This document shows, piece by piece, positions 1-36,745 of a stretch of DNA of 36,745 nt. A program made the position numbers and the translations under genes. Each line of letters opens with the position of its first letter. Position 1 is the stretch's first letter. Where the stretch lies: positions 1 through 36,745 of the IMG/VR virus record IMGVR_UViG_3300048839_000775; one strand, written 5' to 3'. The notes beneath the pieces were generated by a model. That model ran no database searches. It was given only the letters and a program-made list of their open reading frames with translations, and was not told where the DNA came from. The DNA is from a virus.

Positions 1-207
1 TTTACAAGGTCGCCATTTTTTTCATGGCCTGTGAGATTATTAAGGGCTGCTTTTAAAGAGCCCACTGTCATGTAAACATCAATGGATTTTATCTCAACAT
101 CAGGAGAGTCATTGGGCTCAATAGATACAGGAGTGATTTTTCTGCTTGTGCCTGGCGAGTGATCATATTCGATTGTAGATTCTAGGTTTAGCTCCCAGTC
201 TAGTGAT
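1..207. repeat. Left copy of a diverged end-to-end repeat
   Basis: The first ~200 bases match positions 36539-36738 without gaps. I counted 23 mismatches in 200 aligned bases by hand, so about 88% identity. Many differences fall at third codon positions of the encoded protein. The copy runs off the left edge. It is either the same locus seen in two variants at the ends of a circular map, or a true gene duplication. Confidence 0.9.
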
Positions 208-212
208 TTCAT
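1..212 (-). CDS. Hypothetical phage protein, 3' end cut by window edge
   Basis: The ATG at 212-210 overlaps the TGA of the upstream exonuclease gene (ATGA), which sets the start and implies translational coupling. About 70 residues are present, beginning MKSLDWELNLES, and the frame is open to the window edge. The protein is homologous to the partial gene at the right edge, which supplies the missing C-terminus. I do not recognise a family. Its place in the recombination operon suggests a DNA-metabolism accessory role, but that is context only. Confidence 0.75.
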   Translation of the reverse strand, partial: MKSLDWELNLESTIEYDHSPGTSRKITPVSIEPNDSPDVEIKSIDVYMTVGSLKAALNNLTGHEKNGDLV

Positions 213-1030
213 TCTAGAGCTCCCGATACAGTCATGCGAAAACTTGGCTTGCCTGATTTTGTAATGCTTTTTGTAATTAAAACATTGCCGCATCTAACTC
301 TTGGATGATTGCAGTGTTGAAGTAATTGAGCCTTTAGCTTATCTGACAATTCTTTAGACGGCTTTGAGCTTTCATCTTTTAAAGATACAAGTTCAGCGCA
401 AATTGCTTTTGACATGTCATCGTCAACCAAAAGTGCGTCTTTTTCAGTGAGTGGTGGCGGAGTATTGGTTTTTATTAAATCTAAAAATGCAAGCTCAGCC
501 TCAAGTAGCATTTTTTGATATGCTAGGTCTGGCTTCACTATGACTGTTACGCCACGCTCTTCACGAAAGCTTAAGTAATGAAGCTCTTCTGCTTCAGGCA
601 CACACATCAACTGATGCTGACATTGAGGATAATAATGCTCAGGCACTTTGCCGGCTTTGGCCATTTCGTGCGAATCATTACTTGGATATTTGATTTCTAA
701 AATGATTTTTCTGTCCTCACTGATGCCATCAAGCGAGGCTCTTATTTCTGGATGCCTATTGTGTTCCACACAAGCAGGCTCCATTGTAACAAAATCATGC
801 TCAATTTCATAAGTGGCTCGTGCTTTGGGCTCCATTGCGTGACCTGCTTCGGTGGCGGCATTGCCTTTGAATCCCTGAACACGACCAGTTTTTTCTAAGA
901 ATAATTGATAAGGCGTTTTGTATTTGCAAACACCAATAACTGCGGCAGCTTCAGACGCACCAATTCCACCTAAACGCCACGCTAACCATTCTGGCGAGCC
1001 CTGAGTTAAATTTATGAAATTGGTACCCAT
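209..1030 (-). CDS. YqaJ-type phage recombination exonuclease
   Basis: A likely 5'-3' double-strand exonuclease of the YqaJ/lambda-exonuclease family, which makes single-strand tails for recombination and annealing. The N-terminus has the typical QGSPEWLAWR stretch followed by GIGASEAAAVIG. Later come an EIKYPS active-site-type segment, preceded by the acidic residue in SLDGI, and then a YYPQCQHQLM helix, all usual for this fold. I chose ATG 1030 because it overlaps the upstream stop (TAATG context). An in-frame ATG at 1048 is possible, and the much longer upstream extension runs through the SSB-like gene. It forms one operon with the SSB-like and Sak4-like genes, and its TGA overlaps the next ATG. 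The family call is strong and the exact start is moderate. Confidence 0.88.
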   Translation of the reverse strand: MGTNFINLTQGSPEWLAWRLGGIGASEAAAVIGVCKYKTPYQLFLEKTGRVQGFKGNAATEAGHAMEPKARATYEIEHDFVTMEPACVEHNRHPEIRASLDGISEDRKIILEIKYPSNDSHEMAKAGKVPEHYYPQCQHQLMCVPEAEELHYLSFREERGVTVIVKPDLAYQKMLLEAELAFLDLIKTNTPPPLTEKDALLVDDDMSKAICAELVSLKDESSKPSKELSDKLKAQLLQHCNHPRVRCGNVLITKSITKSGKPSFRMTVSGALE

Positions 1031-1031
1031 G

Positions 1032-1496
1032 TTAAAATCCGAACTCATCTTCTGATGATACTTGTGGCGCGTGATTTTTAAGACCATTACCTTCGCGCTG
1101 CTTAATGGCCATGATCGCGCCTGAAAACCGCTCAAGCTTTGATTTGGCCGTCATGTCATCAAGTTTATTGCCGACTCCACCAAGCTTATTCACCCAGCGA
1201 ACTATATTTCTGTCGTGGCCGTCTTGGTCTTTATCGACCTCAACAACTATTGAAACCTCTTTGCCAATTTCCAGAGGATCGGCGGGGTTATTGCCCTTAA
1301 GTCCACAATTCACCAATGTCTGAAGTGTAAATTCAAGAGCCTTGTCTTTAAAAGAGCCAAACCAAACCAGCTCTTTATAGCCCTCATCGGTTTCAAAACC
1401 AAATCGGATGGCAGCCTGTGGTAAGCCCTTAGATGTTTCAGTGATTCCATGCTCAATAACTTTCGCTTTATATCTTCCAGCTTTAACTAAACTCAT
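1032..1496 (-). CDS. Phage SSB-like single-strand DNA-binding protein
   Basis: A 154-residue protein that looks like the DUF669/SSB-like proteins found beside Sak4-type recombinases. It starts MSLVKAGRYKAKVIEHG and has a beta-rich body. It ends in an acidic tail with a terminal aromatic residue (SSEDEFGF), the layout of the SSB C-terminal tip that recruits partner proteins. It is encoded between the ATPase and the exonuclease, so coating of single strands during recombination or replication is the natural role. The fold assignment rests on general features and context, without a diagnostic motif. Confidence 0.7.
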   Translation of the reverse strand: MSLVKAGRYKAKVIEHGITETSKGLPQAAIRFGFETDEGYKELVWFGSFKDKALEFTLQTLVNCGLKGNNPADPLEIGKEVSIVVEVDKDQDGHDRNIVRWVNKLGGVGNKLDDMTAKSKLERFSGAIMAIKQREGNGLKNHAPQVSSEDEFGF

Positions 1497-1507
1497 GTTT
1501 TTTCTCC

Positions 1508-2404
1508 CTATGCAGAAACGATTGTTTTAAGTTTATTTTCAAGAGCCACTAACTTCTTTGGGTCATCGCCAACTTTTAGTAGATATTCTTCAGATTTTTT
1601 TCTAACCACATCGTCTTTAACTTCTTTTAGAAGTTGGGCAATAATGGCTTTTACTGAAACTGGGTCTTTGCATCTTTGTATTGATGCAGCTCTGACAAAA
1701 TCATCCCACTCAAGGGGTAATTGAAATGGTAACTCAAATCTATTTTTTGCCTGAAATGCTGGTCTATGTTCAGTGAACAAAAGTCTTGAGCCATCGCCAT
1801 AGGCTTTGTTTTTGCCGTTTTTCTCTTCAACGTGCGTGAAGTAATTGGCGAAAAGCACGTTTTCAACTCTATCAATTAAAAGATTCGCAGCCTTGTGGTG
1901 CAATTTCACAACGTATCTGTCATAGGGCTCTGTAAGCTGTGGATCATTGTGGGTTTTGATGTCTGTGTGAGCGAGTAGAATCACATTCATGTTGCGCTTA
2001 TCACGCAAATTTTCAAGAGCTGTTATAAATTTATTCCAGTAATCAAGCGCATAGATGTAGCCCTTGGCGTAACCAATATCCTCAATTGAATCTTTACCTT
2101 TTTCCTTACAAACTTCTTTGAAAATCAAGGGCTCAACATGGTCAACAGTATCAATAACAACAGTTTCATATTTGTGCTCGCTGGCGGTTAGCTCTTCAAT
2201 TGCAGCCATAAACTCAGAAAAAGTGCTCAGCTCAAGCCTGCTTACATCAAGATGGCTTGTGCCCTTTTCAGCGCAAAGGAATATAGGACTTGGCGCTTTT
2301 GAGGCAAACGTGGTTTTCCCCAAGCCTGGCATTCCGTGAAGCAGAATGTAATGTGGCCTCTTCACCACTCCGCTTGTGACTTTGCTTAAAATCGATGTGC
2401 CCAT
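1508..2404 (-). CDS. Sak4-like RecA-family recombination ATPase
   Basis: A 298-residue P-loop ATPase. Walker A is GMPGLGKT at about residues 24-31, and Walker B is TVVIDT at about 81-86. A sensor-like stretch VILLAHTDIK lies further on. Length and order match the phage nucleotide-binding proteins called Sak4, a RecA/Rad51-related single-strand annealing or strand-exchange family. The gene lies 11 bp upstream of the SSB-like gene and two genes from the YqaJ exonuclease, a known pairing. It probably acts on recombination-dependent replication or repair of phage ends. An unrelated AAA ATPase is the alternative. Confidence 0.82.
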   Translation of the reverse strand: MGTSILSKVTSGVVKRPHYILLHGMPGLGKTTFASKAPSPIFLCAEKGTSHLDVSRLELSTFSEFMAAIEELTASEHKYETVVIDTVDHVEPLIFKEVCKEKGKDSIEDIGYAKGYIYALDYWNKFITALENLRDKRNMNVILLAHTDIKTHNDPQLTEPYDRYVVKLHHKAANLLIDRVENVLFANYFTHVEEKNGKNKAYGDGSRLLFTEHRPAFQAKNRFELPFQLPLEWDDFVRAASIQRCKDPVSVKAIIAQLLKEVKDDVVRKKSEEYLLKVGDDPKKLVALENKLKTIVSA

Positions 2405-2461
2405 GTAAAATACTCCCTGTAGAATTTACAAATAACTCAAAAAAAGACGCACAAACGCACC

Positions 2462-2478
2462 GCCCTGTTGGTTAGGGC
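2462..2478. other. Small GC hairpin in the leader between Cro-like and Sak4-like genes
   Basis: GCCCT at 2462-2466 and AGGGC at 2474-2478 form a 5-bp stem with a 7-base loop inside the 102-bp gap. There is no T-run on the minus-strand side, so it is not a good intrinsic terminator. It could be an attenuator or processing site in the leftward early transcript, or chance. Confidence 0.25.
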
Positions 2479-2506
2479 TTGATAACTGTGGTATGAATAA
2501 GTCGAA

Positions 2507-2749
2507 TTAAGAAGCGATCTCACCCTCAGAAGAGAAACCGTCTTTTTTCATCTCTTTGATCAAAACTTTGGTGAGCTTTGATCTAGGAGTAGACTCATAC
2601 CTGCCAGCGCAGATTTTTTCTGCAGTGGAAATAGCGACACCGTTCGAAACCAAGCGCATCACCGCTGGAGTGTGTCCTATCTTACTTGCCCATTTTTTAG
2701 CTGCTTTAACAGCCCTTGTTGCTTCATCCATGGGGCTATTATTGCGCAT
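2507..2749 (-). CDS. Small Cro-like DNA-binding regulator
   Basis: An 80-residue (or 74-residue) basic helical protein divergent from the CI-like repressor. The segment TPAVMRLVSNGVAISTAEKICAG resembles the helix-turn-helix of small phage Cro/YdaS-type regulators. It is first in the leftward early operon, where a Cro belongs. The ATG at 2749 lies inside the leftmost operator. The in-frame ATG at 2731 (MDEATRAV) would leave that operator free, and neither has a clear ribosome-binding site. The role is inferred from position and helix pattern. Confidence 0.62.
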   Translation of the reverse strand: MRNNSPMDEATRAVKAAKKWASKIGHTPAVMRLVSNGVAISTAEKICAGRYESTPRSKLTKVLIKEMKKDGFSSEGEIAS

Positions 2750-2811
2750 TTATGCAATTTAATCAAGCTAATAATGCGCATTTGTGGGATTTATTTTGCG
2801 TAACTACGCAA
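2742..2811. promoter_or_regulatory. Three-site operator array of the lysogeny switch
   Basis: Three related 16-bp inverted repeats lie between the divergent regulators. The rightmost (2796-2811) is TTGCGTAACTACGCAA, with perfect 7-bp arms around a 2-bp centre. The leftmost (2742-2757) is TTGCGCATTTATGCAA with one arm mismatch. The middle one (2774-2789) is degenerate, ATGCGCATTTGTGGGA. Centres are 32 and 22 bp apart, close to whole helical turns. This is the layout expected for binding sites shared by a CI-like and a Cro-like protein. Confidence 0.75.
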
Positions 2812-2824
2812 GTAGGCTAAAAGT

Positions 2825-3223
2825 ATGGACATTTATAAAAAACGATTTTCAGAGATGCTTCGAAAGGCGCTGCATAAGTCTATACTTCAACAAAACGAAC
2901 TTGCAGAAAAAATGAATGTCAAAGCCTCATCCGTTTCTAGGTGGGCATCAGGCCTTGATCTACCAAGTGATAAAAACTTTAAGAAACTTTGCTCAATTCT
3001 ACAAGTAAGGCCAGATTATTTTCTAGGCATAGAGGTAAAAAAAGAAGACACCAAGAATCACAATTCCCTCGTTGGTGCCGCCGAGATACTCGCACAGATT
3101 GCAAGCTTATCACCTTTGATGCGCGAGGTCGTGCTTGCAATTTTATACAAGGATCCCTCCCTGTTGACTGATTCTGACCCTGAGCTCGCTCAATACGTTC
3201 GACTTCTTTCAAAAGTTGAGTAA
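2825..3223 (+). CDS. CI-like XRE-family repressor without peptidase domain
   Basis: A 132-residue protein with an XRE helix-turn-helix at about residues 16-68 (QQNELAEKMNVKASSVSRWA, then a third helix ending in YFLG). The rest is a short helical tail, probably for dimerisation. There is no S24 autocleavage domain, so induction would not follow the LexA/CI self-cleavage route unless a partner exists. It is transcribed away from the Cro-like gene across the operator array and is the most likely lysogeny repressor. The ATG at 2825 is the only good start. Confidence 0.85.
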   Translation: MDIYKKRFSEMLRKALHKSILQQNELAEKMNVKASSVSRWASGLDLPSDKNFKKLCSILQVRPDYFLGIEVKKEDTKNHNSLVGAAEILAQIASLSPLMREVVLAILYKDPSLLTDSDPELAQYVRLLSKVE

Positions 3224-3282
3224 CAAGCTCACGTAAAACCACAGCCCCCCCTAGGCGTATAGACCGATAAATATCTAATAAA

Positions 3283-3307
3283 ATTGAGATTTCAATCGTT
3301 TTTTTAG
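3283..3307 (+). terminator. Possible intrinsic terminator after the repressor
   Basis: ATTGA and TCAAT (3283-3296) form a short stem with a 4-base loop, followed by CG and a run of seven T. The stem is weak. A longer interrupted inverted repeat, TATAGAC (3258-3264) with GTCTATA (3307-3313), brackets the area and could instead be an operator for the downstream cargo gene. Confidence 0.35.
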
Positions 3308-3402
3308 TCTATAAATTATTTTTATTTACAAATTGAAATTATTGCACTTGTTCCTTCTCAAATTGGACCTAAATCATTTCTGTTTTATGCCGATAAGATG
3401 TT

Positions 3403-3987
3403 ATGAGAAAAGCAGGAATTATCACTCTTGTTGGCGCTCTTTTGATAAGTCATACGGCTCTTGCTGAGCCATCACAGGCGCAGATTGAAATGCTTAATAA
3501 GGTTATGGCCGAACACGCAGAGGCCGAGGCTAATAAGCCCAAGGAGCCTGAAAACCCTTGGATGCCAATGGCGCAGCACTTTATGGCAGAGCCATCAGAG
3601 CCTAGAGTTGGAATGACTAAATTAGAATTTACGAAGGGGCGCGGAACTCCAGACAAAAAAGAAATCATCGATGGTAAAGAGGTTTGGTGGTTTGACGGTA
3701 ATGAGCCATATTACGTCGAATTTAAAAACAACAAACTAGTTTCTTATTATACCGACAAAAAGACGATAGAGAGTAGAGCCGAAAACCAGAAGCGACAGCA
3801 GGAAGCATACGAACAAGCCCAATATGAACAGCAAGCCAGAGATGAATACAGAAAACGAGAGGCAATTAGGGCCATCGGGAATGCCTTTAAACCACAACCA
3901 ATGCCCTATCAGGTGCCTGTTAATCGGCCTGTTCAGACAAACTGTTATAATGGCATTGGCGGCAGCGTGCAGTGCACGAGCTATTAA
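3403..3987 (+). CDS. Exported protein with a BamE/SmpA-like domain (candidate lysogenic cargo)
   Basis: A 194-residue protein with a clear signal peptide (residues 1-21, cleavage after A-L-A). Around residues 65-110 the pattern VGMTKLEF...GRGTP...WWFDG...VEFKNNKLVSY resembles the SmpA/OmlA (BamE-like) domain of envelope proteins. A glutamine- and arginine-rich helical stretch follows. The tail NCYNGIGGSVQCTSY has two cysteines in a form common in small periplasmic proteins. There is no lipobox, so it should be periplasmic. It stands alone downstream of the repressor in the same direction, typical of a moron expressed in the lysogen. Function is not known. Confidence 0.72.
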   Translation: MRKAGIITLVGALLISHTALAEPSQAQIEMLNKVMAEHAEAEANKPKEPENPWMPMAQHFMAEPSEPRVGMTKLEFTKGRGTPDKKEIIDGKEVWWFDGNEPYYVEFKNNKLVSYYTDKKTIESRAENQKRQQEAYEQAQYEQQARDEYRKREAIRAIGNAFKPQPMPYQVPVNRPVQTNCYNGIGGSVQCTSY

Positions 3988-4135
3988 AATAGCCCCTCCA
4001 TGGGCAGTACACCGTCCTTGGTAAAATCATTGTACTCTAGTAAAAGATAGGCTCCCAACGCCATCCTAGACCTTTATTTGCATTTCCAAAAAACATGGCC
4101 CAAAATTTAAGCATATACTTAAAAGAGGGGCAGGG

Positions 4136-4432
4136 ATGCTCAGGGATGTATTTGAGGCCAGAGGCCTCACTAGACGTGAAGTTGAAGTGGCTGAGCTCGT
4201 GAGAAGCGGCCTTTCAAATCGTGAAGTTGCCAATAAGCTTTTTGTGACCGAAAAAACCGTTAAGTATCATGTGACAAACATTTACAAAAAAATAAAAGTT
4301 AAATCCCGATCACAGCTTATTGTGTGGTGTATGCCATATTTGCAAATGATCGAAGAGGAGACCCCACAACCTGAGAAAAGTGCAAGCCATGGCCCCGATT
4401 GGCTACCAGCAGGAAAGCCCGGAAGAGCCTAA
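4136..4432 (+). CDS. Stand-alone LuxR/GerE-type HTH regulator
   Basis: A 98-residue protein that is almost entirely a LuxR-type four-helix DNA-binding domain. It carries LTRREVEVAELVRSGLSNRE, then VANKLFVTEKTVKYHVTNIY and KIKVKSRSQLI, with the conserved TxxEVxV, GLSN and TVKYH elements. No receiver or ligand domain is present. A strong purine-rich ribosome-binding site (AGGGGCAGGG) abuts the ATG. It overlaps the next gene by 44 bp. It may regulate host or phage genes in the lysogen. Target unknown. Confidence 0.88.
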   Translation: MLRDVFEARGLTRREVEVAELVRSGLSNREVANKLFVTEKTVKYHVTNIYKKIKVKSRSQLIVWCMPYLQMIEEETPQPEKSASHGPDWLPAGKPGRA

Positions 4433-4607
4433 AGAAATCTTGAGACTTAAAGAAGTTGATCAACAACTAAGCCTTTTACGCCGAAAATTAAATGAAATTG
4501 AATTATTGTTTAGTGTAATAGATTCGGACAAGCTGAAGGCCTTAAACGCAGTGGCTGCGCTGGAAGATGAAAAGACCAAACTGACTCAATGGCAATTGAT
4601 TTTATAG
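4389..4607 (+). CDS. Small coiled-coil protein coupled to the LuxR-type gene
   Basis: A 72-residue protein starting MAPIGYQQESP, followed by a predicted amphipathic coiled coil (ILRLKEVDQQLSLLRRKLNE and onward). It overlaps the end of the LuxR-type gene in another frame. A GTG at 4380 is an alternative start. Its stop at 4607 abuts the stop of the convergent lipoprotein gene. It is unrecognised and could be a partner of the preceding regulator. Confidence 0.5.
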   Translation: MAPIGYQQESPEEPKEILRLKEVDQQLSLLRRKLNEIELLFSVIDSDKLKALNAVAALEDEKTKLTQWQLIL

Positions 4608-4817
4608 TTATTTTCCTTGTCGGCATTCCAATAACAACTTTCTTAATTTTACAACATCGTCATGTTGCAAGCAGGCCCAATTTGGCTCGCCAGCTACAAC
4701 TTCGCAAAAGCCCCACACACCATCGAATTTCACACCCTTGGCATCTTGTTCAATGGTTTTCTTTGACGCACATCCAGCGCTAAGGGCCAGAGAAAGAATT
4801 ATTAAGAGCTTCTGCAT
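4608..4817 (-). CDS. Small lipoprotein, candidate outer-membrane spanin
   Basis: A 69-residue protein with a lipoprotein signal peptide and lipobox LSAGC, giving a lipidated Cys16. The mature part is about 54 residues with two further cysteines. Its start lies inside the 3' end of the upstream gene, with an AAGGA-type ribosome-binding site. This overlap is typical of o-spanin (Rz1-like) genes. Last in the lysis/envelope cluster, it may act in disrupting the outer membrane at lysis. The call rests on architecture only. Confidence 0.55.
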   Translation of the reverse strand: MQKLLIILSLALSAGCASKKTIEQDAKGVKFDGVWGFCEVVAGEPNWACLQHDDVVKLRKLLLECRQGK

Positions 4818-4977
4818 TTGATTCCTTTATGGCTTTTGAGACTTTTTCTAACTCAGCTTTCATTACCTGTTTTTTTTCTTCCGGATCTAAATCGTAATGC
4901 CTGTCATCAAGCTGTTTAAGAATTTTTAAGATTTCAGGGATTACAGCGAGAAGCATGTAAAGTAGTTTTATATTCAT
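4780..4977 (-). CDS. Small membrane-anchored helical protein, possible inner-membrane spanin
   Basis: A 65-residue protein with an N-terminal hydrophobic segment (NIKLLYMLLAVIPEILKIL) followed by a charged helix. The ATG at 4977 overlaps the upstream TGA (ATGA). Its last 38 bases overlap the lipoprotein gene, as in i-spanin/o-spanin pairs, but it is short for a protein that must span the periplasm. A small holin-like protein is the alternative. Confidence 0.5.
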   Translation of the reverse strand: MNIKLLYMLLAVIPEILKILKQLDDRHYDLDPEEKKQVMKAELEKVSKAIKESNAEALNNSFSGP

Positions 4978-5381
4978 CTGATCCCCCAATCTAAAATTCT
5001 GAGCTTAAACTTTTCAGGGCCTATTAAATCCCTGAAATAATCCATTGCGATTTTCGACATTGTGACAACTGGCTCTTCCTTCATGGTTTCTGCTGTTAGG
5101 CCCAAGAGAATGCAACCTTCAGTGTCACGCTCTTTGTTACCTGCATGAATTAAAATGTCCTCTCTTCGAGGCACGTCCATAACCTTGTAAACATTTTTAA
5201 ATTTTGTGCCGCTGTAAGGCTCGCAAATGTACTCGCCAGCATCAATGCGTGAATCAAAATCTGTTTGTCTTAATGGATTTTCAAGGGTGAAAATGGGCTC
5301 ATGATCCACGCCCCTGATAGTGATCATGCCCAACGTCGCCATTGAGTTAGCCCATGCCCGAACTAAAGTGACTTCTTTCAT
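4974..5381 (-). CDS. DUF5675-type protein with an H...GN...TEGC motif
   Basis: A 135-residue protein resembling the DUF5675 family found near phage lysis genes. The conserved core is ILIHAGN (His79) followed by DTEGC (Cys90), reminiscent of the His/Cys active site of L,D-transpeptidase-like folds. No signal peptide is visible. The ATG at 5381 has GAGG upstream. A TTG at 5396 is a less likely start. Acting on peptidoglycan or its cross-links is plausible but not shown. It is the closest thing in the window to a cell-wall-active lysis enzyme. Confidence 0.7.
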   Translation of the reverse strand: MKEVTLVRAWANSMATLGMITIRGVDHEPIFTLENPLRQTDFDSRIDAGEYICEPYSGTKFKNVYKVMDVPRREDILIHAGNKERDTEGCILLGLTAETMKEEPVVTMSKIAMDYFRDLIGPEKFKLRILDWGIR

Positions 5382-5405
5382 GCTTTCATCCCTCAACTTT
5401 GGACA

Positions 5406-5915
5406 TTAGTACCATCCAACAATCGGCAGCTTTAAGTTACACTTAACTGCGCTTCCACTTGCGTAAGAGTTGCCCTGCAAGCGCACACTACTCTGCACCA
5501 TTTCAATAGTTGTTGAGCTCTTGTAAACAGGCATAAAAGTAATGAAGGTCCCGCCGACGTTAAAAACTAAACATACGCCGTCAACCGCATCTTCGTTTTT
5601 ATTTGTTGATGAAGCGCCGCCATTTGGTAAAGCCGATGGGTCCATCACTGGTGAGCCGGCTACACTTGCAATGCTAAGTGTGAAGTTTCCCGCCGTACCT
5701 GTGCCGTTCCACTCGACCATTGTAGCAATGTTTAAAAATTGACCGTCACGGTAGCACTTAGAGCCAACCACAACCATATCAGCATCGGCGGGAGTAGCTA
5801 CAATAGTACAGCTTGCAACAGAGGTGCGAGTGGGAGCCTTACCCGTCTTAGAGCTATCAACTGAAACTGCAGCAATGGATGAAGCCGCAATGAATAATAA
5901 AATTAAATATCTCAT
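5406..5915 (-). CDS. Exported hypothetical protein
   Basis: A 169-residue protein with an N-terminal signal peptide (MRYLILLFIAASSIAA) and a serine/threonine/valine-rich beta-type body containing four scattered cysteines. Its ATG overlaps the upstream TGA (5912-5915). No family was recognised. Position between the fibre/holin block and the lysis block suggests an envelope or receptor-related function, but a minor structural protein cannot be excluded. Confidence 0.62.
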   Translation of the reverse strand: MRYLILLFIAASSIAAVSVDSSKTGKAPTRTSVASCTIVATPADADMVVVGSKCYRDGQFLNIATMVEWNGTGTAGNFTLSIASVAGSPVMDPSALPNGGASSTNKNEDAVDGVCLVFNVGGTFITFMPVYKSSTTIEMVQSSVRLQGNSYASGSAVKCNLKLPIVGWY

Positions 5916-6238
5916 GATGCTTTTTCTCCCATGTAAACGCTGACAGATGCGCCTGTGCCGCTTATTGATGTGACGTTGGCCCTAATAAAATCCCACGAGG
6001 CGCTAACTGCAAAGCCATCTGTGGCCTGTGTCGTGCTTAGCGTAAGCGATATAGTCCCAAGCGTTACCCATAAGGCGGCGGCGGCATCGGCTGATATGTT
6101 ATTTCCTTGGATCGCAATTACAGCAGCGCCAGCGCCATCAGTTGTCGCGCCATGTGCTTGAAATGTCGTGTTAGGTACAGAATTATTAACTACTCTGTCC
6201 GCGCCTGTTGTTGTTTTTTCTAATATCTTTTGCCCCAT
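5912..6238 (-). CDS. Hypothetical small structural-type protein
   Basis: A 108-residue protein, rich in Ala/Thr/Ser with alternating hydrophobic residues, that looks like a beta-sandwich decoration or fibre accessory protein. A clear ribosome-binding site (AGGGAG) lies 7 bases before the ATG. It follows a candidate terminator and overlaps the next gene by ATGA. No signal peptide. Not recognised beyond that. Confidence 0.6.
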   Translation of the reverse strand: MGQKILEKTTTGADRVVNNSVPNTTFQAHGATTDGAGAAVIAIQGNNISADAAAALWVTLGTISLTLSTTQATDGFAVSASWDFIRANVTSISGTGASVSVYMGEKAS

Positions 6239-6280
6239 TTGCTTTCTCCCTTTATTTTGAATTTATAAATCACATTTTTT

Positions 6281-6340
6281 AAAAAAGCGGGCAGCACATT
6301 TTATTTATGGTTGGATCGAAACAAAACATGACAGCCCGCC
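6281..6340 (-). terminator. Candidate leftward intrinsic terminator
   Basis: On the minus strand GCGGGC (6339-6334) pairs with GCCCGC (6292-6287), and the 3' arm is followed directly by six T. The loop is long (41 bases), and a second hairpin (AAGAAGG/CCTTCTT, 6341-6358) sits just upstream, right after the membrane-protein stop codon. This would separate the fibre/holin transcript from the envelope cluster. Confidence 0.5.
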
Positions 6341-6357
6341 AAGAAGGTTTCCCTTCT

Positions 6358-6525
6358 TTATTTAGATTCGCTAGCTGGTTTTTCGACTGCTGCTGGTTGT
6401 GCTACGGCTTGAGCAGCAGGACATACATCTGCCATTTTAAGGCCTGCAAGTGACAGAAGTCCGGCTAAAACAAATCCTAAAATACTGCCTACAACTTTTG
6501 GATTTTTCTCGATAAATTCTTTCAT
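6358..6525 (-). CDS. 55-residue single-span membrane protein, candidate holin-like
   Basis: The ATG at 6525 has an AAGGGG ribosome-binding site 7 bases upstream, and the stop is TAA at 6358. The protein has a short charged N-terminus (MKEFIEKNPK), one hydrophobic span (about residues 11-29) and an Ala/Pro/Glu-rich tail ending ASESK. It sits directly after the coiled-coil membrane protein and before a terminator. Size and topology allow a holin or pinholin, but phages encode many small membrane proteins, so the role is open. Confidence 0.65.
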   Translation of the reverse strand: MKEFIEKNPKVVGSILGFVLAGLLSLAGLKMADVCPAAQAVAQPAAVEKPASESK

Positions 6526-6544
6526 GTTTTTTCCCCTTTGGTTT

Positions 6545-6949
6545 TTAAACTTTTTTTGCTCTTATTAACATCAACTGCTTTGTAAGATTTGTGACCTCTG
6601 TGCGAATCATGTTGGCCACTTTCGTGTCTACTGTTCGAGTGTACTCATCTAAGAGTTTTTCAAGTGTGGTAACGCGTTCGCCGAATTTCTGAAGGTCGTT
6701 TCTGTTCATAGTCAAATTGGCAGATAGGTCTTTGATTTGCGCGTTTATAGAGTCAATGCCTGACCTGAAGTTTTTAACGCTGTCCTCAAGACGCGACTCT
6801 TGTATGGAGGCGTTTTTGTGTTTTAGCTCTTCAACTTCCTTGGCCTTTGCAAAATAAGCACTGATGAGCCAACGCATGCCGAGAAGTAATATGCCTCCAG
6901 CTCCTGCACCACCACCGATTATTTTTTCTAAAGAGCCGATTTCGTCCAT
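6545..6949 (-). CDS. Membrane-anchored coiled-coil protein
   Basis: A 134-residue protein starting MDEIGSLEKIIGGG. It has a glycine-rich hydrophobic segment (about residues 10-32) followed by a long helical coiled coil to the end. I prefer this ATG to one 63 bp upstream that would overlap the fibre stop. The topology suits an inner-membrane spanin or an XhlA-type hemolysin-like lysis accessory protein. It follows the second fibre gene and precedes the holin-like gene. Confidence 0.6.
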   Translation of the reverse strand: MDEIGSLEKIIGGGAGAGGILLLGMRWLISAYFAKAKEVEELKHKNASIQESRLEDSVKNFRSGIDSINAQIKDLSANLTMNRNDLQKFGERVTTLEKLLDEYTRTVDTKVANMIRTEVTNLTKQLMLIRAKKV

Positions 6950-6950
6950 A

Positions 6951-8876
6951 CTACCTAAACACCAGTAAGTTGATTTGATGATCTGATGATGCTGCTGATG
7001 TTGTAGCTCCATAGGTATTAAAACTGTTTACAGTTCTTTCTGTTGAGACATCAACCTCCCCGCAAAACCTTGTTACAACAGAGCCATTATCGTTACCAGT
7101 TACACCAGCGTTTCTGGTGCTGCCCGCGACAATGTATTCTGTGTCCGGCATATCAAAATCTAGGTTTACATAATTGTCTGCGCTTCCCGTATTTGCACCG
7201 GGTATAGCAGAATGAATATTTTTTGAATTATAAATCTCAAGCCTTTTCAAATTGCAGTCGCCAGACGTGTTCGCTGATGTTGTGTGTGTGAATGTGAAAG
7301 TGTTTGTGGTAACCGCTGTAATACGAGCTGTAATGTCAGCCATTGTGCCAGATGTTGCATCAACTCTGACTTTGTGACCAACCCTGTGGCCATGATCATT
7401 TAGAGTTACCACAACCTGATCACCAGTCCTAACATAAGTTGCAGCAGTGTCGGCAATCACTTGAGGAGTTGCGTTTACCCAAGCTCTAGGCTTTATCATC
7501 CCCACAGCTTCGTTTAACGCATACCAATTAGACCCATCACAGACCAATTCGTAAACATCATTTTGAAACCACAATGTTGCCGTTGCCTCACCGTCGATAG
7601 TTTCAGCAGAATTGCCATCTATTGTAACTAAATTTCCACCTGCATTTGTTTTTTTAATTTTTAAAACTCTACCAGTATTTGATGCAGCCGCTGGAAGGTT
7701 AATGGTTATCGCACCGCTAGTAGAGTCTGCTAAAATTGTTCGGTCTGTGGCCAGCACAGTGTAAGGACTATCCGAGTCATCAATTGATGTTATCGTCTCA
7801 TTTACAATCGATCCAATTGTTGCCTTTTTAGAATTTCCACTATCGCTGGTGTCTGAAATTAAAGTTAAATCATCTAGTGCCGCAGAAACCTCAGATAATG
7901 CGCCAAAATCGACACTCGCACCGCTCACAGTCGCCCATGTTCCGTCAGCTTTTAAATACTTGTTGGCAGCCGCATCACCGGACGCCGGAGCTGGCACAAG
8001 CCCTTTCGTGCCTCCGCTTCCAGAGTCGCCTACCATCACGTCTAAAATTGCAGTTGCTTGTGCCGATGTTAAATCAGTTGCATCCCCTGTTCCAGCGCTT
8101 GCAGCACGACCTTTGATTGTACTCTGGGCCATGTGTGCAAGCTTGGCGTTTGTTACCGCTTCATCTGCAATTGTCGCCGCTTGTGAGCCACCGCCACTTG
8201 CAGTTACATCACCAGTTAAAGCAGATAATCTTGTATCTACATCAGTTTGTAATTCATTAAGTGCATTTTGCACAGTTGTAGCAGCGAGATTACCTGATGG
8301 CGTATTTGTTATAGCACTCGCTGCATGTGCGTCCGTAGCATCAGAAATATGCGCGGTCGCTGTGTCTAGCTCTGTTTGTAACTCATTAAGAGCATTTTGC
8401 ACATCTGTTGCGGCTAGATTTCCAGAAGGAGTATTTGTCACCGTCGATGCTGGAATTGATATTGTAGATTCAACAGTGTAAGCGCCTTCATCTTTTAAAT
8501 ATATTTGTCCTGTGTCTGATCTTAAATACCTGTCTCCATCTTCTCCGAGTGCATTCGATGGCGCTCCTGATCCAGCCCGAAATGATGCCCCCGCTTCACC
8601 CGTTGCTGACAAAGTGATGTGATCAACTGTGTAAATCTCATTGTCATCGCTATCCGTTAAAATAATTTTATAAACACCTGTAGACCAAAATATATTAGCC
8701 TCACCTCTGGAATCTAAAATCACAGGATTGGCATTTGCGACAGATGCCGCTGATGTTGTGTACGTGGCTTTTCTTGTAGAAGTGCCCGCTTCGTAAGTGT
8801 TTACTTTGCCGCCTGAAAGTGGATCGCCGTTCAAATCAAAAAATTGCATTTTAGGTGAAGGTAATAAGTGAGCCAT
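6951..8876 (-). CDS. Tail fibre 2 with P22-type head-binding-like N-terminus
   Basis: A 641-residue fibre. The N-terminal ~100 residues (MQFFDLNGDPLSGGKVNTYE, then NPVILDSRGEANIFW and YKIILTDSDDN) match the N-terminus of the preceding fibre and the head-binding domains of P22-like tail proteins. The middle holds two copies of a TNTPSGNLAAT-VQNALNELQT repeat. Typical fibre segments IADEAVTNAKL and STIKGRAASAGTGD follow, and then a beta-rich C-terminus. I use the ATG at 8876, which overlaps the upstream TAA. It probably contacts the host surface. No lyase or hydrolase signature was seen. Confidence 0.85.
   Translation of the reverse strand: MAHLLPSPKMQFFDLNGDPLSGGKVNTYEAGTSTRKATYTTSAASVANANPVILDSRGEANIFWSTGVYKIILTDSDDNEIYTVDHITLSATGEAGASFRAGSGAPSNALGEDGDRYLRSDTGQIYLKDEGAYTVESTISIPASTVTNTPSGNLAATDVQNALNELQTELDTATAHISDATDAHAASAITNTPSGNLAATTVQNALNELQTDVDTRLSALTGDVTASGGGSQAATIADEAVTNAKLAHMAQSTIKGRAASAGTGDATDLTSAQATAILDVMVGDSGSGGTKGLVPAPASGDAAANKYLKADGTWATVSGASVDFGALSEVSAALDDLTLISDTSDSGNSKKATIGSIVNETITSIDDSDSPYTVLATDRTILADSTSGAITINLPAAASNTGRVLKIKKTNAGGNLVTIDGNSAETIDGEATATLWFQNDVYELVCDGSNWYALNEAVGMIKPRAWVNATPQVIADTAATYVRTGDQVVVTLNDHGHRVGHKVRVDATSGTMADITARITAVTTNTFTFTHTTSANTSGDCNLKRLEIYNSKNIHSAIPGANTGSADNYVNLDFDMPDTEYIVAGSTRNAGVTGNDNGSVVTRFCGEVDVSTERTVNSFNTYGATTSAASSDHQINLLVFR
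8230..8440 (-). repeat. Internal repeat in tail fibre 2
   Basis: Two ~70-bp similar segments (about 8243-8312 and 8375-8443) encode the repeated NTPSGNLAAT-VQNALNELQT unit, separated by an ISDATDAHAASAI linker. This is a modular fibre shaft repeat and can support length change by recombination. Confidence 0.75.
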
Positions 8877-10198
8877 TATAATGTTCCCGCCCATGATTCA
8901 GATGTGAAGCACCAGATGTGAACAGCGCCAGAGCCGCCATCGCCGCCGGATTTGCCCGCTTGTGATGCGCCAGTGGCTCCACCACCGCCGCCACCGCCGC
9001 CAGCTCCTGAATTAGCGGCAGCACTGGCCCCCGCTGTAGTAGCGCCAGACAATGAAGATGTTCCATCACCGCCTGCGCCGCCCGCTCCAAATCCTGCGCC
9101 GCCGCCTCCGCCGTTACCACTTGAAACTCTACCGCTTGGTGTGGCTGTATTGGTTCCGCCTGCGCCGCCCGCTGCCCATGTTGACGATGCACCAGCTATC
9201 CCAGCTACAGCAGCAACTCCACTTGCTCCCACGTTTTTGCCATCACCGCCCGCCGTCACTTCGCCAGTTGTTGACCATGCCGAAGTCGGGGCAGTTCCGC
9301 CTAATGATCCGCTTGCACCATTGGCACCCTTAAGGCCCTTATCACCGCCTCGAAAAGTGAATGTGCCAGCATTACAAACTATTGTTGTCGTGCCGCCGTC
9401 TACGCCATTGTTTGCGGTGCCAACTGTTCCACCGGCCCCACCTGTTCCGCCAGCACCTATCGTCACCGTCACTGATTCTGCTGTCGTTGCAGGAATAACG
9501 ATAACTCTCGGTATTGCACCGCCGCCTCCAGCTCCACCGGCACCAGCGTCGAGTGGATCGTTTATAACGGCACTTCCACCACTGCCACCACCGCCGCCAC
9601 CGCCAAAAGCGATTACCTTAATCATGGTGTTCATCAATGTCGGCAGCACCACACTCTGAGAGCTTGTGACTATTTTTCTTTGCCATGTAAGGATGCCAGA
9701 TATTTTCGCTTGAGTGACGGCACCATCTGCAATGTGTGCAGTGTCTATTGATCCATCAACGTAATGCTCAGAATCAATTGAATCATCTTCTATTTTTGTG
9801 CCATCAACAGCGTCAGGAGCTAGCTTTTGATTTGTGACAGCTTCATCATCAATTTTTGCAGTAGTGACTGCTTCATTTAAAATCTTAACTGTTGTGACGG
9901 CATCATCTGCTAAAAGTGCTGTCAATATAGAGCCTGTTGCAATGTGTGTGACGTTATCACGAGTTATTAAAATATTATCATCTGCATCGGCTAAAACAAT
10001 TTTGTATGCTTGATTTTTAAGCCAGATGTTTGCCTGTCCATTGGCATCTAAGATTACTGGATTTGTGTTTGGAGTCGCCTCGGCTTGGTCTTGATATGTC
10101 GCAAGTGGCGTCGATGTACCAGCTTCGTAAAAATATACTTTACCACCATCAAGCGGAGCACCGTTTGAATCTACAAAAGTCTGGATCAAATTCGGCAT
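8876..10198 (-). CDS. Tail fibre 1 with glycine-rich C-terminal domain
   Basis: A 440-residue fibre. The N-terminal ~90 residues (FVDSNGAPLDGGKVYFYEAG...NPVILDANGQANIWL...YKIVLADADDN) are the same module as in fibre 2. It is followed by short DxAVTxxKI-type repeats (residues ~90-160). A long C-terminal glycine-rich domain (from about residue 190) with GGGGGGG-type runs resembles polyglycine receptor-binding tips of phage adhesins. Start and stop overlap the flanking genes as TAATG, so translation is coupled. The glycine codons make this the most GC-rich stretch of the window. Confidence 0.85.
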   Translation of the reverse strand: MPNLIQTFVDSNGAPLDGGKVYFYEAGTSTPLATYQDQAEATPNTNPVILDANGQANIWLKNQAYKIVLADADDNILITRDNVTHIATGSILTALLADDAVTTVKILNEAVTTAKIDDEAVTNQKLAPDAVDGTKIEDDSIDSEHYVDGSIDTAHIADGAVTQAKISGILTWQRKIVTSSQSVVLPTLMNTMIKVIAFGGGGGGGSGGSAVINDPLDAGAGGAGGGGAIPRVIVIPATTAESVTVTIGAGGTGGAGGTVGTANNGVDGGTTTIVCNAGTFTFRGGDKGLKGANGASGSLGGTAPTSAWSTTGEVTAGGDGKNVGASGVAAVAGIAGASSTWAAGGAGGTNTATPSGRVSSGNGGGGGAGFGAGGAGGDGTSSLSGATTAGASAAANSGAGGGGGGGGATGASQAGKSGGDGGSGAVHIWCFTSESWAGTL

Positions 10199-10824
10199 TA
10201 GGTGTGAGATGGTAGCCTCCTCGCCATTACAAAATTAAAATCAATATAGTCTTGAGCTTTTTTGGTAACGTCTTTATTTTCTCTTATCCACCGATAAACA
10301 GTTCCTTCGTGAACACCAATGGCGCGGGCAACATCAGGCGCAAACATCGTTTGGCCCTTTAAAATTGCCAGCCGATTGTCTCGCCGATTTCGACTCTGCT
10401 CTTTTGCAGTGGCCCATCGGCAATTTTCTTTTGTGTAGTTACCATTTGAATCAATACGATCAAGGGTCATTCCGACAGGACGCGGACCCATGTCGGATAA
10501 AAATGTTTGAAAACTTTCGCGCCACTCTTTACAAACTTCAATCCCACGACCGCCGTATTTTGGGTAATTGTGTCGTTTAGGATTATGACAACGCATAATC
10601 ATGCAGTTCCATGTTTTGTATGTTGGATGGCCAGACATATTGTGAACACGAATGCATCCGCAGGATTCAGTAGATCGCTTTTTGCGAGTGAGTGATGTTG
10701 CCAAAACCTCAACTTCTTTTCCACACACACATCGACACCGCCAATGCCTCGGCTTTCTCCCATTAACCAAACTTAAGGCAACGAGGCGTCCATATTTCAT
10801 TCCAGAAAAATCACGATGACTCAT
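10198..10824 (-). CDS. HNH endonuclease, free-standing homing type
   Basis: A 208-residue protein of a well-known phage HNH/AP2-type family. It has an N-terminal zinc site (CRCVCG...CGC). The core is TYKTWNCMIMRCHNPKRHNY, YGGRGIEVC, MTLDRIDSNGNY and NCRWATAKEQSRN. A C-terminal helix-turn-helix (APDVARAIGVHEGTVYRWIR) probably guides DNA binding. It is inserted between the ejection-protein block and the fibre genes and is coupled to the fibre by TAATG. It is likely a selfish insert and not needed for assembly. Confidence 0.88.
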   Translation of the reverse strand: MSHRDFSGMKYGRLVALSLVNGRKPRHWRCRCVCGKEVEVLATSLTRKKRSTESCGCIRVHNMSGHPTYKTWNCMIMRCHNPKRHNYPKYGGRGIEVCKEWRESFQTFLSDMGPRPVGMTLDRIDSNGNYTKENCRWATAKEQSRNRRDNRLAILKGQTMFAPDVARAIGVHEGTVYRWIRENKDVTKKAQDYIDFNFVMARRLPSHT

Positions 10825-13404
10825 CTAGTTGCCTCCTTCTGTTTCAAGCTGCTTGATTAAATCTTCCATTGCTTTTGAGCCGGGCTTTAAATCAGACGCC
10901 CTGACCAAAATGCTTTTTGCTTTTCTGCTGTTTAAAAATTCAGATTTTAGTTTTTTGTATCTCTCGATTTTTTCTTGATCTGTCGTGTGGTTTAATATTT
11001 TCTCAAAACCGTCATTGGCCCATTTTTCTTCGCCCTTGGGCTTTTCTTCGGCTATTTTATTGCCTGCTGACTTCGCAGCGTTTGCCGCTCTTTCAGCTAC
11101 CAATGTTTGTCGAAACTGTTTTGCAAGCTCAGACTTTACATTGTCAGGCACATTCATTTTCATTATCGCAAGCTCTGAAACAGGGCCTTTGATTTTGATA
11201 ACACCGTCTAGGATTTGTTTTGTAACTCTTGGCCCATAGTTATCCATAAGGGCACCAATGGTGCCGCCGATGGCCATTCCCATTGGGCCCGCGAATACTC
11301 CTCCTGTGGCAGCCCCTACGCCGCCCTTGCCTGTGGCACTTTGTCCAAGAGCTCCAAGCATAGCCCACAAGTTTACGTTTCGTGATCCGCTAAACATGGT
11401 CTTGTCAAAAGCAGCCGCATCTTGCGCGGCCTTTACCGCTTCGACCAAATCCTCATCAGCGTACTTAGATAATTCTTGAAGTTGTTTCTCAGCATACTTT
11501 CTGCCACGAGCTACTTGCTGAAGTTTATTCTCAGCGCCTTGCTCGCCAAAGGATTTAAGCCTATTGAAAACTTCTTTTTGTGCTTTTAATTTTTGGTCAG
11601 CACTTTTTAATTTAAAAGACGCAGCATTTTTTTTAATCGCTTCTTTTACAAGATTTGGTTTTGCAAGACGCTTTGCCGCTGCGGCTCTCATTTCAGCTTC
11701 ACGAAGCGCACTTGCTTCAGGCAGTGAGCGCTTAACGCCCTCAAGCCGTGTAGGGCTCTTGAGTGTGCGCTGTGCTTTTGTCATGTCATCGATGGCCTGT
11801 GTAAGGTCGCCGCCTTCTTTCGCAGCCAACGCCTTCACAGTTTCTAAATCATATTTGGCCGATGTTCGATCAAGCCCGCCTAAGCGATTAAGCGCTCTAT
11901 CAGGCTTTCCGAATCTTTCACTTGCCTGTCCAAGCAATTTCGCATCTTCTGCGACCATTGCCATTTTGTCTTTGTATGCAGGATTGGAAAGCTTTAATTG
12001 CTCATCCAGAGATTTGCGAAGTGACTTAAGGCTTTGATTGTAAGCATCGTCATAAGCACCGCCTGAAAGATTCCAGCTTGAAATATCATTATCAAGGTCT
12101 TGAATGATGCGTTTTATTTCTTTGGCTGGAAGTTTTATCTGCCCATTCGCACCCGTCTGACCTTTTCCAAAAATCAACTGTCCATATTGCTGAAGTTTAG
12201 AAACAGCTTTGCCGGCTGAATCAGATCCACGCTCGGTTAGTTGTTTAGTAGCTTTTATGAGGTCATCATAAGAACTTGAAACAGAAACAGCCTCATCCCC
12301 AAGGGACTCAACAGCTTCTTTTGATCCTGCACTTACTTTTTTCTTAAGACCAGTAAGCGCATCGCTCACCATCGGCTCGACATTTGACGCCGATGCCTTT
12401 GACTGCAGCCCTGCTTTTTGATTTTTAAATGATTCGTCTAATAATATTTTGGCCCTGTTAACCTGCTCTAAAGCAGTGTCTCTGCCTTCAATGCGTGAGT
12501 TTTTTATGCCATCAGCGACTTCATCTAGGTGTTTTTTTGCCGAGTCAAAATCAATTTTAGCATTGTCTAAATCGTCACCTAGTTGACTGACAATTTTGGT
12601 TGTCGTTTCGTAAAGCTCATCGAAAGTTTTTGCGCTTCTGATTCTTTCAGGATTTTGCAAATATCTTTCGATAACCTCTTCTTTTACACCGCCAAGACTT
12701 GATAATAGTTTTTTACCAGCCCAGCCCGGTGCTTTAGCCGCGGCACTTAGGGCCTTGCCGCCTGCATACATTGCCGGCGGCATAAGGGCACCAAATGCGG
12801 CACCTGTGCCTGCAGCCTCGGCCCTTGCGCCAATGTCAGAAAATCCAGTGTCAGGAGTGTAAGCCGCGCCAAATATTGCGCCCTCTGTTGCCAGACGGCC
12901 AGATTGACTTGCAAGACGTGCTGCTAGTGGTGCTGTCTTTGCGGCACCTACAATGCCCAACGCTTTACCAGCGGCTCCAACGCCTTTTGAAATGGCCATG
13001 CCGGGCGTAAGAAAACCCGCGATTTCTCCGCCCAAATTATAGCCTGGTGCTTTTTCTTTTATGCCTTGTGAGCGCTTACGTGCCCTATCTACTCGATCAG
13101 AATAGCTTTCATCAGATTGTGGAGCATCGTAAATCGCACCAGCCAGCTTGTCTGTGACAACTTCACCAGCAGCTTGCAAATAAGGAAGTGTTCCCATCGA
13201 TGAGCTTTTGGCAAAGCCTTCGAGAGTTGCCATGCCCTTATCACCAGCCGTTGCACCTTTTGGCGCATCTTCAGTGATAATTGCCCAAGCGTCCTCGCCT
13301 ACTTTTTTATAGACGTTTCCCTCTTTATCCTTACGAGTGACTGGCACCCATTCGTCTTGACCAACTTGCTGATAAAATGTTCCGTCCTTGGCTTGTCTTT
13401 CCAT
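10825..13404 (-). CDS. Large DNA-ejection/internal virion protein candidate
   Basis: An 859-residue protein. It opens with two copies of a DGxFYxxVGxDxW repeat (residues ~6-45). An Ala/Gly-rich section with hydrophobic stretches follows (about 60-220), then a long helical, Lys/Glu-rich middle. Near residues 670-730 there is a Gly-rich hydrophobic segment (GAATGGVFAGPMGMAIGG). Position after the gp7- and gp16-like genes matches P22 gp20-type ejection proteins, which leave the virion and help DNA cross the envelope. The assignment is by order and composition. Confidence 0.68.
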   Translation of the reverse strand: MERQAKDGTFYQQVGQDEWVPVTRKDKEGNVYKKVGEDAWAIITEDAPKGATAGDKGMATLEGFAKSSSMGTLPYLQAAGEVVTDKLAGAIYDAPQSDESYSDRVDRARKRSQGIKEKAPGYNLGGEIAGFLTPGMAISKGVGAAGKALGIVGAAKTAPLAARLASQSGRLATEGAIFGAAYTPDTGFSDIGARAEAAGTGAAFGALMPPAMYAGGKALSAAAKAPGWAGKKLLSSLGGVKEEVIERYLQNPERIRSAKTFDELYETTTKIVSQLGDDLDNAKIDFDSAKKHLDEVADGIKNSRIEGRDTALEQVNRAKILLDESFKNQKAGLQSKASASNVEPMVSDALTGLKKKVSAGSKEAVESLGDEAVSVSSSYDDLIKATKQLTERGSDSAGKAVSKLQQYGQLIFGKGQTGANGQIKLPAKEIKRIIQDLDNDISSWNLSGGAYDDAYNQSLKSLRKSLDEQLKLSNPAYKDKMAMVAEDAKLLGQASERFGKPDRALNRLGGLDRTSAKYDLETVKALAAKEGGDLTQAIDDMTKAQRTLKSPTRLEGVKRSLPEASALREAEMRAAAAKRLAKPNLVKEAIKKNAASFKLKSADQKLKAQKEVFNRLKSFGEQGAENKLQQVARGRKYAEKQLQELSKYADEDLVEAVKAAQDAAAFDKTMFSGSRNVNLWAMLGALGQSATGKGGVGAATGGVFAGPMGMAIGGTIGALMDNYGPRVTKQILDGVIKIKGPVSELAIMKMNVPDNVKSELAKQFRQTLVAERAANAAKSAGNKIAEEKPKGEEKWANDGFEKILNHTTDQEKIERYKKLKSEFLNSRKAKSILVRASDLKPGSKAMEDLIKQLETEGGN

Positions 13405-14552
13405 TAATCAGCCCACTCAATTTGGTTGGTTTTAAAAACTTTATTTTCCCCAGCTACAGCCGAGTCCATGCCGTAACCGCTGCCGTCTTTTTGTTGTTTT
13501 CTTGGCCGGCCATCTTCATCAAATGATAATTGATGCCGTTTTGGTCCTTTGCCGGGGCCGTGAATAATATCCATTTGCAAATTCGACACACGTTTTAGAT
13601 TGTCCTTAATCATTTCCTTCGGAAGTGATTTATCAAGTGACCCAACCGCTGCCTGTAGTAACGCCATTTCTTTTTCAGAAACAGCACCAAGAGCGCCGCC
13701 TGTTGGTGAGGCCTCACGCATGGCTTGAAGTTTATCAAACGCAGAGTTGGCCTTAACTGAGTCTAAAACTCTGTCGAGGTTATGCGCTGCTGTGCCGGGT
13801 ATCTTGCCGACTAGCGCAGCCTCACCGCCCGTTGCTAAGCGATTGTTGTCGATGATGTCCATAGCGCGACCGATGTCTTGATTTACTAAGTTTGCGTTCG
13901 CAACAGCCATCTCTTTTTGTTTTTGCGATTTCTCTGCTGCCGCTCCAACTTTGGCGTCTGCTGGGCCGCCGGGTATTGCTTCAAGTGAGCCGTCTTGCGT
14001 AAATCTATAGCCAGCAGGAGCATTTTTGCCGCCCTTTTCTGCCATCAAAGCTCGCTCTCTTAAATTATAATCTTTCTGCTTCCACTGCTCACTTAACCGA
14101 TCACTTAATGACATTGCAGACTCGACCAAAAACTTTTGGTTTTGTGGTGAAAACTCAGCGGGCAGCTTTGATGCGTCCATTCCGTTATTTTGAAGCTGTT
14201 GAAGTCCCATGTTCCACTCGTCTTGGTTTCTGGCAGCACCTAAAACTTGTGCGCCATACTGAGCATTTTTAACGGCCAGCTCCATTTGCTTTTGCTGATC
14301 ACCCATGCCCTGCTGCTGGGCCTGATATGCCTCTTGGCCATATCCGCCTTGTGCTAACGCTGATGCAGTTTTACTGTGATCAAAAGCCACTTTGCCGTCT
14401 GGACCTACTTGCATTCCTTGCTTGTATGCGCCTTGGATTGCAGATTTTCTTTTGCGCTCATCTATTAGGTCACGCATTCTCATGCCGCCTTCTACTGAGC
14501 CCATGACATCGATTGGCTTGATCATTCCATACATTGAGGTATCAACTGGCAT
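13404..14552 (-). CDS. DNA-ejection protein candidate (gp16/gp20-like position)
   Basis: A 382-residue, Gln/Ala/Lys-rich helical protein beginning MPVDTSMYGMIKPIDVMGSV, with a GMRMRDLIDERKRK segment typical of podovirus internal proteins. It follows the gp7-like gene and is coupled by a 1-base stop/start overlap to the 859-residue protein. Likely packaged in the head and ejected with DNA. No enzymatic motif was seen. Confidence 0.65.
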   Translation of the reverse strand: MPVDTSMYGMIKPIDVMGSVEGGMRMRDLIDERKRKSAIQGAYKQGMQVGPDGKVAFDHSKTASALAQGGYGQEAYQAQQQGMGDQQKQMELAVKNAQYGAQVLGAARNQDEWNMGLQQLQNNGMDASKLPAEFSPQNQKFLVESAMSLSDRLSEQWKQKDYNLRERALMAEKGGKNAPAGYRFTQDGSLEAIPGGPADAKVGAAAEKSQKQKEMAVANANLVNQDIGRAMDIIDNNRLATGGEAALVGKIPGTAAHNLDRVLDSVKANSAFDKLQAMREASPTGGALGAVSEKEMALLQAAVGSLDKSLPKEMIKDNLKRVSNLQMDIIHGPGKGPKRHQLSFDEDGRPRKQQKDGSGYGMDSAVAGENKVFKTNQIEWAD

Positions 14553-14563
14553 AAATTCCCCTA

Positions 14564-15292
14564 TTAGGCCGTGGCCTTAATCATTTCCGATAAATTTGTT
14601 GGCTGAGAATAATTTCCCGCTATAGTTCCAAGCTTTGAAACATCACCATTGTTATTGCCGCCATTCATAGCGGTATAAGCGCCGATGCCTTGGCCTATGG
14701 CATTTGACCAAGCATTTCCACCAGCGATTGCACTTGCGGCTTGTGCGTTTCCGCCGCCGATAATATTTGATCCGGCTTGATTTCCGAAGTTTTGTGCAGC
14801 CGCACCAGTCTGTGCAGCAGCGTTTTGACCGATAGTTAAAAGGCCAGAAAGTTTATTAAATCTCTGGTCTCGGTCTGCATTAAATCTGTTGTAAACATTT
14901 TGATATTCATTCGACGCGTAGTCTTGACCATAGCGAGCCATGGCTTTGCCAGCTGCTCCACCCATCAAACCACCACGAGCGGCAGCACTTCTTTCAAGGG
15001 CCTTTTGCCCCTCTTGCATTCTAAAATCATAGCCGGGGTCTTTTACAAAATCAGATGCCGTGAATGATCGAGTAAGCTCAGGCATATTATTTGTAATTTC
15101 TGTTCCTGCAGTGCTGCCAATGTCTCTGTACTGAGATAAGTCTTTTCTTGTTGTGTTATACATTTGCCGTTGTAAAGCCGTTGCTTCGCGAATCGCCGCG
15201 GCTTGGGCCCGTGCTGCTTTTTTAGCCGAGCTTGATCCCATCATTCCGCTTACTACCGATGCGCCTGCGACGCCTACTGCTGCCCAAGACAT
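14564..15292 (-). CDS. P22 gp7-like DNA-ejection protein
   Basis: A 242-residue protein with the characteristic sequence FVKDPGYDFRMQEGQKALER, continuing with SAAARGGLMGG. This is a hallmark of the podovirus internal/ejection protein family that includes P22 gp7. The N-terminus has a hydrophobic Gly/Ala/Ser segment followed by an Ala/Arg/Gln helix. The rest is Gly/Ala/Asn-rich. It sits just before two other ejection-type genes, as in P22. Confidence 0.82.
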   Translation of the reverse strand: MSWAAVGVAGASVVSGMMGSSSAKKAARAQAAAIREATALQRQMYNTTRKDLSQYRDIGSTAGTEITNNMPELTRSFTASDFVKDPGYDFRMQEGQKALERSAAARGGLMGGAAGKAMARYGQDYASNEYQNVYNRFNADRDQRFNKLSGLLTIGQNAAAQTGAAAQNFGNQAGSNIIGGGNAQAASAIAGGNAWSNAIGQGIGAYTAMNGGNNNGDVSKLGTIAGNYSQPTNLSEMIKATA

Positions 15293-15293
15293 A

Positions 15294-15812
15294 CTATGCC
15301 CCTCCCGTGAGAGTTTTTAATTCTTCAAAATCTTTTGCGATAATTTTCTCTTCAACTTCCTTTAGATCCTCACTGCCTTCATATCCGTGGCATGTGATCC
15401 AAAGCGTGTCCTCGTGAGCTATTACAACTCTTTTTGTAAAGGGCTCAGACACAAAACAAAAAGGCCCCTCGTAAGTATTAAATCCATTGGTCGGGCAAAT
15501 GACTGAGATCACGCCCTTTGCAATTACGTTAAATGTTTTTGCTCTATGGATTTTACTTACAATTACATTGCCTTTTGGGATGAATAACTCACGACCATAA
15601 ACGCCTGTGGCAAAATGATGTTTTATTTTTCCTTCGTTAAATTCATCCATGCCGTAGGAATCCGGCAGGCTTCCGATGGCACTTTCAAGAGCTACAATTC
15701 TGTCACGGCGAGCTTGCAATAACTCAGGAGTCAGTGCTGTTTCGGCACTGAAGTCTGCGACCGCATCAGATAAAGTTTTTTCAATGCTTGGCTCTAGTTC
15801 ATTTTCCATCAT
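15294..15812 (-). CDS. Cupin-like phage head/tail accessory protein
   Basis: A 172-residue protein with a small beta-barrel-like core. GNVIVSKIHRAKTFNVIAKG, GPFCFVSEPFTKRVV and DTLWITCHG follow the pattern of a cupin-like protein common in podovirus structural operons. The N-terminal third is helical. Its ATG overlaps the preceding stop (ATGA). Exact role in the particle is unknown. It occupies the place where P22 has gp26/gp14. Confidence 0.65.
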   Translation of the reverse strand: MMENELEPSIEKTLSDAVADFSAETALTPELLQARRDRIVALESAIGSLPDSYGMDEFNEGKIKHHFATGVYGRELFIPKGNVIVSKIHRAKTFNVIAKGVISVICPTNGFNTYEGPFCFVSEPFTKRVVIAHEDTLWITCHGYEGSEDLKEVEEKIIAKDFEELKTLTGGA

Positions 15813-16003
15813 TCTAAATCCGCTATCCTTGTTTCGTGGTCATCGATTTCAGTTTCAATTTGTAAATTCGAAGGAGCGAGCTTTCCACCGACGCGCACAT
15901 AAAGTTCGTTAAGCCAGCGTTGAAATGCAGGAGTGGGCACGCCGTTTTGGTCCACGATTTGTGCTTTGTGTGGTGGCTCTGGAAGTGGCCGTTTGTTATC
16001 CAT
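15809..16003 (-). CDS. Small conserved phage structural-operon protein
   Basis: A 64-residue protein: a proline-rich start (RPLPEPPHKAQIVDQNGVPT), an FQRWLNELYVRVGG helix and a short acidic coiled coil. Proteins of this form lie after the gp10-like gene in many podoviruses. A role at the portal-tail needle is possible, because the C-terminus could trimerise. Stop/start overlaps on both sides (TAATG and ATGA) show tight coupling. Confidence 0.6.
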   Translation of the reverse strand: MDNKRPLPEPPHKAQIVDQNGVPTPAFQRWLNELYVRVGGKLAPSNLQIETEIDDHETRIADLE

Positions 16004-17430
16004 TAGCTGGCCCCCATTTCTAACTCTAGGTTAGCGCCGACTAAAACACGTCTGACTGGGTCTGAAATTGTAAGTTTAAAAACACGCCCACGACCGGCCC
16101 CTAGTCTGCGCCAAATAACTCGCTTTTTGCTTTCGCCAATTTTTCCGATGTCAGCCCACATTTCATTTCCGAACGTGAATCCACCGTCATTAGAAAAAGT
16201 CAGCATGGCCTTGGGGTCTGTGCCTTGGCCAGATCCGTCAATGCCTGTGCCTTTTTCCATATCAAGCTCGAAAGTCTTATAGCGAACAATTTTATTTTCA
16301 GCGTAAAGATGCGGGCATGTACGCATGCACACAATCTCATTGCCATTGTCTGACTTAAACTCTCTCGACATTTTATAAATTGAGCCGGTTTCGTAATCGC
16401 CTACGACGTGGGTAGAATGAGCATAGGCATGTGAATAGCCTCGGTCTCTTTCTTCTAAGCCATCGTTCGTATAGGTGCGTTCATGCCATGCACCTGTTGT
16501 AATGTCGTAAACCCATGTAGTGTCTGCATCGGCGAAATTTAAAACGTAAAAGCTCGTGCCTTCATCTTGATAGACATAAGCTTTTGCGTCTGTAATATCG
16601 CCATAACTTGAAATCTTTGTTTCAATCGCGTGAGTGGATATTTTTTCCATATTCGCGCCACGAGCTTTGTAAATAAGCCCAGCGCCATTTTTGTCACGTG
16701 CCACAAAAAATAATTGATCCTTAGTTTTCTCAATAGAAAATCGAGCAGCACAGCCAAGCTCTAAAAAAGCGCCTTCCATGCGTGCAAATGGAAAATCAGC
16801 CGCGCCAGAGTTGTAAAATATCTCAGTCGTTGTTTCGTTAAAAATATAAAGAGAGCGCTCAAGCACAATCGCGCCAACTATATCGTCTGGACTTCCTTCA
16901 CTGGTCGCAAAATCAAGAGCATCGATTGAGGTATCTAAAAGACCAGAGATTTGAAACTTGTCTTCGCCAATGAATATAAAATAACCATCAAGGTATAAAA
17001 CTTGGTTGTAGCACTCTAAATCGTTGTTATCGACGGTCACAAATGTGTCGTTTGAAAGCGTGACAAGATAAGCGTAGGTGCCATCAACTATGGCAAGTGT
17101 CGCGCCATTATCTGCCATCGATACATGGCCAGTAGATGTTGAAAGCACTCCTATTTCCGTTGCCACCCAACTTGAAGAGATTTTAAAAAGCTTTCCACCA
17201 TTGACTGTGTAGTAAGCGCCCGTTGTAGTTTCAATAGAGCCACGCTGTGGAAGGCCTGTGCCTACATTGACAAGCTGCGAGTAGCCGGGCCTATCAATTA
17301 GTGCTGCAGCTTCACCCTCTTTACCTGAGCCGCTTTCTGTGCGCCTTAAGTACCAATTCACCGACCTCTGTGCATCGATGGCAACAGAGTCAAGGTTGTA
17401 GCTTGGTCCTATGAAGCCCGGAAATCTCAA
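16003..17430 (-). CDS. P22 gp10-like packaged-DNA stabilisation (tail hub) protein
   Basis: A 475-residue protein with the gp10-family start FPGFIGPSYNLDSVAIDAQR, then SVNWYLRR, and a long beta-propeller-like body with repeated aromatic/acidic strands. The start is TTG at 17430. It overlaps the upstream TGA (TTGA) and has AGGGAG upstream, which supports this unusual codon. The family plugs the portal-gp4 channel and holds the DNA. It lies directly after the gp4-like gene and a small gene, as expected. Confidence 0.87.
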   Translation of the reverse strand: MRFPGFIGPSYNLDSVAIDAQRSVNWYLRRTESGSGKEGEAAALIDRPGYSQLVNVGTGLPQRGSIETTTGAYYTVNGGKLFKISSSWVATEIGVLSTSTGHVSMADNGATLAIVDGTYAYLVTLSNDTFVTVDNNDLECYNQVLYLDGYFIFIGEDKFQISGLLDTSIDALDFATSEGSPDDIVGAIVLERSLYIFNETTTEIFYNSGAADFPFARMEGAFLELGCAARFSIEKTKDQLFFVARDKNGAGLIYKARGANMEKISTHAIETKISSYGDITDAKAYVYQDEGTSFYVLNFADADTTWVYDITTGAWHERTYTNDGLEERDRGYSHAYAHSTHVVGDYETGSIYKMSREFKSDNGNEIVCMRTCPHLYAENKIVRYKTFELDMEKGTGIDGSGQGTDPKAMLTFSNDGGFTFGNEMWADIGKIGESKKRVIWRRLGAGRGRVFKLTISDPVRRVLVGANLELEMGAS

Positions 17431-17603
17431 GAGTTCTCCCTAAAATAATCAAAAATTAAATCTTCAAGGTCAGCCGCCGTAACATCAATGCCATCGCCTT
17501 CTGATCTTTCAATATAAAAATCCCCGTCTTTAAGCTCTCGAATCGTAAACTCGCCGATCACTATCGAAGCGCCGTTTTCTAAAAACTGGTGCTTTCTTTC
17601 CAT
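17427..17603 (-). CDS. 58-residue protein between gp4-like and gp10-like genes
   Basis: The ATG at 17603 follows immediately after the TAG of the gp4-like gene, and the TGA overlaps the TTG of the gp10-like gene. The protein (MERKHQFLENGASIVIGEFT, ending YFRENS) looks like a small mixed alpha/beta domain. The tight coupling and full coding potential support it. The family was not recognised. Confidence 0.7.
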   Translation of the reverse strand: MERKHQFLENGASIVIGEFTIRELKDGDFYIERSEGDGIDVTAADLEDLIFDYFRENS

Positions 17604-18305
17604 CTACTCACCCAACTTGTAATCAAAAGAGTTTTTCCCTGAGCAAATTGGCAAATCAGTTGTTAAAATTGGCGTCTGCATGTTTTTTCTTTTAATTGAG
17701 GCCTTCGCATCCATTGCCTGCTGCATGATTAAAGCGTCCGGCTGGCGTCCATATTCAGGGGCCAAATCAATGGCCAAGTTGTAACGGATGGCTTTTTCAT
17801 AGCCCGGCGGGTAAGAAAGCTCTGTGCTTAAAGTAAGTGTTGAAAATGGCTTTAGTGAGTAAAAAACAGCTTTTTCCGTATCTGTCGGAACAAGCCAAAA
17901 CGTAACTCCTAAAAGCGGATAAGCACCGTCAAAATAAACGCATTGCGGATAAGAGCTGGTGGCCTCTTTTAAACTTAACGCCGCATATTCTTTTAAAGTC
18001 AGAATTTTTAATGGAATCTCTTGCGGGTCAGTGCCTTGAATTTCAAGATTTGCACTTAGGACCTCAATGGGTCTGCTTGAGTTAAACGTGCCGCCTGTGC
18101 CCCATGTGTATGATGCCGTATTTGCAACAAGTGAAAACTCTTCTCTGACTTTTTGATAAATTACTAAATTCTCAGTAGACCAGCTTGAGAGCATTTGATT
18201 AAGCGACTCTAAAGCGTCGTTTGCCTCGTCACTTGATGGCGTCTCACTTGATGCCAAAACGCCGATGAGTCTTAGGGAGCTTGCGATCATTTCTCTGGCC
18301 GTCAT
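17604..18305 (-). CDS. P22 gp4-like head-completion / tail accessory factor
   Basis: A 233-residue protein with the gp4-family layout. It has an N-terminal helix (REMIASSLRLIGVLASSETP), then DALESLNQMLSSWSTENL, and later PPGYEKAIRYNLAIDLAPEYG. P22 gp4 binds below the portal and completes the DNA-filled head, and some relatives have muramidase activity. No catalytic claim is made here. It overlaps the glycosyltransferase stop/start by ATGA. Confidence 0.85.
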   Translation of the reverse strand: MTAREMIASSLRLIGVLASSETPSSDEANDALESLNQMLSSWSTENLVIYQKVREEFSLVANTASYTWGTGGTFNSSRPIEVLSANLEIQGTDPQEIPLKILTLKEYAALSLKEATSSYPQCVYFDGAYPLLGVTFWLVPTDTEKAVFYSLKPFSTLTLSTELSYPPGYEKAIRYNLAIDLAPEYGRQPDALIMQQAMDAKASIKRKNMQTPILTTDLPICSGKNSFDYKLGE

Positions 18306-18976
18306 GCTGTGACCTCTGGTGTTCTAAGTTTTTCTATCCATTTTCCAACATTGCCACGGTATGGGATGTTGAAGTTCCAGTGAGTCAGGTTTAGCTTTGG
18401 ATCTAAATAAATCTTTCCCCCCGCCTCTCTCCACTCTCGGCAAAAATACGAATCCTCTGTGAAAAGAGCGCCATGAGCGTAAGGGATTTGGAAATAACAA
18501 TAATTTTTATGGCCATCGATGTAGTAGTGTCTGTCTGGATAAGCTGCTTCAAAATCTGCAAATACTTTTCTTGTCAGTGCTAAAAATCCAGTCGGCACCA
18601 TTGCCACTTGGCCAAGGCCATTAGGTCCCATCTCTTTTGGCTCATTGAGGAAATAAACTGGATAGCGCTCGTCATCTTGTTTTAAGCGATATGCACCGCC
18701 GACAAAATCAACTTGATGTTGTGCCAATCTGACTAAATCGCCAGGCTCAAACGTGACATCAGCGTCAAGAAAAATTAGTTTATCGTCACCGCTTGCTAAA
18801 AATTCTTTAACAAGCTGATTGCGCCCAAATGCTAAGTTTGTGCAGGAGGGTAAAAAGCGGACGCTCAAACGAACGCCCGCCGCCATGCCTAATGCGATTT
18901 CTGCCAGCAGACAATCTACTAACTGGTACTGTAATTTCCCATCATAAACTGGTAAACCAACAAAAACCTTTAACAT
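18302..18976 (-). CDS. GT-A-type glycosyltransferase-like protein in the head operon
   Basis: A 224-residue protein that begins KVFVGLPVYDGKL. It has an Arg/Asn-rich helix (CTNLAFGRNQLVKEFL) and the metal/nucleotide-sugar motif LIFLDADV (DAD at 71-73), matching small phage GT-A folds. Later elements FVGGAYRL, GFLALTRKVF and ALFTEDSYFCREW fit the acceptor half, where GG and ED residues are usual. It lies between coat and gp4-like genes and is coupled to the latter. It could glycosylate a virion protein or host surface sugar. Substrate unknown. Confidence 0.8.
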   Translation of the reverse strand: MLKVFVGLPVYDGKLQYQLVDCLLAEIALGMAAGVRLSVRFLPSCTNLAFGRNQLVKEFLASGDDKLIFLDADVTFEPGDLVRLAQHQVDFVGGAYRLKQDDERYPVYFLNEPKEMGPNGLGQVAMVPTGFLALTRKVFADFEAAYPDRHYYIDGHKNYCYFQIPYAHGALFTEDSYFCREWREAGGKIYLDPKLNLTHWNFNIPYRGNVGKWIEKLRTPEVTA

Positions 18977-18987
18977 GTATTTATCCT

Positions 18988-19263
18988 TTAGTTAGATGCC
19001 ACAAGTCCAGCCGCCTCTAAGCGTGCTTCAACCTCTGCCAGTCGTGTCTGAAGGTTAATAATTACCGCTACCACCGTTAGACATTCATCGACTGATGAAA
19101 ATCCCGCGCCGTTGGTTGTGGTAACTGTTCCGAGTGAATAGTCTGGTGTGCCAGGCGCAGATGCCGTAAGCGTCGTCAACTGAGCAGTTAGTGCCGCGCC
19201 TTGAGCTATTGGATCTTCTCCATAGAAACTATCCTTTAATGGCGCACTTGAATCTGATTGCAT
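18988..19263 (-). CDS. Small phage head-operon protein
   Basis: A 91-residue protein with YGEDPIAQGAALTAQLTTLT and a C-terminal coiled coil (INLQTRLAEVEARLEAAGLV). Small proteins with a similar threonine-rich, Leu/Ala layout follow coat genes in several phage groups. A head decoration or assembly role is plausible. No family can be named with confidence. Confidence 0.6.
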   Translation of the reverse strand: MQSDSSAPLKDSFYGEDPIAQGAALTAQLTTLTASAPGTPDYSLGTVTTTNGAGFSSVDECLTVVAVIINLQTRLAEVEARLEAAGLVASN

Positions 19264-19303
19264 TTTATTTTCTCCTGTTAAAATTTAAGTTTTTTTAGCA
19301 TGT

Positions 19304-19337
19304 AAAGTGGGCAGCTAATTAAAGCCGCCCACTTTTT
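19304..19337. terminator. Strong hairpin just after the coat gene
   Basis: AAAGTGGGC (19304-19312) and GCCCACTTT (19327-19335) extend inward to about 12-13 pairs around a 6-base loop, 4 bases after the coat stop codon. On the minus strand no T-run follows. The T-run is on the plus-strand side. It may stabilise or process the very abundant coat mRNA, or end rightward antisense transcription. Confidence 0.55.
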
Positions 19338-19339
19338 CT

Positions 19340-20581
19340 TTAGCCCATTATTTTACAAGCAAGCTCTGGGTAGACTGATTTCCAGCCCCAAAGCGCATCA
19401 ATTCTGCATGGCAAAATGTCGTTGTTGATGTCGTATTGACGAACAATACGGAACGACAAACCATCGTCAGAAATTGACTTCGCCATATCAACGCCGCCCG
19501 GCTCTGGTAATTTCACCATGCCTAGAGCAAACGCATCTTTATGGAAAGCAATGTTGGCTACGCCGACATCATTTGCATAACTTGTTGCGTGGCCGTAGGT
19601 CGTTACTGCGTCGCCATCGGCTGGTGCCGCACTTACGTTTTGGTAAGGGCCAGACAAGTAAATGGCTGGTGAAATTGGCAATGCCGCAACTTCGTTTGTC
19701 ACTGCATCTGTGTCAGCTGTCACAACAAACTTCATCAATCGGCCAGTAGATTCTTTTGTCACTGGATTGACTGAGTAAACGCTTGCAATCTCAATAACGT
19801 CGCCTTTTTTCCATGCTCCAGTAATGGATGCAGTAGAAAGGCCGTCAATGTGAAGAGTTGCAGTGCCGTTAGTTGTAACTGTTGTGTCGATAAGAGGTGT
19901 ACCATCAAAAGCGCCGGCTGTGTGAGCAGCTACGTTTTGACTCATCATCCAGTTAAAGCCCAAGGCTTTACCCATGCGTCCTTTTACATACTGCTTAGAA
20001 AGTTCAGCTTGTGAGTTGAACAAACCAGACAAGTATTTAACGTATGCAGCTTGCGATGCAGGGCTCAATATAAGATTGCGCTCATCATCGTATGGGCATC
20101 CGTTTTCATCTAACATTGCGCCAGCTTGTAAAGCTGCATCTATAGCCAAAGCTTCAGATGTTGGCTGCACACCGATTACACCAGAAAAGTTGGCAACTGT
20201 GTTTTTCGCGTTCAAAAGACCAGAGTAGTCAATCTTGTTCGCAAGTGGTGTGATCGCTGGCTTGATATAACGCTCGTTAAATTCATCAATGCTCAGAGCA
20301 AGCTCTTGAGTCGAGAATTGAAACGCAACGTGATAACGCTGATCAACTGTCAATGCCACGTATTGGTCAGCAACGTCTTGAAGATCAAGAGCCGCACCTT
20401 CAATGGCTTCGAAGCGCACTGGCTTACGAATGTTGATAACGCTTCCGATTTTTGCGCCTTTTTGCGCGAACTCATCAGACACGTCTTTATGTGACGCCTT
20501 TGCAAAAGATATTTGGTTTTTAAGCTGTCTCATTGATTCCTTAGTAATCATTGAGATGCTTAGTAAAGTGTTTGAACTCAT
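19340..20581 (-). CDS. P22-family major coat protein
   Basis: A 413-residue protein resembling P22 gp5 in length and layout. It has an N-terminal helix region with KNQISFAKASHKDVSDEFAQ. The KIGSVINIRKPVRFEA and VALTVDQRYHVAFQFSTQEL segments are typical of this HK97-fold coat family. An inserted beta-rich section follows (about residues 230-310). It lies after the scaffold, in P22 order. P22-type coat folding is known to depend on GroEL/ES, which ties it to the phage GroES at 28659. Confidence 0.88.
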   Translation of the reverse strand: MSSNTLLSISMITKESMRQLKNQISFAKASHKDVSDEFAQKGAKIGSVINIRKPVRFEAIEGAALDLQDVADQYVALTVDQRYHVAFQFSTQELALSIDEFNERYIKPAITPLANKIDYSGLLNAKNTVANFSGVIGVQPTSEALAIDAALQAGAMLDENGCPYDDERNLILSPASQAAYVKYLSGLFNSQAELSKQYVKGRMGKALGFNWMMSQNVAAHTAGAFDGTPLIDTTVTTNGTATLHIDGLSTASITGAWKKGDVIEIASVYSVNPVTKESTGRLMKFVVTADTDAVTNEVAALPISPAIYLSGPYQNVSAAPADGDAVTTYGHATSYANDVGVANIAFHKDAFALGMVKLPEPGGVDMAKSISDDGLSFRIVRQYDINNDILPCRIDALWGWKSVYPELACKIMG

Positions 20582-20592
20582 TTTAAATTCTC

Positions 20593-21576
20593 CTAATAAT
20601 TAAGAGCTCGCCTTTTTTCCTGCTCAGCCCTCATGCGCTCATACTCAGCTTGAGAAACATCATCGTCATAGACAGATTTTTTTCCGTTAGCAGAGCTAGT
20701 GCTGATTGGCTTTGGCGGCGGCGGAGCTTTTGTTGTTTTGGTTTTTACTTCTTTGGTTTTTTCTACAGACGGCTTTTGAAGTCGTGCCTCAAAACGACCG
20801 AGCGCACGAGCTGCCTCAAAAGGTGGAAGGGCACACATCCTTGCATACTCTTCTTTATCTTTTGCTAGCGCGTACATTAATTCAGGCCCATTGTCGGATT
20901 CTAAAATTGCTTGACTGACTGCGGGTGACATTTGAATGTCATCAACATCAGCAATAGTTTCTTCAAAATCGTCATGAGCTTTTTTAAACTCTTCAACTTT
21001 TCCTAGAAACACGGTTTTTTTAGATTCCGCTTCATGCCTTAGTTTCTCATGGCGTTCTGCTTCTTTTACGGCCTTGATCTCTTCAAGGGCTGCCCATTTA
21101 GCGTGTGCTCTATAAAACTCAGTAGACGTTTCATAGTCATCTGGATCTGGCTCACCCTTAACATCAGAAGTTTTTGTAACTTGAGTTGCCTCTTGTTTTT
21201 CATCAGGCTTTTGAACACGCAGGGCTTGTTGCCGCCAGTGTTCTAGCTCTGCTTCTGTTTGTGAAAGTCTAGCGTTAAGTTTATCAATACGCTTTTTAAA
21301 TCCACGCTTAGGCTTTTTGTGCCCTTCTTTATCTTTGGCCGATAGTTCAGACTCATCAGAATCCGAATCATCATCTTCTTCACCGTCTGTTTGTGATGTT
21401 TCCGAATCATCATCATCGCTTTCGATAATGGCATCTTGTGCCACTGTCTCGGACTTAACTTCTACCTCGACTTTTTCACCAGCTCTTAGACGTTCATAAT
21501 CAGATTGACTGATATTCTCATCCATAAGAGATAGCTGTTTTGTTTCAGTAGTCGTTTCTTGTGTAGCTTTTTCCAT
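20593..21576 (-). CDS. P22 gp8-like scaffolding protein
   Basis: A 327-residue, highly charged, helical protein from ATG 21576 (MEKATQETTTETKQLSL), with GGGAG-type ribosome-binding sequence upstream. The reading frame is open further upstream but would overlap the portal gene. An acidic Ser/Asp/Glu section, a coiled coil and a basic C-terminus with EYERMRAEQEKRRALNY match scaffolds that nucleate P22-like procapsids. A SQ-[DA]-YER-[LM]-RA motif occurs near both ends. It sits between portal and coat. Confidence 0.82.
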   Translation of the reverse strand: MEKATQETTTETKQLSLMDENISQSDYERLRAGEKVEVEVKSETVAQDAIIESDDDDSETSQTDGEEDDDSDSDESELSAKDKEGHKKPKRGFKKRIDKLNARLSQTEAELEHWRQQALRVQKPDEKQEATQVTKTSDVKGEPDPDDYETSTEFYRAHAKWAALEEIKAVKEAERHEKLRHEAESKKTVFLGKVEEFKKAHDDFEETIADVDDIQMSPAVSQAILESDNGPELMYALAKDKEEYARMCALPPFEAARALGRFEARLQKPSVEKTKEVKTKTTKAPPPPKPISTSSANGKKSVYDDDVSQAEYERMRAEQEKRRALNY

Positions 21577-21580
21577 GCGC

Positions 21581-23773
21581 TTACACTCCCATGTTGTTAC
21601 TCGGTGGTAGCCCGCCGATAGGTTGTTGATCTTGAGGCATTGCAGGGGCTTGTTGCCCACCAAACGCCATATTATTTTCTAAATTTTGTTGTTCTAAAAA
21701 CTGCTCATCTTCGATGGGCTGATCCATGTCGAGATAACTCAAACGATCTTGGAGCTGCGCCATTTGCGCTTCCATTTTCTGCATCGCTTGGATTTGTCCG
21801 ACTTGCGTTTGAAGTAAAAGGGCTGAGTCTTTTTGCTCTAGCTCTGCCATCTTCTTTTGTAGATCAACCTGCATTTTTGAAAACTCGATGCGCTCTCTTG
21901 ACTCAAGCTCTCTGGTTTTTTGGTCTAGCTCATCTTGTGATTTATTTAATTGCTTAGTTAGCTGATCAAGCATCTGCTGCATTTGTTGCATCTGTGCTTG
22001 GACTTCTGGTGGTATTGGTGCTTGATCTTTATTTTCAATAACGCCCGGAGGCGCCACTTTTTTGAGTCGCTCTGCCATTTCATGAGCGCCTGGTATATCT
22101 AAGCTTTTAACCATTAAATCGCCAATGATCGGAAACAAATTAGGATATGACTTTGTAAGGTCCAGCATGGCTGCTGCAGCCTCTTGGCGTTTTGTCGCAA
22201 AGCTTGGGCCTGTCTCAACCGCAATGTCATATTTTCCAACATCCATGCGGTAAGTGACCATTTTGCCCTTGTGCTTAAACTCTTCATTCAGACGAACAAC
22301 TTCCTCTTCACCCTCTTCACCGATGATGCGCCCAACTCTAGGCCCGTCGTAATAGACTGGAATCCAAGCGTTTATAATGACGCCTGTGTGACGAATGGAT
22401 CTGGTCAAGTTATCGATTAAATGAAAGTTAGAAGTTTGTGCTTGAGCATTTCTGCGCTGAATTGCAATGCCTGATGTCTCATTTGATTTCGCGCCTAGAG
22501 CTGCATCGTAAATACCAGTTGTTGATTTTAAATCGTCACTTGCAAGCATACGAGCTTGAGTGATGGCCTGCACAGGAGGCTCATAAGCATTTCTTTGTGG
22601 AGGTGGCACAGCTTGACCATTGATGTCTTTAGCCTTGTACTCAAGGTAAGCATGGCTTTGTGTGTTTGCCGTTGCCCACTTAGACTCATGCCCTTCGAAC
22701 TGCCCCTCAACGCCTATAAATGGCGCACGAGGCGCTAAGGCAATGGTCTCAGTCTCAGAGCTTGCCCAATAGTTATACATGCGCTGTGGATCCATTGCCG
22801 GACGCACAATGCCTGACAGCACACGCTTGCCATTTACATAATACTCATCACCTAAAGTTGGTATGATCGGAATAAACTCGCCCGGAATGTCTGTCTCTTC
22901 TAAGATTTCTTCGCCATTGATTTTGTACCACTTGATTTGTGGCAAAATTGTTTTTCTAACCTGAACAATATCAATGCCAGGTGGAAGCCCGCCAAGCTCT
23001 GCAATCAACTCTTCATACTCTTCTTTTAAAAGAGTCGAGCCATCAGATAATTGATAAAGCTCTTTTTCCTTGAAAGTTTTTTCATAATATTCACAAACTC
23101 GGCACTCTTCTTTATCGACCCAGCCATCCTCATTGCCCTCATGAGCGCCCCAGATGTCATCCTTTGAAAGTTCAGCCTTTGGATATTCGGCTTTGAATTT
23201 TTCCCTCGACATTTTGTCTACAATGAAACCAAAACTTGCGTCTGAGCCATCAGACTCTTGAAAAGAAGGGTCCAGATATGCCGACATAAAATTTGGCACA
23301 CGCTTAATTAAAATCTCTTGGTCGAATGAAACTGGATCACAGTAATCAGTGATAAGACGCCAAAAGCCTATGCCGCCCGTTGCTGCTTGTTCGAAAGCTG
23401 TGTCATAAGCCGCATCTGCATTTGATCTACGCTCAATGTGACGGGCTAAGCCTTGTCTGATTTTAGCCGTTTCAATATCTGCTTGGTCATCGACTGGTGA
23501 AAACTTAAGTGAAGGCCTGTTTTGTCTTTGGTCATTTGTAACTTGCCGAACAGCAGGACCAACTTTGTTAATTGTAAGACTTGGCTTACCGTCTTGATCA
23601 CGTCTGCGCTTAATATCTTCAGGCCACTGATCGCCAGTGCGAAATTTTAAATCTTCTTCAGCAAGTTTGTAGATGTCTCGCCAATAGTTCTCGGCTAATT
23701 GAAAACGCTTTTTGGCCCTCTCAATAACATCATCACTATCAAGTTCAATTTGATCTTCTTTTTCATTGGACAC
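21581..23773 (-). CDS. P22-family portal protein
   Basis: A 730-residue protein, the usual size for P22 gp1. It has RFQLAENYWRDIYKLAEEDL, FRTGDQWPEDIKRRR, PSLTINKVGPAVRQVTNDQR and the PQRMYNYWASSETETIALAP loop, all typical. The C-terminal ~130 residues are Gln-rich coiled coil, as in P22 portals with a barrel. The start is GTG at 23773 without a clear ribosome-binding site, and no in-frame ATG lies nearby. It is first in the structural operon, divergent from the sigma factor across the phased operator array. Confidence 0.9.
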   Translation of the reverse strand: MSNEKEDQIELDSDDVIERAKKRFQLAENYWRDIYKLAEEDLKFRTGDQWPEDIKRRRDQDGKPSLTINKVGPAVRQVTNDQRQNRPSLKFSPVDDQADIETAKIRQGLARHIERRSNADAAYDTAFEQAATGGIGFWRLITDYCDPVSFDQEILIKRVPNFMSAYLDPSFQESDGSDASFGFIVDKMSREKFKAEYPKAELSKDDIWGAHEGNEDGWVDKEECRVCEYYEKTFKEKELYQLSDGSTLLKEEYEELIAELGGLPPGIDIVQVRKTILPQIKWYKINGEEILEETDIPGEFIPIIPTLGDEYYVNGKRVLSGIVRPAMDPQRMYNYWASSETETIALAPRAPFIGVEGQFEGHESKWATANTQSHAYLEYKAKDINGQAVPPPQRNAYEPPVQAITQARMLASDDLKSTTGIYDAALGAKSNETSGIAIQRRNAQAQTSNFHLIDNLTRSIRHTGVIINAWIPVYYDGPRVGRIIGEEGEEEVVRLNEEFKHKGKMVTYRMDVGKYDIAVETGPSFATKRQEAAAAMLDLTKSYPNLFPIIGDLMVKSLDIPGAHEMAERLKKVAPPGVIENKDQAPIPPEVQAQMQQMQQMLDQLTKQLNKSQDELDQKTRELESRERIEFSKMQVDLQKKMAELEQKDSALLLQTQVGQIQAMQKMEAQMAQLQDRLSYLDMDQPIEDEQFLEQQNLENNMAFGGQQAPAMPQDQQPIGGLPPSNNMGV

Positions 23774-23806
23774 ACTGACAGTTTCGACATGATATAATTC
23801 AAATAA

Positions 23807-23846
23807 AACATCTATAAATATCGATTAAAATCTATTTAAGTAGATG
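23807..23846. promoter_or_regulatory. 10-bp-phased ATC(T/G)AT array upstream of portal and sigma factor
   Basis: Half-sites occur at exact 10-bp steps: ATCTAT (23810), ATCGAT (23820), ATCTAT (23830) and an inverted GTAGAT (23840). The block AACATCTAT-N4-ATCGATT (23807-23826) is identical, including the 4-base spacer length, in the RHH/GroES intergenic region at 28594-28613. Same-face 10-bp phasing is typical of tandem RHH-protein operators. It lies midway in the divergent intergenic region and could control both directions. Confidence 0.7.
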
Positions 23847-23906
23847 TTTGCTTTTGACCTAATGGCTAGACCTTAAGCGCGTGTTTTGCTGTTATATGCT
23901 TATAAA

Positions 23907-24395
23907 ATGACAGACGAGCAGGTTCACAGACTAATTGCCGAGCATTACCAATACGTTTTTAGAGTCGTGTATAAATTCGTCAGGCGCAGAGAAGATGCAG
24001 AGGACGTAATGCAAGAGGCTGTCATCTTGGCTATGACAAAACATGACCAGCTAAAAGATGAAAGTAAATTTAGGGCATGGTTTGCCGCACTTGCCGTTAA
24101 TAAAGCCTTAAGCTACTTGTCTCGCTCTAAATGGCTAAAGCATGAAAGAATCGATGAGCTTTTAAAACCGATTTCATACGAAACCAAATTCGAAGATAAT
24201 TTCTTTTACAAAGACGCGCAGATAAAACTAGCAGCTAAAGCTTGCGACCTTCCACCAAGGCAAAGCATGGCGTATGACTTAAGAGTAAATAAGGGTTTAG
24301 ATTTTAAGGAAATAGCTGAGAAAATGGGCTGTGGTTATAACACCGCAAAAACTCATGCGAGGCTTGCGACTATGAAAATCAAAGGCACTCATTAG
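23907..24395 (+). CDS. Phage-encoded ECF-like sigma-70 family factor
   Basis: A 162-residue protein with sigma region 2 (about residues 8-75, including EDAEDVMQEAVILAM and KFRAWFAALAVNKALSYLSR) and sigma region 4 (about 112-158: LPPRQSMAYDLRVNKGLDFK, EIAEKMGCGYNTAKTHARL). This is the two-domain ECF layout. I chose ATG 23907 over a TTG at 23886. It is on the plus strand, alone, between portal and TerL, and its stop is 4 bp from the TerL stop. It probably redirects host RNA polymerase to phage promoters, with late genes the best guess. Confidence 0.87.
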   Translation: MTDEQVHRLIAEHYQYVFRVVYKFVRRREDAEDVMQEAVILAMTKHDQLKDESKFRAWFAALAVNKALSYLSRSKWLKHERIDELLKPISYETKFEDNFFYKDAQIKLAAKACDLPPRQSMAYDLRVNKGLDFKEIAEKMGCGYNTAKTHARLATMKIKGTH

Positions 24396-24399
24396 CCCA

Positions 24400-25905
24400 T
24401 CATCCCATCCAGCCTGTGCCCCCTCGATAAACAGTCGGCGGCTTTGGCTGAGCCTTAACAGCTTTTGGAAACTCAGCGCCTATTAACGGATCTAAAATGC
24501 GAGCCATGCAGTCGAGCATATCGTCATGTACACACACTGGAAATGCCAAATACTCATCGTTTACGAACGAGTGGATGTAATCAACAGACCTGCCCTCGTA
24601 GTCTACAAACATTAGTCTTTCAGGAAGCCACATTCTTTTTTGCTCAAAGATAGGCACGAGTCTTTTTATTCGGTCCTCTTTGGCTAATGCCCCACCGACA
24701 GGAGTAATATCAAAGCGGTAGTTTTTTTCTTCCATTACATACTTAATATGCTCAATGTCTGAGTCTTTGCCGTATTTCTCATAGGCGGTTTTTATGGGCT
24801 TATATTTTCTATGAAAGTAAAAAAGCTTTTCCGTTCGCTCTGTTAAATTCATTCTGTCTCTTACGCCATCAACAAAATAATAATTATTATCAGGCCCTAG
24901 TCCTATGACTTTCATCACTGTGTAATCAGACGTGGATTTCTTCTCACTCGCTGGATCAATCAGCAAATACAAATTCAAATCTTCTGATTTCAAGGCACTT
25001 TTGTAATAACATAACCACTCAGGCTTGAATCCCATTGATTTATCTGCAACGGGATCTAAGAGCATTTGTGCGCCGAATGTGTAAGGCCCTTGATCTCTTC
25101 GTTTTTCTATCAAAAGCTCATCACTCATAAACACAGGTCGGCCATCCATCTTGCCGCCCTCTCTTGCTGGCTTAATACGAGCCTTTACTGAGCCTCGATC
25201 CATCATGGTTTTATATGTATCGTTTGCGTGATAGCGCGTGCCGATGTAGCGTTTCTTCCCGCCTTGGGCACCGAGGTTAGTTGATAGCTCCCATGCCGCT
25301 GTGGTTTTTTTAATTTGCTCAGGTGTGCTTACAGACTCACGAGTCACAACGTCATCATACACCATTAAGCCAAAGTGTTTTGAGGTCGGTTGGCCATCGA
25401 CAAGCCCCCACGCTTCAATCGTTGATTCTTTTGGGTTTTGATCACGCTTAACAATGATGCCACTATCTAAAGACCACTTAGGCGCTTGAGATTTTGGCTC
25501 TGCCCAAAGCACATCGGGAAATAGATTTTTCAAAAAAGTATTCTGCTCAAGTTCTTGTTTGATTTGACTCAAGAAAGCTTTAGCTATTGGCCTTGTGTGC
25601 GAGAAAATTCCAACCGTTAAATTGGGATCGTTTAAAATGTCTTTTATTGTGAGAGCAAAAGTTATCGTTGAGCTTTTGAAATGTTCACGTGCCCATAAAT
25701 CTAAATAGCCGTCTGGCTCAGACTCGACCTCTCTACAATTGCCGTAGATCCAGTCATGGTCAGCGTCTTTTCTTTTACACCCAACAGTAAGTAAAAAAAA
25801 TAAATCTTCTTTGGCTAAACGCCTAAGAGCTTTATTGTCTTTAGACTCAAGCACTTCAAGGTAAAGGTCATTGGCTTGTTTGCGGGTTAGGCCGTGGCAG
25901 ATCAT
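24400..25905 (-). CDS. terL: Terminase large subunit
   Basis: A 501-residue packaging motor. It has a divergent Walker A-like loop WAREHFKSST (about 71-80) in place of the usual GKT form, and Walker B MVYDDVV (181-187). A C-terminal RNase H-type nuclease carries Asp317 in LLIDPAS, a DYTV segment and HDDMLD near the end. The unusual P-loop is known from several terminase clades. It follows two small genes and TerS and precedes the portal after the sigma factor. Confidence 0.9.
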   Translation of the reverse strand: MICHGLTRKQANDLYLEVLESKDNKALRRLAKEDLFFLLTVGCKRKDADHDWIYGNCREVESEPDGYLDLWAREHFKSSTITFALTIKDILNDPNLTVGIFSHTRPIAKAFLSQIKQELEQNTFLKNLFPDVLWAEPKSQAPKWSLDSGIIVKRDQNPKESTIEAWGLVDGQPTSKHFGLMVYDDVVTRESVSTPEQIKKTTAAWELSTNLGAQGGKKRYIGTRYHANDTYKTMMDRGSVKARIKPAREGGKMDGRPVFMSDELLIEKRRDQGPYTFGAQMLLDPVADKSMGFKPEWLCYYKSALKSEDLNLYLLIDPASEKKSTSDYTVMKVIGLGPDNNYYFVDGVRDRMNLTERTEKLFYFHRKYKPIKTAYEKYGKDSDIEHIKYVMEEKNYRFDITPVGGALAKEDRIKRLVPIFEQKRMWLPERLMFVDYEGRSVDYIHSFVNDEYLAFPVCVHDDMLDCMARILDPLIGAEFPKAVKAQPKPPTVYRGGTGWMG

Positions 25906-26186
25906 AATGGCGGCGTTGATTCTTTAAATTTTTTCTCAGCCAATAGCGCTTCCTGCTTTACCATCACCGCATCTCTTAACTTCTTAGTCGCTGTCACAAC
26001 CTCATGGCTTGGCATATAAGCCCTCACACCATCGTTATACTCCAAATAGCAATAAAGCATAAACTCAGACTGACAGCCTTGGCATAATGCTTTAGCGATT
26101 GAGTGCTGAAATCGTGTGGGCTTTTTAAATGCTGTTAATATTTTTCCACCACACAAACACTCGCCTGAGTATTCAATCTTGCCCAT
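25902..26186 (-). CDS. Small zinc-ribbon-like protein before TerL
   Basis: A 94-residue protein with two cysteine pairs (CLCG near residue 10 and CQGC near 35), likely one zinc site, followed by a helical tail. It overlaps TerL by ATGA and the upstream gene by 14 bp. A DNA- or terminase-associated role is suggested by context only. Confidence 0.6.
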   Translation of the reverse strand: MGKIEYSGECLCGGKILTAFKKPTRFQHSIAKALCQGCQSEFMLYCYLEYNDGVRAYMPSHEVVTATKKLRDAVMVKQEALLAEKKFKESTPPL

Positions 26187-26373
26187 TACTATCCTCGTAT
26201 CTCTTTGGCTTCATAAGTTTAATCGTCTCGCCTTTATTTTCTTTCGACTCTTCTGAAATAACTTTTTCAAATACAGACTTAAGCTTAGCGTCGGTTTTAT
26301 CTTCAGCTTCTTTATAAGCTTCAATTAACTTTGACTTAAGAAGCGAATTGAATTTACTTTTCACCAGACTCAC
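26173..26373 (-). CDS. Small charged helical protein between TerS and TerL
   Basis: A 66-residue Lys/Glu-rich protein, overlapping TerS by 20 bp and the zinc-ribbon gene by 14 bp. It is unrecognised. The coding frame is supported only by the tight gene packing. Confidence 0.5.
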   Translation of the reverse strand: MSLVKSKFNSLLKSKLIEAYKEAEDKTDAKLKSVFEKVISEESKENKGETIKLMKPKRYEDSNGQD

Positions 26374-26779
26374 CCTTTATCTGTTTAATCCTATCCTCTA
26401 AATCCACTGGCTCAATCGTCACATTTTGGTTTACATTATTTTGCACGTTTACTTGGACACCTGCGCCCTTATCACTCCACCCGTCAAAATGATTTAAGCA
26501 TTTAATTAGCATCGTTGTGTCGCCCTCTTGCGCCATCTTTATAGCCTTTTGTCTTAAGCTAAGCCTAACGCCCGCCATGTGATACTCTTTAAATTCATTG
26601 TAAGTTAGCCCTGTTGTCTCTTTTATCCTGCGCTCTATCGTGTCAACTGAACATCCCATCTGTGCCGCGGCATCTTCTCGCTTTGGATCAAGACGCATTA
26701 AACTAGCAAGCTTCTCCATGTCTATTTCAATAATTGATCCAAGAGGTCTGCCCATTTTTGGCTTGGCTTCTTCACTCAA
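26354..26779 (-). CDS. terS: Terminase small subunit-like DNA-binding protein
   Basis: A 141-residue protein. An N-terminal GRPLGS segment leads to a helix-turn-helix (EKLASLMRLDPKREDAAAQM, GCSVDTIERRIKE). The middle is a helical oligomerisation region with LRQKAIKMAQEGDTTMLIKC and NHFDGWSDK, a pattern shared with many TerS proteins (KAxxGDxxMLKxxLxxxxGW). It recognises the packaging start site in the phage genome. It overlaps the methyltransferase stop by ATGA. Confidence 0.75.
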   Translation of the reverse strand: MSEEAKPKMGRPLGSIIEIDMEKLASLMRLDPKREDAAAQMGCSVDTIERRIKETTGLTYNEFKEYHMAGVRLSLRQKAIKMAQEGDTTMLIKCLNHFDGWSDKGAGVQVNVQNNVNQNVTIEPVDLEDRIKQIKGESGEK

Positions 26780-27744
26780 AAGCCGCCCCCAACTGCAGCA
26801 GCATTTCCGTAAACTTTTTCTACAACAGCAATATTTTTGTCACCACCGCTTGAAAATGTTGATCTGTGGTTTATTTTTTTAATCAAATGAAGGCGCTGGT
26901 CTTTAATGTCATACTCAGAAATAAAAACTGGATTAGCTTGCTCATGCGCCCAATCGAAAAAGTCTTTGTGGCTAAACGTGTTGCCATAATCGGCAGTCCC
27001 TTGATATGGAATGTCGCAGTAGATTACTGAGTTTGGCTTTATTATTACCTTCCTATAATCTAAGTTTGTTAACTCCAACCGCTCCAACTGCTGCAACTGC
27101 TCCAACTGCTGCAACCGCTCCAACCGCTCCAACTGCTGCAACTGCTCCAACTGCTGCAACCGCTCCAACCGCTGCAACTGCTCCAACTGCTCCAACTGCT
27201 GCAACCGCTCCAACCGCTGCAAGTCAACTCGCTGGCCCATCTTGTGTCGCAGAATAGTTTTTAAAAACAATCTACGCGCTTTTATGCCAAGGCCCATCGG
27301 CCATTTCTTAATTCCAAACGTATCAATAAACCAAGAATCAAACTCATCAAACACAACGGCCATGTGCATGCTGCGCTTTTGTTCTTCTAAGTCTTTTCCA
27401 AATAAATAACCTTCTCCATTATTACCAAATGACCAAATGATTTTTATGTAAGCGCTTGTTTCTTTTTCTGCAAAAAAACGATCACGAGAAATCCAATCAG
27501 GTTTAAATACTTTGTAGTTATATTTGCCAGCAATAGCATCACTGATTAGCTCACACATTCCTGCTCTTATCTCATTGTAATGAAAATGCTTAAAAGATTT
27601 ACGCCTATTTACAAGCATGTAATGAGTAGCAGAAAACCCGCCGCCAAATAAATCATAAAAGTGATCAGCTCTTGGAAAGAGCTTTGCTATTTCTCCTATT
27701 ATGTTGGTCTTAGATCCCTGATAAGGTAGTCCGTACTCAGCCAC
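26776..27744 (-). CDS. D12-class N6-adenine DNA methyltransferase with an LQx repeat tract
   Basis: A 322-residue Dam-type enzyme. It has PYQGSK (7-12, the FxGxK-type SAM motif), DLFGGGFSA (31-39) and a catalytic CDIPYQGT (about 242-249) in place of the standard DPPY. The IPY form is seen in related phage enzymes. Residues ~174-225 are 17 tandem three-residue units L-[QE]-[RQ], placed between the target-recognition part and motif IV. It follows the ParB-like gene. Probably modifies phage DNA against restriction or to regulate packaging. Activity untested. Confidence 0.85.
   Translation of the reverse strand: MAEYGLPYQGSKTNIIGEIAKLFPRADHFYDLFGGGFSATHYMLVNRRKSFKHFHYNEIRAGMCELISDAIAGKYNYKVFKPDWISRDRFFAEKETSAYIKIIWSFGNNGEGYLFGKDLEEQKRSMHMAVVFDEFDSWFIDTFGIKKWPMGLGIKARRLFLKTILRHKMGQRVDLQRLERLQQLEQLEQLQRLERLQQLEQLQQLERLERLQQLEQLQQLERLELTNLDYRKVIIKPNSVIYCDIPYQGTADYGNTFSHKDFFDWAHEQANPVFISEYDIKDQRLHLIKKINHRSTFSSGGDKNIAVVEKVYGNAAAVGGGF
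27072..27224 (-). repeat. 9-bp tandem repeat inside the methyltransferase
   Basis: About 17 copies of a 9-bp unit (plus strand CAACYGCTS-like, for example CAACTGCTG and CAACCGCTC) encode L-[QE]-[RQ]. Units vary at fixed third positions and form longer super-repeats. Whole-unit gain or loss would keep the frame. It resembles length-variable tracts in phage methyltransferases. Confidence 0.92.
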
Positions 27745-27747
27745 TTA

Positions 27748-28278
27748 TTACCCCACGATTTTAGCTTGAGACTTTTCAAATGTTTCAGCGCAGTGAGGAC
27801 ATTCGAGAATAACTATTTGCGTCTTATCAAGGCCTTCATGCTCTATTGGATCAACTAGGTCACTTACATCAGTTGAAAGGTTTAGGTCAGTGTCCAATCC
27901 CATTAGCTCAAAATCAAAATCATCACTTAGGTTTAAGTCTAAGACGCCTAGCTTCATAAGTTCATCGTCGTGTTCTGCAAGCTCTGCTATTTTATTGTCA
28001 GCGTATAAAAAAGCCGTTTCTTGAACCTTATCTTCAAAGTCCTGCACGTCTACAGGAGCCTCAGTCCAGCCGTTTAGCTTTGCAGCGGCTAGACGACCAT
28101 GGCCCGCGACAATAAAGCCTGACAGCTTAGACACGACAATAGGATGTCGCCAGCCTTGGTATTTCATTACTTTGGCCAGCATTTCTATCTGGCGCTTAGG
28201 ATGGCTATTAGCGTTGGCCGGATGTGGTGTGAGCTGATCCAGCGGCAGCAGCTTTTGATGTGCACAGTTGATTTCCAT
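27748..28278 (-). CDS. ParB-like N-terminal domain protein paired with methyltransferase
   Basis: A 176-residue protein. The N-terminal ParB/Srx domain has LLPLDQLTPHPANANSHPKR, then IVVSKLSGFIVAGHGRLAAA and DNKIAELAEHDDE. The C-terminus carries a zinc-knuckle-like ECPHCAETF. In many phages this domain is fused to a DNA methylase. Here the methyltransferase is the next gene, 3 bp downstream. It may guide or regulate methylation, or act as a nuclease. Confidence 0.82.
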   Translation of the reverse strand: MEINCAHQKLLPLDQLTPHPANANSHPKRQIEMLAKVMKYQGWRHPIVVSKLSGFIVAGHGRLAAAKLNGWTEAPVDVQDFEDKVQETAFLYADNKIAELAEHDDELMKLGVLDLNLSDDFDFELMGLDTDLNLSTDVSDLVDPIEHEGLDKTQIVILECPHCAETFEKSQAKIVG

Positions 28279-28364
28279 TATTTACCCCATATTTCAAACA
28301 TAAAGGCCCATGAGCGCTGCGTAACAAAGCTATGCAGCTCAATGCTCACTCTAAGACTTTAAAC

Positions 28365-28559
28365 TCAGCCAAGCCTCTTCAGCTCATCCGTATTGTTGGC
28401 CAAAAAGCCGTTTACAATCTCTCTGACCAAATCAGACAGTGTGCGACCTTTTACCTCGGCTATTAAATCAAGTGAGCGCTTGGTCTCGCTTGATACAATG
28501 GCTGTGATCTTGGCGTTTAGCTCTTCTTTAGGCACTGATTGAATTTCTGATATTTTCAT
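28365..28559 (-). CDS. Ribbon-helix-helix (CopG/Arc-like) regulator
   Basis: A 64-residue protein from ATG 28559 (MKISEIQSVPKEEL). The beta strand AKITAIVSSE is followed by helix A (KRSLDLIAEVKGRT) and helix B (LSDLVREIVNGFL), the standard RHH spacing and comparable with P22 Arc. A longer start at 28598 would overlap the operator array. It is divergent from GroES, with the phased ATC(T/G)AT array between. Autoregulation plus control of GroES, the sigma factor and portal is the natural hypothesis. Confidence 0.82.
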   Translation of the reverse strand: MKISEIQSVPKEELNAKITAIVSSETKRSLDLIAEVKGRTLSDLVREIVNGFLANNTDELKRLG

Positions 28560-28593
28560 ATTTAAAAAGCCTATAAACTCTTTTAGGCATTGC

Positions 28594-28648
28594 AACATCT
28601 ATCTAGATCGATTTGCATCGATGTAGACTTTTATCTTTTAAAATCTAT
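28594..28648. promoter_or_regulatory. 10-bp-phased ATC(T/G)AT array upstream of RHH and GroES genes
   Basis: Half-sites lie at 28597 (ATCTAT), 28607 (ATCGAT) and 28617 (ATCGAT), exactly 10 bp apart. A further ATCTAT is at 28643. AACATCTAT-N4-ATCGATT at 28594-28613 repeats the portal/sigma array exactly in its fixed bases. It is placed between divergent starts at 28559 and 28659, so an RHH repressor bound here could block both promoters. Confidence 0.7.
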
Positions 28649-28658
28649 AAAAGTAAAT

Positions 28659-28961
28659 ATGGAAACAAAAATCAGACCAATTTTAGATCGCATTTTAGTT
28701 GAGCCCATCGAAGAGCCTGATGTCACCAAAGGCGGCATCATCATGGTAAAGCATGAAAAAGAAAAGCCAAACGAAGGCTTAGTGCTTGCTGTTGGTGAAG
28801 GTCGCTACGACGTACAAGTCCAGCGCATCATCCCGCTTGTAATTAAGCCAGGCGACAGAGTCCTGTATGATGGCAAATACAAGGGTACTCCGATTGAGTG
28901 GGAAGGTAAAACTCTGCTTGTAATGAAACAAGAGGATCTGTTGGGCGTAAGAGAGCCGTGA
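28659..28961 (+). CDS. groES: Phage-encoded GroES-like co-chaperonin
   Basis: A 100-residue protein matching GroES along its whole length: KIRPILDRILVEP, mobile loop EPDVTKGGIIMVKHEKEK (19-36; KGGIIM in place of the usual AGGIVL-type core), then GLVLAVGEGR, PLVIKPGDRVLY and a C-terminal EDLLGV strand. It would cap host GroEL. Cell copies normally sit next to groEL, but none is here. It is a single rightward gene divergent from the RHH regulator. It probably helps fold the P22-type coat protein late in infection. No strong ribosome-binding site precedes ATG 28659. Confidence 0.9.
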   Translation: METKIRPILDRILVEPIEEPDVTKGGIIMVKHEKEKPNEGLVLAVGEGRYDVQVQRIIPLVIKPGDRVLYDGKYKGTPIEWEGKTLLVMKQEDLLGVREP

Positions 28962-29020
28962 TTTTTCTGCGGTTTTTAAAAACTCTCATAGAGGAGGGAT
29001 AATCGCCGCAAAATGTGGCG

Positions 29021-29368
29021 TCACTTCTCCCCCACAATTTCTTTTATTTCGGCGAGGGCTTTGTTGGCTGCATCCAGAGTTTCGTCTGAGCAAAATACAC
29101 CGTTAATATTCGCTGGCTTACAAGCGTCATCACAAAACAACTCCAACGCCCCCCTCGCAACGGCTAGGGCTTTTTGGAGCTTGGCAATGTCGGCGTTTAA
29201 TTGTCGCTCAGCCCACATCACACCAACTTTAAAACCTTCTTTTGAAATACCTTCTTCAATGTAAGCCTCTGCGGTTTTATGTCGCCAGCGATTTACCGCA
29301 TACTCTACCGCCGCCTCTTCTTTAGCTTTGTCGAATGGGGTCATGGGGTGTTTAATTTCAAATTTCAT
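29021..29368 (-). CDS. Accessory protein with shared EIKxxxG C-terminus
   Basis: A 115-residue helical protein (KAKEEAAVEYAVNRWRHKTA, FKVGVMWAERQLN) ending ALAEIKEIVGEK. The same kind of ending appears in the genes at 29862-30464 and 31166-31603. It overlaps the methyltransferase by ATGA. Such proteins are common in phage early accessory regions and have no assigned function. Its stop overlaps a TGGCGTCA element. Confidence 0.62.
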   Translation of the reverse strand: MKFEIKHPMTPFDKAKEEAAVEYAVNRWRHKTAEAYIEEGISKEGFKVGVMWAERQLNADIAKLQKALAVARGALELFCDDACKPANINGVFCSDETLDAANKALAEIKEIVGEK

Positions 29369-29862
29369 AATTTAACCTCAACCGTGCAAAGAGTATCGTT
29401 GTGAGCGGCCCCATGCGACACAATTAAAATCTCAACTATTTCATAACCTCGCTTTTTTCCCATGCAGGTAGTAGACCAACCAAGACTTAAAACTTTATCG
29501 CCTCGTTTTTGACTTTCTGATATAACGTCACGCTCCGCAGTCCACCTAACGGCATTTTGCGAATCCTTAAAAGTAAACCCCGCTCCGAAATTGTCGTAAC
29601 ACTCTTTCACTTGTCGCAACGAATATGGGGGATCGTATAAAACAAAATTCATCTCACTTATTCCGGATAAAAAATCAAATGCGTACAAATGACTTTTAGC
29701 TTTTGTATTCGGGTTCATATCGTTCGTTAATTCGCACAGTTCGCAATCCCTAGCAAAAGGGTCAACAGTAACACCGAATTTATGTCTCTCGAATAACTCT
29801 ATTATTGGTTTTATCGACAAAGTGTTGTGATTAGGCATTGCCCATTTCCTAGAGATAATCAT
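29365..29862 (-). CDS. Second adenine-type DNA methyltransferase
   Basis: A 165-residue small methyltransferase. It has SIKPIIELFERH, then VTVDPFARDC (SAM-site-like), LTNDMNPNTKA with DFL, and catalytic YDPPYS, followed by LSLGWSTTCMGKKRGYEIVE. This matches a compact phage DNA methylase family with DPPY motif. I use ATG 29862, overlapping the upstream TGA (ATGA). GTG 29865 is an alternative. It lies in the early accessory region, separate from the repeat-bearing methyltransferase. Confidence 0.78.
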   Translation of the reverse strand: MIISRKWAMPNHNTLSIKPIIELFERHKFGVTVDPFARDCELCELTNDMNPNTKAKSHLYAFDFLSGISEMNFVLYDPPYSLRQVKECYDNFGAGFTFKDSQNAVRWTAERDVISESQKRGDKVLSLGWSTTCMGKKRGYEIVEILIVSHGAAHNDTLCTVEVKL

Positions 29863-30464
29863 CACACATCCCCCATCTTGGATTTAATTTTGGCGAGAGT
29901 TTCTTTGGCCAATCTATGTTGTTCGCCTTGAAATGTTTCAATCAATTCGTTTTTAATTGTTCCATCTAGTTGTCGTACATTTTCGTTTCTATATCCAATA
30001 ATAAAGTAGCTCATTGCCTCTATGTACCGATGAAAAGCATCGGTTGCGGAGGACAAACACTCGCGCAGTGTGGCGTTTTCTTTGTCGAGTTTATACTGAT
30101 ACTCGCTCATCGCATTTTCAAACGAAAAACTTTCATTACAGCATGGACAAGTTACATATCTCTGGAGCCTTTCCCTCAACTCCTCACACTCTTTCTGAAG
30201 GGCTGCGTAGGCATCATAAATAATTACATGAAGTTCTTTGCCATAAACATCTGGATGATTAGGTTTTTCTCGCACACACCACTGAATCATGCTTGGTGTG
30301 CTCATATCGTCAATGTAAAATTGACCAATGGCTTTATTTTTTTCGTGAACTGTGTTAATATATTCTTGTTGTTTGGTTGTCCGAGGTGCGGCTTTGGCCG
30401 GTGGAGCACTAAGATTCTCCCCCTCGGACGACTGACTTTTCCCACTCGCCTTTACTTCGCTCAT
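29862..30464 (-). CDS. Accessory protein with CPCC zinc site and EIK-type C-terminus
   Basis: A 200-residue protein starting MSEVKASGKSQ. It has a disordered Ser/Ala/Pro start, a coiled coil (LQKECEELRERLQRYV), then CPCCNESF (a likely zinc-binding turn), and a helical tail ending TLAKIKSKMGDV. The ATG at 30464 overlaps the upstream TGA, which fixes the start. Function unknown. Confidence 0.62.
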   Translation of the reverse strand: MSEVKASGKSQSSEGENLSAPPAKAAPRTTKQQEYINTVHEKNKAIGQFYIDDMSTPSMIQWCVREKPNHPDVYGKELHVIIYDAYAALQKECEELRERLQRYVTCPCCNESFSFENAMSEYQYKLDKENATLRECLSSATDAFHRYIEAMSYFIIGYRNENVRQLDGTIKNELIETFQGEQHRLAKETLAKIKSKMGDV

Positions 30465-30676
30465 AGCTGGCCCATCATTACTTTCATAATTTCTTTTCGC
30501 TCCCAATCCTGAATATTATTTTTAATCTTTTCTTTAGCGAGATTAAAGCCAGCATCAAGACCTTGCTGTATCGCCTTATCGACCAATATCATCACGTCAT
30601 TTACTATTTCTTCTGCCGTCATTTCTTCGTATTTAGAAATCATCGCCGCTTTAAGTTTTTGCTCTTCTGTATTCAT
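30461..30676 (-). CDS. Small helical accessory protein
   Basis: A 71-residue protein (MNTEEQKLKAAMISKYEEMT and an AIQQGLDAGFNLAKEKI helix). The leader GGAGATGAGTAG directly before the ATG recurs upstream of the gene at 30902. Unrecognised. Supported by operon packing and ribosome-binding site. Confidence 0.58.
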   Translation of the reverse strand: MNTEEQKLKAAMISKYEEMTAEEIVNDVMILVDKAIQQGLDAGFNLAKEKIKNNIQDWERKEIMKVMMGQL

Positions 30677-30716
30677 CTACTCATCTCCTTTTTTCCTTCG
30701 ATCATAAATCACCCTC

Positions 30717-30902
30717 TTAATAATACCCAAGCCAAAGCATTTGTGTTCGGCCATGTAATTTACAAATTGCATTATTCCCAATCGGCTGTCCCTGATAATC
30801 AAATTTAATTTTCTTATATGCTTTCACTATTCGTTTACACTTGATGCATCTGCGCTCAAACATTGCGCCGTCACCATATAAAACCGTAGGCGCTTCGCTC
30901 AT
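30717..30902 (-). CDS. Small zinc-finger-like accessory protein
   Basis: A 61-residue protein with RCIKCKR and a later CKLHGR, consistent with one CxxC...CxxH zinc site. It starts at ATG 30902 with the same GGAGATGAGTAG leader as the gene downstream. Probably a nucleic-acid- or protein-binding accessory factor. Function unknown. Confidence 0.58.
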   Translation of the reverse strand: MSEAPTVLYGDGAMFERRCIKCKRIVKAYKKIKFDYQGQPIGNNAICKLHGRTQMLWLGYY

Positions 30903-31169
30903 CTACTCATCTCCTGTTGGTTTTGGTTTCAATATTCTACATATAGTTGCCCTACTGCACTTAACTACGCCTACAATTTCCGATACCGACAAACCAGTTT
31001 TTCGTAACTCAATAATTTTATGCCTGTCGTATGTGCGCGGCCTTCCGACATTTAATCCGCGATCTTTCCTTAGGCGCAATGTTCTTTTCACATTTTCAAT
31101 TTTAGCCAACCGTCGTTCTTCTTTTGTCATAGGAAGTTTTTGACCGCATGTATTACATACCCCAATCAT
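30903..31169 (-). CDS. HTH protein like a serine-recombinase DNA-binding domain, with zinc motif
   Basis: An 88-residue protein. An N-terminal CNTCGQKLP precedes a basic linker. Then comes NVGRPRTYDRHKIIELRKTG followed by LSVSEIVGVVKCSRATICRI, the Hin/resolvase-type C-terminal helix-turn-helix. The serine-recombinase catalytic domain is absent, so it should act as a DNA-binding regulator, not a recombinase. It overlaps the upstream stop by ATGA. Confidence 0.72.
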   Translation of the reverse strand: MIGVCNTCGQKLPMTKEERRLAKIENVKRTLRLRKDRGLNVGRPRTYDRHKIIELRKTGLSVSEIVGVVKCSRATICRILKPKPTGDE

Positions 31170-31603
31170 CCCGCCCCCATCTTCTGTTTAATTTCGGATA
31201 GTGTTTCATATGCCTTAACGCCAAGTGATCCGATTGAACATTTTTTATATTTTTCGTAAATTTGTGCTCTACTTAAATTCTCATCATCAAAAATAAACTG
31301 ATGATTTTCTTTTGTTGCAAATGCTGCATAAAACTCCAAACACTCAATCGCCTTTAATAAATCGTCGAGCAGGAAATTGGCTCCGGCCCTGACAGAGTCT
31401 TCTGTAATCAGACACAGTGGTTCATCGCTTGTTGGGAATCCGTATTTTTCACAAACATTAAGCGCAGCCTCAACCTGAATTTTTGTTAATTTCTCAATCC
31501 TCGCCTCAAGTAACTTGCGTGTGTCGGTCATGGGTTGTGACTCATGCGCATTCTGATGAACAGGACAATTCCTAGAGTTTATTTCGTGGCATACGCAGGT
31601 CAT
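31166..31603 (-). CDS. Accessory protein with CxC...C start and EIKQKMG end
   Basis: A 145-residue protein. The N-terminus has CVCHEINSRNCPVH, a possible metal site. The body is helical, and the C-terminus ETLSEIKQKMGAG resembles two neighbours. An internal ATG (MTDTRKLLE) is a possible shorter start, but the 31603 ATG overlaps the upstream TGA. Function unknown. Confidence 0.6.
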   Translation of the reverse strand: MTCVCHEINSRNCPVHQNAHESQPMTDTRKLLEARIEKLTKIQVEAALNVCEKYGFPTSDEPLCLITEDSVRAGANFLLDDLLKAIECLEFYAAFATKENHQFIFDDENLSRAQIYEKYKKCSIGSLGVKAYETLSEIKQKMGAG

Positions 31604-31770
31604 AGTTCACCCAGTCTAATAGACCAAACATGAGCCATGCTCCACGCAAAGGTTTTGTTGTTACCGAAAAATGTATAGCGACTGTCACGGATGCCCCATG
31701 GATGCCTTGTTTTAGTATCAACAATTAATAGCTCGTCATATCGCCAATCATAAAAAACAACTTCACTCAT
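31600..31770 (-). CDS. 56-residue hypothetical protein
   Basis: It starts at ATG 31770 after a GGATGAGGG leader and ends in a TGA that overlaps the next start (ATGA). The protein (MSEVVFYDWRYDELLIVDTK, ending SIRLGEL) is aromatic-rich, probably a small beta domain. The frame is supported by both-sided coupling. Unrecognised. Confidence 0.58.
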   Translation of the reverse strand: MSEVVFYDWRYDELLIVDTKTRHPWGIRDSRYTFFGNNKTFAWSMAHVWSIRLGEL

Positions 31771-31801
31771 CCCTCATCCCCTTCCGGCTTGTGTTTGTGG
31801 G

Positions 31802-32038
31802 TTATAATTTGGTCCAATACGTTTGTGGCTTTTCAATTTTATACTTCCACTCATTTGCCCATATTCTTTGCGCGACATATTCAAGCTCTTTTGGAGCGCC
31901 CAAAGACCAGCCATCGCCACGCATAAACCCAACATCAGGACTAAACCCCATTTCAAATGCCTTGCGCATAGAAACAGCAGTGCCTTCGTGATCAATTACA
32001 ACCCTACTAAATCCTTCAAAAACTTTTTCTTCACTCAT
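31802..32038 (-). CDS. Hypothetical accessory protein
   Basis: A 78-residue protein beginning MSEEKVFEGFSRVVIDHEGT with a strong AAAGGAGAG leader. A competing reading frame (31774-31995) overlaps it but lacks a comparable start signal. Mixed alpha/beta, Trp/Tyr-rich end. Unrecognised. Confidence 0.52.
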   Translation of the reverse strand: MSEEKVFEGFSRVVIDHEGTAVSMRKAFEMGFSPDVGFMRGDGWSLGAPKELEYVAQRIWANEWKYKIEKPQTYWTKL

Positions 32039-32070
32039 CCCATCTCTCCTTTGTGTGTTAGGGGTTGGTT

Positions 32071-32253
32071 TTATTCTTTAATTCCTAAAGCCTTACACAT
32101 TCTTTTCTTTTGTAGTTTAATTTCCAAGCTCAACAAAATACAGCCAAGCCTCTGCTCTTCCATGTTTGTATCTATTGCCAGTGATGCTAACTTTAAGTGA
32201 TCTGCTAATGACATTTTTTCTATTTTGCTTGCAACTTCTTCTACGTTACTCAT
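32071..32253 (-). CDS. Small helical hypothetical protein
   Basis: A 60-residue protein (MSNVEEVASKIEKMSLADHL, KLASLAIDTNMEEQRLG). The ATG at 32253 has GGTGAGGGG upstream. An earlier frame start at 32274 overlaps the membrane protein. Unrecognised. Confidence 0.48.
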   Translation of the reverse strand: MSNVEEVASKIEKMSLADHLKLASLAIDTNMEEQRLGCILLSLEIKLQKKRMCKALGIKE

Positions 32254-32257
32254 CCCC

Positions 32258-32437
32258 TCACCAAACCAATCCAATTACGAATGTCCAAAACCAGAGGCAG
32301 AGTAAAAACGAACACACCCACACAACTAAAATCATCATGCGTGATGCAAACTTCTCGTGCGCTATAGATTCATCAGACCTAATCCACCTAAACTCTTCTA
32401 TTCGTCCTGACATACGAACAACTTTTTTAGCCGACAT
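32258..32437 (-). CDS. Small membrane protein
   Basis: A 59-residue protein. The N-terminal half is charged (MSAKKVVRMSGRIEEFRWIR) and the C-terminal half is one strong hydrophobic helix (MMILVVWVCSFLLCLWFWTF). It overlaps the HTH gene by 11 bp. Could be an early membrane-acting accessory (for example exclusion or inhibition of lysis), but nothing specific is visible. Confidence 0.5.
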   Translation of the reverse strand: MSAKKVVRMSGRIEEFRWIRSDESIAHEKFASRMMILVVWVCSFLLCLWFWTFVIGLVW

Positions 32438-32690
32438 GCCTACCACCTGCTTTTAAAAATTCTTTGTTCAGCCGACTTACAACATCTGAAATAATCGCTT
32501 CCTTCAAATCACTTGGATTTAATTTTAATATTTTTGATAATTTAAAAACCTGCTTCATTGAAACGGCACAAATGCCACGCTCGCAGTTGGAAATAAATTG
32601 CGCTGATCTAAGCCCAAGGGCTTTTGAAACGTCACCTTGCGATAAGCCTAACTTCATCCGTTGCTTTTTTATTAACTGGCCCGACTTCAT
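32427..32690 (-). CDS. XRE-family helix-turn-helix regulator
   Basis: An 87-residue protein with a full XRE domain: LIKKQRMKLGLSQGDVSKAL, GLRSAQFISNCERGI, then VFKLSKILKLNPSDL. It lies in the early replication/accessory region, away from the lysogeny switch. It could repress early genes or regulate host targets. Confidence 0.8.
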   Translation of the reverse strand: MKSGQLIKKQRMKLGLSQGDVSKALGLRSAQFISNCERGICAVSMKQVFKLSKILKLNPSDLKEAIISDVVSRLNKEFLKAGGRHVG

Positions 32691-32863
32691 AAGCTTTTAT
32701 CCTGAAACAACTGCTGCAATATTCTAGGCTTTGGCTTTCTGGCTCTTAAAATTCGAGTACACTCAATACATCGTCTTTCTGACTTGAACTCACATTTATA
32801 AAAATGATCCACAAACTTAATCTCTTTGCACGTATTGCAACGCCTTAGCTGATTCGCATTCAT
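32687..32863 (-). CDS. Small two-CxxC zinc-finger protein
   Basis: A 58-residue protein from ATG 32863 (MNANQLRRCNTCKEIK) with CNTC and CIEC pairs forming one zinc finger, and an Arg/Lys-rich tail. The ATG overlaps the upstream TGA. The family is common in phages (HNH-less zinc fingers), with DNA or RNA binding possible. Confidence 0.62.
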   Translation of the reverse strand: MNANQLRRCNTCKEIKFVDHFYKCEFKSERRCIECTRILRARKPKPRILQQLFQDKSL

Positions 32864-33294
32864 ATTCTCATCTCCTTTTCTTTCATAAATTGAGCCCATG
32901 GGTAATCATCATCAACGCCAGCGGCTCGCCTTGCCTTCAAACGGATTTTTTCAACTTCAAGCGCTTCGAGTAAATTGTTACAGCCGGGGTAATCAGAGGC
33001 CAAAAATTTAGCCAAGCCATCGTTTTTGTAATCAGGGGAAAAAATTGGAGAGCCAGCTTGCACTGCCTTGGCTCTGGCTTCAGCCCTTGCCGCGTCCCTA
33101 AAGTCTTGAGGCAGTGGTGCCACACGAGATGAATCCAGAAAGTGATTTACAATCTTTTGAAACGCATACGAGTCTACTGCATTGACGTGTTCATAAATTC
33201 TAAGCATCACAGGATTTGGAAACGACTGCTTCCATCTGGCTACTATCGGAATCATGATGTTATGGAAAACCTCACTGCTCATTTTGGGCATCAT
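32860..33294 (-). CDS. Helicase-loader-like replication protein
   Basis: A 144-residue protein. Its N-terminal part (IARWKQSFPNPVMLRIYEH-like, then VDSYAFQKIVNHFLDSSRVA, PLPQDFRDAA) follows the pattern of small phage replication proteins such as gp39P/lambda P-type helicase loaders. It is encoded directly after the O-like initiator, the usual order. It likely recruits the host DnaB helicase. The family match is by pattern, without a diagnostic active site. Confidence 0.6.
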   Translation of the reverse strand: MMPKMSSEVFHNIMIPIVARWKQSFPNPVMLRIYEHVNAVDSYAFQKIVNHFLDSSRVAPLPQDFRDAARAEARAKAVQAGSPIFSPDYKNDGLAKFLASDYPGCNNLLEALEVEKIRLKARRAAGVDDDYPWAQFMKEKEMRI

Positions 33295-34040
33295 GCATTA
33301 CCCCTTTGCTCTTGGTGTTTTTTGGCATACTCAATAAAAGGGATTTCTTCGTTACTAAAGCTCTCGACAGCACCATAGTCGGGCTCTAAACAGTCCATCC
33401 ATGTGGATGCCCATGTTGAAAAAAGTTTTATATATTTCGGCTCTGTTTTATTAGCCACGCATTGCGCCCGATATCTTTGAGCAGCCGTTTTGATATCTTC
33501 AATGCTGGCCCCAGCCTCAACATCAGCCATGAGGCGCTTAAGACCAAGGGCCTTGCCTTCTTTTCTGGGATAGAGTTTATAAATTTGCTCAAGTTCCGCT
33601 AAAATCGAACTTTTTTTAGCCTCTTGTTCTTTTTCTTTATCTTGATATTGATCTTTATCTTTATCTTGTTCTTTATCCTCAAGGGTTTTGAAACCCTTTC
33701 GATACCCTTTCAATAGGTTTAGCTTTTCAAGCCTCTTTAGGACAGGTCGGTGGGGTTTACAATCTTCAGACAGGGTCCCGTATTGAAAATCGATGAATCC
33801 TACAATCATCAACTTTTCGTTTTTGTCGATGAGAGTGATCCGGTCACCAAAACAAGACCTGATCTCATTAAGCGACACCGGCTCGCCAACGTGAAACCCG
33901 ATAGATTCTAGGTCAATATCCCAAATCCCTGCCATGTCGCAGTTGTCGCGCAAGAACTCCCATGTGCACTTCATCTTTGGCGTGAGCTTCCTAAACCAAG
34001 ACTTTCCCCATTTATCCGTATCAGTGAAACGCTTCGCCAT
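33291..34040 (-). CDS. O-like replication initiator
   Basis: A 249-residue protein. The N-terminal winged-helix-like domain (DKWGKSWFRKLTPKMKCTWE to about residue 100) is followed by a Lys/Asp/Glu/Gln-rich linker with DKDKDQYQDKEKEQE (about 125-140). The C-terminal helical domain has LYPRKEGKALGLKRL, IKTAAQRYRAQC and EPKYIKLFSTWASTWMD, found in phage replication proteins. The linker region contains repeats at DNA level that could be the origin, as in lambda O. Confidence 0.72.
   Translation of the reverse strand: MAKRFTDTDKWGKSWFRKLTPKMKCTWEFLRDNCDMAGIWDIDLESIGFHVGEPVSLNEIRSCFGDRITLIDKNEKLMIVGFIDFQYGTLSEDCKPHRPVLKRLEKLNLLKGYRKGFKTLEDKEQDKDKDQYQDKEKEQEAKKSSILAELEQIYKLYPRKEGKALGLKRLMADVEAGASIEDIKTAAQRYRAQCVANKTEPKYIKLFSTWASTWMDCLEPDYGAVESFSNEEIPFIEYAKKHQEQRGNA
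33633..33700. other. Possible origin region inside the initiator gene
   Basis: Four CTTTATC direct repeats (33635, 33653, 33659, 33671) in an AT-rich low-complexity tract are followed by a perfect 8-bp-arm inverted repeat AAGGGTTTTGAAACCCTT (33681-33698). Origins embedded in the linker region of the initiator gene are known in lambdoid phages. The repeats could also just reflect the Asp-Lys repeats they encode. Confidence 0.35.
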
Positions 34041-34358
34041 TTGCCCCCCCGGCTGCGACTGTTGTTGTTTGTTAAAAATGAAAATTTTGATGTATTTTTT
34101 GGTGTCATAGTGGCGTCACTATGTGCATCAGACGACTGCAAATGACTCATTTTGAGGCAAATGCGAATTATAGAAACTTGTTTTATTTCCTGTGCGAAAG
34201 CACTGAATTTACTAGTGAAGTGGTGCCCCGGGCCGGACTTGAACCGGCACGACAGTGTAACCCGTCTCAGGATTTTAAGTCCTGTTGAGCTTTCTCTTAT
34301 GTATTTAATACTACTAGGCATTGTCAAATGAAGAGAGGTCGATGGCGTCATGGTGGCG
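34041..34358. other. Non-coding attachment-site region (318 bp)
   Basis: There is no convincing gene between the initiator and integrase. The interval holds the tRNA-Leu-like core (34221-34284) and integrase arm-type candidate sites with core TGGCGTCA at 34111, 34343 and 34354. The leftmost is inside a perfect inverted repeat, CATAGTGGCGTCACTATG (34106-34123), and reads GTCACTAT like the known lambda arm-site consensus. The rightmost overlaps the integrase stop codon. Confidence 0.7.
34221..34284 (-). other. attP core: 3' half of a tRNA-Leu(UAA) gene
   Basis: On the minus strand the sequence reads anticodon stem-loop (CAGGA-CTTAAAA-TCCTG, anticodon TAA), a variable arm (GAC...GTC), T-arm (GCCGG TTCAAGT CCGGC), acceptor 3' strand CCGGGGC, discriminator A and CCA. 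The 5' half of a tRNA is missing, so this is not a functional tRNA. Tyrosine integrases commonly use such 3' ends so the host tRNA is rebuilt on integration. The expected host target is a tRNA-Leu(UAA) gene with GCCCCGG as 5' acceptor strand. Confidence 0.88.
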
Positions 34359-35474
34359 TCACTCTCTACTTCTTTTTACATCAACGTCGAAGCTCACTGA
34401 CTCACCGAAACCTTTTAGCCTGTTGCCTGAAAGCTCCGAATAAATGTCTGTAGTCGTGCTTGATGCGTGACCAAGTATAGCCTGAAGCGCTTTAATATTG
34501 CCCGTATTAAGCGCAAACTCTCGACCATAGGTGTGACGTAGGGCATGAGGATGTGTGTCGATTTTAGACGCCTTGGCGATGTTATTAACGACCTCCCAAA
34601 TCTCACGCGGTCCATAGAATTTACCCGAAGGCTTTGTAAACACAAAATCACTCGGCGCGTTAAACTTAGTGGCCTTTTTATGTGCCGCCAATATCGAAAT
34701 TAAATTTTCTGGAACAGGAACATCTCTTGTCGCATAAACTCCACGCTTGGTGCCACCCTCAACGCTGTTTGATGCCTGAACATATCTTTGTGATATATGA
34801 AACTGTCTGGTCTTAAAATTAACAGACGACCACTTTAGCGCGATAAGCTCCTGTTTTCTGAGCCCCGACATTAAAAACACACAGGCCACAGTAAAATGAA
34901 AACTATCAATTTTTTTTGCCGTTTCAATAAATCGTAGGCATTCATCAGAATCAGCCAAAACCTTTGGCCTTTTTGTGCCCATGCGCTGCTCTTTTATTTT
35001 AAGCCCAAGGACAGGATTAAATTTTACCAGTGGCGGCTGTTCGTTTAATGCATCGCTGAAAATTACCGAAAGCAATGCTTTAACTCTTGTTCTGGTTGAG
35101 TTGGATATTCTAAAGTTTGGTTTTAAAAAACCATCCTCTGATATTTTTAATAGAAAATATCTAATCTGTGCACCAGTAATTTCTGACAATGGCAACTCTG
35201 ACATTATTGGCAATATGTAGTCCCTTAACCGCTGCTCATCAGAATTCCAAGTTGCTGGGCCGTAATCTTTCATTCTCTTTTTGATCCAGACGCTGGCCCA
35301 TTCTATGAACTTAATCCCATCGCCATCATCATGCATAATAGTGCCGTCACGAAGAAATTGTTTTTTTCTTCGCATCTGATGGTACCACTCTTCTGCATCT
35401 GATCTTTTTGTAAATCTAGGCGATGAATATAACTCACCGCCGACTCGTATGAATCGACGATAAATCTTGCTCAT
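34359..35474 (-). CDS. int: Tyrosine-family phage integrase
   Basis: A 371-residue integrase with all catalytic elements visible: Arg206 in SGLRKQELIALKW, HALRH (His310, Arg313, His314), GHASSTTT (His336) and the nucleophile Tyr345 in TDIYS. The N-terminal arm-binding and SAM-like core domain cover residues 1-165. It starts at ATG 35474, overlapping the HTH gene stop (ATGA). It lies next to the attP core, whose crossover would fall in the anticodon stem-loop. Confidence 0.95.
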   Translation of the reverse strand: MSKIYRRFIRVGGELYSSPRFTKRSDAEEWYHQMRRKKQFLRDGTIMHDDGDGIKFIEWASVWIKKRMKDYGPATWNSDEQRLRDYILPIMSELPLSEITGAQIRYFLLKISEDGFLKPNFRISNSTRTRVKALLSVIFSDALNEQPPLVKFNPVLGLKIKEQRMGTKRPKVLADSDECLRFIETAKKIDSFHFTVACVFLMSGLRKQELIALKWSSVNFKTRQFHISQRYVQASNSVEGGTKRGVYATRDVPVPENLISILAAHKKATKFNAPSDFVFTKPSGKFYGPREIWEVVNNIAKASKIDTHPHALRHTYGREFALNTGNIKALQAILGHASSTTTDIYSELSGNRLKGFGESVSFDVDVKRSRE

Positions 35475-35764
35475 TTTTTAGCCCACTCAGCCTCTATGAA
35501 TTCCGCAATCCACTCAGGTGTTGTATAATATCTGCCACGCATTTTTTTAAACTGCAGTGACCCTTCGTTTCTGTACTCTTCAATAGTTCTATAATGACGA
35601 TTGAGGATTTCGGCTGCTTTTTTTTGAGTTATAAGCTCTGGCAAATCCTCTGACCTCAATACGGTCATTTGCTCAAACTTATGAACTTTTCGAGCACTCT
35701 CCTTAAACTTCTTTGGATCTACATCCCACCAATTTTTTTCTATTTTAACTTTTCTTGCTCCCAC
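35471..35764 (-). CDS. MerR/excisionase-type HTH protein
   Basis: A 97-residue protein. A charged N-terminus precedes LITQKKAAEILNRHYRTIEE and a wing-like GRYYTTPEWIAEFIE, the winged-helix form of excisionase/AlpA/MerR-like proteins. It sits directly upstream of and coupled to the integrase. Best guess is an excisionase or directionality factor, or a regulator of int. Confidence 0.72.
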   Translation of the reverse strand: MGARKVKIEKNWWDVDPKKFKESARKVHKFEQMTVLRSEDLPELITQKKAAEILNRHYRTIEEYRNEGSLQFKKMRGRYYTTPEWIAEFIEAEWAKK

Positions 35765-36441
35765 TTTAGCCCCTCCTCAATTTCGTCTACTGCCTCGCCA
35801 AGTTGTGGCAAAAAACCACACTCAAATTTTTTAATAACATTTAATTCAAGAACGTCATCAACTCTTCGCAAAGAGTCATGAGAAATACTACGAGAGCCAG
35901 ACTGGAAGCTGTCAACATACACAATGGCGACATCCTCCCATATACACTTTTCGCAAGAGTAATCTTCATTAGAAATCTCAAGTGATCTATTTTCCAGCTC
36001 TTCACAGAAATCGCACTTAATTACAAGCGCCGTGTCGTCGTCATCATAATATCCATATTTTAAATAGTCCTCATCATACTCATCAATAATCTGAACAACT
36101 CCATAGGATGTGCTTTTTACGTCTACAATTTCGGGCTCACGTAAATGTTCGCTGGATGGAAATATATTTAAGTCTCTAGTCTCCAAAATATAAGATAAAA
36201 TTTCGTCATTGCGTCTAAACCACTCGCCGCGAATGTTTAAATGAGAAAATTTTAGGTGCAAAGATGCCTCTGTATTAGAGTTTTCTTCAAATTTCATTAC
36301 GCCTAAAACTTGTAATTTTTCGGGATGCGATATTTGCAAAGCACTAAGGCGCTTCTTTATATCAACGGCCTTGCCAATCTTAATCGGGCCATCCTGATAA
36401 GAAACGAAATAAACATATTCTTGTTTTTTTTCAAGACTCAC
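35740..36441 (-). CDS. T5orf172/GIY-YIG-like protein with zinc finger
   Basis: A 233-residue protein. The N-terminal ~100 residues (YVYFVSYQDGPIKIGKAVDI, KKRLSALQISHPEKLQVL, HLKFSHLNIRGEWFR) match the T5orf172/Mug113 subset of GIY-YIG-like domains. An acidic Asp/Tyr-rich linker follows, then CDFCEE...CEKC, a probable zinc finger, and an acidic C-terminus. It overlaps the HTH gene by 25 bp. A nuclease or DNA-binding role is expected for this domain. Function unproven. Confidence 0.75.
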   Translation of the reverse strand: MSLEKKQEYVYFVSYQDGPIKIGKAVDIKKRLSALQISHPEKLQVLGVMKFEENSNTEASLHLKFSHLNIRGEWFRRNDEILSYILETRDLNIFPSSEHLREPEIVDVKSTSYGVVQIIDEYDEDYLKYGYYDDDDTALVIKCDFCEELENRSLEISNEDYSCEKCIWEDVAIVYVDSFQSGSRSISHDSLRRVDDVLELNVIKKFECGFLPQLGEAVDEIEEGLKWEQEKLK

Positions 36442-36450
36442 GCTAGCCCC

Positions 36451-36745
36451 TTAACTCGCATCTTCAGAATGATCTTCTAAAATATTGTCCTTAATAGTTT
36501 CTAATTCTTGTCGTGCTACAACATCAATAATATTGATTTTTACAAGGTCGCTGTTTTTCTCATGGCCTGTGAGGTTATTAAGTGCAGCCTTTAAAGACCC
36601 CACTGTCATGAAAACGTCGATTGATTTTATCTCAACGTCAGGCGAGTCATTGGGCTCAATAGACACAGGCGTGATTTTTCTGCTCGTGCCATTCGAGTGG
36701 TCATATTCAACTGTAGATTCTAGGTTTAGCTCCCAGTCGTAAGAT
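36451..36745 (-). CDS. Second copy of the end-spanning hypothetical gene, 5' end cut
   Basis: The frame is open from the window edge (first full codon at 36744) through SYDWELNLESTVEYDHSNGT and onward to a stop at 36451. A GTG at 36666 is an internal codon, not the start. The C-terminus is acidic (NILEDHSEDAS). It aligns residue by residue with the left-edge gene, mostly with synonymous changes. It lies 9 bp upstream of the T5orf172-like gene. Family unknown. Confidence 0.78.
   Translation of the reverse strand, partial: SYDWELNLESTVEYDHSNGTSRKITPVSIEPNDSPDVEIKSIDVFMTVGSLKAALNNLTGHEKNSDLVKINIIDVVARQELETIKDNILEDHSEDAS
36539..36745. repeat. Right copy of the diverged end-to-end repeat
   Basis: Direct-orientation partner of 1-207, about 23 mismatches in 200 bases and no gaps over that span. 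The last ~7 bases diverge more strongly. Together the copies place both window ends inside the same gene. Confidence 0.9.

Follow-up and report, generated by a model that had tools for sequence, protein, structure and literature searches.

Two intergenic regions of a 36,745-nt viral DNA stretch (the window, analysed over its whole length) carry the same phased DNA word, which raises the question of which protein reads it and which genes that protein would control. A sequence-only reading had proposed that a 64-residue RHH protein governs its own gene, GroES, a sigma factor and the portal operon through these sites.

The two arrays and the genes around them

The motif AACATCTAT-N4-ATCGATT is present at 23807–23826 and 28594–28613, exactly as that reading stated. 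Array A (28594–28622, no strand assigned), between the RHH and GroES genes, has three ATCKAT half-sites in 10-bp steps at 28597, 28607 and 28617. Array B (23806–23850, likewise unstranded), between the portal and sigma genes, has ATCKAT at 23810, 23820 and 23830; the fourth half-site that had been counted at 23840 is GTAGAT, inverted and imperfect. Overall, 23806–23850 is a broken palindrome with outer ends AACATCTA...TAGATGTT. The distance from array to flanking start codons is 33–57 bp on the portal/sigma side and 35–37 bp on the RHH/GroES side. When all 36,745 bases were scanned, half-sites at exact 10-bp steps were found only at these six ATCKAT positions; exact phased pairs begin at 23810, 23820, 28597 and 28607 and nowhere else. 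With two mismatches allowed, phased matches numbered 24 against 8.4 expected (sd 3.5), a count reached in 0 of 100 shuffles, and a period-10 self-similarity scan without a preset motif ranked the two arrays first and second among three-unit regions. On the scale of the whole viral collection, where at least 80 stretches hold three ATCKAT spaced by 10 bp, such a pattern is not rare by itself, and the word alone is not diagnostic. Because the word is common there, significance must come from position and comparison.

Most genes of the window lie on the minus strand, with GroES and sigma divergent from the RHH-headed and portal-headed groups. Behind the RHH gene (28365–28559, minus strand) lies late operon 1 (24400–28278, minus strand), which contains a ParB-like gene (27748–28278), an adenine methylase-like gene (26776–27744), a TerS-like gene (26354–26779), two small genes and TerL (24400–25905). 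Late operon 2 begins with a P22-like portal gene (21581–23773, minus strand; PF16510, E 2e-183), followed by scaffold, coat and tail genes; the P22 coat family was also matched (PF11651, E 8e-50). On the plus strand, the GroES co-chaperonin gene (28659–28961; PF00166, E 1e-24) is divergent from RHH across array A, and a gene for an ECF-like sigma factor with regions 2 and 4 (23907–24395; PF04542, E 4e-13; PF08281, E 9e-9) is divergent from the portal gene across array B. An integrase-like gene (34359–35474) adjoins a segment (34220–34286) whose reverse complement, read by eye, looks like a tRNA-Leu reduced to its 3′ two thirds (T arm TTCAAGTCC, end ...GGGGCACCA, anticodon probably TAA). Neither ARAGORN nor Rfam gave a match there, presumably because the tRNA is partial. 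The segment is likely the attP core, and with the integrase-like gene beside this attachment-like site the phage is therefore probably temperate. A 12-bp period repeat was also seen at 33621–33690, within an ORF at 33291–34040.

The superfamily to which the 64-residue protein was assigned has a beta-alpha-alpha fold, two copies of which pair their strands antiparallel and read the major groove. Against Pfam RHH_1 the protein scored 16.5 bits, below the curated threshold of 20.5 (E 0.008), and 4 of 16 family members matched at E ≤ 0.1 (best 0.0006). Its AlphaFold model has helices at 24–37 and 41–55 (mean pLDDT about 93–97), with the strand unformed in the monomer model. The fold matches in the PDB were overwhelmingly RHH proteins (ORF56, ParG, CopG, Arc, AmrZ; probability up to 0.99), although at this small size no Foldseek E value was better than 0.27. 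We file it as a predicted RHH protein on the strength of fold and family pattern, not of the Pfam cut-off; in the family alignment the candidate DNA-facing strand residues are K17, T19 and I21. Direct protein searches of viral contigs and known phages found no homologues, and relatives were instead found via TerL and portal.

Arrays and probable regulator in related phages

Viral contigs and genomes were scanned with TerL for phages having a TerL at least 62% identical and a P22-like portal. Most of these relatives have an RHH gene some 1 kb upstream of TerL, in the majority of cases oriented away from the terminase operon. Two were found in Bdellovibrionota assemblies (L200, Bdellovibrionaceae UBA6502; L320, a genome of the same phylum). 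L006, with a portal 82% and GroES 88% identical to those of the window, keeps the gene order GroES, RHH (64% identical), ParB, methylase, TerS, TerL, portal. It has no sigma gene and no phased ATCKAT; both regions instead carry a TATA-cored array with 10-bp steps, and two of the three DNA-facing strand residues of its RHH protein are changed (K17S and T19A). Within the methylase-like gene of both phages a 9-bp tandem repeat tract (LQQLEQLERLQ...) was seen, differing in length (window 27075–27225; L006 about 2711–2860).

ATCKAT was kept by no relative. The sequence-only reading had held that loss of the array in close relatives retaining the RHH gene would tell against it; the letters are indeed lost, but the array itself is kept, in a new word. 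In each of the 13 genomes whose sequence could be used for both regions, similarly phased arrays of the phage's own lie upstream of RHH and of portal, and in most of them the same phage-specific word (for example TATA, GTAAAC, CTATAG, TTAAAG, GTAATA or TGTTAA) is clearly present at both places. Half-site spacings in the clade are mostly 11, then 10 and 12, and in the window and L006 the arrays stop short of the start codon by one helical turn more than in the other genomes. In the 16 contigs checked, phased pairs of each phage's word never fell outside regions A and B; with exact words, several of these contigs have a pair in one region only and two have none. In L252 no RHH gene was found and no array lies upstream of portal; a TTGACA at that place was dropped as evidence, its spacing to a -10 being unconvincing. 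The operator word was also rejected as a finder of the system, since three CTATAG at 11-bp steps returned 68 stretches, of which only the already-known L260 belongs to the clade. The contigs outside the clade, sixty-odd in number (L321–L388), carry their three or more CTATAG apparently often in intergenic DNA.

Did the two arrays of a phage change together? Over the 13 phages, the A and B regions of the same phage had 145 7-mers in common; permuting the pairs 100,000 times gave 50 on average and never more than 123 (p < 1e-5). Dinucleotide shuffling of each genome gave p ≤ 0.006 in 8 of 13, the remaining five failing alone. The half-site classes were initially recognised by eye; hexamers chosen by position alone matched at 5.2 of 6 positions within a phage versus 4.0 across phages (p 1e-4). 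It is very improbable that the arrays arose by chance, are simply AT-rich promoter DNA of low complexity, or stem from one region having recently been duplicated. The arrays are AT-rich, some genomes fail the shuffle control by themselves and such patterns occur elsewhere in viral contigs, but the permutation and shuffle tests, the lack of phased pairs elsewhere in the same contigs and the flanks of A and B, unlike each other apart from the half-sites, speak against these readings.

The word also followed the RHH strand. Position-defined half-site similarity correlated with similarity at RHH residues 17/19/21 (r 0.33, p 0.013; p 0.009 controlling for TerL) and showed no correlation with the RHH helices or TerL. 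A cruder first Mantel test, in which the 6-mers that phages share were compared with the identity of their RHH strands, gave no correlation. By strand residues 17–21, T-x-T-x-W is found with CTATAG (L254, L259, L260), P-I/V-T-x-W with TTAAAG or CTAAAG (L249, L250, L255, L258), P-L-T-x-W with GTAAAC (L242, L246), G-x-T-F-x with GTAAAC/GTAAAA (L103, L244), R-I-T-L-A with GTAATA (L200), G-V-Q-L-W with TGTTAA (L320), K-I-T-A-I with ATCKAT (window) and S-V-A-V-I with TATA (L006). Region B of L105 and L106 also has CTATAG, and for their RHH proteins the strand T-x-T-x-W is predicted. Between L249 and L254, identity is 75% to either side of the portal-upstream region and the flanks are almost the same; the array nevertheless differs, in line with a difference in the RHH strand. 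In this pair the RHH gene and the arrays differ amid neighbouring DNA of 75–85% identity, as if exchanged or evolving as a module.

Because the two sites changed in concert, the best fit is a single regulator, the RHH protein, and from these comparisons it is very probably the common regulator of both arrays. An alternative is that another protein (the phage sigma, a GerE/LuxR-type protein encoded at 4136–4432 or a host regulator) binds the arrays and the RHH gene is merely adjacent. The window does encode such DNA-binding proteins, and its sigma gene adjoins array B. We regard this as improbable: the half-sites track the RHH strand residues, and they vary from phage to phage within a single clade, a change with which a protein of the host would have difficulty keeping pace. 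Recognition of the arrays by sigma was rejected, as the sigma gene is in the window only and in none of the relatives, which keep their arrays.

Geometry of the late promoters

The gap from the last half-site to the -10 was 12–13 bp in 25 of 31 late promoters and in none of the 14 promoters on the RHH side (Fisher p 2e-7). In 20 of 21 genomes (9.4 expected), a -10-like hexamer, with A in second and T in sixth place, starts 11–15 bp before the portal start codon. The -35 match at late promoters was near chance (2.8/6 versus 2.5 in shuffles), and the late -10s were poor by sigma70 standards, with a mean match of 3.1/6 at portal and 3.7 at the terminase operon. RHH promoters exceeded portal promoters in both elements (-10, p 5e-5; -35, p 0.006). 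L006 has a -10 candidate, TACTAT, at a gap of 12–13; the window candidate for the portal promoter, TATCAT (23789–23794, minus strand, a consensus match only), is 15 bp from the last half-site and, with a gap of 15–16 bp, falls outside the pattern. These likely -10s leave leaders of about 15 bases in both phages. In T4, the MotA box takes the place of the -35, at a distance of 12 ± 1 bp from the -10 (PMC2988021). Since the late-promoter geometry matches the MotA spacing, activation is inferred, and we lean towards the RHH protein activating the late promoters.

A dedicated regulon of the RHH protein, made up of its own gene, the ParB/methylase/terminase operon and the portal operon, agrees with arrays that covary and half-sites that follow its strand; sigma and GroES, which had been counted in, are not supported as members. 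Outside the window the TerL–portal gap is filled by two tRNAs, by a minus-strand gene unrelated to sigma or by further small genes: tRNA-His and tRNA-Gln in L254 (11503–12522), and a similar-looking minus-strand gene in L255 (9333–9698), L259 (11520–11951) and L246 (3499–3978). With such varied content in other phages, the sigma gene, absent from them, appears to be cargo in a variable slot. Apart from the window, GroES was found in L006 and L276 alone; in L276 it directly follows RHH in the same direction. Reading the sequence by eye, we saw no -10 at the conserved 12–13 bp distance for the sigma or GroES promoters. RHH control of both genes is possible.

In the mechanism that we propose, the small phage RHH protein would be a dedicated regulator of the late region. 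Its dimers would bind half-sites phased at 10–11 bp, so that each turn of the helix offers one. Of the two arrays, the first precedes the RHH gene and the ParB/methylase/terminase operon, and the second precedes the portal/structural operon. The last half-site (about -30 to -25) would stand in for the -35 element, so that host RNA polymerase would be engaged via a poor -10, and late mRNAs of the relatives would begin at or near the start codon. The RHH protein would set its own level at its better, sigma70-like promoter, and protein and operators would diverge together, preventing cross-talk among related prophages in one cell.

Activation is less sure than the pairing of protein and arrays, since a gene that often runs against the early genes and has a good promoter is what one would expect for a lysogen repressor; in most relatives RHH is convergent with the early genes and has a decent sigma70-like promoter. 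It also counts against activation that lysogens producing an activator would suffer if it were not kept in check. The protein could instead be an immunity-like repressor of the late region that occupies the arrays in lysogens or at an early stage of infection, blocking the portal, terminase and its own promoters, with late genes coming on once replicating DNA titrates it away or convergent early transcription silences it. We consider this, the main rival, less likely than activation. It accords with an RHH gene usually transcribed against both the early and the late direction from the better promoter, with the fast divergence of regulator and operator that is classical for immunity repressors such as those of Cluster A mycobacteriophages (PMC6550527), and with repression by SSV1 F55, Arc and CopG, F55 binding tandem repeats and its own promoter. 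However, late promoters with chance-level -35s and poor -10s should be weak once derepressed, and a repressor does not need a strict 12–13 bp to the -10 at both unrelated late promoters. Activation, the reading to which we incline, may be combined with repression in a clade-wide late switch, which we put forward tentatively: the RHH array would replace the -35 at near-leaderless promoters, partial occupancy at high DNA copy number would activate, full coating in the lysogen would repress, as with AvtR, and regulator and operators would diversify into mutually blind pairs.

Known RHH systems and phage switches

The fold matches include P22 Arc, CopG and ParG. P22 Arc and Mnt, CopG, ParG and omega bind tandem or paired half-sites and are known repressors or partition proteins; we know of none that controls portal and terminase operons. 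In the archaeal virus SSV1 the RHH lysogeny regulator F55 binds tandem repeats, both at the promoter of its own gene and at further promoters of the virus (PMC5569661), as the small viral RHH protein, a predicted dimer, appears to do here. Unlike F55, which represses early genes in an archaeal system, the present arrays are at terminase and portal promoters and are best read as activating. AvtR of AFV6, also a viral RHH regulator, autorepresses, is thought to polymerise along DNA, and activates or represses according to concentration, but it has two RHH motifs per chain and acts on inverted repeats at archaeal promoters.

The late promoters resemble the T4 middle promoters in lacking a -35 and in having a candidate activator site at about the MotA distance (12 ± 1 bp) from the -10, the window itself having 15–16 bp. 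MotA, in contrast, is not an RHH protein, uses a single box, needs AsiA and requires an excellent -10, whereas here poor -10s are joined to arrays. We therefore describe the late promoters as working like MotA-type sigma appropriation and not as members of that class. The TF-smORF modules of Vibrio phages (Silpe et al., 2023; PMC10432266) are a further parallel, being temperate-phage activators in which a few residues set promoter specificity and prevent cross-activation between prophages; unlike the present proteins they are not described as RHH, and they drive induction via an antirepressor, not late promoters. A phage late circuit of this kind was not found in the literature searched, which excluded most subscription papers, and within that literature a late-gene switch of this type is so far undescribed; F55, AvtR, MotA and, as regards diverging activator specificity among prophages, the TF-smORF modules come nearest.

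The P22-portal phage PBR31 is annotated with a Q-type antiterminator, whereas none was noticed here; how late genes are switched on in temperate podoviruses without an evident one is poorly known. Across this clade, with members in Bdellovibrionota assemblies, a protein of 60–80 residues and two short arrays appear to do the late switching. The clade also offers about eight naturally matched pairs of RHH strand and operator, a set from which the recognition code of RHH proteins, and the reasons why phage regulators and their operators diversify, may be approached.

Follow-up and report, generated by a model that had tools for sequence, protein, structure and literature searches.

A predicted ECF-type sigma factor as probable accessory cargo between the terminase and portal genes of a P22-portal phage

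A short gene between the terminase large subunit (TerL) and portal genes of the viral record IMGVR_UViG_3300048839_000775 is confirmed, by comparison with sigma factor families, as a real and intact ECF-type (group IV) sigma-70 factor with predicted activity. The whole stretch of 36,745 nucleotides that was analysed is referred to here as the window. The best explanation of the gene, which we consider probable, is that of an accessory (moron-like) cargo in the slot between TerL and portal, whose product would steer the host RNA polymerase to promoters of the host or to non-late promoters of the prophage.

The reading frame extends from an ATG at 23907 to a TAG at 24393-24395, and an alternative start (TTG at 23886) would make the product 7 residues longer. 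The protein matches the Pfam families Sigma70_r2 (E 3.7e-13, 49.5 bits, cut-off 24) and Sigma70_r4_2 (9.1e-9, 35.3 bits, cut-off 25.7), and the NCBIfam model sigma70-ECF TIGR02937 covers almost its entire length (77.4 bits, cut-off 42.9). It also matches PHROG 1740, "RNA polymerase sigma factor" (4.5e-18), and its sequence retrieves sigma factor chains from the PDB (best E 7e-8; sigma-E 1.2e-7). On the sequence level these family matches are far above chance, and they bear out the preliminary description of an ECF-like sigma factor with regions 2 and 4. The presence of regions 2 and 4 only, in a protein within the range of ~150-200 aa, is as expected for ECF (group IV) factors. An AlphaFold single-sequence model is of mediocre to poor quality (pLDDT 62); the top Foldseek match of this model is E. 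coli sigma-E (1or7, E 0.011), and its region 2 superposes on SigR (1h3l) with a TM-score by target of 0.75 and an rmsd of 1.6. An anti-sigma gene adjacent to an ECF sigma gene is typical but not required. Here none lies next to the sigma gene, which has no neighbour on the same strand and whose downstream neighbour, TerL, is encoded on the opposite strand.

The window is a virus record with mostly leftward genes and probably represents a near-complete temperate phage of ~36.5 kb (Table 1). The phage is regarded as temperate because it carries a tyrosine integrase. Further genes encode a P22-type coat protein, the head closure protein Hc3, a scaffold protein, Sak4, and a RecE-like recombination function. 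The contig ends (1-200 and 36539-36738) are direct repeats with 89% identity over 200 nt. Probably, the genome is circular or permuted with a length of ~36.5 kb and was closed with two strain variants, or the duplication is real. As described previously, the sigma gene lies between TerL and portal on the opposite strand; it is oriented tail to tail with TerL, and the stop codons are 4 nt apart. The description of it as alone on the plus strand of the leftward block is correct for the TerL-portal part, but farther up the phage GroES gene is a second single gene on this strand. Two repeat structures were observed elsewhere in the window. The gene of a D12 DNA methyltransferase (MTase, 26776-27744, minus strand) contains a 150-nt array (27073-27222) of 16.7 nine-base units that encodes a Gln/Leu/Glu/Arg repeat, and the homologue in the related contig L003 has a similar repeat of different length. 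Between the coat gene and the next gene lies a G+C-rich hairpin (19264-19339), which is conserved in L003 and likely is a terminator or processing site.

Table 1. Positions of the sigma gene, selected phage genes, and candidate expression signals in the window.
Feature	Position	Strand	Evidence or remarks
ECF-type (group IV) sigma-70 factor, predicted	23907..24395	+	162 aa; region 2 aa 9-76, region 4 aa 115-154
P22-type portal protein	21581..23773	-	Pfam, E 2.1e-183
Terminase large subunit TerL	24400..25905	-	PHROG 38, 4.3e-60
Phage GroES (Cpn10)	28659..28961	+	Pfam; second plus-strand single gene; 88% in L003
Tyrosine integrase	34359..35474	-	Temperate marker
HTH repressor (Cro/CI type)	2825..3223	+	
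LuxR-type (GerE) HTH protein	4136..4432	+	98 aa; without receiver or sensor domain
Candidate extended -10 (TGATATAAT) for the sigma gene	23790..23798	+	Without matching -35; leader ~100 nt
Imperfect AT-rich inverted repeat	23801..23854		26-nt arms, 73% complementary; downstream of the extended -10

Comparison with related phages illuminated the context of the sigma gene. The closest relative, L003, has portal, coat, and TerL proteins with 82%, 86%, and 69% identity, respectively, and GroES (88%) is among the genes best conserved between the two phages. Both share the gene order GroES, Arc-like, ParB, MTase, TerS, small gene, TerL, portal, scaffold, and coat, with identities of 46-88% in the block GroES-ParB-MTase-TerS-TerL-portal-scaffold-coat. 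In L003, 84 nt separate the TerL stop from the portal start, and this gap contains no sigma gene. Homologous TerL-portal junctions were found in 19 other contigs, counting those with forward-strand hits, a TerL match reaching at least residue 460, and a portal match beginning at residue 60 or earlier; duplicates were counted once (L101, L199, and L208 represent L003, and L213 represents L023). Sixteen of the 19 junctions are empty, defined as a gap not exceeding 108 nt, measured to the start codons, without a frame of 60 aa. The remaining three contain other cargo, and a sigma gene is found in none (0/19). The cargo of L023 comprises two opposite-strand frames, of which one has a Phage_ABA_S domain (E 7.5e-14), whereas L103 and L107 encode an identical HTH-like protein of 108 aa with a weak, below Pfam cut-off match to Fis-type HTH domains. 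TIGR02937 was also searched in 95 other records, the remaining fetched loci being compared only with P0001 by tblastn. Besides the window, one record scored above the cut-off, namely the L002 contig, which had itself been fetched by the sigma protein. With this record set aside, none of the 94 related-phage records has a match to this model above the cut-off, whereas all of the 14 control genomes were positive. Judged from these contigs, the TerL-portal junction is a slot for cargo. The late block appears to function without the sigma factor in the relatives, because neither L003 nor the other junctions contain one. A chimeric 0.6-kb insert caused by the assembly was considered and is unlikely, as the flanking TerL and portal are both homologous to the same relative. 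Some other contigs show irregularities of their own. In L034 (4661-6901) the TerL homology is split (residues 2-227, then 129-501, with ~430 nt between them), which reflects an insertion or a duplication. L202 and L204 belong to one 82.5-kb IMG/VR contig with two head-closure matches ~38 kb apart, a candidate for two joined phages or a tandem prophage.

The preliminary description had proposed a different logic of late gene expression as one possible meaning of the sigma gene. P22 itself uses an antiterminator for its late genes, and a PHROG comparison covering 29 proteins of the window revealed no homologue of a known antiterminator. This would suit a recently acquired middle or late sigma factor that drives the phage's own late genes, a reading that we rate as possible but rather unlikely. 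Precedents exist. The podophages phiEco32 and 7-11 encode sigma factors (gp36 and gp47, respectively), which according to the available sections of PMC8948821 drive their own middle or late genes, and eight 7-11 promoters are described there. The sigma factors of phiEco32, 7-11, and the related phage Privateer have affinity to the ECF group; that of Privateer was called ECF by its authors, and the available part of that report names no anti-sigma candidate (PMC7881722), a trait shared with the window phage. However, the phiEco32 and 7-11 factors are common to their phage group and act at middle or late promoters, whereas the sigma gene of the window is absent from close relatives (0/19 junctions, 0/94 records). 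In further contrast to these systems, it belongs to a temperate phage and is oriented opposite to the late operon, and their promoter elements are not in excess in the window. The same late block exists in L003 without the gene, and late transcription in the window would run antisense to it. A role in late expression is thus disfavored. In motif searches of low power, no shared promoter motif exceeded chance. A counterargument against the accessory reading is that the phage could have recruited the factor for late use although its relatives manage without it.

The motif searches were all underpowered. In the window, the ECF-like pattern GAAC-N15-19-CGT has 6 matches against 11.3 expected, and TTGAC..TATNNT has none against 1.7 expected. 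The phiEco32 element AATGTATA (2 matches, 1.1 expected) and the 7-11 element GTAA-N19-CTA (2 matches, 3.0 expected) occur at chance level. A de novo two-box search in 14 upstream regions found its best pattern in 5 regions, with shuffled sequences reaching up to 7, and a single-block search in nine non-coding gaps yielded only TTTATTT (6 gaps; 3-5 in shuffles) and other AT tracts. The regions upstream of 23773, 28278, and 20581, where the preliminary description had suggested looking, and those upstream of other genes share no conspicuous motif. Such a test has little power, since sequence-based prediction failed for the late promoters of 7-11, which needed mapping (PMC8948821).

The sigma and portal genes start 133 nt apart, and the gap between them has a G+C content of 29%. 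The pattern of the candidate extended -10 matches twice in the whole window (1.35 expected from shuffles), and one of these matches lies in the gap and points toward the sigma gene. The predicted folding of the inverted repeat has a z of -2.0 on the plus strand and -1.0 on the minus strand. This repeat may act as an operator, form an RNA hairpin, or serve as a weak terminator in both directions. Alternatively, it may be part of the old late operon and not of the sigma gene, because L003 and L102 also have small inverted repeats, judged by eye, between TerL and portal. The promoter and repeat features in front of the sigma gene are hints only. An operator region shared with portal had been postulated earlier; this amounts to the adjacency of the two starts. 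Portal may even lack a promoter of its own, since it directly follows TerL in the relatives. Short sequences on both sides of the sigma gene, at 23863-23873 (GGCTAGACCTT, as in L100) and 24393-24399 (TTAGCCC), resemble the inverted TerL end of relatives; these perhaps bear on the insertion of the gene, or may be due to chance.

In the accessory reading, the sigma gene would be transcribed rightward from its own promoter, for which the extended -10 at 23790 is a candidate, while the late block is off, presumably in the lysogen or in early infection. Late transcription, which would run leftward across TerL and portal, would produce RNA antisense to the sigma gene and could thereby silence it. 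The factor would bind the host core RNA polymerase and guide it to a limited number of host promoters, perhaps also to its own promoter and to other non-late promoters of the prophage, thereby changing the state of the host rather than virion production. The earlier suggestion of a factor that acts from the prophage on host genes is compatible with an accessory gene here, the phage being temperate (integrase and repressor), and in this conditional form it can be retained. As in morons, the gene occupies a site that close relatives leave empty. The full signature is missing: there is no Shine-Dalgarno sequence upstream of the ATG at 23907, no consensus -35 in the gap, and no terminator of its own near 24395. 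A deviant base composition is also lacking, as the G+C content of the gene (40.9%; window, 43.2%) and its GC3 (42%; 38-46% in six other genes) give it a coding character like that of its neighbors. Sigma factors with comparable logic are known from Bacillus and, together with the late sigma factors of phiEco32 and 7-11, are the nearest precedents. Those of the B. anthracis prophages Bcp1 and Wip4 (Schuch and Fischetti, 2009) act on host sporulation and biofilm formation without other phage genes, according to the accessible text of PMC2716549, and the role proposed here would follow the same logic. Sporulation-like phage sigma factors are described as non-essential in lytic infection (PMC9429907, excerpt). 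Whereas the Bcp1 and Wip4 factors resemble the sporulation factors sigma F and G of Bacillota, the window encodes a predicted ECF factor in a P22-portal phage with a probably Gram-negative host. SigN (ZpdN) of the B. subtilis plasmid pBS32 is another ECF-like sigma factor on a mobile element. The passages available from PMC6751061 characterize it as weakly ECF-like and LexA-controlled, with host-sigma promoters in addition to self-activation; its regulon mostly excludes the structural genes of the prophage. In contrast to this plasmid-borne, LexA-controlled factor, the sigma factor of the window is phage-borne.

The host is probably a member of the Bdellovibrionota or a relative of Bdellovibrio. 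The best genome match of TerL (65% over the full length) is on a contig of Bdellovibrionaceae bacterium UBA6502, a Pseudobdellovibrionaceae MAG, and this contig shares more phage genes (eight) than any other genome contig. For the LuxR-type HTH protein, the best plasmid match listed (first of 811) is on pBdHM1 of Bdellovibrio sp. HM001 (48%, E 1e-18), and a protein of the Manatee Spring phage is closer (57%). Counter to such a host, six phage genes also occur, with lower identity, on Castellaniella contig L138, and TerL has many matches in Desulfovibrio. In the host search, G000 was without kinship, and P0002 had no match at E 1e-15 in 150 genomes of another phylum, a result that is uninformative on the host. 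A host in the Bacteroidota, where Shine-Dalgarno sites are rarely used, was considered as well; it is unlikely because Shine-Dalgarno-like tetramers precede 23 of the 52 gene starts and thus exceed the background of 15%, in a count with two mis-set starts, those of GroES and scaffold.

With a host of this kind, the phage factor might mimic an RpoE-like factor of the Bd0743 or Bd0881 type and seize its regulon, for example the chaperonin genes, alongside the phage GroES. The available sections of PMC3464611 present Bd0743 and Bd0881 as group IV sigma factors without a recognized anti-sigma partner, as in the window; Bd0881 has the same length of 162 aa and affects predation, and Bd0743 affects groES1EL and groES2. 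The host hints from TerL and the LuxR-type HTH protein would also agree with mimicry, but the Bdellovibrio-like host is one that we infer. Both Bdellovibrio factors are chromosomal, and differences were found in the residues that contact the promoter. The 12 contact positions of E. coli RpoE (Table 1 of PMC3464611), transferred by sequence alignment and extended without gaps for the last three, are occupied in the phage protein by R, F, K, G, N, T, K, T, H, R, L, and T. In a hand count, two of these agree with E. coli RpoE and four each with Bd0743 and Bd0881, so that the phage factor differs from each of the latter at eight positions. Because of these differences in the predicted -35 reading residues, the factor likely reads a promoter set of its own. 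Since, in addition, L003 has GroES without the sigma gene, a simple mimic of a Bdellovibrio RpoE-like factor is unlikely, and we give mimicry little credence overall. A variant of the accessory reading would be that, in a Bdellovibrio-like predator, the ECF factor, GroES, and the LuxR-type regulator together reset the attack and growth programme in lysogens, using promoters that the RpoE-like factors of the host do not read. This is speculative, and we hold it to be doubtful. The listings of open-licence PMC literature that were examined contained no report of a Bdellovibrio phage sigma factor.

The protein has only distant matches in the sequences searched. Five records in a phage collection of 50,697 match it, all below 60% identity (25-29% among the matches listed). 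Viral contigs gave one match (26%), and 50 plasmid records matched with at best ~31%. In 12 of 22 genomes, matches at E <=1e-5 were found (best E 2.8e-14 at 30%), with 30-31% for the best full-length and up to 37% for short partial alignments. Thus, none of these searches in phages, viral contigs, plasmids, and the 22 genomes revealed a homologue above ~31% over the full length. An unused recent passenger, captured by chance, would agree with this lack of relatives, with the occurrence in one phage only and with the missing Shine-Dalgarno sequence, but is very improbable given a frame intact over both domains with the signatures of regions 2 and 4 kept, a neighbor-like G+C and codon-position make-up, and a candidate extended -10 that points at the gene.

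As predicted here, the combination is that of an ECF factor as optional cargo in a temperate P22-portal phage, which joins two known themes. The TerL-portal junction as a cargo site holds opposite-strand genes in two lineages, the window phage and L023, and in the annotation of podophages such cargo genes may be misread as late regulators. If the host belongs to the Bdellovibrionota, the finding would be notable in that RpoE-like factors of Bdellovibrio influence both groE expression and predation and the phage has a GroES of its own. If the sigma factor acts on its host, bacterial gene programmes could be manipulated through one gene of this phage. With a Bdellovibrio-like host, this would also allow a direct examination of how a virus could alter the life cycle of a predator.
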